From Spirulina subsalsa FACHB-351 (GTDB taxonomy: Bacteria > Cyanobacteriota > Cyanobacteriia > Cyanobacteriales > Spirulinaceae): a stretch of DNA of 49,963 bases. A program made the position numbers and the translations under genes. The notes under the pieces are model-generated. The model saw only the letters and a list, made by a program, of their open reading frames with translations. It searched no databases and was not told the DNA's origin. Location of the stretch: contig NZ_JAIHOM010000025.1 of assembly GCF_026130165.1 (NCBI RefSeq), positions 1-49,963 on the forward strand, written 5' to 3'. Each line of letters begins with the position of its first letter. Positions within the stretch are counted from its first letter, which is position 1. This document shows positions 1 through 49,963 of the stretch, one piece after another.

Positions 1-71
1 GCACAAATTGTCATGCTAAGAGTGATCCCTGAGCCTTAGCTAAAGAGTCGTGCTTCGCTGTTTCTATACTG

Positions 72-115
72 GTCGGGTTTCATCCCGTCGGTAAAACCGA
101 GGGTCTTCACCCGAC
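72..115. other. Compact triple-hairpin element at left edge
   Basis: An outer inverted repeat (GTCGGGT at 72-78, ACCCGAC at 109-115) encloses short hairpins in a row: CGGG/CCCG (74-87), CGGT/ACCG (89-99) and GGGT/ACCC (101-112, partly sharing the outer right arm). The structure is seen directly. Similar tight hairpin clusters occur at ends of IS200/IS605-type elements and in structured RNAs, but no transposase is visible because the window starts 71 bp to the left. The identity is a guess. Confidence 0.4.
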
Positions 116-159
116 ATTGCAGATAATCACGACTAACGGCCTTTTTCAGCCACCCCTCC

Positions 160-1965
160 CTAAACCAAAAAGATACTTAAGGGGTCCGCCAGTTTCTGCT
201 GGGTGCCGGCTAAAACGAGGGAGAGATATTGCCTTAAGCGTCGCCCTTGTTGATAGTTAGGAATATAATTCCCCTGACCATCGGGACGGAATAAGGGGGC
301 GGCCATAACAGCCTGATATTCTAGGGTTTGTTGGGACTCGGGAGTTAACCAGAGGAGATGATGGGCTGTGGGGACTAGGCCGGAGGGTAATTTTCCTTCT
401 AAGATGGCTAAGACTCGCCACATACAAGCTTTCGGGTTGATGCCTCGTTGTTCTAGGGCTTGTAACATTCGTTCGAGGGTGATGGGTTTTTGGGGGAAGG
501 TGTGGAGTAATTCTGACAAGAGGAAAAAATCACTGTATTGGTGGCGTAAGCGGTCGAAGAGTTGGGGATACTGGGGCAGTTGGGCTAATCCGAGGGCGAC
601 TGGCCGGGTGTCGGGGGGGTGAAGACCTTGGATAAAGCGGGCTTGGGGGAATTTTTGCCTTAACCAAGGTTCTAAAAAAGGCCATAAGGGGGTGAAAAAA
701 TCTCCACTGTAGAGAATTTGGCTGATTTTTGTGCCGGGATGCTGCAATCCGTCCTCCTGATAGTCTCTATGGCTGAGTAGGAGGTTAATCTGTTGGTTGA
801 GTTGTTTGGTGAAGGGGGTCAATATTTGTTCAATTAAGTCTGCCCGTTGTACTCCCCAAGTTTGCTCTCCGAGGAAGGTGGAGAAGGATTCTTGTTTCTG
901 TAAAATCAACCACACTCGACGGGCCATTTCTAAAAGCGATCGCCCTTCGGAAAAAGACAACACCTGCAATAAGGCCTGATCTCGCTTTGGGTGATCTGGT
1001 GTTCCCCCTTGAGGAGCCTCAAACTGTAAATCGGCCAGAAACGCCTGTTCTGGTTGCCACTGGGGATAAATCAACTGGTAAAAAATATCCTCATATAACC
1101 CCTGTAGTCCATAATCCAAACTGGTGAGGGTAAAATCACGATAGGAGAGGTCGTTTAAATCGTCGGGAAGGTCTACTAAACCCAGTTCAAGGGTGGTTAT
1201 CCCTCCTTGGAGGATTAAGGTGCTAGAAGGGGCAAGGTCGGGGCTGTAGGGGCGGGGATCTTCTAAGCGTTCCTGATGGACTTCTTGCCGATCCTGACAG
1301 ACTTGTGACCAATGAGCCAATAAAACGGCGATCGCATCCTCCACAAAGATCACCTGATCCGGACGCTCCACCACCTTCGCCCCTAAAATCACCTCCCGCA
1401 CATTAAAGCGATAACTATCCCCCCAAGTCGCCGGACAGTTCACCACCACCGCCACCACATTGGACAACATCTCACCCAACACCTCCCCCGATAACCCCTT
1501 AGCCCCCACCCGATACAAATGTTTTACTCCCGCCGGAGTTAAGCTACTCAATAAACTCTGTAAAGCCCGTTGCACCCAATAAAGAGAAATACTTTGACCC
1601 AGATCCCCATAGACCTTAGGCTCCCATTGTCGTTGTTTGCGACTGTAATACGGCACCGCCACATTCAACAAAGGCTTAAACTGCTGAACTAACGTCCCCT
1701 CCCCCGGTTTCGCCACCTCAGCCGCCATCTCCCCCACCACCATACTCAACCGAGACTTACCCGTTGGCTTAACCTTGGGGCTAAAATAGGCCATCAACGG
1801 CAACACCGAAAGCGTCCGACTATCGCTAGAGCCATTGCGTGCCGACCAATAGAGATGATATTGTTCCCCGGTCCCCACTTTCTGCAACACAGCCGAAATG
1901 CCAAGGGTGTCAATCTCTAAACCGAGATAGCAACGATTTTCTGGAGCTTCTTCCGAGGAAAACAT
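160..1965 (-). CDS. Hsp70/actin-like ATPase-fold protein, function unknown
   Basis: 601 residues, ATG start. The layout follows the actin/Hsp70 fold. There is a phosphate-1-like segment near residues 12-27 (YLGLEIDTLGISAVL). Around 170-218 comes a VVVNCPATWGDSYRFN stretch followed by VIFVEDAIAVLLAHW, which resembles the Hsp70 segment that ends in E-P-x-A-A. A phosphate-2-like strand lies near 248-265 (LILQGGITTLELGLVDL). An adenosine-motif-like ILYSGDFFTPLWPFLEPWL lies in the last third. The glycine-rich loops are degenerate compared with DnaK, and no substrate-binding domain follows, so this is not a standard chaperone. It starts 58 bp after the acidic coiled-coil gene on the same strand and is probably co-transcribed with it. 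An assembly or scaffold role for the pair is inference only. Confidence 0.72.
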   Translation of the reverse strand: MFSSEEAPENRCYLGLEIDTLGISAVLQKVGTGEQYHLYWSARNGSSDSRTLSVLPLMAYFSPKVKPTGKSRLSMVVGEMAAEVAKPGEGTLVQQFKPLLNVAVPYYSRKQRQWEPKVYGDLGQSISLYWVQRALQSLLSSLTPAGVKHLYRVGAKGLSGEVLGEMLSNVVAVVVNCPATWGDSYRFNVREVILGAKVVERPDQVIFVEDAIAVLLAHWSQVCQDRQEVHQERLEDPRPYSPDLAPSSTLILQGGITTLELGLVDLPDDLNDLSYRDFTLTSLDYGLQGLYEDIFYQLIYPQWQPEQAFLADLQFEAPQGGTPDHPKRDQALLQVLSFSEGRSLLEMARRVWLILQKQESFSTFLGEQTWGVQRADLIEQILTPFTKQLNQQINLLLSHRDYQEDGLQHPGTKISQILYSGDFFTPLWPFLEPWLRQKFPQARFIQGLHPPDTRPVALGLAQLPQYPQLFDRLRHQYSDFFLLSELLHTFPQKPITLERMLQALEQRGINPKACMWRVLAILEGKLPSGLVPTAHHLLWLTPESQQTLEYQAVMAAPLFRPDGQGNYIPNYQQGRRLRQYLSLVLAGTQQKLADPLSIFLV

Positions 1966-2023
1966 GGACTCTACAGAGGGTTAGGAGTGATTTGACTTCT
2001 CGATTTTAATCAAGGGTTAACTC

Positions 2024-5000
2024 TCACTCTTTATTTTTAGGTTTGAACAGGGAGGGAGTTGTCACTTCACTCCAAGGATCCGTTGTAATTTCTGTGATGG
2101 AGTGAATAATCCGCACTTCATCGGAATCCCCCTCCGATTCTAGGTCAGCCGACTCCTCAAAATCCAGACTTTCCTCTGGACTGTCCCATAAATCGGCAAT
2201 GGGGGGCAACTCATCAAAAACCATTTCAGGGGGATCTAGGGGATCTAAGGGGTGAAAATCTCCCGCATCCACAAACGTCACCACCGGATCCGTTGCAACC
2301 CCATGAATGGGGAGTTCCTCCCAATCTTCCTCCGTGGGTAAATCCAACAAGACCGAACTAGGATCTTCAGGCCAACTCTCCGGATCAACCACATCCGGTT
2401 CTGAGTCATCCTGTGCCGATGGGTGAATCCCGTCTGAGGGGGAAACCCCGTCCGTTATCCCATCCAATACAAGGGGATGGGGCATCTCGTCCTCTTGAGG
2501 CTGTTCCAACCCCATTTCCGGTTCAGAATTCCCCTCCTCTGGTGCGCTAATTTCCCAGTCCTCAACGGTAGGTTCCACCGTCTCCTGTGGAGTGAAGGAT
2601 AAAAGAACATCTTCAGGGGGATTTTCCTGTTCTGGTGCGCTAATTTCCCAGTCCTCAACGGTAGATTCTACTATCTCCTCTCTCTCCTCCACGGGGGATT
2701 CTACTTCCTCCTCAGCAGGTGCAGCTAAAAGCACTTCCTCAGCATCACTTTCCCCGGAAATCTCCTGTCTTGGCTCAACTGGGGATTCTACTCCCTCCTC
2801 AGTCGGTGCAGCTAAAAGCACTTCCTCAGCATCACTTTCCCCGGAAATCTCCTGTCTTGGCTCAACTGGGGATTCTACTCCCTCCTCAGTCGGTGCAGTT
2901 AAAAGCACTTCCTCAGCATCACTTTCCCCGGAAATCTCCTGTCTTGGCTCAACTGGGGATTCTACTCCCTCCTCAGCAGGTGCAGTTAATCCCGTTTCCG
3001 GTCCAGGAATAACCTCCTCGGCAGGACGAACGCTAGACTCCTGTACAACCTCCGGTTCTCCCCATATATCACCATCTCCCCCATCATTCATGGATAACGG
3101 ACGAGTAAAGGCAGGATTAGAACTAGGGTGACTGCTTGTTGTATCATCAGAGTCCCACATATCCCGAGACACAAAAACCTCGTCGGGTTCTTCTTCCTCT
3201 TCTTCAATTTCCAGAACTTCCACCTCATCTTCTGCTTCCTGTAACAGCAGATCAGACAAGGACTGAATCACCACCACCCCGGATAAGTTTTCTGGTTGAG
3301 CGACTGCAACCACTTCCTCCTCGTCTAACACAATTTCCATTGATGGGGGGGGAGGAGTCACGGCTTCTGGTGTTTCTACGGTTTCCTTACCCCCCAGCTC
3401 GACATCTTGAACTCTCTCGGAGACAGGAACAGGCATTTCTGCCATGGTAGGTTCTACCGGAGTGGGTTCTACTTCCTCATCAGGAACAACAGGAGCAGGT
3501 TCTGTCCTAGCTTCTAACTCTTCTGTGGGTAAGGTAGTGGGTTCTACTTCCTCATCAGGAACAACAGGAGCAGGTTCTGTCCTAGCTTCTAACTCTTCTG
3601 TGGGTAAGGTAGTGGGTTCTACTTCCTCATCGGGAGCAACAGCAGGGGCAATTTTTGCCTCGGGTGTAGCCACTGCTGGAGACTGTTCAAAACTAACTAA
3701 ATCTTCGTTGAGATGTTGGAGGGTTTCCTCTCCTAACACTTCATCTAATACGGGATGACGCAGAACCGAGGTTTCCTCGTCTGGGAGGAGTAACTCCTCT
3801 TGCTCTGGATTATGAAACTCATCAAGGTCTTGTTCTACCTCTTCTCCCTCTTCGGGTGAGCGGACGACTAAATCCGACACCTGATCTAAGAGCATGGTTA
3901 AAGATGCCGTGGTGACAATCTCCTCCTCGTCCTCGTCATGGGTTTCTGCTAACTTGGCTTTCGCCGGAGATAATTCCGCCGGGGGAACGGTTTCTGGGGC
4001 GGGTAAAGCGGGAACGTCTTCAAATAGGAGGGTTTCTAGGCTAACATCTCTCCGCAAGGTCAACAGGGAGGAGTCTTTTAACCCGATTGCGGGATCGTCC
4101 AACTCCGCAAAGAGGGCGGTTTCTAGGGGTTGATCGGGGCTGATTCCTTCAAATAGTACGAGTTCGGGGGTGGGAGGTGGGGGTTCTTCTGTGGTGAGGA
4201 TGAGATCCGATTCTGAGGGGGGTGTCTCGGTGGTGAATAGATCGGAATCGCTGCCGAATAACTGTTCATCCCACGCTTCCCACATTTCGCTGGCATGGGG
4301 GGGTGCAGGGGTTTCGGGGGTGGGTTCTCTTGGTTCAATCTGGAGGACTTGATTGGCTTCTGTGGCACTTAAATCTAGATCCAGTATGGCGGCGAGGGTA
4401 TCGGGTACCCTGGCGGATTCGGAACGGTCTAATATGTCGAAATGATGACTTTGTAGGGGGATTTCTACCCCGGCGAAGGGGTAGAGGGCATTTTCGTTTG
4501 TATCCCGTGATCTGGGAAGGGAAAGCTCTGTTGTGGATGTTTCGGGGGCTTCTGGGAGAGCAGAGGCTGGGTGGTCTTTGGAGGAGGGGAGGGAGAGGGG
4601 CGTTCCGTTGGCGTAGGGGGCTGAAGGAAGGGCGGGGGCGAGTTGTTGAAGGTAGTCTTGGAAGAGGTTGACGCTTTGTTCCCCTAAGTCGTGGAGGTTG
4701 GCGATGTTTTCGCCGAGGGAGTAACGATAGGCTTGGAGATCCTGTTCTAGGGTTTGGAAGACGCTGCGCACGGTGGCATCCCAACCGAGGAGCAGTTGAT
4801 CAAATTGGCGCTGGAGTTCTCGTAATTGTTCGAGTCGTTCGAGTTGTTGGAGGGGGTTGGGGTTGAGATTGGAGGGCAGGGCGGCCTTTTGGGGGTTTTC
4901 CTGTAGGAGGGGCAGGAGTTGGTGGGTGAAACTTTCGAGCGATCGCGCCATTTGTTGCTGGAGTCCTTCACTACACCGGGCTAACAGGACTTGAACAAAA

Positions 5001-5482
5001 TCCCCGGTGATTTGTTGACGCTGACTTTCTAACTTGCGGATCTCGTGGAGTAGGGCCTCACGTTGTTGACGGAGGGTTTCTAACTCCATCTGTAAGGGTT
5101 CAATCCACTGATGGCGCTGTTGATTCATCTGTCTCATGACGGCCTGGGCGATCGCCTCGGCTGTCTCTTTCCCTCCGACTGTCTCGGTTGGAGCTAGATT
5201 GGGGCTGTTTCCTTCGGAACTCTGTGCGAACAACAGAAACTGACGGATTTTCGCTAAAACCCTCTGTTGTTCATGTAGTTTTTGTTGATGCACTTGTTGG
5301 GGGTTAACCTCTTGTGCCTTGGCGTTAACCCCAGTCAAAACCTGATCAATTTCTGTAATCAGTGCGTGAATATCTGTTGGTGAAGTCACAGTCAAACCCA
5401 GATCGTAAAAGTACGCAAAGCGGAAACGCCCTATCTTTTTATATTGACACTCTCCCGATACATTGGGAAATTTTTGGCTCAA
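2024..5482 (-). CDS. Large acidic coiled-coil protein with internal repeats
   Basis: 1152 residues from a TTG start; no nearby in-frame ATG exists, so the start is uncertain. Residues 1-60 form a small ordered-looking region containing Phe/Tyr-rich RFRFAYFYDLGL. About 60-280 is Gln/Glu/Leu-rich with heptad character (EPLQMELETLRQQREALLHEI) and is predicted coiled coil. From about 290 to the end it is Glu/Asp/Pro/Ser/Thr-rich, very acidic and probably disordered. This part contains a 29-residue unit (TEEGVESPVEPRQEISGESD and so on) repeated about 3.5 times and a 25-residue unit (PDEEVEPTTLPTEELEAR) repeated at least twice, both near-identical at DNA level. No catalytic motif was seen and I do not recognise the family. 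It is upstream of, and probably co-expressed with, the Hsp70-like gene, so the two may act together. Confidence 0.72.
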   Translation of the reverse strand: MSQKFPNVSGECQYKKIGRFRFAYFYDLGLTVTSPTDIHALITEIDQVLTGVNAKAQEVNPQQVHQQKLHEQQRVLAKIRQFLLFAQSSEGNSPNLAPTETVGGKETAEAIAQAVMRQMNQQRHQWIEPLQMELETLRQQREALLHEIRKLESQRQQITGDFVQVLLARCSEGLQQQMARSLESFTHQLLPLLQENPQKAALPSNLNPNPLQQLERLEQLRELQRQFDQLLLGWDATVRSVFQTLEQDLQAYRYSLGENIANLHDLGEQSVNLFQDYLQQLAPALPSAPYANGTPLSLPSSKDHPASALPEAPETSTTELSLPRSRDTNENALYPFAGVEIPLQSHHFDILDRSESARVPDTLAAILDLDLSATEANQVLQIEPREPTPETPAPPHASEMWEAWDEQLFGSDSDLFTTETPPSESDLILTTEEPPPPTPELVLFEGISPDQPLETALFAELDDPAIGLKDSSLLTLRRDVSLETLLFEDVPALPAPETVPPAELSPAKAKLAETHDEDEEEIVTTASLTMLLDQVSDLVVRSPEEGEEVEQDLDEFHNPEQEELLLPDEETSVLRHPVLDEVLGEETLQHLNEDLVSFEQSPAVATPEAKIAPAVAPDEEVEPTTLPTEELEARTEPAPVVPDEEVEPTTLPTEELEARTEPAPVVPDEEVEPTPVEPTMAEMPVPVSERVQDVELGGKETVETPEAVTPPPPSMEIVLDEEEVVAVAQPENLSGVVVIQSLSDLLLQEAEDEVEVLEIEEEEEEPDEVFVSRDMWDSDDTTSSHPSSNPAFTRPLSMNDGGDGDIWGEPEVVQESSVRPAEEVIPGPETGLTAPAEEGVESPVEPRQEISGESDAEEVLLTAPTEEGVESPVEPRQEISGESDAEEVLLAAPTEEGVESPVEPRQEISGESDAEEVLLAAPAEEEVESPVEEREEIVESTVEDWEISAPEQENPPEDVLLSFTPQETVEPTVEDWEISAPEEGNSEPEMGLEQPQEDEMPHPLVLDGITDGVSPSDGIHPSAQDDSEPDVVDPESWPEDPSSVLLDLPTEEDWEELPIHGVATDPVVTFVDAGDFHPLDPLDPPEMVFDELPPIADLWDSPEESLDFEESADLESEGDSDEVRIIHSITEITTDPWSEVTTPSLFKPKNKE
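2704..3000 (-). repeat. 87-bp in-frame tandem repeats
   Basis: The motif CTCCCTCCTC starts at 2791, 2878 and 2965, exactly 87 bp apart. A diverged copy lies to the left, near 2704. The array is inside the acidic protein gene and adds 29 residues per unit, so copy-number change would keep the frame. Confidence 0.85.
3466..3640 (-). repeat. 75-bp in-frame tandem repeats
   Basis: GTTCTACTTCCTCATC recurs at 3466, 3541 and 3616 (period 75). There are two full units and one partial unit, each encoding 25 residues of the acidic protein. Confidence 0.85.
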
Positions 5483-5811
5483 ACTTAGATGGCCTGCCTA
5501 AATGATAACCCAGGAGTCTCAGAGAGAAGAGATCGTGAACGACCCACACGAAAAAAACTCGGGAGTTTGGTAGCCCCGTCTCTTTAAAGCGGGGAGTAGT
5601 CAATTCTCTACGAGGATGTGACAGCAAACTCTTTAGGTTGGGGGGTGCAGTATGGGGGATGGAGTGGGGAGGGCGGGTAAAAAAATGCAAGCACCTCAGA
5701 TCGCCATTAGGCGTTGATTACTATCGCCTATGGCTCTGTCGGGGTCAATCTCTGATTGGCTAGACAAGAGTCTATGAGGAAAGAATCCACTCGCCTTTAG
5801 GCAGTGGAGTG
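5483..5811. other. Intergenic region with two hairpins
   Basis: No convincing gene. CCCCG/CGGGG arms at 5574-5594 enclose the palindrome CTTTAAAG. The context (TAGCCCCG before, CGGGGAGTAG after) looks like a transposon-end hairpin. A second hairpin at 5787-5807 (CCACT, GCC / GGC, AGTGG) lies just after the 247-residue gene on the minus strand. It may act as its terminator, although there is no strong T-run. Confidence 0.45.
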
Positions 5812-6555
5812 TCAAATCAACGTTGGAGGGAACAAACTAGATCCTTGACCTTGAGCAAAAAACTTTTTAGTAATAATTTCCCGAAATGTCTCAAAATCGG
5901 TCTGCCATGTGCTAATCCGTTTGCTTAAATAAGCGGTTTTTTGGTCTTGATATTCGGGAGGAATGCCATAGGTAAACCCTCCCGAAAATAATAAAGCGGC
6001 GATGGAAGTTTGATCCGGTTGTTGTAAACGAACTTCATTAATCCCCAAGTTGAGGGGACAACGTTTAAGCTGATAACTTAAATTGATCGATGCTTTGAGG
6101 GGGGCTTGTCCTAACTGTTGCCATCCTCCGGGAGCTAATAAGGTTTCGACAATGTATTTGCGGGCGGCATCTTCTTGATTGGGAAACCCGATGAGAATTT
6201 TGGGGTTAATACTAATGCCTTGATAATTGGCGTGGGGGAGTTTTTCGAGGTACTGACGGGCGACAACGGGGGCTTGGAGGTCTTGGGGATTTTGCTTAAT
6301 GGCTTCTAGGAAGTTAATGGAACGCGGTTGAGCAAAAATATTCACCCCATTGCTAAAGTTCAATTGGGCTACGGCATTATTCAAAACGGGTTGCTGGGTT
6401 AATTCCCAGTCGGTGGGAATGATGCCGCTAAAACGTAGGAAGTCTAAACTGATGCTGCCGGGATTGAGATCTGTGGCGGCGATCGCAACGGCCACCTCCT
6501 GCATCTCAATATGATTCCCTAGCAAGGGGTTGGTGAGTGGTAAATTTTGCGCCAT
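5812..6555 (-). CDS. Conserved-looking protein of unknown function, 247 residues
   Basis: Complete ORF with an ATG start (MAQNLPLTNP). It is soluble in appearance, with no signal peptide or membrane segment, and has regular alternation of hydrophobic strands. Recognisable stretches include DFLRFSGIIPTDWEL near residue 40, NPKILIGFPNQEDAARKYI near 125 and a C-terminal FETFREIITKKFF. The composition and the good codon structure argue for a real gene. I do not recognise the family and assign no function. It is separated from rnj by a repeat-filled spacer and from the acidic protein gene by 329 bp, so it is probably transcribed alone. Confidence 0.7.
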   Translation of the reverse strand: MAQNLPLTNPLLGNHIEMQEVAVAIAATDLNPGSISLDFLRFSGIIPTDWELTQQPVLNNAVAQLNFSNGVNIFAQPRSINFLEAIKQNPQDLQAPVVARQYLEKLPHANYQGISINPKILIGFPNQEDAARKYIVETLLAPGGWQQLGQAPLKASINLSYQLKRCPLNLGINEVRLQQPDQTSIAALLFSGGFTYGIPPEYQDQKTAYLSKRISTWQTDFETFREIITKKFFAQGQGSSLFPPTLI

Positions 6556-6573
6556 GATCCTAATTCAATTGAG

Positions 6574-6735
6574 TAGTTAGGGCTTGCTGAATAAATCCGA
6601 GAGTTGGGGAGGCGGGAATCGGGAGGCGGGAGTCGGGAGTCGGGAATCGGGAATCGGAAACAATTGTCAATTGTCAATTATCAATTCCCTATTACTTCTC
6701 CCCCTCTCCCCTGCTCCCCTGCTCCCCTGCTCCCA
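6574..6735. repeat. Intergenic mosaic: MITE end plus simple repeats
   Basis: It starts with TTAGGGCTTGCTGAATAA, the same end as the complete MITE at 17495-17649. Runs of GGGAATC/GGGAGTC-type heptamers follow, then CAATTGTCAATTATC repeats and a pyrimidine tract of repeated CCCCTGCTC. The matching right terminal repeat was not found, so this is a solo or decayed end. Similar simple-repeat mosaics occur near 17540-17620, 39040-39210, 41190-41440 and 44764-44820. Confidence 0.6.
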
Positions 6736-6736
6736 G

Positions 6737-8503
6737 TTAAGAGGCCATCGTTGCCGTAGAACGTCGGCGACGACGGGAACTCGCCGGAGTGGAACTGGTT
6801 TGATCATCGGAAGTGGGGGGCGTTTGCAAGAGGAAAATCACTAAGGGACGACTGCGTAACTCCCGTTGGGTCAAACGCTGTAAACTGTTCTCAATCTCCG
6901 CACAAACTTTATCCCAGTTCATCCCCCCATTTTTGGACTCGCTGATCTGTTTACTGTAATCCGAGAGCAAACGTTCCACATTGCGGATCATCAACTGCTT
7001 AATAAAGGTCTGATCGCTCGTAGAAACCACACCGCGTAAATGAATGGCTGGGGGAGCGAGTAACTGTAAATTGTGATCCACAGCGGCCGCTACTGTCACA
7101 ACGCCATCTTCTGCCAGTTGTTGGCGCTCTTTCATCACATGATCATGGACAATTCCCGCCCCATCGACTAACTCAATCCCCGAGGGAACTTGTCCGGCAA
7201 TACCAATCCGCTCCTCGGTTAGCTCTACAATATCCCCATTGTTAATAATCACCATATTTTCCGCCGGAATGCCCATATTTTGCGCCATTTGGGCGTGTTT
7301 CACCAGCATCCGATGTTCTCCATGGACGGGGACAAAAAACTTAGGTTTCGTCAAGGCGAGCATCAACTTATGATCTTCTTGGGCCCCGTGACCGGAAACG
7401 TGAATCCCTAAATGACGACCATAGACAACATTTGCCCCTAACATCATTAAGCGGTCGATAGTGTCCACCACGGCTAAGGTATTGCCGGGAATGGGATTGG
7501 CACTAAAGACAATGGTATCTCCTTGTTTTACCCGGACTTGGCGGTGATCCTTGCGGGAAATGCGCGTCAGGGCGGCTAAGGTTTCTCCTTGGGAGCCGGT
7601 GGTCAAAATCAAAACTTTCTCATCGGGTAAACCGGACAGGGCTTTGAGGGGGGCAAATAAATCTTCGGGACACTTGATGTAACCCAGTTTGCGGGCATGG
7701 GCGATGACGTTTAACATAGAACGTCCCAAGGTGATCACTTTGCGGTTATGTTTTTGCGCTAACTGTAGAACGATATTGACCCGGTGGACGGAGGAAGCAA
7801 AGGTGGTGACAAATAGACGACCTTTGGTTTCGGCAAATACCCGGTCTAAGTTGGGATAAACGGATTGTTCCGAGGGGGTATGGCCAGGAACTTCGGCGTT
7901 GGTGGAGTCACTGAGTAAACACAACACTCCTTTTGCGCCATATTCGGCGATGCGGTGGAGATCAAAATATTCGCCGTCTACGGGGGTGTGGTCAATTTTG
8001 AAGTCTCCGGTATGGATGAGGACACCCAAGGGGGTGGTAATGGCGACGCTGAAACTGTCGGCGATGGAGTGGGTGTTGCGGATGTACTCGACGCGGAAGG
8101 AGGGACTAAGTTGGACGGTTTGCCGGGGGGTAACGCTATTGAGTTGGGTGCGTTCTAATACGCCAGCCTCGTCTAATTTATCCCGCAAGAGGGCCATTGC
8201 TAAACGGGGGCCATAAATTTGGGGGATGTCAAACTGTTTGAGGTGGTGGGCAATGCCGCCAATATGATCTTCGTGACCGTGGGTGACGATCATGCCTTTA
8301 ATTTTATGGCGATTCTCCCGAACGTAGGTCATGTCAGGCAGGACTACGTTAATGCCGTGCATTCCGTCGGTGGGGAAGCCAATCCCGGCATCGAGTAGGA
8401 TCATTTCGTCGCCATACTCGAAAATACAGGTATTTTTGCCAATTTCATGGAGTCCACCTAAAGGAATGATTTTTAAGGAGGATTTTTGGTTGTTGTTTGT
8501 CAT
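6737..8503 (-). CDS. rnj: Ribonuclease J
   Basis: A metallo-beta-lactamase/beta-CASP ribonuclease with endo- and 5'-to-3' exonuclease activity in mRNA decay and rRNA processing. The protein begins with KIIPLGGLHEIGKNTC. It carries the zinc signature THGHEDHIGG about 75 residues in, further motifs such as SDSTNAEVPGHTPSE, and a C-terminal RNase J domain. It ends in a basic tail (SSRRRRRSTATMAS) typical of cyanobacterial variable tails. An in-frame TTG at 8596 would add 31 low-complexity residues. I prefer the ATG at 8503 because the conserved core begins about ten residues after it. It follows asd and dapA on the same strand, an association also seen in other bacteria, and may be read from the same transcript or its own promoter in 8504-8821. 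Confidence 0.95.
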   Translation of the reverse strand: MTNNNQKSSLKIIPLGGLHEIGKNTCIFEYGDEMILLDAGIGFPTDGMHGINVVLPDMTYVRENRHKIKGMIVTHGHEDHIGGIAHHLKQFDIPQIYGPRLAMALLRDKLDEAGVLERTQLNSVTPRQTVQLSPSFRVEYIRNTHSIADSFSVAITTPLGVLIHTGDFKIDHTPVDGEYFDLHRIAEYGAKGVLCLLSDSTNAEVPGHTPSEQSVYPNLDRVFAETKGRLFVTTFASSVHRVNIVLQLAQKHNRKVITLGRSMLNVIAHARKLGYIKCPEDLFAPLKALSGLPDEKVLILTTGSQGETLAALTRISRKDHRQVRVKQGDTIVFSANPIPGNTLAVVDTIDRLMMLGANVVYGRHLGIHVSGHGAQEDHKLMLALTKPKFFVPVHGEHRMLVKHAQMAQNMGIPAENMVIINNGDIVELTEERIGIAGQVPSGIELVDGAGIVHDHVMKERQQLAEDGVVTVAAAVDHNLQLLAPPAIHLRGVVSTSDQTFIKQLMIRNVERLLSDYSKQISESKNGGMNWDKVCAEIENSLQRLTQRELRSRPLVIFLLQTPPTSDDQTSSTPASSRRRRRSTATMAS

Positions 8504-8821
8504 GGGATTTTGTTGGTTTAGATAAGGTTGATCGGCTGTTGAAACGCTGTTTTTTTTCAGGGGTTTTGCTGTCACCCTGTTCTGGTTATTTGTCAAAATG
8601 CTTAATTGTTCCTAATTTTTGGGGTTACTCAGGTGATGGGATGCTGAAATAATCAATTGTGAATGATCAATCATCAAGGGACTGTTTTGAGGGATGGGAG
8701 TCCATGAACAATTGTTCTTTTGTCTACATTCCTGACTCGCCCCTGATGTCCTGTGCTGTGCCTAATCGTGAGAGAAGAGGAGAAGCTTAACTTCTCTCAC
8801 GATGAGGGGTTTGAGTTTCCG
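8504..8821. other. dapA-rnj spacer
   Basis: No gene is seen apart from the possible TTG-initiated extension of rnj (up to 8596). The rest is AT-rich and probably holds the rnj promoter. A 13-bp inverted repeat lies at its right end (next entry). Confidence 0.5.
8765..8803 (-). terminator. Hairpin after dapA
   Basis: The perfect 13-bp arms ATCGTGAGAGAAG (8765-8777) and CTTCTCTCACGAT (8791-8803) enclose a 13-nt loop. It sits 19 bp beyond the dapA stop on the dapA strand. No T-run follows, so it may be an inefficient terminator or an RNA-processing/stability hairpin. Confidence 0.45.
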
Positions 8822-9706
8822 TTACAGGAGTTTGAGGTCGGTTAAAACGCTTTTCACTTTCCCTTCTAATTCTGGGGGAAGGTCAGTTAGGGGAGAACGG
8901 AGTCCCCCTACGTCCCACCCTTGGAGTTTTAAGGCGGCTTTGATGGGAATGGGATTGGTGGTACAGAATAGCACTTTAAAGAGGGGGAACAGTTCAACGT
9001 GAATGGCTTGGGCGGTTTGGGGTTGACCGGAGACAAAGGCCTCAATCATGGCTTTAATGCGATCGCCCACTAAATGACTGGCCACACTCACCACACCCGT
9101 CCCCCCAACGGCTAAGAGGGGTAAGGTGAGGGAATCATCCCCGGAGTAAATCAAGAATTCTGGGGGGGTCGCGACCCGAATTTGACTCACGAGGTCTAAA
9201 CTCCCACTGGCCTCTTTAATCGCCACAATATTCTCGATTTGGGCGAGTTCTGCCACGGTTTCCGGTTGTAAACTTTGTCCCGTCCGACCGGGGATGTTAT
9301 AGAGCATGAGGGGTAGATCGGGGCAAGCTTGGGCGATCGCCTTAAAATGGGCTAATAACCCCGCTTGGGGGGGTTTGTTGTAGTAAGGCACGACCTGTAA
9401 ACTGGCAGCCACGCCCAATTTAGCGGCTTTTTGACTCCGGGCGATCGCTTCATGGGTCGAATTAGACCCCGTTCCCACAATCACCTTGGCTTTCCCCCCG
9501 ATGGCCTTTTGAACCACTCGGAATAACTCTAACTCCTCTTCCTCCGACAACGTGGGAGACTCTCCCGTAGTCCCACAGACCACTAAACTCTCACTCCCTA
9601 AGTTCACGAGATGATCCGCTAACTTTTCCGCCAGACCATAGTTCACCGTCCCATCCGGCGAAAAGGGCGTAACCATCGCTGTAATAACTCGTCCGAACTC
9701 TACCAC
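8822..9706 (-). CDS. dapA: 4-hydroxy-tetrahydrodipicolinate synthase
   Basis: Condenses pyruvate with aspartate semialdehyde, the first committed step to diaminopimelate and lysine. The sequence has [10 protein letters not shown] (hydroxyl-relay Thr), YNIPGRTG (catalytic Tyr), AIKEASGSL (Schiff-base Lys) and [20 protein letters not shown]. Start choice: the frame is open to a TTG at 9766, but a TAGGAG lies 9 nt before a GTG at 9706. That start gives [15 protein letters not shown] and 294 residues, the usual family length and N-terminus. It lies directly downstream of asd, which makes its substrate, so the two form a pathway operon. Confidence 0.96.
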
Positions 9707-9769
9707 ACTGGAATCCACTCCTACCTTCACATCAAAATCGACTTCTCGCACCACTGCCCTGATCAAATC

Positions 9770-10813
9770 CTAGCAAGTGGCTAAATGCTGACCGGGTTTT
9801 AACCAGTCCTTCTCCAGCAATAACTCCGCAATTTGTACGGCATTTAAGGCCGCACCCTTGCGAATTTGATCCCCACATAACCACAACTCCAAACCACAGG
9901 CATGGGATAAATCTTGGCGAATGCGTCCCACCAAAACATCATCCTCTCCCGTCGCATCCATTGGCATGGGGAAATAATTTTGTTGCCAATCTTCCACCAA
10001 ACGCACCCCCGGCGCTTGGGCTATCACGTCCCGGGCTTTTTCCACCGAGAAAGGTTGACTAAACTCCAAATTCACCGCTTCTGAGTGGGCCCGCAACACC
10101 GGCACCCGCACACAGGTAGCACTCACCCGTAACTCGGGTTCCCCGAAAATCTTGCGGGTTTCATGGAGCATCTTCAACTCTTCCTCACAATACCCATTCT
10201 CCTTGAGCGGGGAATTGTGGGGAAACAGATTAAACGCCAAAGGATAGGGCAGAATTTCCGGTTGGGGAGCTTCCCCCCGCAAAATTGCCCCCGCTTGGGT
10301 TTTCACCTCCTCCATTGCCCTCGCACCGGCTCCACTGGCTGACTGGTAGGTAGCCACCACCACACGCTGAATGGGCTGCACTTGATGGAGGGGATAAATT
10401 GCCACCCCCAACAAAATCGTCGTACAGTTGGGATTCGCAATAATTCCCTGATGTTGAGCCGCCGCTTGGGGGTTAATTTCCGGCACCACTAACGGCACTT
10501 GGGGATCCATACGGAAGGCACTGGAGTTATCAATCACCACCGCCCCCGCCTCTACAGCCACCTTAGCCCAACGTTTAGACGTAGACCCTCCCGCAGAAGC
10601 CAACACCACATCCACCCCTTCAAAGGAGCTTTCTTGTACCGCTTCCACCGTTAGGGTTTCCCCTTGGAAAGAGATTTGCTGCCCTGCCGAACGTTCGGAA
10701 GCCAGCAACTTCAACGAGGCTAAGGGAAAGTGACGTTCTGCCAGTAGGGTCAAAAACTCACTGCCTACGGCTCCGGTTGCACCAAGAATGGCTACATGAA
10801 CTGGTTTTGACAA
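9770..10813 (-). CDS. asd: Aspartate-semialdehyde dehydrogenase
   Basis: Reduces aspartyl phosphate to aspartate semialdehyde, the branch point to lysine/peptidoglycan and threonine/methionine. The N-terminal NADP-binding loop GATGAVGSEF is followed by the active-site cysteine in NPNCTTI, with YQSASGAGARAMEE and RVPVLRAHSEAVNLEF further on. Start choice: the frame reaches a TTG at 10828, but a GGAGG overlaps those codons and lies 7-8 nt before a second TTG at 10813. The second TTG gives MSKPVHVAILGATGAVG, so I use it. It is the first gene of the asd-dapA pair, with rnj beyond. Confidence 0.96.
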   Translation of the reverse strand: MSKPVHVAILGATGAVGSEFLTLLAERHFPLASLKLLASERSAGQQISFQGETLTVEAVQESSFEGVDVVLASAGGSTSKRWAKVAVEAGAVVIDNSSAFRMDPQVPLVVPEINPQAAAQHQGIIANPNCTTILLGVAIYPLHQVQPIQRVVVATYQSASGAGARAMEEVKTQAGAILRGEAPQPEILPYPLAFNLFPHNSPLKENGYCEEELKMLHETRKIFGEPELRVSATCVRVPVLRAHSEAVNLEFSQPFSVEKARDVIAQAPGVRLVEDWQQNYFPMPMDATGEDDVLVGRIRQDLSHACGLELWLCGDQIRKGAALNAVQIAELLLEKDWLKPGQHLATC

Positions 10814-11540
10814 ATGATTATCCTCCAAAATTTACAGGGTAGGTAATTTGAGAGACTTTGTGCATAGACTTTGTGCGTATTTTGCTCAATTCGGGCTTTA
10901 ATAAGGCTTTACTTTATATTTTTTCCAATCAATTCAATTCTGCGGAACAGTTCCCCTCTGGTTCTGGGCTTGTTTTAGGTAACAGTTACAATAAACTTTA
11001 GAAATATAACTCTAAAATACTCAGTTTCTCAAGCATCCCCGGTCATTATTTTTTGATGATCGGGTTGGGGTGAGTTCCCATTCTAGTCTAGAACCAACAT
11101 TTTAGTTCAAATTCGTTGCCAGTGATTCATTGCCAGTGACTCGTTGCCAGTAATGTGACTCGTTGCCAGTAATTTATCCGTAAATACAAGGTGAGTCTGT
11201 ATCCTTGTCTAAACGAGGCAGATAGTCTAAGTAATTGTAACGCGCTTTGTACCAAATCGGTAAGTGGGGGGGTGAGTCATCAGTTATCAACTGTTGTTTA
11301 ATGATCAATGCTCAGGGGTCAACCTTTGAATTCCACATCAGGGAGAGATTCCTTAATGGGGAGATGAGGCAGCTTTTTGTCTCTCTAGAGAGTCGAAGGA
11401 TGGCGACTTGTGATAAGATCGCATTTGCTGTGCCAAGAGATTCCCCTATCTGCGTCTTGTTGAGTGGGGGGTGTATAAACAGTTTCACGTCACAGTTTCA
11501 AGTCATAGTTTCACTTCACTTGGTTGAACACGAGTTATCA
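10814..11540. other. Divergent asd/tig intergenic region
   Basis: 727 bp between two divergent operons. The tig frame stays open upstream to 11247, but that stretch has no conserved-looking protein and is best read as leader. The region should hold both promoters. Its only clear structure is the TTGCCAGT repeat cluster at 11113-11174. Confidence 0.5.
11113..11174. repeat. TTGCCAGT direct-repeat cluster
   Basis: Four copies of (T)CRTTGCCAGTRA in about 60 bp: two 14-bp spaced copies, then two more about 14 and 19 bp apart. It lies about 370 bp before the tig start and about 300 bp before asd. It could be an iterated protein-binding site or simple tandem slippage. Confidence 0.6.
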
Positions 11541-12950
11541 ATGAAAGTTACCCAGGAAAAGCTCCCCGAAAGTCAGATCGGCCTAGCCATTGAAATTCCC
11601 GCAGAAACGTCCAAACTGATGTATGAGCGGACAGTTAATGATCTTGCGCGTACTATTAAGCTTCCTGGGTTTCGCAAGGGGAAAATCCCGCGTCAAGTCT
11701 TGATTCAGCGTATAGGAGCCGAGCGTATCCGGGCGGAAGTGGTCGAAACCTTGATTCAGGATAGCTTGCAAAAGGCTTTAAAGCAAGAGAAAATTGACCC
11801 CCTTGGCAATTACCAGTTAGTCTCTGATATTAACGAACTGGTCAAGGCCTACCAACCCGGCGAAGCCCTTACTTTTACCGCTTCTGTAGATGTAAATCCT
11901 GAAGTCAAACTGGGTGAGTATACAGGTTTAAAGGTTCAAGCGGAAAAAATCGAATATAATCCCGCGAAGGTGGATGAGTTTTTAGAGGAGAAGCGGGCTG
12001 AACAAGCCATTTTAGCCCCTGTGGAAGGTCGTCCGGCCCAGGAGGGGGATGTAGCGATGGTGGATTATGAAGGTCGCATCCCTCAAGAGGGTGAGGCTGA
12101 AGATATCTTGATTGAGGGGGCAGCAGCGACGGATTTCCAAATGGAGTTAACCTCCGGTCAGTTTTTGGATGATCTGGTCAATGGCATTAAGGGGATGAAT
12201 GTGGGGGAAACCAAAGAGATTCCTGTAGATTTTCCCGAAAACTATGCCCGCGAGGATTTAGCCGGGGTTTCAACAAGGTTTACTGTCACCCTGAAGGAAT
12301 TGAAGGAGAAAGAACTTCCCGAACTCGATGATGATTTTGCCGAGGAGATCAGCGAGTTTTCTACGGTGGCGGAATTACGGGAGCATCTGGAAAAACGCTA
12401 TCAAAACGAGGCCGAAGAAGCCACCAACGCTAACATTGAGGAAGCTTTAGTTGAGGCGTTGTTAGAGGTGGTTGAGGTAGATTTACCCAAAACCTTAGTT
12501 AGCCAGGAAGTCGATGCCCTGCTGCAACAGACGGCTATGCGCATGAGTCAGTATGGGGTTGATGTGCGCAGTTTGTTCACTCAGGAGATGATCCCCCAGT
12601 TGCGGGAAAATTCTCGCCCAGAAGCGATTAAACGGCTAAGTACCTCCTTAGCGCTGGCGGAAATTGCGAAACAAGAGGGGCTAACACCGGATGAGCAGAA
12701 GGTCAATGAACGAGTTCAAGAAGTCTTAACGCAACTGAAGGATCGTCAGGAGGTTGATCCGTCAAAGTTACGGGAGTTTGTGGTGGATGAGTTGCTGCAA
12801 AATCAAGCCATTGACTGGTTAAAGGAAAAGGCGGTGGTTGATCTCGTGCCGGAGGGGACGTTATCTCAGCCCGAGGAGGAAGAAGTAGAGGAACAAGCAG
12901 AGGAAGCGGCATCGGAAGCTACGGTTGATGTGGAAGCGACGGCCGAATAA
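11541..12950 (+). CDS. tig: Trigger factor, ribosome-associated chaperone/PPIase
   Basis: Binds the ribosome exit tunnel and shields nascent chains. The N-terminal ribosome-binding domain has the signature GFRKGKIPRQV at about residues 47-57. The FKBP-type peptidyl-prolyl isomerase domain spans about 160-245 (GDVAMVDYEG, then FPENYAREDLAG). The rest is the helical chaperone domain, ending in an acidic Glu/Ala-rich tail (EEEVEEQAEEAASEA). 469 residues from the ATG at 11541, where MKVTQEKLPESQIGLAIEI matches the family N-terminus. The frame is open further upstream but that part does not look coding. It lies upstream of clpP2-clpX, the common cyanobacterial order, joining folding and proteolysis. 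Confidence 0.96.
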   Translation: MKVTQEKLPESQIGLAIEIPAETSKLMYERTVNDLARTIKLPGFRKGKIPRQVLIQRIGAERIRAEVVETLIQDSLQKALKQEKIDPLGNYQLVSDINELVKAYQPGEALTFTASVDVNPEVKLGEYTGLKVQAEKIEYNPAKVDEFLEEKRAEQAILAPVEGRPAQEGDVAMVDYEGRIPQEGEAEDILIEGAAATDFQMELTSGQFLDDLVNGIKGMNVGETKEIPVDFPENYAREDLAGVSTRFTVTLKELKEKELPELDDDFAEEISEFSTVAELREHLEKRYQNEAEEATNANIEEALVEALLEVVEVDLPKTLVSQEVDALLQQTAMRMSQYGVDVRSLFTQEMIPQLRENSRPEAIKRLSTSLALAEIAKQEGLTPDEQKVNERVQEVLTQLKDRQEVDPSKLREFVVDELLQNQAIDWLKEKAVVDLVPEGTLSQPEEEEVEEQAEEAASEATVDVEATAE

Positions 12951-13055
12951 GTGACATCCTCCCGACGCCGACCGCTTAGGCGGTACGGCGCGGGCTTCTC
13001 CTCTGGGTTGCTCCAGCTTCGCCTTTGCTCGAAAAGGTCGGGCAGAATCCCCCAT
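12951..13055 (-). mobile_element. IS605-type right-end / omega-RNA-like remnant
   Basis: Immediately after the tig stop. Read on the minus strand it has GAAGCTGGAGCAACCC, then GAGAAGCCCGCGCCG, a CCGCC/GGCGG-type hairpin with loop, then CGTCGGGAGGATGTCAC. This arrangement is characteristic of the 3' ends of tnpB-bearing IS200/IS605 elements, where the structured RNA scaffold overlaps the tnpB 3' end. The minus-strand frame upstream encodes a plausible short tnpB C-terminal scrap (GDSARPFRAKAKLEQPR), but no tnpB body is present. I judge it a decayed right end. The family comparison is from memory. Confidence 0.6.
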
Positions 13056-13303
13056 CCTTTTCAGTGTGACTGTCCCTGTTGGGCAAATCTTAGAGAGTCT
13101 CGGTCTGTTTAGAGTGAAGCTGGTTAAGATCAAGGATGAGTTGCCCCATTTGTGTAAAAGTCTCCCCTGTTCTGGGGAATTAAGGCATAATGGAGGAAGG
13201 GGGGAATAATAGAGTTAACAAGCATTCAAATTCAGATTTTCTGATTGTTCTTTAATCTGTTTATTCTTCAACCCATTTAGTTCTCAGGCTAAGAAGCTTT
13301 GTT

Positions 13304-14074
13304 ATGATTCAATCGCGATCGCCCGACTACTCACCTAAAAGTCATTTTATTCATGATTACTGCTCTTTGGGCAACAGCGCATCTAGCCCGGTTAATTCTA
13401 GTTTGAATAGTTCCCGGCGTTCTAGTGCTGTAATCCCTAGTGCTGTAATCCCTAGTGCTGTAATCCCCATTGTCATTGAGCAATCGGGGATGGGCGAACG
13501 GGCTTTTGATATTTATTCCCGTCTGCTGCGAGAACGGATTATCTTTTTAGGGACGGCGGTGGATGATGCGATCGCCGATTCTGTCGTAGCCCAACTGCTC
13601 TGTCTTGATGCAGAAGACCCAGACAAGGACATTCAACTCTACATTAACTCCCCCGGGGGTTCAGTGTACGCCGGAATGGCCATCTACGACACCATGCAGC
13701 AGGTGCGGCCTGATGTTGTAACCATTTGTTATGGACTAGCCGCCAGTATGGGGGCGTTTTTGCTTTCAGGGGGGACAAAGGGAAAACGTCTTGCCCTACC
13801 CAGTTCGCGGATTATGATTCATCAACCCCTCGGAGGCGCCCAAGGACAGGCCGTAGATATAGAAATTCAAGCCAAAGAAATTCTCTATATCAAAAACCAA
13901 CTGAACGAAATGCTCGCGAGTCACACAGGTCAACCCTTAGAAAAAATTGCCGTTGACACAGACCGCGACTTCTTTATGTCCGCACAAGAAGCCAAAAATT
14001 ACGGTCTGATTGACCAAGTAATCACTAAACCCGGACTTCCTCAAATTGAAGTCCCCTTAACTGCAATCCAATAA
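13304..14074 (+). CDS. clpP: ATP-dependent Clp protease proteolytic subunit ClpP2
   Basis: The serine protease ring subunit that partners ClpX. Conserved core from about residue 55: [40 protein letters not shown], the catalytic Ser in [11 protein letters not shown], the catalytic His in [10 protein letters not shown], and the catalytic Asp later in the [12 protein letters not shown] region. The 256-residue length includes an N-terminal extension of about 55 residues not needed for the fold. The extension contains SAVIP three times, from a perfect 15-bp tandem repeat. An ATG at 13304 is used. A 9-bp gap to clpX shows co-transcription. Confidence 0.95.
13422..13466 (+). repeat. Three 15-bp tandem repeats in the clpP2 5' end
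   Basis: CTAGTGCTGTAATCC occurs at 13422, 13437 and 13452 without mismatch. It encodes SAVIP three times just before the conserved ClpP core. Confidence 0.9.
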
Positions 14075-14083
14075 GAGGTAGAT

Positions 14084-15436
14084 ATGCCGAAGTACGACTC
14101 CCATCTAAAGTGTTCATTCTGTGGCAAATCTCAAGAGCAAGTCCGCAAGCTCATAGCCGGGCCAGGAGTTTACATTTGTGACGAATGCGTAGAGCTATGT
14201 AATGAGATTTTAGATGAGGAGTTGATTGATTCGTCAAGTCCAGCCCCTCAACCCGTGGCCACCCGGGAAGAACAACCCCCCAAACGTCGGGTTCATGCGG
14301 ATCGTTTCTCTTTCAGTCAGATTCCCAAACCCACAGAAATCAAAAAATATTTAGATGAGCATGTCATCGGACAGGATGAAGCCAAGAAAGTTTTATCTGT
14401 TGCCGTTTATAACCACTACAAACGCCTGAGTTTTGTCCAGTCCAAAAATAATAATGGTGGTAAAGGCGGGTTAGATGACAATATTGAGCTACAAAAATCC
14501 AATATTCTCTTAATCGGCCCCACCGGTTCCGGGAAAACCCTGCTAGCTCAAACCTTAGCCAAAATCCTTGATGTTCCCTTTGCCGTAGCCGATGCTACCA
14601 CCCTCACCGAAGCAGGTTATGTGGGGGAAGATGTAGAGAATATTCTACTGCGTCTGTTACAAGTGGCCGATTTAGACGTAGAAGAAGCCCAACGGGGCAT
14701 TATTTACATTGACGAAATTGATAAAATTGCCCGCAAGAGTGAAAACCCATCCATTACGCGGGATGTCTCAGGGGAAGGGGTACAACAAGCCCTCTTGAAG
14801 ATGTTAGAAGGCACTCTAGCCAATGTTCCCCCCCAAGGTGGACGGAAACACCCCTATCAAGACTGTATTCAAATCGACACCAGCAATATCTTGTTTATTT
14901 GTGGGGGCGCATTCGTTGGCTTAGAGAAAGTGGTAGAACAGCGCATTGGCAAGAAATCAATGGGTTTTGTGCGACCCGGAGATAACCAGCAGTCGAAGGA
15001 ACAGCGCACTGTAGATATTATGCCCTTCCTAGAGCCGCAGGATTTAGTGAAATTCGGCTTAATTCCAGAGTTTATCGGCCGGATGCCTGTGATGGCGACC
15101 TTGAATCCTTTGGACGAAGAGGCCTTAATGGAAATCCTGACCCAGCCACGCAATGCGTTAGTCAAGCAATATCAAAAACTGCTTTGGATGGACAATGTAC
15201 AGCTAGAATTCCGTCAAGATGCGGTCAGGGCGATCGCACAGGAAGCCTATCGCCGCAAAACTGGAGCGCGAGCCTTGCGGGGAATTGTGGAAGAATTAAT
15301 GCTAGAAGTCATGTATGAACTGCCCTCCCGGAAAGACGTGCGGCGCTGCTTAATCACCCCGGAAATGGTCGAAAAACGCTCAACGGCGGAACTGTTAGTT
15401 CACCCGTCCACCCTGCCTAAACCGGAATCCGCTTGA
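14084..15436 (+). CDS. clpX: ATP-dependent Clp protease ATP-binding subunit ClpX
   Basis: An AAA+ unfoldase that feeds tagged substrates to ClpP2. 450 residues. It has an N-terminal C4 zinc finger (CSFCGK, then CDECVELC; residues about 9-37), Walker [13 protein letters not shown] near 146, Walker [12 protein letters not shown] near 206, sensor regions and the [17 protein letters not shown] segment of the C-terminal small domain. The pore-loop context [16 protein letters not shown] is intact. AGAGGT precedes the ATG. It is the second gene of the clpP2-clpX operon, and the alpha/beta hydrolase gene follows 17 bp later. Confidence 0.97.
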
Positions 15437-15453
15437 AAGGAGGATGAGCAAGG

Positions 15454-16365
15454 GTGCAGTTTAAAACCAGCCTCAGCGATAGAGAAACCGGATCTACAGA
15501 AACCGGAATTGTGAACCTAGGGGGAGTAGACCACTTTTATCAGTGGATTCGCTCCCCCGGCAGTGGGACAGAAAAACCCATCACCCACAAACCCGTTATG
15601 GTGTTTGTTCATGGTTGGGGCGGTTCGGCTCGTTACTGGGAAAGCACAGCCCGCGCCATTTGTCAAGACTTTGACTGCTTGCTCTACGATTTGCGCGGTT
15701 TTGCCCGTTCAGTCTTACCGAACACTGGAGTTGAGTCCTTGGGGAGTTATGAGTTAGGGGACTATGCCCAAGATTTAGGACTATTATTAGACCATTTTGG
15801 CTTAGAGCGGGTTTATTTAAACGGTCATTCCTTGGGCGCTTCCATTGCCGCTTTATTTGCGGGACAATTTCCCGAGCGGGTGGAACGTTTAATCCTCACT
15901 TGTAACGGCATTTTTGAATATAATGCCCTATCGTTTAAAGCCTTCCATTTGATCGGCGGATATGTGGTTAAATTCCGCTTTCCTTGGTTTTTGAGCGTTC
16001 CCTTGGCGGGGCGTTTGTTTATGGCGCGTTTTTTGCATCGTCCTTTACCGGATGCCATGAGTCGGGAGTTTTTAGAAGACTATTTAATGGCGGATGAAGC
16101 GGCGGCTGTCGGGACAATTTACACAGCAGTGAGTGAGCAGGCCGCGTTAGAAATGCCGCAAATTTTCGCTAATTTAGCCATCCCGACGTTATTAGTGTCA
16201 GGGGAAAAAGATATTATTATCCCAGCACAATTGGGGCGCAATGCGGCGGCGTTGAATGGCAGGATTGAGTATTTAGAAATTCCCCAGACGGCTCATTTCC
16301 CGATGTTGGAAGATGCGGGAGCGTATTTAACCGGAGTGCGGGCTTTTTTGCAGAGCGGAATCTAG
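15454..16365 (+). CDS. Alpha/beta-fold hydrolase
   Basis: 303 residues from a GTG at 15454, supported by a strong AAGGAGG about ten nt upstream. The oxyanion-hole motif is FVHGWGGSARYWEST near residue 50. The nucleophile elbow is GHSLGAS (Ser near 128), the acid is probably in LLVSGEKDIIIP and the catalytic His is in TAHFPMLED near the end. The family includes esterases, haloperoxidase-like enzymes and C-C hydrolases, so the substrate cannot be told. It starts 17 bp after clpX and is probably on the same transcript. There is no signal peptide, so it should be cytoplasmic. Confidence 0.9.
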   Translation: MQFKTSLSDRETGSTETGIVNLGGVDHFYQWIRSPGSGTEKPITHKPVMVFVHGWGGSARYWESTARAICQDFDCLLYDLRGFARSVLPNTGVESLGSYELGDYAQDLGLLLDHFGLERVYLNGHSLGASIAALFAGQFPERVERLILTCNGIFEYNALSFKAFHLIGGYVVKFRFPWFLSVPLAGRLFMARFLHRPLPDAMSREFLEDYLMADEAAAVGTIYTAVSEQAALEMPQIFANLAIPTLLVSGEKDIIIPAQLGRNAAALNGRIEYLEIPQTAHFPMLEDAGAYLTGVRAFLQSGI

Positions 16366-16461
16366 CTTAGACTGACCAAATTTCCTCCCCTTAACTCTTT
16401 GCGTTAAAGCGGCAAGGCTAGGTTATATTAATGCTTACGGGACATGAATTGATGAAGTATT

Positions 16462-17193
16462 ATGACCTACAGCTTAAGAATTGCCGATCTACCGGAAAGT
16501 GAGCGCCCCCGGGAACGTTTGCTAACTGTTGGAGCCAAAAACCTCCTGACGGCTGAACTCCTTGCCATTCTCCTCGGTACAGGTCAAGGCCCCGGCAAAC
16601 TTTCGGCTGTTGGTTTAGGACAGTACATCTTGCAAACGTTGGGGCAACATCAACGAGATCCCCTGGATGTTTTACGCAGTGTTTCTCCTCAAGAATTAAT
16701 GGATATTAATGGAGTGGGGCCGGCCAAAGCAACAGCGATTTTAGCAGCTATTGAACTAGGAAAACGAGCCTTTCAACTACGTCCGGCTCCCCGTGCTTTA
16801 ATTGATAGTCCCCAAGTGGCGGCCGACGCTCTGAGTCATGATTTAATGTGGCAAAATCAAGAACGTTTTGCTGTGTTATTGTTGGACAATAAAAACTGTT
16901 TAATTGGGACTCAAGTGATTACCATTGGCACGGCAACAGAAACCCTTGCCCATCCTCGGGATATTTTCCGGGAAGTGATTCGTCAAGGGGCGACTAAATT
17001 AATTATTGCCCATAATCATCCTTCGGGAAATTTAGAACCCAGTCATGCGGATTTAATCTTGACGGAGCAATTATTAAAATCGGCTCAATTACTGGATCTT
17101 CCTATTTTGGATCATTTAATTTTAGGAAATGGTAATTTTGCCAGTTTACGTCAAGTGAGTGATTTATGGACTCGCTATCCTCAAGGAGAATAG
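16462..17193 (+). CDS. radC: RadC family protein (JAB/MPN domain)
   Basis: 243 residues, full length for the family. An N-terminal helix-hairpin-helix-like part ([23 protein letters not shown], residues about 75-100) is followed by a JAB1/MPN metalloprotease-like domain. That domain has the conserved [17 protein letters not shown] motif near 178-195 with the His-x-His...Asp metal ligands. It was named for DNA repair, but the biochemical role is unsettled. ATG at 16462. It lies downstream of the hydrolase with a spacer of 96 bp and probably has its own promoter. It is convergent with the small gene at 17201-17395. Confidence 0.95.
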
Positions 17194-17200
17194 TTAGGGA

Positions 17201-17395
17201 TTAACGTCGTCTTTGAACGACACGATAACCTGTAACTACGCGATGACCATTGGGGAGATTCAGCCATTGCCATTCCACATCGCGATCGCCTTCTAACTCA
17301 ATGCCAAAAATCGAGGGCGGAATAGATGGATCCGTAGGAGGAGGTGCAGGAATAAAGCGGATACCCTCAGCAATTGCACTGGCACTAGGACTCAT
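17201..17395 (-). CDS. Small conserved-looking protein, 64 residues
   Basis: Begins MSPSASAIAEGIRFIPAPPP, has a proline-rich linker, then GIELEGDRDVEWQWLNLPNG and ends HRVVTGYRVVQRRR. The frame is open to a start at 17581, but the upstream part reads through repeat DNA of the neighbouring MITE, so the ATG at 17395 is preferred. The sharp change from simple repeat-like sequence to a balanced Trp/Asp/Arg-containing sequence at this Met supports it. No catalytic motif; function unknown. It is convergent with radC, with only 7 bp between the stops. Confidence 0.65.
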   Translation of the reverse strand: MSPSASAIAEGIRFIPAPPPTDPSIPPSIFGIELEGDRDVEWQWLNLPNGHRVVTGYRVVQRRR

Positions 17396-17494
17396 AACCT
17401 GTCTTCTACCTTGTGATGGATTAACAGCGCCCCCCCATTTTACCCCAAATACTTGACAGTTTGCCCAGAAATTGGTAAGCATTACAGAACTTAA

Positions 17495-17649
17495 CCTAAT
17501 TAGGGTCTGCTGAAAAAGCCCAACGCTAGACTCAACAAGGGAATAGGGAATAGGGAATAGGTAATAATTATCAATTGTCAATTGTCAATTATCAATTATC
17601 AATTCCCCTCTCCCCTGCTCCCCAAGTTATTCAGCAAGCCCTAATTAGG
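17495..17649. mobile_element. 155-bp MITE with complete terminal repeats
   Basis: The left end CCTAATTAGGGTCTGCTGAA and the inverted right end (read on the minus strand) CCTAATTAGGGCTTGCTGAA match in 18 of 20 positions. The inside is GGGAATA repeats, CAATTATC repeats and a CCCCTGCTC tract, with no ORF. The right end overlaps the cysS stop codon (17645-17647). Solo copies of the same end (AGGGCTTGCTGAATAA) occur at about 6577, 23586 (inverted) and 41167. It was probably mobilised by a transposase elsewhere. Confidence 0.75.
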
Positions 17650-19126
17650 ATTCCCGGTACCAAGTAGTGACTCCCCCCGGTTTGTCCACCAGAATCACCC
17701 CTTGTGCCTTCAACTCATCCCGAATGCGATCGCCCTCCCCATAATTCTTCGCCCGTCTCGCCTCCTGACGCTGGGCAATCAGCCCCTCAACTTCCGCCTC
17801 ACTTAACCCCCCCGTCGCCGGAGTTTCCAGACCACCCCAATCCGCCTTAAACCCCAACACCCCCGCCAACGTCACCAGAATCCGCCATTGCACCTCCAAC
17901 CGTTCCGGACTCACCTCCGTTTTCCCCTCATGGGTCAACAAATTCCGTTCCTTGCGTAACTCCTTCGCCAACTCAAACAAAATCGCCAATCCCCCCGCAA
18001 AATTAAAATCCTCATCCACCACATCACTAAAACGCTCAATCCAAGCCTCCGCCACCGGGACATTCCCCCCCCGATAAGCAATATCCTCCAGATTCACCCT
18101 CCAGCCCAACTGTTCCCCATACTGATAGCCAAACAGCAAACCATCCTGTAACGTTTGCCAGCCATTCGTTGCCGCCTGCAAGGCCTCATCCGTAAAATCC
18201 AACGGCTTCCGGTAGTCCGCCTGCAAAACAAACAACCGCACCGCCATCGGATGCACCGGACGCGCCAACAAATCCCGAATCGTGGTGAAATTGCCCAACG
18301 ACTTCGACATCTTCTCACCCCCCACCTTCACCATGCCATTGTGTAGCCAATAGCGCGCCAACGGTTTCCCCGTCACCGCCTCCGACTGAGCGATTTCATT
18401 CTCATGGTGAGGGAACTTCAAATCCTCCCCCCCCACATGGAGATCAATCGTTTCCCCCATCCCCTCACGCACCATCGCCGAACATTCAATATGCCACCCC
18501 GGACGACCCGCCCCCCAAGGCGACTCCCAAGAAGGTTCGCTCGGTTTTACCCCCTTCCACAGCGCAAAATCAAAGGGATCTCGTTTTTTCGGCGCGTCCG
18601 GGTCTTCCGTCTCCACCCGGCCACTCGCCCCCGCTTGTAAATCTTCTAACTTGCGACCCGACAGCTTACCATAATCCTCAAACTGCCGCACCGCATAATA
18701 AACATCCCCCTGAGACGCATAGGCAAACCCCTTTTGTTCCAACTCCGTAATCAGGCGCTGAATCCCATTCAAGGTATGAGTTGCCCGAGGGTAACTATCC
18801 GCCCTGCCCACCTGCAAAGCCTCCATATCCTCAAAATAAGCCTCAATAAAGCGTTCCGATATCTCCTCCATCGACACCCCCTCATTCTTCGCCCGATTGA
18901 GGATTTTATCGTCAATGTCCGTAAAATTCTGGACATACTGCACCCGATAACCTCGCCACAGCAAATAACGACGCACCACATCCCAAATCAAACAAGTGCG
19001 CGCATGACCCAAATGGCAGTAGTCATAAACCGTAATCCCACAGCAATACATCCGCACCATTCCCCGTTCGATAGGTTCAAATACTTCCATTTGGCGGGTT
19101 AAGCTGTTGTAAACACGAATAGTCAT
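17645..19126 (-). CDS. cysS: Cysteinyl-tRNA synthetase
   Basis: Charges tRNA-Cys; class I enzyme, 493 residues. The HIGH-type signature is HLGHARTC near 37 and the KMSKS loop is KMSKSLGNF near 270. The zinc ligands are visible as Cys in MYCCGITVYDYCH, Cys in WHIECSAM and His/Glu in HHENEIAQSEA. The C-terminal anticodon-binding part ends QGVILVDKPGGVTTWYRES. ATG at 19126, full family length. Its stop codon lies inside the MITE terminal repeat, so the insertion may have changed the native 3' end slightly. Monocistronic, downstream of msrP by 88 bp. Confidence 0.97.
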   Translation of the reverse strand: MTIRVYNSLTRQMEVFEPIERGMVRMYCCGITVYDYCHLGHARTCLIWDVVRRYLLWRGYRVQYVQNFTDIDDKILNRAKNEGVSMEEISERFIEAYFEDMEALQVGRADSYPRATHTLNGIQRLITELEQKGFAYASQGDVYYAVRQFEDYGKLSGRKLEDLQAGASGRVETEDPDAPKKRDPFDFALWKGVKPSEPSWESPWGAGRPGWHIECSAMVREGMGETIDLHVGGEDLKFPHHENEIAQSEAVTGKPLARYWLHNGMVKVGGEKMSKSLGNFTTIRDLLARPVHPMAVRLFVLQADYRKPLDFTDEALQAATNGWQTLQDGLLFGYQYGEQLGWRVNLEDIAYRGGNVPVAEAWIERFSDVVDEDFNFAGGLAILFELAKELRKERNLLTHEGKTEVSPERLEVQWRILVTLAGVLGFKADWGGLETPATGGLSEAEVEGLIAQRQEARRAKNYGEGDRIRDELKAQGVILVDKPGGVTTWYRES

Positions 19127-19214
19127 GGGAGGTTTTCAGAATCCAGTGAAGTCCAAGGGCAAGCTCTTGAATTATATAGCAGTCGGGGGAATTGATAAAT
19201 TGCCCCCCGCCCCA

Positions 19215-20201
19215 TCAGGAATAAAGACGAGCCACATAGATCCCATAACCGTTATAAGGTAAGGTTGCCCGCACCTCCCAACTTAAATTAGGCCCTGAAC
19301 TAATAAACTTTTCCGTCGCTTGGGACCAACGAGGATGGGGTTTACTTGGGTTGACATTGGCCTCAAAATCATACTCACTCGGCACCAATGTATTCCAATA
19401 GGTCGCAGGTTGTTCGGCTACAAACTCCACCTTAACAATAGACTTTGCCCCCTTAAAACCATACTTCCAAGGCAAAACCGCCCGAATGGGTGCGCCATGT
19501 TGTTTCGGTAACTCTTTCCCATAAATTCCTAGGGCAAAAAAGGCCAACTCATTAGCCATTTCATCAAGGCGCAAACTCTCCGTATAAGGCCAAGGTAACG
19601 TCCCTAAATGAAACCCCGGCCCCTTCGTAATATTCGGGTCATAAAAAGAGGTAAAGCGAATAAATTTCGCCGCCGATGTAGGTTCAACTTCGGCCATTAG
19701 AGCCTTCATAGGAAACCCCACCCAAGGCAACACCATTGACCAAGCTTCCACACAGCGAAAGCGATAAATCCGTTCTTCTAGGGGAAATTTGCGTTTTAAA
19801 TCGTCTAAATCGTAGGTGCGAGGATTTTTAACCAATCCTCCCACTTCCACCGTCCAGGGATTCGTCGGCAAGGCTTGGGCGGCCGGCCAAATGCTTTTAT
19901 TCCCCCCAAACTCATAGAAATTATTGTAACTACTCGCTAAACTTTGGTCGGTAATTGGTCGATCGACCTCAGCAAAATTTGGGTTTTTTGTCAAGTTCTC
20001 CAGGGCGGGTAAATTATAGGTCATCGCCAGTTCAGACTGTTGGAAGACTGAACTTTTACAAGCGGTCAGGGGAAGTAATGACGCACCAATCCCCGCCCCA
20101 ATTAGGGTTTTAAGGAAGCGACGGCGATTATGATAAACGGTTTCAGAGGTGACAACAGATTCTGATAATTGCCAACTGGGGGGATGGACAAAAAAGCTCA
20201 T
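19215..20201 (-). CDS. msrP: MsrP-type molybdopterin methionine sulfoxide reductase
   Basis: The periplasmic molybdenum-cofactor catalytic subunit (formerly YedY) that repairs oxidised methionine in exported proteins. The N-terminus carries a twin-arginine signal (NRRRFLKTLIGAGIGASLLPLTAC, residues about 25-48). The Mo-ligating cysteine is in RFRCVEAWSMVLPWVGFP near 150. The family segments GFHLGTLPWPYTESLRLDEA-like, HGAPIRAVLPWKYGFK and NPSKPHPRWSQA are present. 328 residues, complete. The heme membrane partner MsrQ is not adjacent, so it must be elsewhere or another electron donor is used. Confidence 0.93.
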   Translation of the reverse strand: MSFFVHPPSWQLSESVVTSETVYHNRRRFLKTLIGAGIGASLLPLTACKSSVFQQSELAMTYNLPALENLTKNPNFAEVDRPITDQSLASSYNNFYEFGGNKSIWPAAQALPTNPWTVEVGGLVKNPRTYDLDDLKRKFPLEERIYRFRCVEAWSMVLPWVGFPMKALMAEVEPTSAAKFIRFTSFYDPNITKGPGFHLGTLPWPYTESLRLDEMANELAFFALGIYGKELPKQHGAPIRAVLPWKYGFKGAKSIVKVEFVAEQPATYWNTLVPSEYDFEANVNPSKPHPRWSQATEKFISSGPNLSWEVRATLPYNGYGIYVARLYS

Positions 20202-20323
20202 AACAGATTACAAAATCAGGATTTTTTCCTATATTAGCTTGTTTTTTAACTCGATTGTTATTTGAATTTAAGTCCGTCCATGGTTTAAAATAAGACAAAA
20301 AGCGATACATTAACCAATTTATA

Positions 20324-22231
20324 ATGAGTATTGTCACCCTACAAGAAATTAAAAAAGACTTTGGGATTAAAGAGATTCTGCGCAGGGCGAGTTTTAGTAT
20401 TGACTCCAACGATAAGGTGGGATTGATTGGGGTAAATGGCTCAGGAAAATCCACCCTCTTAAAAATGATTGCTGGACTAGAACCCCTTGATGGGGGGCAA
20501 CGGTTGGTTAAATCGGGGGCGAGAATTATCTATCTGCCGCAGCAGCCAGATGTCGATGAAAACCGCACGGTTTTGGATCAAGTTTTTGCCGACAGTACGG
20601 AACAAATGGCCTTAGTGCGAGAGTATGAAGACCTTTCCCATCATATGGCTCGGGCTAAAGGGGAGGAGTTAAATCGCTTGATGTCTCAATTAACGGCTGT
20701 TTCCGAGCAGATGGAAGCGGCCGGGGCTTGGGAGGTGGAAACGCGGGCTAAAATTATCCTGACGAAATTGGGGATTGAAGATTTTGATCGGCGGGTGGGG
20801 GAGTTATCGGGGGGGTATCGTAAGCGCATTGCTTTGGCCACGGCGCTGTTAGCGGAACCGGATTTGTTGCTGATGGATGAACCGACGAACCATTTAGATG
20901 CGGAGTCGGTGGAGTGGTTACAGGACTATTTGAGTCAATATCGGGGTGCTTTGTTGTTAGTCACCCATGACCGTTATTTTTTAGATCGGGTGACGAATCG
21001 CATTTTAGAGGTGGATCGGGGGGATCTTTATACTTATAGTGGCAATTATTCCTATTATTTGGAGAAAAAAGCGTTGGCCGAGGAGTCTGAGGTGAGCAGT
21101 CAACGCAAACATTTAGGGGTGTTGCGGCGGGAGTTGGAATGGTTGAAGCGAGGGCCGAAGGCACGGAGTACCAAGCAGAAGGCGCGCATTGACCGCATTG
21201 ATGAGATGCAGAATCGGGAGTTTAAGGAGGTGCAAGGCCGGGTAGAAATCGACACTCCGGGGCGACGCATTGGTAAGAAGGTGATTGAATTGAAGGGGAT
21301 TGAGAAGGGTTTTGAGGGACGGGTATTAATTCGAGATTTTAGTTATGAGTTTAATCCCGATGATCGGATTGGGATTATTGGGGGCAATGGGGCGGGAAAA
21401 TCAACGCTGATGAATTTAATCACGGGGCGAATTGAACCGGATGGGGGGACGATTGAGGTGGGGAAAACGATTCATTTTGGCTATTTTGACCAACATTCGG
21501 AGGATTTGCTGGCGGCGCTGAATGAGAATCAACGGGTGATTGATTATATTCAGGATATTGGCAGTTATGTCAGGACGGCGGATGGGGGTCAAATTAGTGC
21601 GTCCCAGATGTTGGAGCGGTTTTTGTTTCCGGGGAGTCAACAGTATGCACCGATTTTTAAGTTGTCGGGGGGGGAAAAACGGCGTTTGTTTTTGTTGTCG
21701 GTGTTGATGGAAGCGCCTAATGTGTTGATTTTAGATGAACCGACGAATGATTTGGATGTGCAGACGTTGGCGGTGTTGGAGGAGTATTTAGAGGATTTTA
21801 ATGGTTGTGTGATTGTGGTGTCTCATGATCGGTATTTTTTGGATCGGACGGTGAACACGATTTTTGCTTTGGAGGGGGAGGGGCGGATTGAGCGGTATCC
21901 GGGCAATTATTCGCTGTATTTGGAGTATAAACAGAGGCGCAGGGTTGCTGAAACTCCGGCGACGACTCCGAGTAAACCGAAGGGGGAAAAGCCCCGATCT
22001 AGTGGAAGTTCTCCCTGTCGTCTGTCGAATTATCAACGTCGGGAGTTGGCGGAGTTGGAGGAGAAAATTCCTCAATTGGAGGCGAAACGAGGGGAGATAG
22101 AAGCGACGTTGTATGAGCATCCCCCGAGTGGTTATACAAGGTTACAGGAGTTGTCGGAGGAGTTGGCGCGGTTGAATGAGGCGATTGATCTGGCTACGGA
22201 GCGCTGGTTAGAGTTGGCGGATTTGGAGTAA
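20324..22231 (+). CDS. ABC-F family ATPase (Uup/EttA-like)
   Basis: A soluble tandem-ABC protein of 635 residues without membrane segments. ABC-F proteins act on the ribosome or in DNA-linked functions. First domain: Walker A GVNGSGKST near 40, signature LSGGYRKRIA and Walker B LLLMDEPTNHLD. A charged linker follows (RRELEWLKRGPKARSTKQKARID), which is the ABC-F hallmark. Second domain: GGNGAGKST, LSGGEKRRLF and VLILDEPTNDLD. A C-terminal coiled coil (QRRELAELEEKIPQLEAKRG) resembles Uup. ATG at 20324. It is divergent from msrP, with 122 bp between the starts. Confidence 0.92.
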   Translation: MSIVTLQEIKKDFGIKEILRRASFSIDSNDKVGLIGVNGSGKSTLLKMIAGLEPLDGGQRLVKSGARIIYLPQQPDVDENRTVLDQVFADSTEQMALVREYEDLSHHMARAKGEELNRLMSQLTAVSEQMEAAGAWEVETRAKIILTKLGIEDFDRRVGELSGGYRKRIALATALLAEPDLLLMDEPTNHLDAESVEWLQDYLSQYRGALLLVTHDRYFLDRVTNRILEVDRGDLYTYSGNYSYYLEKKALAEESEVSSQRKHLGVLRRELEWLKRGPKARSTKQKARIDRIDEMQNREFKEVQGRVEIDTPGRRIGKKVIELKGIEKGFEGRVLIRDFSYEFNPDDRIGIIGGNGAGKSTLMNLITGRIEPDGGTIEVGKTIHFGYFDQHSEDLLAALNENQRVIDYIQDIGSYVRTADGGQISASQMLERFLFPGSQQYAPIFKLSGGEKRRLFLLSVLMEAPNVLILDEPTNDLDVQTLAVLEEYLEDFNGCVIVVSHDRYFLDRTVNTIFALEGEGRIERYPGNYSLYLEYKQRRRVAETPATTPSKPKGEKPRSSGSSPCRLSNYQRRELAELEEKIPQLEAKRGEIEATLYEHPPSGYTRLQELSEELARLNEAIDLATERWLELADLE

Positions 22232-22361
22232 TGATTGATTCCTCTCTGGCGAGGAGGTGGGGGGGGTTTCAAAATCTAGGAAAAGCCAAAACATTCTGAA
22301 AAAGTAGGACAATAGGCAAAGTTGCTACCAAACGCTTAACAACAGGATGGAATAGAGGTTG

Positions 22362-23552
22362 ATGAGGATTCTAGTTCTAAGCTGGGAATTTCCTCCTCGC
22401 ATTGTGGGGGGAATTGCACGCCACGTCGCCGAATTATATCCAGAATTGGTGAAACTGGGTCATGATATTCACTTGATCACCGTGGAATTTGGCGATGCTC
22501 CCCGCTTTGAACTGGTGGAAGGGATTAAGGTTCATCGGATTCCGGTTGCGCCGGGTAATGATTTTTTCCATTGGGTGGTGAATATGAATGAGAGTATGGG
22601 GGTTTATGGGGGGAAATTGATCCAAGATTTGGGGCCCTTTGAACTGATTCATGCTCATGATTGGTTGGTGGGGGATGCGGCGATCGCACTTAAACACCGT
22701 TTTAAAGTTCCCCTGGTTGCCACCATCCACGCCACGGAACACGGCCGCTATAATGGCATTCATAACGAAACCCACCACTACATTCACGGCAAGGAGTACA
22801 TCCTCGCCCATAATGCTTGGCGGATTATTGTCTGTACCCACTACATGGAACAAGAAATCCAACGCATTTTTCACAGTCCGGGGGATAAAGTCAACGTGAT
22901 TTACAATGGCATCCGTCCGGAAAAAAAACGACGAGATCCCCGCTTTGACCATATGAAATTCCGTCGCCAGTTTGCGGCAGATCAGGAGAAAATCGTCTAT
23001 TATCTCGGTCGGATGAGCCACGAAAAGGGAATTTCTGTGCTGTTGGATGCGGCCCCTCTTTTGCTGGGGGTCTTGGGCGATCGCATTAAATTTATTATTA
23101 TCGGGGGTGGAGATACATCTCACCTCCAACAACAAGCCAAAAACCTCGGTATTTGGGAGAAATGTTACTTCACCGGATTTATGTCCGACTCTGACCTCGA
23201 CAAGTTTCAAACTATTGCCGACTGTGCCGTTTTCCCCAGTCTCTATGAACCCTTTGGTATTGTCGCCTTAGAAAGTTTTGCTGCCCGAGTGCCTGTCGTG
23301 GTGTCTGATACCTGTGGTTTGCCCGAAGTAGTACAACATGGCATTACAGGCATTGTTACCCAAACTAATAACCCCCATTCCCTCTGTCAAGGCATTCTAA
23401 AAATCTTGAAAAACCCGGATTATGCTCAGGAATTGGTGGATAATGCTTACAACGATTTATTCTTGCGCTTTGACTGGACGATGTTGGCTCAACAAACCGA
23501 AACCGTTTATCAGTGTGTTGTCACAGAACGCGCCCAAGTCCATTGGTCCTAG
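22362..23552 (+). CDS. GT4-type glycosyltransferase
   Basis: A GT-B fold retaining glycosyltransferase of 396 residues. The N-terminal WEFPPRIVGGIARHVAEL loop resembles the nucleotide-sugar-binding G-G motif. The C-terminal donor site has YLGRMSHEKGISVLLDA near 220 and the E-x7-E signature in FPSLYEPFGIVALESFA near 310, followed by GLPEVVQHGITG. The family is close to glycogen/starch-synthase-like and sugar-phosphate synthases, but the acceptor cannot be named. A TTG lies one codon upstream of the chosen ATG. It follows the ABC-F gene by 130 bp. Confidence 0.9.
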   Translation: MRILVLSWEFPPRIVGGIARHVAELYPELVKLGHDIHLITVEFGDAPRFELVEGIKVHRIPVAPGNDFFHWVVNMNESMGVYGGKLIQDLGPFELIHAHDWLVGDAAIALKHRFKVPLVATIHATEHGRYNGIHNETHHYIHGKEYILAHNAWRIIVCTHYMEQEIQRIFHSPGDKVNVIYNGIRPEKKRRDPRFDHMKFRRQFAADQEKIVYYLGRMSHEKGISVLLDAAPLLLGVLGDRIKFIIIGGGDTSHLQQQAKNLGIWEKCYFTGFMSDSDLDKFQTIADCAVFPSLYEPFGIVALESFAARVPVVVSDTCGLPEVVQHGITGIVTQTNNPHSLCQGILKILKNPDYAQELVDNAYNDLFLRFDWTMLAQQTETVYQCVVTERAQVHWS

Positions 23553-23650
23553 TTTGTCCGCCCCCCTGCCCCCGACTCTTCGACTTATTCAGCAAGCCCT
23601 ATCCTATTCCACAAAGGAGTTAGATTCTGCTCACCTGACCTCACTCAATT

Positions 23651-24877
23651 ATGCCTAGACATTCCCAACAACCCCGATTTTACGATGCCGTCCTTGGTGG
23701 AGATTCCCCAGCACCGAGAGGGAGTCTGGTTTTAGGGGGTTTAGAAGGGGTGAGACGGCGCTTAGAAAGCCCTCTAGAAGAGGTGCGACGGGTGGCTCTG
23801 GTCGAAGCGATGAAATACGGCGAAACAGGTATTTCTTGGGTAATTAGGGCGTTACAAGACCCCTCACAACAGGTTCAATGGTCTGCCTATCTGCTCCTAC
23901 GGGAACGGGCGAAAATGTCTACCTATCTTCTACAACAAGAGCGGGCGGATTTAAAGGTGATGTTAGCCTTGCGTTCTTATAATCCTTGGTCTTTATTTCA
24001 CGATTTACACACCCTCGAAGGGCATCATCATGCCGTGAGTTCTTTGGCCCTAAGTCCTGATGGGAAAACCTTAGTCAGTGGCAGTCACGACAAAACGATC
24101 AAGATTTGGGATGCCACCACCGGAACGCTCAAACGCAGTTTAGAAGGTCATTCGGAATGGGTGGATAGTGTGGTGATTAGTCCCAACGGGCAAACTTTGA
24201 TTAGTGGTAGTGTAGACCGTTCTATTATCCTCTGGGATTTAAAAACCGGGAATCTCTTACGCATGATCACGGGACATAATAATTTTGTTAAATCTTTAGC
24301 CATTAGTCCCAATGGACAAACTTTGGTGAGTGGCGGCATTGATGGCATGATTAAGGTGTGGGATTTTAACAAAAATCAGTTTAATTATGCGATTAAGGGA
24401 CATTCTAATATCATCAACACGGTGAGCTTAAGTCCTGATAATCAATGGTTAGCTAGTGGGGGATCTGATGGAACGATTCAGGTCTGGAGATTCAGAACGG
24501 GTGAGCATCACGGGACGTTTAAAGGTCATTTGAGTGCGGTTAAATCGACTCGTTTTAGTGGGGATAGTCGAACGTTAATTAGTTGTGGTGCGGATAAAAT
24601 TATTGTGGGCTGGGATGTAAAAACGGGTAAAACTAAATATTGGCTACCGGGACATTCTGATGAAGTTAATGATTTATGTATCAGTTCAGATGGAAAAACG
24701 GTGATTAGTGGCAGTGCTGACCAAAAAATTAATGTCTGGAATTTACGAAGAAAAACCCTACAACATAGTTTTTCTGGGCATTCTGATTCCGTAATTTCCG
24801 TAATTCTTAGCCCAGATGAAAAAAGAATTTTCAGTGGAAGCAAGGATGGAACAATTAAAATTTGGGGTGTATCATAG
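23651..24877 (+). CDS. WD40 repeat protein with short HEAT-like N-terminus
   Basis: 408 residues. The first 110 are helical and HEAT-like (RRRLESPLEEVRRVALVEAM, then WVIRALQDPSQQVQWSAYLLL). Seven WD repeats follow, each about 42 residues with the GH...SPDGKTLVSGS.D.TIKIWD pattern, which is a complete seven-bladed propeller. It has no kinase, caspase or NTPase domain, unlike many cyanobacterial WD40 proteins, so it is most likely a free interaction platform. An inverted MITE end (AGCAAGCCCTA, near 23591) lies 50 bp upstream and may have replaced part of the promoter. No partner can be named from context. Confidence 0.92.
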   Translation: MPRHSQQPRFYDAVLGGDSPAPRGSLVLGGLEGVRRRLESPLEEVRRVALVEAMKYGETGISWVIRALQDPSQQVQWSAYLLLRERAKMSTYLLQQERADLKVMLALRSYNPWSLFHDLHTLEGHHHAVSSLALSPDGKTLVSGSHDKTIKIWDATTGTLKRSLEGHSEWVDSVVISPNGQTLISGSVDRSIILWDLKTGNLLRMITGHNNFVKSLAISPNGQTLVSGGIDGMIKVWDFNKNQFNYAIKGHSNIINTVSLSPDNQWLASGGSDGTIQVWRFRTGEHHGTFKGHLSAVKSTRFSGDSRTLISCGADKIIVGWDVKTGKTKYWLPGHSDEVNDLCISSDGKTVISGSADQKINVWNLRRKTLQHSFSGHSDSVISVILSPDEKRIFSGSKDGTIKIWGVS

Positions 24878-25409
24878 GGGCAGATGTTGCTAAGTTATAT
24901 TGCTTAGTCTCTAGGTGCTGATATGGGAATGAACAGGAAACCAACCCAGCTAGTGGCGGGGTGGGTTAGTCTGGTCTTGTTTGACTCAATAACTGGGGCT
25001 AATATAGCGTTTCCAATTGATCAACTCTTAGAGAAATTTCTCACAATACTTCAAGCTACTTGTACCCCTTGTATACTGTTCCCAGATCCGGTGTTCCCTT
25101 GGCTTTCTCTTGTGGATTACAAAACTCAAATGGAAACGTTATATTAGCACAATGACATTTGCATGGTGACATTTTCAAGAGGTCAGTTTATAGCTTATAG
25201 CTGTTTTTTGAAGGCTTGAATTAACGCATTTTTTGACTTTTTTTCATTCTGAGGCAATAAACGCATAAAAGCACAACCTGTGCATGGGTTAATGTGCTTG
25301 AATAAATTGCCTTGAGTGATCCAGCAGACAAGTTTTAGGGGGTCAGAATCCCTAAGTTCTTGTTGGTGTGCTGAAAGTGTATTCTGTTTTACCAAGGGTG
25401 TTTTCTTTT
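24878..25409. other. 532 bp without a convincing gene
   Basis: Short open frames exist on both strands (24923-25147 plus, 25195-25395 minus), but neither has a ribosome-binding site or a recognisable domain. No terminator or repeat was seen. Confidence 0.4.
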
Positions 25410-25601
25410 ATGGTTAATCCATACCAAATGATTGGGGCTACTCTAGTTTCTATCGCTCTGGTCAGTCAATGTAGTTTGCGGGGATATCTAAACTACGGCC
25501 AGTTTGAATTGGGTATTAAATTAGTACAAGGAACGGCGACACCGTGCTGTCAGTGTTGTGATGCGGAGGGTAAAAATTGCCGTTGTTGTTTATGTAATTA
25601 A
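25410..25601 (+). CDS. Possible small Cys-rich protein, 63 residues
   Basis: It reads MVNPYQMIGATLVSIALVSQC, an N-terminal hydrophobic helix, followed by a polar middle. The tail has eight cysteines in its last 20 residues (CCQCC, then C-RCC-LC), a pattern suited to metal binding or disulfides. The hydrophobic segment could be a signal or a single membrane helix, though the residue before the first Cys (Gln) does not fit a lipobox. The frame is open 14 codons further upstream. No clear Shine-Dalgarno. It could be chance; existence and function are uncertain. Confidence 0.35.
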   Translation: MVNPYQMIGATLVSIALVSQCSLRGYLNYGQFELGIKLVQGTATPCCQCCDAEGKNCRCCLCN

Positions 25602-25740
25602 ATGATTGGGGGGGAAATCCCCTCACTTCCTATCCCTGATGTGTGATCTTAAATCGAGTGCAATCGCCATTTATTCCGACTTGATATGAGAACGAGTTTT
25701 GTCCTGAATAATACTCAGTGGGGGTCGTGAATTGGTTAGT

Positions 25741-28269
25741 ATGGGGGAAATAGGGCGATTAAAAGGAAGGGTCATGAAGGCACGAAGGGAAGTACAACTC
25801 GGCATGATGTTATGGCACCACCCTTGGAGTCGTTTTGTGGGGGGAAGTTTGGCGGTGGTTGGGGTGTGGGTTTTGCAGATGTTAGGGGCGATCGCACCGC
25901 TAGAGCATTGGGTCTATCATCGCCTGTTTGAGCTGCGAGGAGAACGCCCTTGGGATGACCGAGTAGTAATTGTTGCCATTGACCAAGTGAGTCATGAGGG
26001 ATTTACTCAAGAATCTTGGTCGCGATCGCCTTATATTAAACTCCTCCAGCAATTAGCCCCTTCCCAACCCCATGCTATTGTGTTTAACCTCCTCCTGCTT
26101 CAGGAAACCGCCGAAGATGGGGAACTTGCGGCGGCAATGGCCGAGTCTCCTCCGGTGGTTTTGGGGGTGTCTTGGGGGCCCAATCGACAACTCCTGTTAC
26201 CTGCTCCCCGCTTGAGGGAACAGGCCAGCGGGATGGGTCATCTCTTCTATCCTGCCACCAGTGGAGGCTTTGTCTATCAGATTACGCCGCAAATGGGGGA
26301 TATTCCGGCATTAAGCTTGAGTTTAACCCGTATTCCCACCTTAGCTCCCTTATTCCCCCCTCAGCCCTCGGATTACCCTTCATTTTGGATTAATTGGCAA
26401 GGGGACATCAGGAAAATTCCCACTTACTCCTTTGCGGGGGTGTTACGGGGTGAAATCCCCCCGGAAACCTTTCGAGACAAAATTATTCTAGTCGGTTCCA
26501 CGGCCACCGGATTTGATACAGTGATGACCCCCTTTAATGATGAGAATGTGGGCAATGGGGTTCATGTCCAAGCGGCCGTTATTAGCAATCTGTTACAGGG
26601 GAATCATCTCAAGGTTTGGGGGGAAGGAGCAAAGGGACTATTTTGGGGCTATGGGTTGCTGGGCATGGTTTTGGGGGGCGTACTAACGGGGCAAAATCTG
26701 CGCCGCCTATTGTCGGGGATGGTGGGGATTAGTGTGGTTTGGGTGGTGTTAGCTGTGGGGGTGTTTTATGGGAATGGGTTAATCCCGGTGGTGTCTCCTT
26801 TGTTGGTGGTAGGATCTGCTAGTGCGATCGCCCTTCTACAGCACTACTGGATCAAACAAGCCCAGAGCCACTATCATCAACAGTACGACTCCTTAACAGG
26901 ACTGCCTCAACGTTCCGTTCTGATTGAACAAATCCAGACCCATCTCGCCCAGATTCGGAACAGTGAACAGGGGCATTTTGCCCTGTTATTTTTCGATTTG
27001 AACCGTTTAGGTGAAATCAATGCCCATCAAGGGTATCCTGTGGGCGATCGCCTCCTGCAAATCACCACCCAACGCTTAAAAGAACTCCTCAGTCATAATG
27101 GTCACGCTCCCTGTCTGTTAGCTCGTATGGGGGGCGATGAATTCGCCATTCTCTACCCACAAGTGACCGCTCCGGATGCGGTTCTTCATCTGGCGCAAGA
27201 ATTGGAAAACGTGCTACAACAACCCCTTTCTTTAGCGGGGGAAGGAGTTTATAGCAATGTGAGCATCGGGATTACCTTCTCTTGGGATGTCATGACCAGT
27301 CCCCCCTCTTCTCCCAATACGGACCTCTGCCAACTCCTGTTACGTCACGCCGAAATCGCCATGTATCAAGCCCGCGTACAAGGTCAATCCTCCTACGCGG
27401 TCTTTAATGCCTATCTCCATGAAAGTGCGATCGCCCTCTGGCAACTAGAAACCGATCTCCGTCATACCCTCAACTCCCTCTCCCTCAATACCTCCCTAGG
27501 ACTGAATCAACCCTCCTTAGAACGAGAATTCCAACTTCAGTATCAGCCCATTGTTTCCCTTAAAACGGGTAAACTGCAAGGATTTGAAGCCCTCATCCGG
27601 TGGCATCACCCCAAACGGGGTCTAATTTCTCCCTTAGAATTTATTCCCATGGCGGAAGAAACCGGACTGATTGCCCTCTTGGGGCGTTGGGTGATTTATA
27701 AAGCTTGTTATCAACTGCGGACGTGGCAATATTCCTTTCCCGACTTTAAGCATTTAGTGATTACCGTGAACCTATCTCCCATTCAACTCCTGCAACCGGA
27801 TATTGTGCGACAAGTGCAAGGGATTTTAGAGGAAACGGGAGTAGATAGTCGTCGTCTCAAGCTCGAAATTACCGAAAGTAGTTTAATCGCCAATGCGGAT
27901 CATGCGATCGCCTTGCTCCAAGAATTTCGGGAACTCGGGGTGCGTCTCAGTTTAGACGACTTTGGTATGGGTTACTCCTCCCTCGGCCGTTTACAAAACC
28001 TTCCCCTACACACTCTCAAAATTGACAAGTCCTTTGTCCAAGACATGAAACCCTCGGGAGACAGCACTAAAATTATCCAAATGATTCTAGATTTAGCCCA
28101 CAGTTTCAACATGAATGTCGTCGCCGAAGGCATTGAAACCCCCGAACAACTGAAAACCTTACGGGAGCTAAACTGTGACTACGGACAAGGCTACTTTTTC
28201 GCCCCACCCCTCACAGTTGCAGAGGTAGAAACCCTGCTCAATCAACCCTTACCGAAAATTTGGGTTTAA
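25741..28269 (+). CDS. CHASE2-GGDEF-EAL c-di-GMP turnover protein
   Basis: A membrane-bound signalling enzyme of about 842 residues. One N-terminal membrane helix (FVGGSLAVVGVWVLQMLGAI) precedes an extracytoplasmic CHASE2 sensor domain (about 55-275, with FRDKIILVGSTATG). About three membrane helices follow (290-370), then GGDEF (390-560) with an intact ARMGGDEFAILY, and EAL (590-835). EAL retains FEALIRWHHP, VNLSPIQL, LEITES, LDDFGMGYSSL, LKIDKSFV and VAEGIET, so the phosphodiesterase is probably active. No RxxD inhibitory site precedes GGDEF. The frame opens at a TTG (25732); the ATG at 25741 is used. It ends 40 bp before the CRISPR array. Confidence 0.93.
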   Translation: MGEIGRLKGRVMKARREVQLGMMLWHHPWSRFVGGSLAVVGVWVLQMLGAIAPLEHWVYHRLFELRGERPWDDRVVIVAIDQVSHEGFTQESWSRSPYIKLLQQLAPSQPHAIVFNLLLLQETAEDGELAAAMAESPPVVLGVSWGPNRQLLLPAPRLREQASGMGHLFYPATSGGFVYQITPQMGDIPALSLSLTRIPTLAPLFPPQPSDYPSFWINWQGDIRKIPTYSFAGVLRGEIPPETFRDKIILVGSTATGFDTVMTPFNDENVGNGVHVQAAVISNLLQGNHLKVWGEGAKGLFWGYGLLGMVLGGVLTGQNLRRLLSGMVGISVVWVVLAVGVFYGNGLIPVVSPLLVVGSASAIALLQHYWIKQAQSHYHQQYDSLTGLPQRSVLIEQIQTHLAQIRNSEQGHFALLFFDLNRLGEINAHQGYPVGDRLLQITTQRLKELLSHNGHAPCLLARMGGDEFAILYPQVTAPDAVLHLAQELENVLQQPLSLAGEGVYSNVSIGITFSWDVMTSPPSSPNTDLCQLLLRHAEIAMYQARVQGQSSYAVFNAYLHESAIALWQLETDLRHTLNSLSLNTSLGLNQPSLEREFQLQYQPIVSLKTGKLQGFEALIRWHHPKRGLISPLEFIPMAEETGLIALLGRWVIYKACYQLRTWQYSFPDFKHLVITVNLSPIQLLQPDIVRQVQGILEETGVDSRRLKLEITESSLIANADHAIALLQEFRELGVRLSLDDFGMGYSSLGRLQNLPLHTLKIDKSFVQDMKPSGDSTKIIQMILDLAHSFNMNVVAEGIETPEQLKTLRELNCDYGQGYFFAPPLTVAEVETLLNQPLPKIWV

Positions 28270-28308
28270 AGCCCCGTCCTTTAGCAATCCTATACAGGGT
28301 CGGTTCTC

Positions 28309-29758
28309 GTTTCAATACCTCATAGGCATTATAGGTCATTTCAAGAAGATTTAAGTTCATTTCCCTTGTCTCCTTTTTTTATTGTTTCAATACCTCATAG
28401 GCATTATAGGTCATTTCAAGATGCAATCCCCATCGCATCAATCCAACGATGCTTGAGTTTCAATACCTCATAGGCATTATAGGTCATTTCAAGATGGGGT
28501 GGTGGATGAGTTTGTCGATGAGATTAACGTTTCAATACCTCATAGGCATTATAGGTCATTTCAAGAACCGTTGGTATCCGGGGGGGTTCTTAAATTAAAA
28601 GTTTCAATACCTCATAGGCATTATAGGTCATTTCAAGATAATGTCCCCGGGGATTGTAGTCCCCGTTGTAAGCGTTTCAATACCTCATAGGCATTATAGG
28701 TCATTTCAAGTGGCGGGCAGCAGAAAGCTTCTGCTCGGCCTGCAAAATCTTGTTTCAATACCTCATAGGCATTATAGGTCATTTCAAGTGGAAAGCCCAG
28801 CTTGGGTTAATTTGTCCACTTCGGTTTCAATACCTCATAGGCATTATAGGTCATTTCAAGTTTAAAACAATCATTTTACACCGATTTTCTAATTTGTTTC
28901 AATACCTCATAGGCATTATAGGTCATTTCAAGTCCGCTAAAATGAACTCCACTGCCCTGTTTACGGTGATATGTTTCAATACCTCATAGGCATTATAGGT
29001 CATTTCAAGTTTGAGGGCTTTTTAGTTATATCAGCATAAATTACGTTTCAATACCTCATAGGCATTATAGGTCATTTCAAGAGAATTGTACTATGCAGAT
29101 ATTACAGGCAATAACCTGTTTCAATACCTCATAGGCATTATAGGTCATTTCAAGAAGGGTTGTTCCATACCGAATATGTTCTTGTAGTAGGGTTTCAATA
29201 CCTCATAGGCATTATAGGTCATTTCAAGATTCCACAGGCCGATAAAGAGAGGCAGGCTGGCGTTTCAATACCTCATAGGCATTATAGGTCATTTCAAGCC
29301 AAAACTCAAGGAGAAGCATGAGCAGTAACATTGTTCCGTTTCAATACCTCATAGGCATTATAGGTCATTTCAAGTGTATGTACACTAATATGCCAAAAAA
29401 ATACCCTCCCAGTTTCAATACCTCATAGGCATTATAGGTCATTTCAAGCAGGCATTTCACCGCGTACCGTTCTCCTGCTTCGTTGTAGAGGTTTCAATAC
29501 CTCATAGGCATTATAGGTCATTTCAAGTTGGCTCAAAGACCTAGAGGATTTAATAGAGCAGCATGATTTTGTTTCAATACCTCATAGGCATTATAGGTCA
29601 TTTCAAGGAACGGGTCTATTGCCATAGACCCATAACTAGTTACACGTTTCAATACCTCATAGGCATTATAGGTCATTTCAAGGACTCCAGCAACTTAATT
29701 CAGTGGGAGCGACAAATTCGCGTTTCAATACCTCATAGGCATTATAGGTCATTTCAAG
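28309..29758 (-). CRISPR. CRISPR array, 20 repeats of 37 bp, 19 spacers
   Basis: Repeats begin GTTTCAATACCT and end GGTCATTTCAAG, starting at 28309, 28384, 28457, 28529, 28601, 28674, 28752, 28824, 28896, 28973, 29045, 29118, 29192, 29262, 29338, 29412, 29491, 29571, 29646 and 29722. All copies appear identical. Spacers are 33-43 bp and all differ from one another. On the minus strand each repeat ends in ATTGAAAC, the 8-nt crRNA handle usual for type I/III repeats, so transcription is inferred to run leftward from a leader on the right. The variable spacer length fits type III or I-D. No cas gene is in the window. The left end abuts the c-di-GMP gene. Confidence 0.98.
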
Positions 29759-29900
29759 AGCGGCAGTCTGAAAGCCTTATCTTGTGCGACCTTCGCGCTC
29801 GACTTGCGCGACACCCACAAGAAAACTATAACACAGCCTTCCCAAAAACACAAGAAAAGGCTGAAACCCTTGCCCTGTAAGGTGCGCGACACCCTCCGAT
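29759..29900 (-). promoter_or_regulatory. Probable CRISPR leader with promoter
   Basis: Read on the minus strand, a -35-like TTGTGT (29848-29853) and a -10-like TATAGT (29825-29830) are separated by exactly 17 bp and point into the array. The 12-mer TGCGCGACACCC occurs at 29805 and 29883 (78 bp apart), flanking the promoter. It could be integrase or host-factor sites. The leader call follows from the crRNA-handle orientation and is inferred. Confidence 0.6.
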
Positions 29901-30036
29901 CCAGAACCCCCCTCAAACCCAATCCAGCCGAGCTTTTTGGACTATTCTCGCCCAAGGGCAAAAAAAACACCCACCCCGTCGCGCAATTTGAGAGAGGAGA
30001 ATCCCTCACCCAACCTCGACCAGTTAAGCTGGTGTT

Positions 30037-30275
30037 CTACGAGCCGATTTTTGGGTTGACTTCGCGCTGAAGCGCAACTACGAGCCGATTTTTGGGTTGA
30101 CTTCGCGCTGAAGCGCAACTACGAGCCGATTTTTGGGTTGACTTCGCGCTGAAGCGCAACTACGAGCCGATTTTTAGGTTGACTTCGCGCTGAAGCGCAA
30201 CAACGAGCCGATTTTTAGGTTAACTTCGCGCTGAAGCGCAACTACGAGCCGATTTTTAGGGTGACTTCGCGCTCA
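30037..30275. repeat. Six 41-bp tandem repeats beside the CRISPR leader
   Basis: Units start at 30037, 30078, 30119, 30160, 30201 and 30242, period exactly 41. Each starts CTACGAGCCGATTTTT (CAACGAGCCG in the fifth) and contains the palindrome GCGCTGAAGCGC. The last unit is cut off inside the hairpin and runs into the stop of the glycine-zipper gene. CTTCGCGCT also occurs in the leader at 29791. Confidence 0.92.
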
Positions 30276-30581
30276 ATCTGCTGTTTCTTCGTGGTTCAAC
30301 TCTCCATAATTCCCATTAACAGAGCTTAACTGTTCCCGCACGTCATCAATGGCTAAATTTAACTGAGCAATTTTATGTTCTAGACTGCGGCGAGCGTGTT
30401 CCATACTCGCCTCAGATAATTCTGGACCTTCTCCAACTGCACCGTCGAGAGACGAGGATTCCCTGCTCTCATGCTCCCCAGAACGTCGAGAAGCCGCCAG
30501 TGCGCCCACAATGCCGCCCACAATGCCGCCCAGAATCACGCCAGTTAAAAAGCCGCCTGTAAATCCGTCTCGTTGACTCAT
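30273..30581 (-). CDS. Small glycine-zipper membrane protein
   Basis: 102 residues. After MSQRDGFTG comes one hydrophobic glycine-zipper helix (GVILGGIVGGIVGALAA, about 14-31), then Arg/Ser-rich linker and a C-terminal amphipathic helix (LEHKIAQLNLAIDDVREQL) likely to form a coiled coil. This resembles YtxH-type stress-associated membrane proteins and similar cyanobacterial small proteins. ATG at 30581. The stop codon lies in the last 41-bp repeat unit. It lies 51 bp downstream of upp on the same strand and may be co-transcribed. Function unknown. Confidence 0.8.
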   Translation of the reverse strand: MSQRDGFTGGFLTGVILGGIVGGIVGALAASRRSGEHESRESSSLDGAVGEGPELSEASMEHARRSLEHKIAQLNLAIDDVREQLSSVNGNYGELNHEETAD

Positions 30582-30632
30582 AATTAAATAATCCTCAATT
30601 CCCCTTTTCTATTCTATTCTGTCTCCAGAAAG

Positions 30633-31286
30633 TTAAAGAGTGCCAAAAGCGCGATCGCCTGCATCCCCCAAACCCGGTACAATATAACCCTGTTCATTCA
30701 AATCCGGGTCAATCATCGCCGTATAAATAATCAAATTGGGGTTGTATTGGTTGATTTTTTGCAATGCCGGATGAGCCGCCACCACCGAGATAATTCTAAA
30801 CAGTTCAGGATTCGCCCCCCGTTCAATTAACGCCTCCAATGCCGCAATCATAGAACCTCCCGTGGCCAACATCGGATCTAAAATTAAAATCCGGGTGTTG
30901 GAGTCTATGGTTTCCGGCAATTTGTTCAAGTAACAAGTCGCCTCAAGGGTTTCCTCATTGCGCACTAACCCCAAATGATAGGTCGAAGCGAGGGGGAGCA
31001 AAGTTTGTGCGCCATCCAACAAGGCCAAACCCGCCCGCAAAATCGGCACAATGGCCATCGGGGGCTCCGGATTGATTAAAGTCGCTTCACAAGGGGCGAG
31101 GGGCGTTTCTAATACAATATCCTCCGTAGGGAGCCAGTTGCGGCTCGCTTCATAGGTTAGCCAACGCCCCAATTCTGTCATAGCACTTTTGAAGAGAACA
31201 GAAGGGGTATTGCGATCGCGGGCAACCCCCAGCCAGTGTTTAATCAGGGGATGTTCCGGGACATAGACGCGCAGTTGTGAAGTCAT
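30633..31286 (-). CDS. upp: Uracil phosphoribosyltransferase
   Basis: Converts uracil and PRPP to UMP (pyrimidine salvage). 217 residues from the ATG at 31286, MTSQLRVYVPEHPLIKHWL, the normal family start and length. The PRPP-binding loop is LILDPMLATGGSM near 135. The uracil-binding C-terminus is GYIVPGLGDAGDRAFGTL. The frame is open 59 codons upstream (to 31463), but that stretch spans a terminator hairpin and is not coding. The glycine-zipper gene follows. Confidence 0.95.
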   Translation of the reverse strand: MTSQLRVYVPEHPLIKHWLGVARDRNTPSVLFKSAMTELGRWLTYEASRNWLPTEDIVLETPLAPCEATLINPEPPMAIVPILRAGLALLDGAQTLLPLASTYHLGLVRNEETLEATCYLNKLPETIDSNTRILILDPMLATGGSMIAALEALIERGANPELFRIISVVAAHPALQKINQYNPNLIIYTAMIDPDLNEQGYIVPGLGDAGDRAFGTL

Positions 31287-31373
31287 GGAGCAGCAAATTT
31301 CAAAAGGTTCTGAGTCCTTGATCATACTGCTTTTCGCGCCGCGATGGGTCAACCCGCCCCAAAAAAACAATAG

Positions 31374-31403
31374 AAAAAAACCCAGCATTCTTACTGGGTT
31401 TTT
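31374..31403. terminator. Strong bidirectional terminator hairpin in the upp leader
   Basis: AAACCCAG (31378-31385) and CTGGGTTT (31394-31401) form a stem with an 8-nt loop. A T-run follows on the minus strand (TTTTTTTC) and a shorter one on the plus strand. It lies 88 bp upstream of the upp ATG, between two divergent genes, where a terminator of a full gene is not expected. A 20-codon TTG-initiated ORF (31435-31497, minus) precedes it. Confidence 0.7.
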
Positions 31404-31699
31404 GCACCAACCAACTTCGGTCAAGTCAATAAGCTCAGAAATCGATGAACTCTTCCGGTTCAAACCAAATCGAATTACGAGTTCTTAAATCCCACAAGCT
31501 TTATATCTTGCCTTGTTTTCCCTGCTTACAGTCTCCCAAATCTCTATCCGGATGTATAGGCCAAACGGCGGATCTTTACCAAAACCTAATCCTAAAGGGA
31601 ATTCCTGTAAAGCTACCGTGAAGTTAATCACCGCAAACTTGCCCCCCTTCTTTGGTAAAATAATAGACCGCGCTTAACTTCTACTCACACCATAAACCC

Positions 31700-33211
31700 A
31701 TGCCCTCCGACTATCTTGAACGCATCCTGAATGCTCGGGTTTACGATGTTGCTCAAGAAACCCCCCTCGAACTCGCTCCTAATTTATCACGCCGTTTGCA
31801 GAATCAACTCTTTTTAAAACGAGAAGATATGCAATCGGTTTTCTCCTTCAAATTACGAGGAGCCTATAACAAAATGGCACAACTCCCCCCCGATTTACTC
31901 GCTCAGGGAGTCATTGCCGCTTCAGCCGGAAATCATGCTCAAGGAGTCGCTTTAGGCGCTCATCGTTTGGGAACAAGGGCCTATATTGTCATGCCCGTTA
32001 CCACCCCCCAAGTCAAAATCAACGCCGTACAAGCTAGGGGTGGGGCCGTCATTCTCCACGGGGAAACCTATGATGATGCCTACACCTACGCCTGTCAATT
32101 AGCCACAGAAAAAGGCTTAACCTTCGTTCATCCCTTTGATGACCCGGATGTTATTGCCGGACAAGGCACCATCGGCATGGAAATTTTACGTCAATATCAA
32201 AAGCCTATCCATGCCATTTTTGTCGCCATTGGGGGCGGGGGCTTAATTTCAGGCATAGCAGCCTATGTGAAACGCTTGCGACCCGAAATTAAAATGATTG
32301 GGGTGGAGCCCTTAGATTCCGATGCCATGTATCAATCCCTCAAGGCCGGGGAACGGGTGCGTTTGCCCCAAGTGGGCTTATTTGCCGATGGGGTGGCCGT
32401 GCGACAGGTAGGGGCGGAAACCTTTCGTCTGTGTCAGCAATATGTCGATGATATTGTGCGCGTGGGAACCGATGACACTTGCGCGGCGATTAAGGATATG
32501 TTCGAGGATACTCGGTCTATTGTAGAACCAGCCGGGGCCTTGGCGATCGCAGGAGCTAAAGCCTATGTGGAACAGACAGGGATTGAACACCAGACCCTAA
32601 TTGCCGTGGCTTGTGGAGCAAATATGAATTTTGACCGTCTCCGTTTTGTGGCGGAACGAGCCGAATTAGGGGAACAACGAGAGGCCATTTTTGCCGTAAC
32701 AATTCCCGAAAAACCCGGCAGTTTACGCCAGTTTTGTGATTGTTTAGGTAAGCGCAATTTAACCGAGTTTAATTATCGCATTGCTGACCAAACAGAAGCC
32801 CATATTTTTGTCGGGGTGCAGGTAGAAAATCGCGCTGATGCTGCCCAATTAGTTGAATCCTTTGAGTCCTTTGGCTTAAAAACCTTAGATTTAACAGACG
32901 ATGAATTAACTAAGCTGCATCTGCGTCACATGGTGGGGGGAAAGTCTCCCTTAGCCCATCATGAATTATTATATCGTTTCGAGTTTCCGGAAAGACCCGG
33001 CGCATTAATGAAGTTTGTTGCGTCGATGAGTCCCGATTGGAATATTAGTTTATTTCACTATCGCAATAATGGTTCAGACTACGGACGAATTTTAGTAGGG
33101 ATGCAAGTTCCTCCCCATGAAATGAGTCAATGGCAAGCCTTTTTAGAAACATTAGGTTATCGCTACTGGGATGAAAATCATAATCCTGCGTATCATTTGT
33201 TCCTCGCCTAA
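31700..33211 (+). CDS. ilvA: Threonine ammonia-lyase, biosynthetic
   Basis: Deaminates threonine to 2-oxobutanoate, the first step to isoleucine; PLP enzyme, 503 residues. The PLP lysine is in SFKLRGAYNKM near residue 53. The phosphate-binding Gly loop is AIGGGGLISGIAAYVK near 180, and SAGNHAQGVA is present. The C-terminal third (about 325-503) holds two ACT-like regulatory domains (TIPEKPGSLRQFCDCLG and EFPERPGALMKFVASM), as in the feedback-inhibited biosynthetic form. ATG at 31700. It is divergent from upp. The gene ends in a repeat-filled spacer. Confidence 0.96.
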   Translation: MPSDYLERILNARVYDVAQETPLELAPNLSRRLQNQLFLKREDMQSVFSFKLRGAYNKMAQLPPDLLAQGVIAASAGNHAQGVALGAHRLGTRAYIVMPVTTPQVKINAVQARGGAVILHGETYDDAYTYACQLATEKGLTFVHPFDDPDVIAGQGTIGMEILRQYQKPIHAIFVAIGGGGLISGIAAYVKRLRPEIKMIGVEPLDSDAMYQSLKAGERVRLPQVGLFADGVAVRQVGAETFRLCQQYVDDIVRVGTDDTCAAIKDMFEDTRSIVEPAGALAIAGAKAYVEQTGIEHQTLIAVACGANMNFDRLRFVAERAELGEQREAIFAVTIPEKPGSLRQFCDCLGKRNLTEFNYRIADQTEAHIFVGVQVENRADAAQLVESFESFGLKTLDLTDDELTKLHLRHMVGGKSPLAHHELLYRFEFPERPGALMKFVASMSPDWNISLFHYRNNGSDYGRILVGMQVPPHEMSQWQAFLETLGYRYWDENHNPAYHLFLA

Positions 33212-33228
33212 TTTAAGGTTAAAAGTTC

Positions 33229-33600
33229 AATCTTGTAGCCATCCGTAGGTTGGGTGAAGCGAAGCGCAACCCAACAAAACAATTGATAATTGTTAATTGA
33301 TAATTGATAATTGTTTCGCGATCTGTCGGTTGGGTGAAGCGACAGCGCAACCTAACAAAACAATTGATAATTGTTAATTTATAATTGATAATTGTTTCGC
33401 GATCCGTAGGTTGGGTGAAGCGAAGCGCAACCCAACAAAACAATTGATAATTGTTAATTGATAATTGATAATTGTTTCGCGATCTGTAGGTTGGGTGAAG
33501 CGACAGCGCAACCCAACACCCCCAGTCAGGAGATCAACCATGAACACCCCAAACCCCCCGTAGGTTGGGTGAAGCGACAGCGTAACCCAACAACTCACTA
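33229..33600. repeat. 80-bp tandem repeats of a GTAGGTTGGGT hairpin
   Basis: Units start at 33241, 33321, 33402 and 33482 (periods 80, 81, 80), with a partial fifth near 33556. Each has the hairpin GGTTGGGT ... GCGCAACCCAAC separated by GAAGCGAAGC or GAAGCGACA, then ACAATTGATAATTG copies and TTTCGCGATC. The hairpin is a common dispersed bacterial repeat. Apparent ORFs here are translations of the repeat and are not genes. Confidence 0.9.
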
Positions 33601-33726
33601 AAAAGTGACCCGATAACTATTACTAATTATTGATTTTGATTTTCCGTTTCCCAAGACCTAACCTATCATTCAGATATAACAAGCTCAAACACCATAAAAA
33701 TCCTCTTGCTCAAAAAAAATAAAATA

Positions 33727-36309
33727 ATGTTATTTCCTCGTCAAGTATGTTTCCAGACTGACAGTCCTCACTGTCCCTCTGGTGTGGAGAGTCAAGCCAA
33801 CGCTCCTTTACCCTCCGCCCACTTAGCCGATTTTGAGCGTCATAACCCCACCTTTCAAGCCCTGTTTAAAACCATTGCCGATGGGCTATTAATCGTTGAT
33901 CAGGAGGGGTTTTCTCTCGCAGCAAATCCTACAGCTTGTGAATTATTGGGATTAACGGAACAGGATTTAATCACCCACAAACTGGCAGATTTTATTCCGC
34001 CAGAGTTTAACTTTGCCCAAGCTTGGCACGACTTCTTAAGCACAGGTCAAGCCTCGGGAAACTTCAAACTGATCAACAGCAAAGGAGAACAGAAAGCGGT
34101 GGAATATACTGCCACGGCTCATTTTTTGCCCCAAGTCCATCTGTTGACTTTGCGAGAGTTCACCCCTCGGGATGATTCAGGGGATCTCCTGCGAAAAATT
34201 GCCCGCCATATTCCGGGGGTGATTTATCAATTTGATCAATATCCCGATGGTCATTTTGCCTTTCCCTTTGCTAGTGAGGGGATGTGGGATATTTATGGGG
34301 TGAGTCCTGAAGCCGTGCGGGAAGATGCGACTCCCGTTTTGCAATTGCTACACCCAGATGATGTTGTCCAAGTGTCGGCCTCTATTCAAGAGTCGGCGGA
34401 AACCTTGGAGGAGTGGCATTGTGAATATCGCATCTGTCACCCCGATGGTAGAATCCTGTGGGTGGTCGGTCATGCCACACCGCAACGGGGACATGATGGG
34501 ACAATTACTTGGTTTGGCTATATTCGGGATATTACCGCCGCCAAGGGGATAGAAAGCGCGTTACGAGAGAGTGAAGCCCGAACTCGCGCCCTCCTCGAAG
34601 GGATTCCGGATATGATGATTCGGTGCGATCGCCAAAGAGTCTTTTTAGACTTTAAACCTTCCTCCCAAGTCGCTTCCCTCATGCGACCGGAGGAGTTTCT
34701 AGGCAAAACGGTTCATGATATTCTACCCCCTCCTGTCGCCCAACAAACCGGGGAAGCCATTGAGAGAGCCTTGGATACCCAAGAAATCCAAGAGTTTGAG
34801 TATGAACTCCCTACCCCTGCCGGAGTTTGCAGTTATGAAGCGCGTTTAGTGGTGTGTGGGGAAGATGAGGTGTTTTGCATTATTCGGGATATTACCGAAC
34901 GCAAGGAGGCAGAATGTCAATTACAAGCGGTTCTCAGTCGGAGTCAACTATTAAATCAAATTAGTACAGAAATCCGCAATTCTTTGGATCTTGACACTAT
35001 TTTAAAAAATGCCGTCAATGCCATTTTTGGGGAATTAAATGTCGATATTTGCGTGTTTGGCTGGTATCGCCATGATCTAGAGCCTCCCTGTTGGGAAATT
35101 GTACAGGAACAAAGACATCCAGACCTGGGGAGTTGGTTAGGAATGTATCAAATGAGTGATTTTCCCCAACTTTATAGGCAGTTATTGAATAAAGAAATCT
35201 ATTATGCTGATATTAGTCAATCAGAGGATCAAATACTCAAGGCGTTTTGTGAGGATGCGGGAATTGCCCTTTATTTTGCCCTACCCGTACACATGGGCAA
35301 CCGTCAAGGGGCGTTTGAGATCGGGCGGATTAACAATGACTGTCTTTGGCAAGAGCATGAGGTTAAACTGTTAGAGAGTATTGGGAATCAAGTTGCGATC
35401 GCCATCTATCAAGCCCAACTTTACCAAGAATCCCAAGCTAAAACCCAAGAATTAGAGAAAGCCTATCACGAACTACAACAAACCCAAATCCAACTGATTC
35501 AAGCCGAAAAAATGTCCAGTTTAGGGCAGTTGGTGGCGGGTGTTGCCCATGAAATTAATAATCCAGTTAACTTTATTTACGGCAACTTAACCCACACTTC
35601 CGACTATATTCATGATTTATTTGAGTTAATTCAACTCTATCAATCGGTTTATCCAGAATACCATCCCCAGATTGAAGAGTTTATGGAGGAAATTCAACTC
35701 GATTTTGTGATCAATGATTTTCCCAAAACTATTGAATCCATGAAAAATGGGGCGTTACGCATTCGGGATATTGTAAAATCCTTACGCACTTTCTCCCGAG
35801 TGGATGAAGCAGAATATAAGACAGTGAATTTACATGATAATCTTGATAGTACCTTAACCATTTTGCAAAATCGTCTCCATCATCAGGGACACCTTCACTA
35901 TATTGAAGTGTTTAAAAACTATGGCAATTTACCGAATATCACTTGTTATAGTGGGTTATTAAATCAAGTGTTCATGAATTTATTAGTGAATGCCCTAGAC
36001 TCTATTGAGGAGCGACAAAAAAAGAGCTTATCCGCAGATCATTATGTGGGTAATATTACGATTAAAACCCAACCAATCGCCCCGGATTGGGTATCAATTA
36101 CCATTAAAGATAATGGGATGGGCATTCCTTTAGAGGTTCAACAAAAAATGTTTAATCCCTTTTTTAGCACCAAACCTGTGGGCAAAGGGACGGGGATGGG
36201 ATTGGCGATTAGTTATCAAATTGTGACCCAAAATCACCAAGGCCATTTACATTTTTCTTCCACTCCGGGAGTTGGGAGTGAGTTTGTCATTGAGTTACCT
36301 GTAGTCTAG
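33727..36309 (+). CDS. PAS-PAS-PAS-GAF sensor histidine kinase
   Basis: Cytoplasmic-looking kinase of 860 residues. The order is: PAS (about 40-135), PAS_3-like (about 155-275, ending WFGYIRDITAAK), PAS (about 280-395, ending IRDITERKEAE) and GAF (about 415-570). A coiled coil, HisKA-type dimerisation and HATPase_c follow. The phosphoacceptor is in LGQLVAGVAHEINNPVNFIYGNL near 600. ATPase N, G1 and G2 boxes: FMNLLVNALDSIE, KDNGMGIP and GKGTGMGLAI. It ends directly after HATPase, so there is no receiver and it must have a separate response regulator, which is not adjacent. TTG at 33706 is an alternative start; ATG at 33727 is used. Confidence 0.92.
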   Translation: MLFPRQVCFQTDSPHCPSGVESQANAPLPSAHLADFERHNPTFQALFKTIADGLLIVDQEGFSLAANPTACELLGLTEQDLITHKLADFIPPEFNFAQAWHDFLSTGQASGNFKLINSKGEQKAVEYTATAHFLPQVHLLTLREFTPRDDSGDLLRKIARHIPGVIYQFDQYPDGHFAFPFASEGMWDIYGVSPEAVREDATPVLQLLHPDDVVQVSASIQESAETLEEWHCEYRICHPDGRILWVVGHATPQRGHDGTITWFGYIRDITAAKGIESALRESEARTRALLEGIPDMMIRCDRQRVFLDFKPSSQVASLMRPEEFLGKTVHDILPPPVAQQTGEAIERALDTQEIQEFEYELPTPAGVCSYEARLVVCGEDEVFCIIRDITERKEAECQLQAVLSRSQLLNQISTEIRNSLDLDTILKNAVNAIFGELNVDICVFGWYRHDLEPPCWEIVQEQRHPDLGSWLGMYQMSDFPQLYRQLLNKEIYYADISQSEDQILKAFCEDAGIALYFALPVHMGNRQGAFEIGRINNDCLWQEHEVKLLESIGNQVAIAIYQAQLYQESQAKTQELEKAYHELQQTQIQLIQAEKMSSLGQLVAGVAHEINNPVNFIYGNLTHTSDYIHDLFELIQLYQSVYPEYHPQIEEFMEEIQLDFVINDFPKTIESMKNGALRIRDIVKSLRTFSRVDEAEYKTVNLHDNLDSTLTILQNRLHHQGHLHYIEVFKNYGNLPNITCYSGLLNQVFMNLLVNALDSIEERQKKSLSADHYVGNITIKTQPIAPDWVSITIKDNGMGIPLEVQQKMFNPFFSTKPVGKGTGMGLAISYQIVTQNHQGHLHFSSTPGVGSEFVIELPVV

Positions 36310-36513
36310 TCTAGACGCTGTGACTTTCACAAAAATCAAGGGCTATTGTGCCAGTGGTGAAACTGGCTAATCTTCTGGAACTTCTAAGGCTGACCTTGAA
36401 TCTACAAAGGAAGAACCGATCGAGGACACCCCAACGAGTGACACAGATCGCTGTCTGGAGGGTGGGGTCAAAGACTAGGGTAGAGAGTAGGATGGATTAG
36501 CTGGGAGGAAATG

Positions 36514-37224
36514 ATGAACTATCCAGAGATGGCACCGTTTATTCAGAGTCTAGAGGAGGCGTTTGGCAAACCGTCTGATTATTCTGGGGTGGATCAGGGC
36601 ATTGTGGGTCATGAAATGGATCATGCGCCGCCCTTCTTTGAGCGTTATTTACGCAGTTTAGTTCTAGAACATTCCAATCTGGGCAATTATACAATGGCGA
36701 TCGCACTTTTAGATGAACTGATTGCCTGTAATCCAGATAGTGCCATGGATTATAACAATCGCGGTCTGATGTATTTTAACTGTGGGGAGTATGATCAAGC
36801 CCTCGCCGACTACAATCAGGCGATCGCGCTCAATCCCCGTTTAGATAGTGCCTATAATAACCGCGCCAACTGCTATATCGCTCAAGGTCAACTGGCCGAT
36901 GCGATCGCCGATTATCAAATTGCCCTCGACTTTAACCCCGCCAACTGGCGCGCTTGGATTAATCAAGGCATTACCTACCGCGACATGGGACTCTATGACT
37001 TAGCCATTGAGAACTTTGACCTCGTATTAGTCCTCGGAAAACGCCTCAAAGCCCGCAGCTACGGCGAACGCGGCCGCACCTACCATTTACGAGGCGACTG
37101 GAATCTAGCGATGGGAGACTATCAACGGGCCTTAGAAAGCCTCTCTAATACTCTCCCCTCCCGTCGTTACCGCAAACAGATTCAACAGTGGCTAGAAGAA
37201 CTGTTAAACCCCATGACGGCCTGA
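36514..37224 (+). CDS. TPR repeat protein
   Basis: About 236 residues with at least four tetratricopeptide repeats (NRGLMYFNCGEYDQALADYNQAIALNP, NRANCYIAQGQLADAIADYQ, NQGITYRDMGLYDLAIENFD, ERGRTYHLRGDWNLAMGDYQ). It is a protein-interaction scaffold with no catalytic domain. The GGGAGG at 36504-36509 is better spaced from the ATG at 36514 than from the one at 36511, hence this start. It stands 200 bp after the kinase gene, so whether it belongs to the same pathway is open. No signal peptide. Followed by a good hairpin. Confidence 0.9.
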   Translation: MNYPEMAPFIQSLEEAFGKPSDYSGVDQGIVGHEMDHAPPFFERYLRSLVLEHSNLGNYTMAIALLDELIACNPDSAMDYNNRGLMYFNCGEYDQALADYNQAIALNPRLDSAYNNRANCYIAQGQLADAIADYQIALDFNPANWRAWINQGITYRDMGLYDLAIENFDLVLVLGKRLKARSYGERGRTYHLRGDWNLAMGDYQRALESLSNTLPSRRYRKQIQQWLEELLNPMTA

Positions 37225-37307
37225 CAGAGTAAGATAAGAGGGTCTAAGATGCCCGAGGAAACCATGAACTAAATATCAGTGAAATATGAAACCTGAAGCA
37301 TCACAGC

Positions 37308-37349
37308 GAGAGGGGTGTAGAGACAAAGCTCTTTACACCCCTCTCCTTT
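37308..37349 (+). terminator. Hairpin terminator after the TPR gene
   Basis: The arms GAGAGGGGTGTA (37308-37319) and TACACCCCTCTC (37334-37345) are perfectly complementary over 12 bp and are followed by CTTTT. It lies 83 bp after the TPR stop codon and is oriented as its terminator. Confidence 0.7.
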
Positions 37350-37478
37350 TGGCTCAACTTCCCACGCCCCAGAACTCACTCCTCCGACAGAGTGCCTTAA
37401 CCTTTGCCGAATCGTTAACATTTTGTTACAAAGGAAAGAGAGACGAAAATTTTGTTTATCAGCGCAGAACTTAACACA

Positions 37479-38270
37479 ATGTTTGGTGGCTTTGTTGGTT
37501 CAAATCAAAATCAAGGGGCGGATTGGGGGGAGAACCTCCTCAATACCGTTGCCAGTAATACCATCCGCCACCTGTTTACTCAGTGTGAATCGGTTGAGGT
37601 ACAAGTGCGCTGTCAGCCCTCTAGCAAGCTGCTACAGGGGAGTATTGATAGCTTTAAGATGCAGGGGCGAGGTCTAGTAATTCGCCGGGATTTCCGCACG
37701 GCCGCCATGTCCTTTGAGACGGACGCGGTAGCGTTAGATTTTGGGTCAGTGTTAAAGGGAACTATTGCCCTGAAACAACCGACTCAGGCGATCGCACTCG
37801 TAACACTGACAGAAACCGACATTAACCATGCTTTTAAAGCCGAGTTAGTACGGAAACGGCTAGAAAACCTTACAGACCCGCGTTTGCTGGAGTTATCTGG
37901 GGGGGAACCGGTTTCCTTTACCGATGTTCACCTAGAACTGTTGCCCCAAAATCGGATTAAATTATTCGCTCAGACCCATTTAACCAATCAAGTGGTTCCA
38001 GTCGTCCTTAGTTGTGAGCTAGGTTTAGCCAAACGGCGACGAATTACCTATGAAAACGCCGTGTTTGAGGGGGAAACCATTCCCGAAGGTTTACAGGGCT
38101 TATCGCGCCTGTTAATGGGGATTCTGGTAGATATCCTTAACGAGATGGTAGACCTCGACCGTTTCAATTTAGATGGAGTCCTCTTGCGGTTAAATCGCCT
38201 AGAAACTCAGGGGAAAGAATTGCTGTTTAGTGGCTATGCTCAAATTGAACGTATTCCCCGCAGTGGTTAA
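37479..38270 (+). CDS. DUF2993 (LmeA-like lipid-binding) protein
   Basis: 263 residues beginning MFGGFVGSNQNQGADWGENL, a common cyanobacterial start for this family. The frame opens at a TTG at 37452; the ATG is preferred. The core SVEVQVRCQPSSKLLQGSID, SFKMQGRGLVIRRDFRTAAM and SFETDAVALDFGSVLKG matches DUF2993, a beta-rich domain related to mycobacterial LmeA, which binds phospholipids and acts in cell-envelope lipid metabolism. There is no obvious signal peptide, so it is probably cytoplasmic or membrane-associated. Function in cyanobacteria is not established. It stands alone between hairpins. Confidence 0.9.
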   Translation: MFGGFVGSNQNQGADWGENLLNTVASNTIRHLFTQCESVEVQVRCQPSSKLLQGSIDSFKMQGRGLVIRRDFRTAAMSFETDAVALDFGSVLKGTIALKQPTQAIALVTLTETDINHAFKAELVRKRLENLTDPRLLELSGGEPVSFTDVHLELLPQNRIKLFAQTHLTNQVVPVVLSCELGLAKRRRITYENAVFEGETIPEGLQGLSRLLMGILVDILNEMVDLDRFNLDGVLLRLNRLETQGKELLFSGYAQIERIPRSG

Positions 38271-38291
38271 TTTTCCCCATGATTTAACACG

Positions 38292-38313
38292 GGGGGAACT
38301 CATGAATTCCCCC
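38292..38313 (+). terminator. Hairpin after the DUF2993 gene
   Basis: GGGGGAA (38292-38298) pairs with TTCCCCC (38307-38313) across an 8-nt loop, about 20 bp after the DUF2993 stop codon. No T-run follows, so termination is only possible. Confidence 0.4.
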
Positions 38314-38382
38314 TACACCCCACAACGGTTTTAGCTGTGAATCCCAAAGCCGCCTATCTATCCGTAGAATTGAGTCGGTAAT

Positions 38383-38949
38383 TCACTGGATAACGTCCAT
38401 TAGCTTCAAGCCGGGATAGAATTGCCGCAACATGGTTTTAAGCGGTACATGATAATACTGATAGAAAGCTTGGTTAACTGCACTAATTTCTACCGTATGA
38501 TTAGGGTGATTGTCCTGTAAACTCATGACAATATTTTTGAGTGCGGTTTTAAGATTTTGTGCAGAGTTTAACTCAACTTTAACCGGGGAAATCTGTGCCT
38601 TTTTCTCTCTAACATTTCGGGAAGAGTCTCTGACCTGAAAGGGCTGGACAGGGGTGTAAAAATAGGAGTCTGGTTCGGTTTGTAACTTCACAAAAAATAC
38701 ATCAGGATTCGCTGTAACGTATAAGATAAAATCCGGTGAGTGGCGAAGCAATTGTTTAACATGATCTCGGGTAATGCGTGAAGGATGGGCAGGAGAATCA
38801 TGATAATGTTCTGCATAGAGGGTGAGGAGTTTAGAACTTTTAACCCAAGGATTTCCCGTCCTTTCGGCTTCTACTAGAATCATCTCCCGTAACCCAGCGA
38901 GAAGCTTATGCTGAGAGCCAGAATGAGAGGAAGGAGTGTAGGCTTGCAT
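38383..38949 (-). CDS. Unknown protein with possible LOTUS-like domains
   Basis: 188 residues, ATG at 38949. Two small helical modules are joined by a charged linker. The N-terminal part (REMILVEAERTGNPWVKSSKL, then THVKQLLRHSPDF-like and FFVKLQ) and the C-terminal part (VEISAVNQAFYQYYHVPLKT, then MLRQFYPGLKLMDVI) both have the helix-turn-helix-like alternation and the 'L..F...Y..PL...L....KL..LL' rhythm of OST-HTH/LOTUS domains, which bind RNA or recruit helicases. This fold call is by eye and tentative. It is convergent with DUF2993 (113 bp apart) and probably has its own promoter. Confidence 0.7.
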   Translation of the reverse strand: MQAYTPSSHSGSQHKLLAGLREMILVEAERTGNPWVKSSKLLTLYAEHYHDSPAHPSRITRDHVKQLLRHSPDFILYVTANPDVFFVKLQTEPDSYFYTPVQPFQVRDSSRNVREKKAQISPVKVELNSAQNLKTALKNIVMSLQDNHPNHTVEISAVNQAFYQYYHVPLKTMLRQFYPGLKLMDVIQ

Positions 38950-39063
38950 GATGAAATTTGCCCGTTAACTTCACTACAAAGCTAACTACATCCGGAGTGA
39001 TAAAAATTCCTTACGGCTTACTCTAATCTCCCAATCTGGTTGGGGAGCAGGGGAGCGGGGAAG

Positions 39064-39209
39064 TCGGGTGTAATGTCATTGACTAACTTTGACTAACTTT
39101 AGCCAGAAACCGGGTTGCATTCATTGTCTAGTTTTCCCGATACACCCTAGCAAAAACCCGGTTTCTCATGTCAATTATCAATTATCAATTATCAATTCCC
39201 TATTCCCTG
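39064..39209 (+). repeat. Dispersed AACCCGGTTTCT-hairpin repeat, copy 1
   Basis: About 146 bp, starting TCGGGTGTAATGTCATTGAC. It contains AGAAACCGGGTT and its exact inverse AACCCGGTTTCT about 35 bp apart, then CAATTATC repeats. Copies: 41288-41434 (same strand) and 44764-44921 (opposite strand). No ORF. Confidence 0.9.
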
Positions 39210-39253
39210 ACCTTGACAAGAGGAGAAAAGGTTTAACTTGTCAAGATTGGGGG

Positions 39254-40282
39254 TCAGCCAGTGGAGGGGTTGAGGGCTTCCTCTAGGGCTTCTAAGGCCT
39301 CTAGTTGTTGCCAAACGGTTTGTAAAAGGCGATCGCATCCCGCCCCCGTCACCGCCGAAATTTCACAGATCGGATCTGAGGTGACTTGGGCAAATTCCCC
39401 CCGCATAAACTGCACCCAATCCTCATCCACCACATCCGTCTTATTTAACGCCAAAATCTGGGGTCGTTCCCCCAAACCGCGACCATAGGCCGTCAATTCC
39501 GCTTGAATCGTGCGATAGTCCCCCAAAGGGTCATCCCCCGTAATATCCACCAAATGCACCAACAGCTTTGTCCGTTCAATATGGCGTAAAAACTCATGAC
39601 CTAAACCCACCCCCGCATGAGCGCCTTCAATCAATCCCGGAATATCGGCAAATACCGTCCCATCCCCCGTCGGTTTGCGCACTACCCCCAAATTCGGCAC
39701 CAACGTTGTAAAAGGATAATCAGCAATTTTAGGACGGGCCGCCGAGAGAACCGAAATCAGCGTAGACTTACCCGCATTAGGCAGCCCAATCAAACCCACC
39801 TCGGCTAATAACTTCAACTCCAACCGTAACACCCGCTCCTCCCCCTCTAATCCCGGGAGAGCGTACTCTGGAGCGCGATTCTGGTTACTCAAAAAATGTT
39901 GATTCCCCAGACCTCCCTTGCCTCCTTTCGCCACACAAATCTGTTGCCCCACCGTCACTAAATCCCCCATCACCTCCTCCGTCTCGGCATCATAAATCAT
40001 CGTGCCGCAAGGGACCTTAATCAACAAATCCTTCCCCGAAGCCCCCGTACAATTATTCGGCCCCCCTCGTTTCCCATCATCGGCCTTGAAAATCCGGGCA
40101 TAACGAAAATCTAACAGGGTTTGCAGGTTCTCGGCCGCTTCAATAATCACCGACCCCCCCCAGCCCCCATTCCCTCCCGAAGGCCCCCCGGCCGGGACAT
40201 ATTTCTCCCGTCGAAAGGCAACAATCCCATCCCCTCCTTTCCCGGCCTTCACTTCAATCTGCGCGTAATCAATAAACTGCAT
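39254..40282 (-). CDS. obg: GTPase Obg/CgtA
   Basis: A ribosome-associated essential GTPase acting in 50S assembly and stress response. 342 residues. The glycine-rich Obg fold fills residues 1-155 ([33 protein letters not shown]). The G domain has G1 GLPNAGKST near 167, G3 [13 protein letters not shown]4 LNKTDVV near 285 and G5 EISAVTGAG. It ends shortly after G5 and lacks the C-terminal OCT domain, as in other cyanobacterial Obg proteins. ATG at 40282. Transcribed leftward after the nitrogenase-C-domain gene (98 bp apart). Confidence 0.97.
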
Positions 40283-40380
40283 CTTTAACTATTCCCCTCG
40301 TTGGGGTTCCTGAAAATTTGCTCACGGACAGCACCTAAATTGAGTCCTGCCCGTTGCTTATAAGTTCAAAAATACTGAGT

Positions 40381-41097
40381 TCAACAGTATTTAGAGACAT
40401 CCTCCCCACAATCATCCGCCAAGTAGGACAACGCCCGAAAGCGTAACCCTACTAACTGCTCATAAAGCGGGTTTAACTTGCACATGGGGGGAATGTGAAC
40501 CACTTTCCGACCAAAGAGTTTAATATCCCGCTCAAAAGGACACTGGGGGGGAACCATTTTACACACAAAACGAGCCACTCGGCGATCTTGGACTTCCATC
40601 CCATCTAACCAATCTTGGACAGGTTTGAGGACATTACTCGAAGGGTGGGGAGGCTGTAGGGGAGAAACGGCCGTAGCATTAGCTTCTGCCACAAACGCAT
40701 CATTCGCTTGTAAGTCGTGTTTAGCGGGGTCGTATAGGGTCTGTTCCAGCACCTGTAAGGCCTTAATTTCCAAGCCCAAGGCCGCTAAAAACTGATTAAT
40801 GACATTGGACTCCTCCACGGAGTAAACGCCATTGGCCAGTGCCATCATTACGGCAGTCCGCAGGAAGTTTTCCGCCATTTGGGAATCTTGGCCGAGGGTG
40901 GCGGCTAATTCTTCGGCGCTGATAGGTTCTAGTTCCCCTAAATCGGTGTGAGGGGCGAGTTCATCTTGAGTTAGTTGGGCGATGAGTTCTTGTTCTTCGG
41001 GATCAAAATGTCCATCGGCCCAAGCAACTGTTAATAATCCTCGCAGCCAGACCGAGATTTGCTCGTTGGTGTATTGATGCTCAATCTTGCTGGTCAT
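40381..41097 (-). CDS. TerB-like plus Mo-dependent nitrogenase C-terminal domain protein
   Basis: 238 residues; a GTG one codon upstream is an alternative start. The N-terminal half (about 10-130) looks like a TerB-type helical domain (LLTVAWADGHFDPEEQELIA, MMALANGVYSVEESNVINQF). The C-terminal part (about 165-238) matches the Mo-dependent nitrogenase C-terminal domain (CPFERDIKLFGRKVVHIPPM, CKLNPLYEQLVGLRFRALSY), with several cysteines near the end. The domain name comes from its discovery context. The protein is not itself a nitrogenase and occurs in many cyanobacteria, including non-fixers. No nif gene lies nearby. Function unknown. Confidence 0.85.
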   Translation of the reverse strand: MTSKIEHQYTNEQISVWLRGLLTVAWADGHFDPEEQELIAQLTQDELAPHTDLGELEPISAEELAATLGQDSQMAENFLRTAVMMALANGVYSVEESNVINQFLAALGLEIKALQVLEQTLYDPAKHDLQANDAFVAEANATAVSPLQPPHPSSNVLKPVQDWLDGMEVQDRRVARFVCKMVPPQCPFERDIKLFGRKVVHIPPMCKLNPLYEQLVGLRFRALSYLADDCGEDVSKYC

Positions 41098-41287
41098 CAC
41101 TATTTCCCCGCAATGCTTTCCCCTCTTATTCTAATATGTGCGCTGGTTTGGGGGCTAGGGAATAGATAGGGCTTGCTGAATAACTTGGGGAATAGGGAGC
41201 GGGGGAGCAGGGGAGTGGGGAATTGACAATTGACAATTATCAATTCTCAGGGGAGCAGGGGAGCGGGGGAGCGGGGGAGCAGGGGAG

Positions 41288-41434
41288 TCGGGTGTAATGT
41301 CATTGACTAACTTTAACTAACTTTAGCCAGAAACCGGGTTGCATTCATTGTCTAGTTTTCTCGATACACCCTAGCAAAAACCCGGTTTCTCATGTCAATT
41401 ATCAATTATCAATTATCAATTCCCTGTTCCCTAT
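41288..41434 (+). repeat. Dispersed AACCCGGTTTCT-hairpin repeat, copy 2
   Basis: Same element as 39064-39209 with a few substitutions (for example TTTAACTAAC for TTTGACTAAC). A solo MITE end (AGGGCTTGCTGAATAA) at 41167 and GGGGAGCAGGGGAGCG runs lie to its left. The whole spacer 41098-42062 (965 bp) holds this repeat material, a 12-bp tandem repeat and no convincing gene. Confidence 0.9.
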
Positions 41435-41684
41435 TACTTTTCAAGCTATGAGTGAAGAAGAGATCGGGGCTGTCATGGCGAAGGGCGCGATCGCCAAGGG
41501 ATTCTAGGAGTGGGGATGTATTCCCACTTCTCACAAAACTTTAGATTAATTTAATTTGTATCAACCCAAATCCCTCTATACTAAACTTAGTGTGAGTTGG
41601 TTCAAAATGGCTAAAAAAATCATCAAAGATTTTATTTTTGTCCCAAAAATAAAAATAGTAATATGAGGTAATCTCGTGCTAGGA

Positions 41685-41722
41685 AATAGGTCAAAAAATA
41701 GGTCAAAAAATAGGTCAAAAAA
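41685..41722. repeat. 12-bp tandem repeat, three copies
   Basis: ATAGGTCAAAAA starts at 41686, 41698 and 41710. The minus-strand translation is a repetitive Phe-Asp-Leu string and is not a credible protein. Confidence 0.85.
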
Positions 41723-42062
41723 ACCAAGACTTTGAGTGGCGGAAAACTCAAGATATAAGGACATTAGAATCTAGTAACATCAATACAGATTGCCTGAAAG
41801 TTACTCAAGATTTTTAATAGCTAAACTCAATCTTTCCTGCTCACAACGCTAGATTCAGAAAAAACGTCCTGTTCCTTAGTACCTTCAAAACATGAAGGAT
41901 AATGCAAGGAAAACTTACCCTAGTTTCCTAGTTATCTAGCCCCCTTTGGAATGGGCAAGATCGGGAAAAATTCGCGAGTAAAATAGGGTTAAAATTGTCA
42001 GTTTTATCTATTTCCTATTCCCCATTACCCATTCCCTATTCCCTAAAACAAGGAGCTAACTC

Positions 42063-43502
42063 ATGGAAGTTTATGATGTAGCCGTCATTGGTGGCGGAAT
42101 AGTTGGTTGTGCGATCGCACGGGAACTGATGCGCTATTCTTTACGGGTGATTTTACTGGAAAAAGAGATAGAAGTCGGTTTTGGTGTTAGTAAAGCTAAT
42201 AGTGGCATTATTCACGGAGGACACCACAGTTCACCGGATACCCTGAAAGGAAAGTTAGAGTGGGAAGGAAATCAACTGTGGGATGCCTTACGGGACGATT
42301 TAGACTTTGGTTTTAAACGCATTGGAGAAATTACTATTGCTCTGAGTGAGGAACAAATTCCCACCCTACAACAGATTAAAGCCCAAGGAGAACAGAAGGG
42401 TGTGCCGGGTCTGGAATTATGGGAGACTGAACAAATTCTCAAGGCAGAACCTCACCTTTCCCCAAATATTGTCGCGGGATTATATGCCCCTACAACGGGG
42501 GTAGTTAATCCCTATGAGGCCTGTTTTGCCCTGATTGATAATGCTCGACTCAATGGGTTAGAAATTAGCACAAAAAACCCTGTACTGGGCTTAGATTACC
42601 GGGAGGATGTTTGGCAAATTAACGCCCAAAAAGGAGTGATTTATAGCCGTTTTGTGATTAATGCGGCGGGACTTTTTGCCGATCAGATTGCCGAAATGGC
42701 TGGGGTGGGCAACTTTAAAATCTATCCGCGTAAAGGGGAAGAGTATTTACTGGATAAACGCTTAAATGGCTATATTCAACGGGTGATTTTTCCCTGTCCT
42801 ACTCCTGTTTCTAAGGGGATTTTAGTCATTCCCACTTATGACGGAACGTTAATGGTGGGGCCGACGGCGGAACAGGTGGAAGATAAGGAAGATTTAACCA
42901 CAACGGCGGCCGGAGGACAAAGGGTTTTTGAGGCGGTGATGCAGTATGCTCCGGGTATTAGCCCCCGGGATTGTATTGCGGAGTTTGCGGGATTGCGTCC
43001 GGTGGCTGATGGGGAAGATTTTATCATTGAACCGAGTTCTCGCCCGGGGTTTATTCAGGTGGCGGGGATTCAATCTCCGGGCTTAACGGCGGCTCCGGCG
43101 ATCGCACTTTTAGTCTTAGAAATCCTCCAAGATAGCGGTCTAGCGTTGATTCCCAAGGATGACTTTATCGCCAAAAACCCCCCGGTGATTCGCTTTGCCA
43201 GTTTATCTAGGACAGAACATATGACCTTAACCCAAGAGCATCCCTCCTATGGGCGGATTGTCTGCCGTTGTGAAGGGATTACCGAGGGGGAAATTTTGGC
43301 CGCTATTGCCCGAGGAGCCGCTACCCTGGACGGGATTAAATTCCGCACGAGGGCAGGGATGGGGCGCTGTCAGGGAGGATTTTGTACGGGGCGCTGTTTA
43401 GAATTGCTCTCCCGTGAATTGGGCTGTCCCATTCCGGCCTTGACGAAACGGGGGGGCGAGTCTTGGATTGTCCGCGCTAGAGAGGAGGTTTTAAATCGAT
43501 GA
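42063..43502 (+). CDS. GlpA-like FAD oxidoreductase with BFD-type [2Fe-2S] domain
   Basis: A DAO-fold flavoprotein of 479 residues. The N-terminal FAD-binding loop is [18 protein letters not shown], and [20 protein letters not shown] is typical of glycerol-3-phosphate dehydrogenase/L-2-hydroxyglutarate oxidase-like proteins. The C-terminal segment (about 396-479) has [11 protein letters not shown], then [12 protein letters not shown], the cysteine pattern of the bacterioferritin-associated ferredoxin-like domain that binds a [2Fe-2S] cluster, as in GlpA-type proteins. AAGGAG precedes the ATG by 7 nt. The stop overlaps the next start (ATGA), so the two gene products are made together. Confidence 0.9.
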
Positions 43503-44764
43503 ATACCTATGGGAATCGACCCTTAGAAACGGCTTATGATGTGGTTGTGGTGGGAGGAGGCCCCGCAGGCATGGCGGCGGCTTTAGGGGCGAAAAAACAG
43601 GGCGCAGAGCGCATTCTGATTGTAGACCGTGAGAAGGAAGCGGGGGGGATTTTATTGCAGTGTATTCACCCCGGTTTCGGTCTGCAACATTTTAAGGAGG
43701 AGTTGACGGGGCCTGAATATGCTCAACGGTTTTTAGGGCAAGTGTTAGCGGCGGATATTCAGGTGGCTAAGGATACTTATGTTCTGGATATCGACGGTCA
43801 GCGACGAGTTACCTTAATGTCTGGGGAGACGGGAATGCAGCAGGTGCAGACGAAGGCGGCTGTTTTGGCGATGGGGGCAAGGGAACGGACCCGGGGAGCC
43901 ATTCGCACTCCCGGACGCAGACCTGCGGGGGTATTAACGGCTGGATTAGCCCAAAAGTTTGTTAATTTGATGGGCTATTTACCGGGCAAACGGGCGGTTA
44001 TTTTAGGGTCTGGGGATATTGGCTTAATTATGGCCCGTCGCCTCACGTTGGAGGGGGTGGAGGTGGTGGGGGTGTTTGAAATTATGCCCTATGCGAATGG
44101 TTTAAACCGCAATATTGTTCAGTGTTTGCAGGATTTTGATATTCCTTTACACTTGTCTACAACGGTGGTGGATATTCAAGGACGCGATCGCCTCGAAAAA
44201 GTCACGGTCGCTCCGGTAGACTCCCATTTTGTCCCTGATTTAACCAGAAGTTGGGACATTGACTGTGACACCCTGTTACTGTCCATTGGTCTAATTCCAG
44301 AAAATGAACTCTCCCGTCAACTGAATTTACGTTTAGATCCCGTCACTCAGGGACCCGTGGTGAATAGTCGCATGGAAAGTTCTCAAGATGGGGTGTTTGT
44401 TTGTGGGAATGTAGTCCATATTCATGATTTGGTGGACTTTGTGAGTGCCGAATCTAGTTTAACGGGGGAATATGCGGGACTCTATGCGACTGGACAACAA
44501 TTGCCTCGGGATAATATCCGCTTAATTCCGGGGGAAAATGTGGCCTACTGTGTCCCTCATACCATTTCTAGCGATCGCGAGCATACCGTTTATCTGCGTG
44601 TGCGCAAACCCCTAGAAAAAAGTGTTCTCCGTTTAGGGGAAGTATACGAGAAACCCCTCCGCTACGTCTTCCCAGCCGAGATGGTCAATCTCAAAGTCCG
44701 TCCCCGTTTCCTCCATCAGTTTCATGGAGATGCCTTGAAAATTGATGTTTTGCCTGGGGAATAG
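43499..44764 (+). CDS. FAD/NAD(P)-linked oxidoreductase, partner of the GlpA-like protein
   Basis: 421 residues. N-terminal dinucleotide loop [20 protein letters not shown], a Cys near residue 55 in [11 protein letters not shown], a second dinucleotide fold [23 protein letters not shown] near 165, and a [19 protein letters not shown]-terminal FAD motif. The C-terminal 70 residues ([19 protein letters not shown]) form the small beta domain usual in this group. It is paired with the GlpA-like gene by a 4-bp overlap. Similar pairs in other bacteria act in glycerol-3-phosphate or amino/opine-type substrate oxidation; here the substrate is unknown. The third gene often found with such pairs (DUF1667) is not seen. 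Confidence 0.88.
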
Positions 44765-44921
44765 GGAATAGATAATTGATAATTGATAATTGATAATTGA
44801 CAATTGATAATTGACATGAGAAACCGGGTTTTTGCTAGGGTGTATCGAGAAAACTAGACAATGAATGCAACCCGGTTTCTGGCTAAAGTTAGTCAAAGTT
44901 AGTCAATGACATTACACCCGA
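44764..44921 (-). repeat. Dispersed AACCCGGTTTCT-hairpin repeat, copy 3 (inverted)
   Basis: Opposite orientation to copies 1 and 2. It starts right after the oxidoreductase stop codon and ends 13 bp from the spike-gene stop. It thus forms the junction between the metabolic pair and the injection-system genes. Confidence 0.9.
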
Positions 44922-44933
44922 CTCCCCCGCTCC

Positions 44934-46874
44934 CTAACCCGCAGGGGGTACAATTACATTAGTTGTCCCCGTGAGAGTATTGGCCCCTCCCGAGGTGATG
45001 GTAGTTGCCCCTCCCGAGGTGATGGTAGTTGCTCCCCCCGCGCTGACACTAATCACCCCTCCCGCTTTTAAAGTGATTCCCCCTGCGGCATTTAAATTTA
45101 AACTCGCTCCGCCTTGAATCGTAATCGTTCCAAGGGCTTTTAAGGTAATACTGCGATCGCGATCATTGAGAATACATTCCTGTCTGCCTTGGCTGATAAT
45201 CTCAATCTTGCCATTGGTTTCATCCAAAATAATCTTATGGCCGCCACTGGTCTTAATTTCAATAGCGCGATCGCCATTACTATCCTTCAACTGGATCTCA
45301 TGTTTCCCCGCCGTTTGTAAAGAGATCCCCCGCTTACTACTGGTTTTATCCTCCTCCACAAACTGTAACTGATGTCCCGTCCGCGTCTTCAACGTCCGCA
45401 CCCGCACCTTTCCATTTTCCACACTCTGATTCACCGCCACCGGGGGTTTATCCTTCCCATTCCACACCCCCCCCACCACATAAGGACGGTGAATATCCCC
45501 ATGTTCAAACCCCACCAACACCTCATCATTAATCTCCGGCAGACAATCAAACCCCCGTTGATCCCCCGCCCCCAAGGCCACCACCCGCGCCCAATTGCTC
45601 GCGTGGGCGCTCCCATCCTCCTCCGGCGTGAGCGTAGGGAATTTGACCCGTACCCGCCCCCAACCTTGGGGATCCTTATTATCCGTCACAATACCCACTA
45701 AAAACGTCTGTCCGGGCTTTAATTGGGGCTTAGGGGAAAGAATTGAGAACAGATCCCCCCCGCGTAAACCTCGCACACTAAACTCCGTCCGATAACTGCG
45801 TTGATAGTAAACATGACGAGTCGCCGTGATGTAATACTGCCCGTCATACTTGCCCATATCTTGCAGCTTAACCACCCGTCCCGTGCGGATTTTGGGATTG
45901 CCCTCCCCCGTGGCATCCGCGTAAATATAGGCCCCACCTAACTCATTAAACAGGGATTGGGCGATCGCATCCGCCTCCTTCGCCTGAAACACAGGTTGGT
46001 CCACCACAATCATCTTAGGCGGAGGAGTCGCCCCCATCGTCGGCGGATTCTTCGGTCCAAACTGTCCCCCCGTCGTAGACCCCCTCCCCTGCTGACTTTG
46101 AGTAATCACCTGTTCCCGTTGCGCCGTCCCCACAATCGCCTTCTTCTGACCATAATCCCATCCTCGCACCTCCACCCCACTCACCTGTTCCGCACTCGTC
46201 ACCCGCACCCGAAACCCCCCGAAATCCTTCAGCCACGTTAACGCCAAATTCTCCCCCCCCTGAGGCCTCCGAAAATACAACTTACCATCCTGTACAAACA
46301 ACTCAAACCCAATCCTAGCCGCCCGATGGCGCAAAAACTCCATATTCGTTTGATTCTCTTGAAACACATACTCATGAGGATCCCCACTCGCATCAATTCC
46401 CCCCACATTAATCCCCACCTCCCGCGCAATTTCCCGCACAATATCGCTATCCGTATAATTCTGAAACGAACGGTTATAACGACCCCGATGTAAACGATGG
46501 GAAATATCATAACCCCGCACTAAAACAGGCGCTTGAGAATTCTCACTAAAATGACTCTCAATCCCCGTAATTTCCCCCTCAATTAAAAACTCCCGATTCG
46601 CCCGACTAAAATCCGGATCCTGCGTCGTACTCGACTGAAAACCAATCCTCACCGTTTGCCCAATCTTCAACATATCATCATACCGCCAAGGCTTATCCTC
46701 ATCCTGTCCCGGAAAATAAGGATTTTCTACCACAATCGTAAACATCGCAGGCAGATGCAAACTCTCCTCCACCGTAATCTGTTCGAGATCATTCATTAAC
46801 TCCTTCGGCGCATCCTGCCCCCCTAACTGTAAAAAGGGTACCGCAACATAACTAGAATCTTGAGCTTGTATCAT
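44934..46874 (-). CDS. Contractile-injection-system spike protein, VgrG/Afp8-like
   Basis: 646 residues. Residues 1-370 are the gp27-like base (FTIVVENPYFPGQDEDKPWR, NQTNMEFLRHRAARIGFELFVQDGKLYFRRP). About 385-490 is the gp5-type OB fold (GRVRVKFPTLT, EVLVGFEHGDIHRPYVVGGVWNGK). The C-terminal 150 residues form a beta-helix spike with GISLQTAGKHEIQLKDSNGD, KAGGVISVSAGGATTITSGG and the 8-residue ITSGGATT repeated, a 24-bp DNA repeat. There is no added effector domain at the tip. Caudovirus-like T6SS VgrG is an alternative. The neighbouring Cis7-like gene favours the eCIS/thylakoid-anchored type known in multicellular cyanobacteria. It lies 125 bp downstream of the Cis7-like gene. Confidence 0.9.
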   Translation of the reverse strand: MIQAQDSSYVAVPFLQLGGQDAPKELMNDLEQITVEESLHLPAMFTIVVENPYFPGQDEDKPWRYDDMLKIGQTVRIGFQSSTTQDPDFSRANREFLIEGEITGIESHFSENSQAPVLVRGYDISHRLHRGRYNRSFQNYTDSDIVREIAREVGINVGGIDASGDPHEYVFQENQTNMEFLRHRAARIGFELFVQDGKLYFRRPQGGENLALTWLKDFGGFRVRVTSAEQVSGVEVRGWDYGQKKAIVGTAQREQVITQSQQGRGSTTGGQFGPKNPPTMGATPPPKMIVVDQPVFQAKEADAIAQSLFNELGGAYIYADATGEGNPKIRTGRVVKLQDMGKYDGQYYITATRHVYYQRSYRTEFSVRGLRGGDLFSILSPKPQLKPGQTFLVGIVTDNKDPQGWGRVRVKFPTLTPEEDGSAHASNWARVVALGAGDQRGFDCLPEINDEVLVGFEHGDIHRPYVVGGVWNGKDKPPVAVNQSVENGKVRVRTLKTRTGHQLQFVEEDKTSSKRGISLQTAGKHEIQLKDSNGDRAIEIKTSGGHKIILDETNGKIEIISQGRQECILNDRDRSITLKALGTITIQGGASLNLNAAGGITLKAGGVISVSAGGATTITSGGATTITSGGANTLTGTTNVIVPPAG

Positions 46875-46999
46875 TTTTTTCAGCCAAAGTAATAGAGAGC
46901 AGCCAATTACAAATCAAAATCAAAAAGTAACTCAAAAGCCAATATTTATCAAACCTGATTGAGTGAACGTCCCAATCTTAATGCTAGAGTTATCAACGT

Positions 47000-47782
47000 C
47001 TAAACCCATTTTTTTAACTCTTCCGCTTCTTTTTGGAGAGCTTCACATTCTTTAGAACGTTTATCCGCTTCCTTATTCAATCGGTCTGCTTCTTGTGGAT
47101 TAAAATCTGGATTACTTTTCAGAAATCCGAGCCATCGATTATTTCTATGTCTGGCATCTTGTCTCATTTGATCAACCTGTGCAAGGCAATTTCTATGCGC
47201 TTCTTCCGCATTTCTTACCGCTTGTTCCCTTGCCTGTCCTGCACTTAAAGGTTTAGCAGGCTGTTGCCGAGTATCCCGACTCCCAAATAAATCCTTATTG
47301 TAGGTTCTAGCACTAGCTGCTAAAAAAGAACTATCAACCTCTTTTAACGTTAGCTTAACCTCCGCTCTTACTGGAGTTCCATCCGCCAAAAACATCGTTA
47401 ACTTATAATCCAACTTCTCCACAAAACAAGTTAAATAATTTTGATCCCCCCAACATAACTGATAAATCGGAGGACGAGACACCACAGTACCCCCCGAAGA
47501 ATAGCCTTGAAACTTAACCGAATTTTGGAGCTTTTCAATATATTCTTTCATCACACTTTTACCTGACTCATAAGTATCAAACATAATCTTATTAAGAGTC
47601 GTACTCCGTGCCTTCGGATACTCAAAACTGACTTTAGGCGTTCCTTGATCTGTTCTAGCAGACTTAGAATCTTTTACCTTAATAGATTCTTGAAACTGCA
47701 ACATTTCCGGGTTAAACAAAAACTGGAAATCGTAATCTCTATTATCTGTACAGAATAATCTTGCTTTTTGTAAAACTGTCAT
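47000..47782 (-). CDS. Contractile-injection-system tube-initiator protein, Cis7/Afp7-like
   Basis: 260 residues. The N-terminal part (about 10-150) has FQFLFNPEMLQFQESIKVKD, VSFEYPKARSTTLNKIMFDTYESGKSV, YQLCWGDQNYLTCFVEKLDYKLTMFLADGTPVRAEVKLTL, all characteristic of the CIS tube/baseplate hub family of Afp7/Pvc7 type. It links inner tube and spike. The C-terminal 90 residues are helical and charged (RNAEEAHRNCLAQVDQMRQ, KEADKRSKECEALQKEAEEL) rather than a recognisable LysM domain, which is unusual. ATG at 47782, 25 bp after the repeat-protein gene stop; co-transcribed with it and the spike gene. Confidence 0.88.
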   Translation of the reverse strand: MTVLQKARLFCTDNRDYDFQFLFNPEMLQFQESIKVKDSKSARTDQGTPKVSFEYPKARSTTLNKIMFDTYESGKSVMKEYIEKLQNSVKFQGYSSGGTVVSRPPIYQLCWGDQNYLTCFVEKLDYKLTMFLADGTPVRAEVKLTLKEVDSSFLAASARTYNKDLFGSRDTRQQPAKPLSAGQAREQAVRNAEEAHRNCLAQVDQMRQDARHRNNRWLGFLKSNPDFNPQEADRLNKEADKRSKECEALQKEAEELKKWV

Positions 47783-47807
47783 AAAGCCTCCTGTTATATC
47801 ACATGAA

Positions 47808-49963
47808 TTACCAAGAAATACGACTATTATATAACAAACCCTTACGTTCTCGTTCCACCTCCAAACGTTGACAAATCATAAGATACATTTCCCGCGCCAA
47901 AATCTCTAAATCCTGTGCTGCTTCTTCATCCATAGTTTCATCTTCTGGAAATTCCACATCTGCCGCAATAATCACTGCTTTTAGTTCCCTCAAAAATAGA
48001 TCATCTGCCTCCCCTAATCTTAACTCTAAAGCTTTCAATATTGCCACATCTGCTGACTTAATAGTTTCCCCTAACTGTTCTTCAAAAGCACTATCAGACT
48101 CTTCCAGTTTTTCTTCTAACAACTCCAAGACATTTTCTGAAAAATTAGGATCTTTATCTTTTTGCTGTTGCCGAAACGTTTCGGTAAACACATCATTTCC
48201 AGCTATCCGTGTCACCGAAGCATCAGCAAATTGTTCATTAAACCCGTCTTCCAATTGAGCAATTCGTGCAATTAAACTTTCAATATAAGCTTCGTCTTGC
48301 TCCTCTTGAAAAGGCAGGATTTTTTTGAAACTACGTCTTAAATTTTCAGCAAAATCTTGGTCAACCGTAGGTGCTTCTGATGAGCTAGAAATATCATCCT
48401 CTGATTGAACATCATCAGATTGATTTTCTTTATCTAAGAAACGTTGCACCACTTGATTTTCTGTGTCCTGAGTTGATTCTTCCCCGAATAATTGTGCAGC
48501 ATTCTCCCAAGAATTGGGAACCGATAAAGCAGGTTTTTTTGAATCAGATTTACGTTGAATTGCAGAAGTATCCCCCACTGTTTCCCGTTGGATAGGAGTT
48601 TCTCCTGAAGATGTCTCGACTTGTCTCTGGATTGTTGGTGTTTCCGATGAGGATGGAATTGTCGGAGTCTCCCCAATTGTTTCCCGTTGAATAGGAGTTT
48701 CTCCTGAAGGTGTCTCGACTTGTCTCTGGATAGGTGTAGATATTCCTTCCCCAGATGTCTCAGATTTCGGTTGAATTGTCGGAGTCTCTCCAATTGTTTC
48801 CCGTTGGATGGGAGTTTCTCCTGAAGATGTCTCAACTTGTCTCTGGATAGGTGTAGATATTCCTTCCCCAGATGTCTCAGATTTCGGTTGAATTGTCGGA
48901 GTCTCTCCAATTGTTTCCCGTTGGATGGGAGTTTCTCCTGAAGATGTCTCAACTTGTCTTTGAATTGTCGGAGTCTCCCCAACTGTTTCCCGTTGAATAG
49001 GAGTTTCTCCTGAAGATGTATCGACTTGTCTCTGAATTGTCGGAGTCTCTCCAGTCGTTTCCCGTTGGATAGGAGTTTCCCCGGAAGATGTCTCAACTTG
49101 TCTTTGAATTGTCGGAGTATCCCCAGTTGTTTCCCGTTGGATAGGAGTTTCTCCTGAAGGTGTATCGACTTGTCTCTGAATAGGTGTAGATATTCCTTCC
49201 CCAGATGTCTCGGATTTTGGTTGAATTGTCGGAGTCTCCCCAATCGTTTCCCGTTGGATGGGAGTATCTCCTGAAGGTGTATCAACTTGTCTCTGGATAG
49301 GTGTAGATATTCCTTCCCCAGATGTCTCGGATTTTGGTTGAATTGTCGGAGTCTCCCCAATTGTTTCCCGTTGGATGGGAGTTTCCCCCGAAGGTGTATC
49401 GACTTGTCTCTGAATCGTGGGTGTTTCCGATGAGGATGGAGTTGTCGGAGTCTCCCCAATTGTTTCCCGTTGGATAGGAGTTTCTCCTGAAGGTGTCTCG
49501 ACTTGTCTCTGGATAGGTGTAGATATTCCTTCCCCAGATGTCTCAGATTTCGGTTGAATTGTCGGAGTCTCCCCAATTGTTTCCCGTTGAATAGGAGTTT
49601 CTCCTGAAGGTGTATCAACTTGTCTCTGGATTGTTGGTGTTTCCGATGAGGATGGAGTTGTCGGAGTCTCTCCAACTGTTTCCCGTTGGATAGGAGTTTC
49701 TCCTGAAGATGTATCGACTTGTCTCTGAATTGTCGGAGTCTCTCCAGTCGTTTCCCGTTGGATAGGAGTTTCTCCTGAAGATGTCTCAACTTGTCTTTGA
49801 ATTGTCGGAGTCTCCCCAACTGTTTCCCGTTGGATAGGAGTTTCTCCTGAAGATGTCTCAACTTGTCTTTGAATTGTCGGAGTCTCCCCAACTGTTTCCC
49901 GTTGAATAGGAGTTTCTCCTGAAGATGTATCGACTTGTCTCTGAATTGTCGGAGTCTCTCCAG
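47808..49963 (-). CDS. IQR-repeat protein of the injection-system locus (N-terminus beyond the edge)
   Basis: Partial: 717 residues visible, no start codon in the window. The visible N-terminal 461 residues are tandem repeats of about 24 residues (GETPTIQRQVETSS, then GETPIQRETV), with two variants that add PSSSETP or PKSETSGEGIST. I count 15 IQRQV motifs and no stop codon in this frame. A 256-residue non-repetitive part follows, acidic and helical (FAENLRRSFKKILPF, VLELLEEKLEESDSAFEEQL) with EILAREMYLMICQRLEVERERKG at the end. 'IQRQ'-type motifs are frequent in proteins encoded within eCIS loci (from memory). It directly precedes the Cis7-like gene. The repeat part looks disordered; the C-terminal module may be the structural or docking part. 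Confidence 0.85.
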   Translation of the reverse strand, partial: GETPTIQRQVDTSSGETPIQRETVGETPTIQRQVETSSGETPIQRETVGETPTIQRQVETSSGETPIQRETTGETPTIQRQVDTSSGETPIQRETVGETPTTPSSSETPTIQRQVDTPSGETPIQRETIGETPTIQPKSETSGEGISTPIQRQVETPSGETPIQRETIGETPTTPSSSETPTIQRQVDTPSGETPIQRETIGETPTIQPKSETSGEGISTPIQRQVDTPSGDTPIQRETIGETPTIQPKSETSGEGISTPIQRQVDTPSGETPIQRETTGDTPTIQRQVETSSGETPIQRETTGETPTIQRQVDTSSGETPIQRETVGETPTIQRQVETSSGETPIQRETIGETPTIQPKSETSGEGISTPIQRQVETSSGETPIQRETIGETPTIQPKSETSGEGISTPIQRQVETPSGETPIQRETIGETPTIPSSSETPTIQRQVETSSGETPIQRETVGDTSAIQRKSDSKKPALSVPNSWENAAQLFGEESTQDTENQVVQRFLDKENQSDDVQSEDDISSSSEAPTVDQDFAENLRRSFKKILPFQEEQDEAYIESLIARIAQLEDGFNEQFADASVTRIAGNDVFTETFRQQQKDKDPNFSENVLELLEEKLEESDSAFEEQLGETIKSADVAILKALELRLGEADDLFLRELKAVIIAADVEFPEDETMDEEAAQDLEILAREMYLMICQRLEVERERKGLLYNSRISW
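48579..49963 (-). repeat. 72-bp tandem repeat tract of the IQR protein gene
   Basis: Period 72 bp (24 codons), with units such as ATTGTCGGAGTCTCC and TTTCCCGTTGGATAGGAG (plus strand) recurring about every 72 bp to the right edge. Variation is mostly synonymous or Asp/Glu, Ser/Pro swaps, suggesting recent unit exchange. It extends outside the window. Confidence 0.93.

Follow-up and report, generated by a model that had tools for sequence, protein, structure and literature searches.

The two adjacent genes at the beginning of contig NZ_JAIHOM010000025.1 of Spirulina subsalsa FACHB-351 raise the question of what an Hsp70/actin-fold protein does beside a large, strongly acidic partner. In the window, that is, the whole stretch of 49,963 nucleotides analysed, both lie on the minus strand, the acidic partner upstream and the Hsp70/actin-fold gene (160..1965, 601 aa, ATG start) downstream, with 58 bases between the two open reading frames. 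The partner was originally predicted to have 1152 residues; this is correct for its longest frame (2024-5482), but not for the protein, which we place at 2024..5389 (1121 aa) because the homologues start near the residue encoded by a conserved GTG at 5387-5389. Comparison with a sister species (G001) gave dN/dS values of 0.14 for the ATPase, 0.23 for the partner's head and 0.28 and 0.22 for the linker without its repeat arrays. Both genes are under purifying selection relative to this species.

The AF2 model of the 601-aa protein is confident (pLDDT 89.7, pTM 0.92) and predicts an actin fold of the Hsp70 type, in which the phosphate-2 motif is degenerate, together with a C-terminal domain of its own. 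The best Foldseek match of this model was the DnaK nucleotide-binding domain (E 1.7e-12), and the best 50 of 770 matches (E <= 10) were all Hsp70-class. In VIA structure comparison, DnaK reached Z 20.3, 6gfa (Hsp70 and Hsp110 being among the closest folds) Z 19.6 and MreB Z 19.1 (rmsd 3.3, 294 aligned), so that the folds closest to the model are Hsp70 nucleotide-binding domains, MreB standing about one Z unit behind. The original prediction of a degenerate actin-fold ATPase could have failed on the fold; the predicted fold is actin-like and the motif states are degenerate, as proposed. No Pfam or NCBIfam match was obtained for the window protein up to E 1, it is not among the seven PF00012 matches of its own genome, and no substrate-binding domain is recognised in it by sequence. 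Only two of 21 family members matched PF00012 at E <= 0.1 (best 0.067). The system had been expected to be undescribed, and indeed no curated family in Pfam or NCBIfam names this protein.

The alignment of 93 family sequences suggests which parts of the nucleotide-binding site have been preserved. Most members keep phosphate-1-, connect-1- and adenosine-like motifs, with the phosphate-1 aspartate D17 present in 91/93 sequences and the connect-1-like glutamate E209 in 90/93. The phosphate-2 aspartate appears to be lost in nearly all: position 253, set against DnaK D194 through a non-significant stretch of HMM alignment (score -3.2), is Asn in 72/93 and Asp in only 3/93 sequences, and Gln in the window. 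The window copy is more degenerate than most members (D17E, G19D, G422D) and may therefore bind no nucleotide.

The fold is followed by a C-terminal domain (residues ~471-601; 163..555, minus strand) which, judged from the alignment, is highly conserved, with invariant Q476, Y477, F481 and G508. In the model of the whole protein these residues are mostly helix with short strands, in a helix-strand order resembling a winged helix, and the domain can tentatively be called winged-helix-like. Pfam gave no match for the C-terminus of the window protein and weak, scattered ones for other members. A profile of the domain (A5) produced a single, marginal match to TcaR of the MarR family (E 0.0012).

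The partner was originally described as a giant coiled-coil protein. This does not hold: coiled coil is predicted for approximately the first 255 residues only (residues ~4-253), and the remainder is an acidic linker. The coiled-coil head (residues 1-254; 4628..5389, minus strand) gave a best Foldseek E of 0.41, which says little for a coiled coil. A head profile, built from 12 of the loci on which it was then run, matches all 94 of the 101 loci for which an N-terminus, upstream or fused, was obtainable.

The same genomes encode EamA (DMT) transporters that carry this module too. All seven module-bearing proteins from second loci that were scanned by Pfam are EamA proteins. The match of the head module to the transporters is significant over both long helices. 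The profile scored 70-95 bits on four EamA proteins of two genomes, with large HMMER composition bias terms (22-41 bits) and clean controls (best 12.5 bits, E 0.005, among 1268 other ORFs and 94 reversed heads). In two of these proteins (L164, L166) the match spans profile positions 90-259 or more, and in two others (L165, L167) it falls into two pieces. A search of the whole window genome gave matches at E 2.7e-19 (positions 205-282) and 8.0e-12. The five EamA proteins with a head that were counted have 9-11 hydrophobic segments, and in L168, L175 and L176 the head is followed by a repeat-bearing linker, as in the family studied here; the effector part, however, is a membrane transporter and not an actin fold. 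The second coiled-coil matches in the genome had been considered as HmpF on the basis of its size, and turned out to be these transporters. Coiled coils can converge, and the match between the head and the EamA proteins could be a case of convergence.

From residue 255 to its end at residue 1121 the partner consists of the acidic linker (2027..4627, minus strand), which is probably disordered: Asp+Glu make up 27.5% and Lys+Arg 3.3% of residues 286-1121 (net charge -202), and in the model of the head, which extends to residue 303, pLDDT stays around 50 or lower from approximately residue 261 on. The two in-frame repeats noticed originally are both real tandem arrays, one of 87 bp in 3.6 copies (2673..2989, minus strand) and one of 75 bp in 2.4 copies (3461..3642, minus strand). 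The sister species carries different units at the same two sites, namely a 69-bp array of 8.7 copies and a 45-bp array of 4.0 copies, respectively. The predicted length variation, by repeat turnover, is thereby supported.

Short motifs also recur in the linkers. In the window, YPFAG (4469..4483, minus strand) stands at the linker start and TDPWS (2069..2083, minus strand) near the C-terminus of the partner; the first pattern occurs in 14/22 distinct split-type linkers and the second, in its strict form, in 5/22, and neither in any of 66 fused-type ones. All patterns, these two included, were picked after inspection of the data. With linkers taken from residue 231 of every ORF, which brings in the tail of the head, SP[QDE]..L was counted in 55/88 linkers (8.6 in shuffled sequences), EKKK in 19/88 (0.05), an SLTDLL-like pattern in 11/88 (0.3) and a loose [DE]x6-9LFG pattern in 70/88. 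The segment EMWEAWDEQLFG (4253..4288, minus strand) is the window match to this last pattern, two stricter LFG versions of which were found in 0/88 linkers.

Are the two proteins truly partners? Gene fusions indicate that they are. The 93 distinct loci, defined as non-identical domain sequences among 101 loci (L038-L057 partly repeating genomes of L058-L137), comprise 66 fused loci, 22 split but adjacent ones and 5 assigned to neither class; one locus scored as fused (L098) carries its head on an ORF of its own 113 bp upstream, probably owing to a frame break. Further hand-picked loci were fused (8) or adjacent (10) in 18 of 20 cases. A quick tree, computed with long-branch warnings, has starred branches that force at least five changes between the fused and split states, and places the split locus L050 as sister to the fused L047 and L064. 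The proteins thus form one modular family of many cyanobacteria, made as a single chain or split into two neighbouring genes, and the natural fusions fix the partner of the Hsp70/actin-fold protein.

Relatives were not found by a single-sequence search of genome contigs, but by the alignment-based search that followed; tblastn against plasmids gave no match. Of 386 cyanobacterial genomes sampled, 89 contain the ATPase family. We base our genome counts on this figure because a profile search, positive in 117/386 genomes, also weakly picks ~540-aa Hsp70-like paralogues over residues ~350-450. When the head was scored on up to five candidates per genome, a co-occurrence confounded by phylogeny, 79 genomes had both the ATPase and the head module, in 10 the ATPase stood without a detected head, 6 had the module alone and 291 neither. 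In one genome (G035) both genes are kept yet unlinked. The genes are therefore neighbours, or one gene, well beyond the window, as the original prediction required, but the expected conserved pair is not obligate, as 10/89 ATPase genomes lack a detected head and five genomes retain head and linker with no ATPase detected.

Comparison with known systems places the family close to Hsp70/DnaK in overall fold, best structural match and the motif residues kept by most members. It differs from them in the missing curated match of the window protein, in the phosphate-2 position (not Asp in 90/93), in a C-terminal domain standing in place of a recognised substrate-binding domain and in its tether, made up of a coiled coil and an acidic linker. 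The predicted fold is shared at almost the same Z by MreB and other bacterial actins; to our knowledge these have no counterpart of the tether or of the C-terminal domain. Adaptors of the PilM/FtsA type are actin-fold proteins that dock on partner peptides. Six of 21 members have PilM_2 matches, but these are weak (best E 0.00039), and none of seven scanned neighbour families is named as a pilus gene. HmpF, All4981 and ZicK/ZacK are likewise cyanobacterial and coiled-coil-rich, and HmpF is similarly reported as absent from picocyanobacteria; however, the available portions of the two sources mention no actin-fold partner for them (PMC7766704, PMC7002697). We found nothing in the literature identifiable as the tethered Hsp70-fold protein.

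The explanation that we tentatively prefer, at a little under even confidence, is a modular tether with an oligomerising or membrane-docking head, an acidic linker of variable length and an Hsp70-fold end that would bind nucleotide and probably hydrolyse it poorly. The protein resembles a scaffold or switch more than a proven filament, and none of the results supports the filament or envelope system that had originally been suggested. A filament, in which the actin fold polymerises while the coiled-coil/linker half bundles or anchors it, is the unlikely alternative suggested by the closeness of MreB, by the coiled-coil head and by the filament-forming coiled-coil proteins known from cyanobacteria, as far as the available part of the source describes them (PMC7002697). 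The uniformly Hsp70-class top Foldseek matches, the altered phosphate-2 position and the fusion of most members to a highly charged linker argue against such a cytoskeleton, as do five genomes where head and linker are kept at the CRP-side locus and the ATPase is not detected. The proximity of Hsp70 and Hsp110 folds could instead point to a co-chaperone, an Hsp110-like exchange-factor partner of other Hsp70s with a client-recruiting linker, and in Nostoc a DnaK1/DnaJ3 system links pilus motors with polysaccharide secretion, according to the accessible part of that report (PMC9239167). With PF00012 matches absent from the window protein and rare in the family, an extra domain after the fold and no recognised substrate-binding domain, this seems quite unlikely.

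Regulation is another alternative. In ROK repressors an actin fold senses a small ligand and a winged helix binds DNA, and a cAMP/CRP-linked regulator of this kind would account for the TcaR match, the winged-helix-like order of the C-terminal domain and the divergent CRP-family gene found within five genes in 74/87 testable loci. We nevertheless regard it as improbable: there is only one TcaR match and it is marginal, the C-terminal profile gives no match with that of the CRP-family neighbour (hhalign probability 0.5%), and a linker charge of about -200 would be odd for a DNA-binding protein. CRP sites are not enriched between the divergent genes (26/74 loci versus 23.5 in shuffled sequences at <=2 mismatches; 1/74 versus 2.2 at <=1 mismatch), and consequently we do not claim direct control by CRP. 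Finally, the degenerate motifs of the window copy, the low complexity of the linker and the one genome with unlinked genes might suggest a decaying Hsp70 paralogue lying by chance beside unrelated sequence, a view which the fusions, the conserved adjacency, the dN/dS values of 0.14-0.28 and the conserved head make hardly credible.

In the tether that we prefer, the coiled-coil head would oligomerise and probably also pair with EamA transporters, since the same module is carried on the EamA N-terminus; by analogy this would place the protein at the membrane. The disordered linker would act as a flexible tether whose length drifts via repeat turnover and which bears short recurring hydrophobic motifs. 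The Hsp70-type end likely binds nucleotide and shifts shape without efficient hydrolysis, and would make its highly conserved C-terminal domain available to a partner. The chain of the window lineage is broken between linker and actin fold; the two products would therefore have to meet in trans, plausibly through the linker motifs. A more specific version, possible but rather doubtful, is a membrane-scaffold system in which a coiled-coil 'plug' on rapidly evolving repeat linkers is fitted either to EamA or to a catalytically altered Hsp70/actin fold, heterotypic pairing recruits the switch to the transporter and linker length tunes its reach.

If true, the plug/linker system would represent a class of tethered pseudo-Hsp70 switch not described before. 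The module common to membrane transporters provides a concrete binding hypothesis for the Hsp70/actin-fold family, and two sister species display a tether rewritten through repeat turnover. The family offers a clean test case for pseudo-enzyme Hsp70 folds and for the evolution of disordered linkers in bacteria.

On the minus strand of the window, the gene for the acidic protein lies upstream and is followed, after a gap of 58 bases, by the gene for the 601-residue protein (160-1965). The acidic partner had been predicted to have 1152 residues, which is correct for the longest open reading frame but not for the protein: homologues start close to the residue whose codon is the GTG at 5387-5389, and the partner is therefore taken to have 1121 residues (2024-5389). 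Its two predicted tandem arrays (87 bp, 3.6 copies, 2673-2989; 75 bp, 2.4 copies, 3461-3642) are both real and in frame. Neither protein reached a curated cut-off in Pfam or NCBIfam. A 27-28 bp repeat at 100-127, beside the contig end, occurs about 30 times in the genome, several copies sitting about 100 bases from contig starts; it probably marks the end of a mobile element at which the assembly broke.

The ATPase is present in 36 of 59 relatives and, at E <= 0.001, in 89 of 386 genomes sampled across the phylum, the window genome being counted in both cases. Scanning GTDB contigs turned up 333 stretches encoding it, and the best 80 were retained. Conservation of the pair across cyanobacteria was supported: among 93 distinct loci, 66 carry head, linker and actin fold in one fused chain and 22 carry two adjacent genes. 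Four of the five loci assigned to neither class lie at contig edges, and in the fifth (genome G035) the head-linker and ATPase genes are on different contigs. The head was also found at 18 of 20 further hand-picked loci, several from other orders (8 fused, 10 adjacent). In a quickly built tree, which came with long-branch warnings, the starred branches imply at least five changes between the fused and split states. The pairing also has exceptions. With thresholds of E <= 0.001 for the ATPase and E <= 1e-6 for the head module in any protein, 79 of the 386 genomes have both, 10 the ATPase alone, 6 the module alone and 291 neither. In five module-only genomes (G223, G324, G053, G020 and G033; loci L169-L173) no ATPase was detected and a head-plus-linker gene is still divergent to a CRP-family gene; a same-strand sugar-transferase gene follows it, directly or, in L171, past one small ORF. 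The sixth, G103, showed only an EamA-type copy. Reduced versions occur at L150 and L151 (genomes G303 and G140): a 586-residue fused protein with a partial head, and a 415-residue ATPase remnant without head, still divergent to the CRP-family gene.

A single-sequence search of the PDB with the 601-residue protein found no relative; the top match of a profile built from 21 members was a DnaK chain (E 0.013). The AlphaFold2 model, with 48 relatives as alignment, has a pLDDT of 89.7 and a pTM of 0.92, and all 50 Foldseek hits listed are Hsp70-class, headed by a DnaK NBD (E 1.7e-12). A structural aligner placed DnaK (Z 20.3, rmsd 4.1, 365 residues aligned) and MreB (Z 19.1, rmsd 3.3, 294 aligned) nearly level. 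Since MreB matches the model almost as well as DnaK, it is possible that the 601-residue fold forms a filament.

Across the 93 distinct sequences, position 17 (phosphate-1) carries Asp in 91 and Glu in two, one of them the window copy; Glu occupies position 209 (connect-1-like) in 90, Lys occupies position 97 in 88, and the adenosine-like motif always has its Gly421. Position 253, equated with DnaK D194 through a weak stretch of the 21-member HMM alignment, is Asn in 72, Asp in just three and Gln in the window copy. As it is rarely Asp, hydrolysis may have been lost in this family; together with the predicted model, this agrees with the degenerate actin-fold ATPase of the original prediction. 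The C-terminal domain past the actin fold is highly conserved, with Q476, Y477, F481 and G508 invariant. Its profile gave a single marginal match, to the MarR-type TcaR (E 0.0012), and the predicted order of helices and strands is compatible with a winged helix, which we take as a tentative reading. On the evidence at hand, a DNA-binding role for the protein is less likely than a tether or a filament, as is a co-chaperone role. The window genome also encodes a separate Hsp70-like protein of about 530 residues (L004, contig C272); akin proteins of about 540 residues in many cyanobacteria match the ATPase profile weakly over residues ~350-450.

In the acidic partner, the model of residues 1-303 (pLDDT 76.5, pTM 0.46) predicts a coiled-coil head in which a short N-terminal pair accompanies two long helices, one of about 90 and one of about 75 residues. 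Acidic residues make up 27.5% and basic residues 3.3% of positions 286-1121 (net charge -202), and linker pLDDT is near or below 50 up to the model end. Among motif patterns picked post hoc, having viewed the sequences, a loose [DE]x6-9LFG occurs in 16/22 split and 54/66 fused linkers (after shuffling, mean 1.5 and maximum 6 per 88 linkers), two stricter LFG forms have no match in the 88, and YPFAG-like motifs occur in 14/22 split versus 0/66 fused linkers.

The sister species G001, whose ATPase is 91% identical, bears out the expected length variation: its arrays (69 bp x 8.7 and 45 bp x 4.0) occupy the same two linker places with different units. Values of dN/dS are 0.14 for the ATPase, 0.23 for the head and 0.28 and 0.22 for the linker without arrays; all are under purifying selection. 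DNA similarity spans most of the pair (122-5436); outside it, there are only pieces of 47-74 bases upstream and a duplicated ATPase-gene 3' end downstream. Directly 3' of the G001 ATPase gene is a type I restriction-modification island (L038:248-10321; HsdM, TumE toxin, HsdS, Schlafen-type protein, HsdR, YgjP-like). A 145-bp duplication of that 3' end, 99% identical, flanks the island, which looks as though it had been inserted at this place.

The head profile found two extra proteins in the window genome, both EamA transporters with an N-terminal head module (L164:2704-4452, plus strand; L165:1611-3332, minus strand, tail repeated in tandem; each on contig C173 or C190). The four EamA-borne copies of the two sister species reach 70-95 bits, and their composition bias terms are large; among the controls, which were 94 reversed heads and 1268 other ORFs, the best reached 12.5 bits (E 0.005). 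Five second-locus matches from other genomes are likewise EamA proteins (7/7 scanned), and in L168, L175 and L176 a visibly repeat-bearing linker joins head to membrane part. The head is thus an independent module, which a variable linker joins either to a transporter or to an actin fold.

Among 87 testable loci, a CRP-family gene is divergent upstream within five genes in 74, and genes for a DUF2232 membrane protein and a CobT-like protein lie at the upstream side in 70 and 59; a same-strand sugar-transferase gene is directly downstream in 36 of 89 loci (families named from 1-2 representatives apiece). The window genome is exceptional in having its CRP gene on a separate contig. As the CRP gene occurs in 80 of the 89 ATPase genomes but also in 29 without ATPase, and CRP sites are not enriched in the intergenic region of the divergent genes, the neighbourhood is a lead to regulation, not proof.

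This is a known fold in an undescribed architecture; our literature search found no description of the protein among open-licence papers. The anatomy argues for a tether. The head would oligomerise and may pair with head copies on membrane transporters, the linker would be a long, repulsive chain bearing docking motifs, and the Hsp70 fold would be switch-like and present the conserved C-terminal domain; that heads pair, that the fold switches with nucleotide and that the protein sits at the membrane is inferred.
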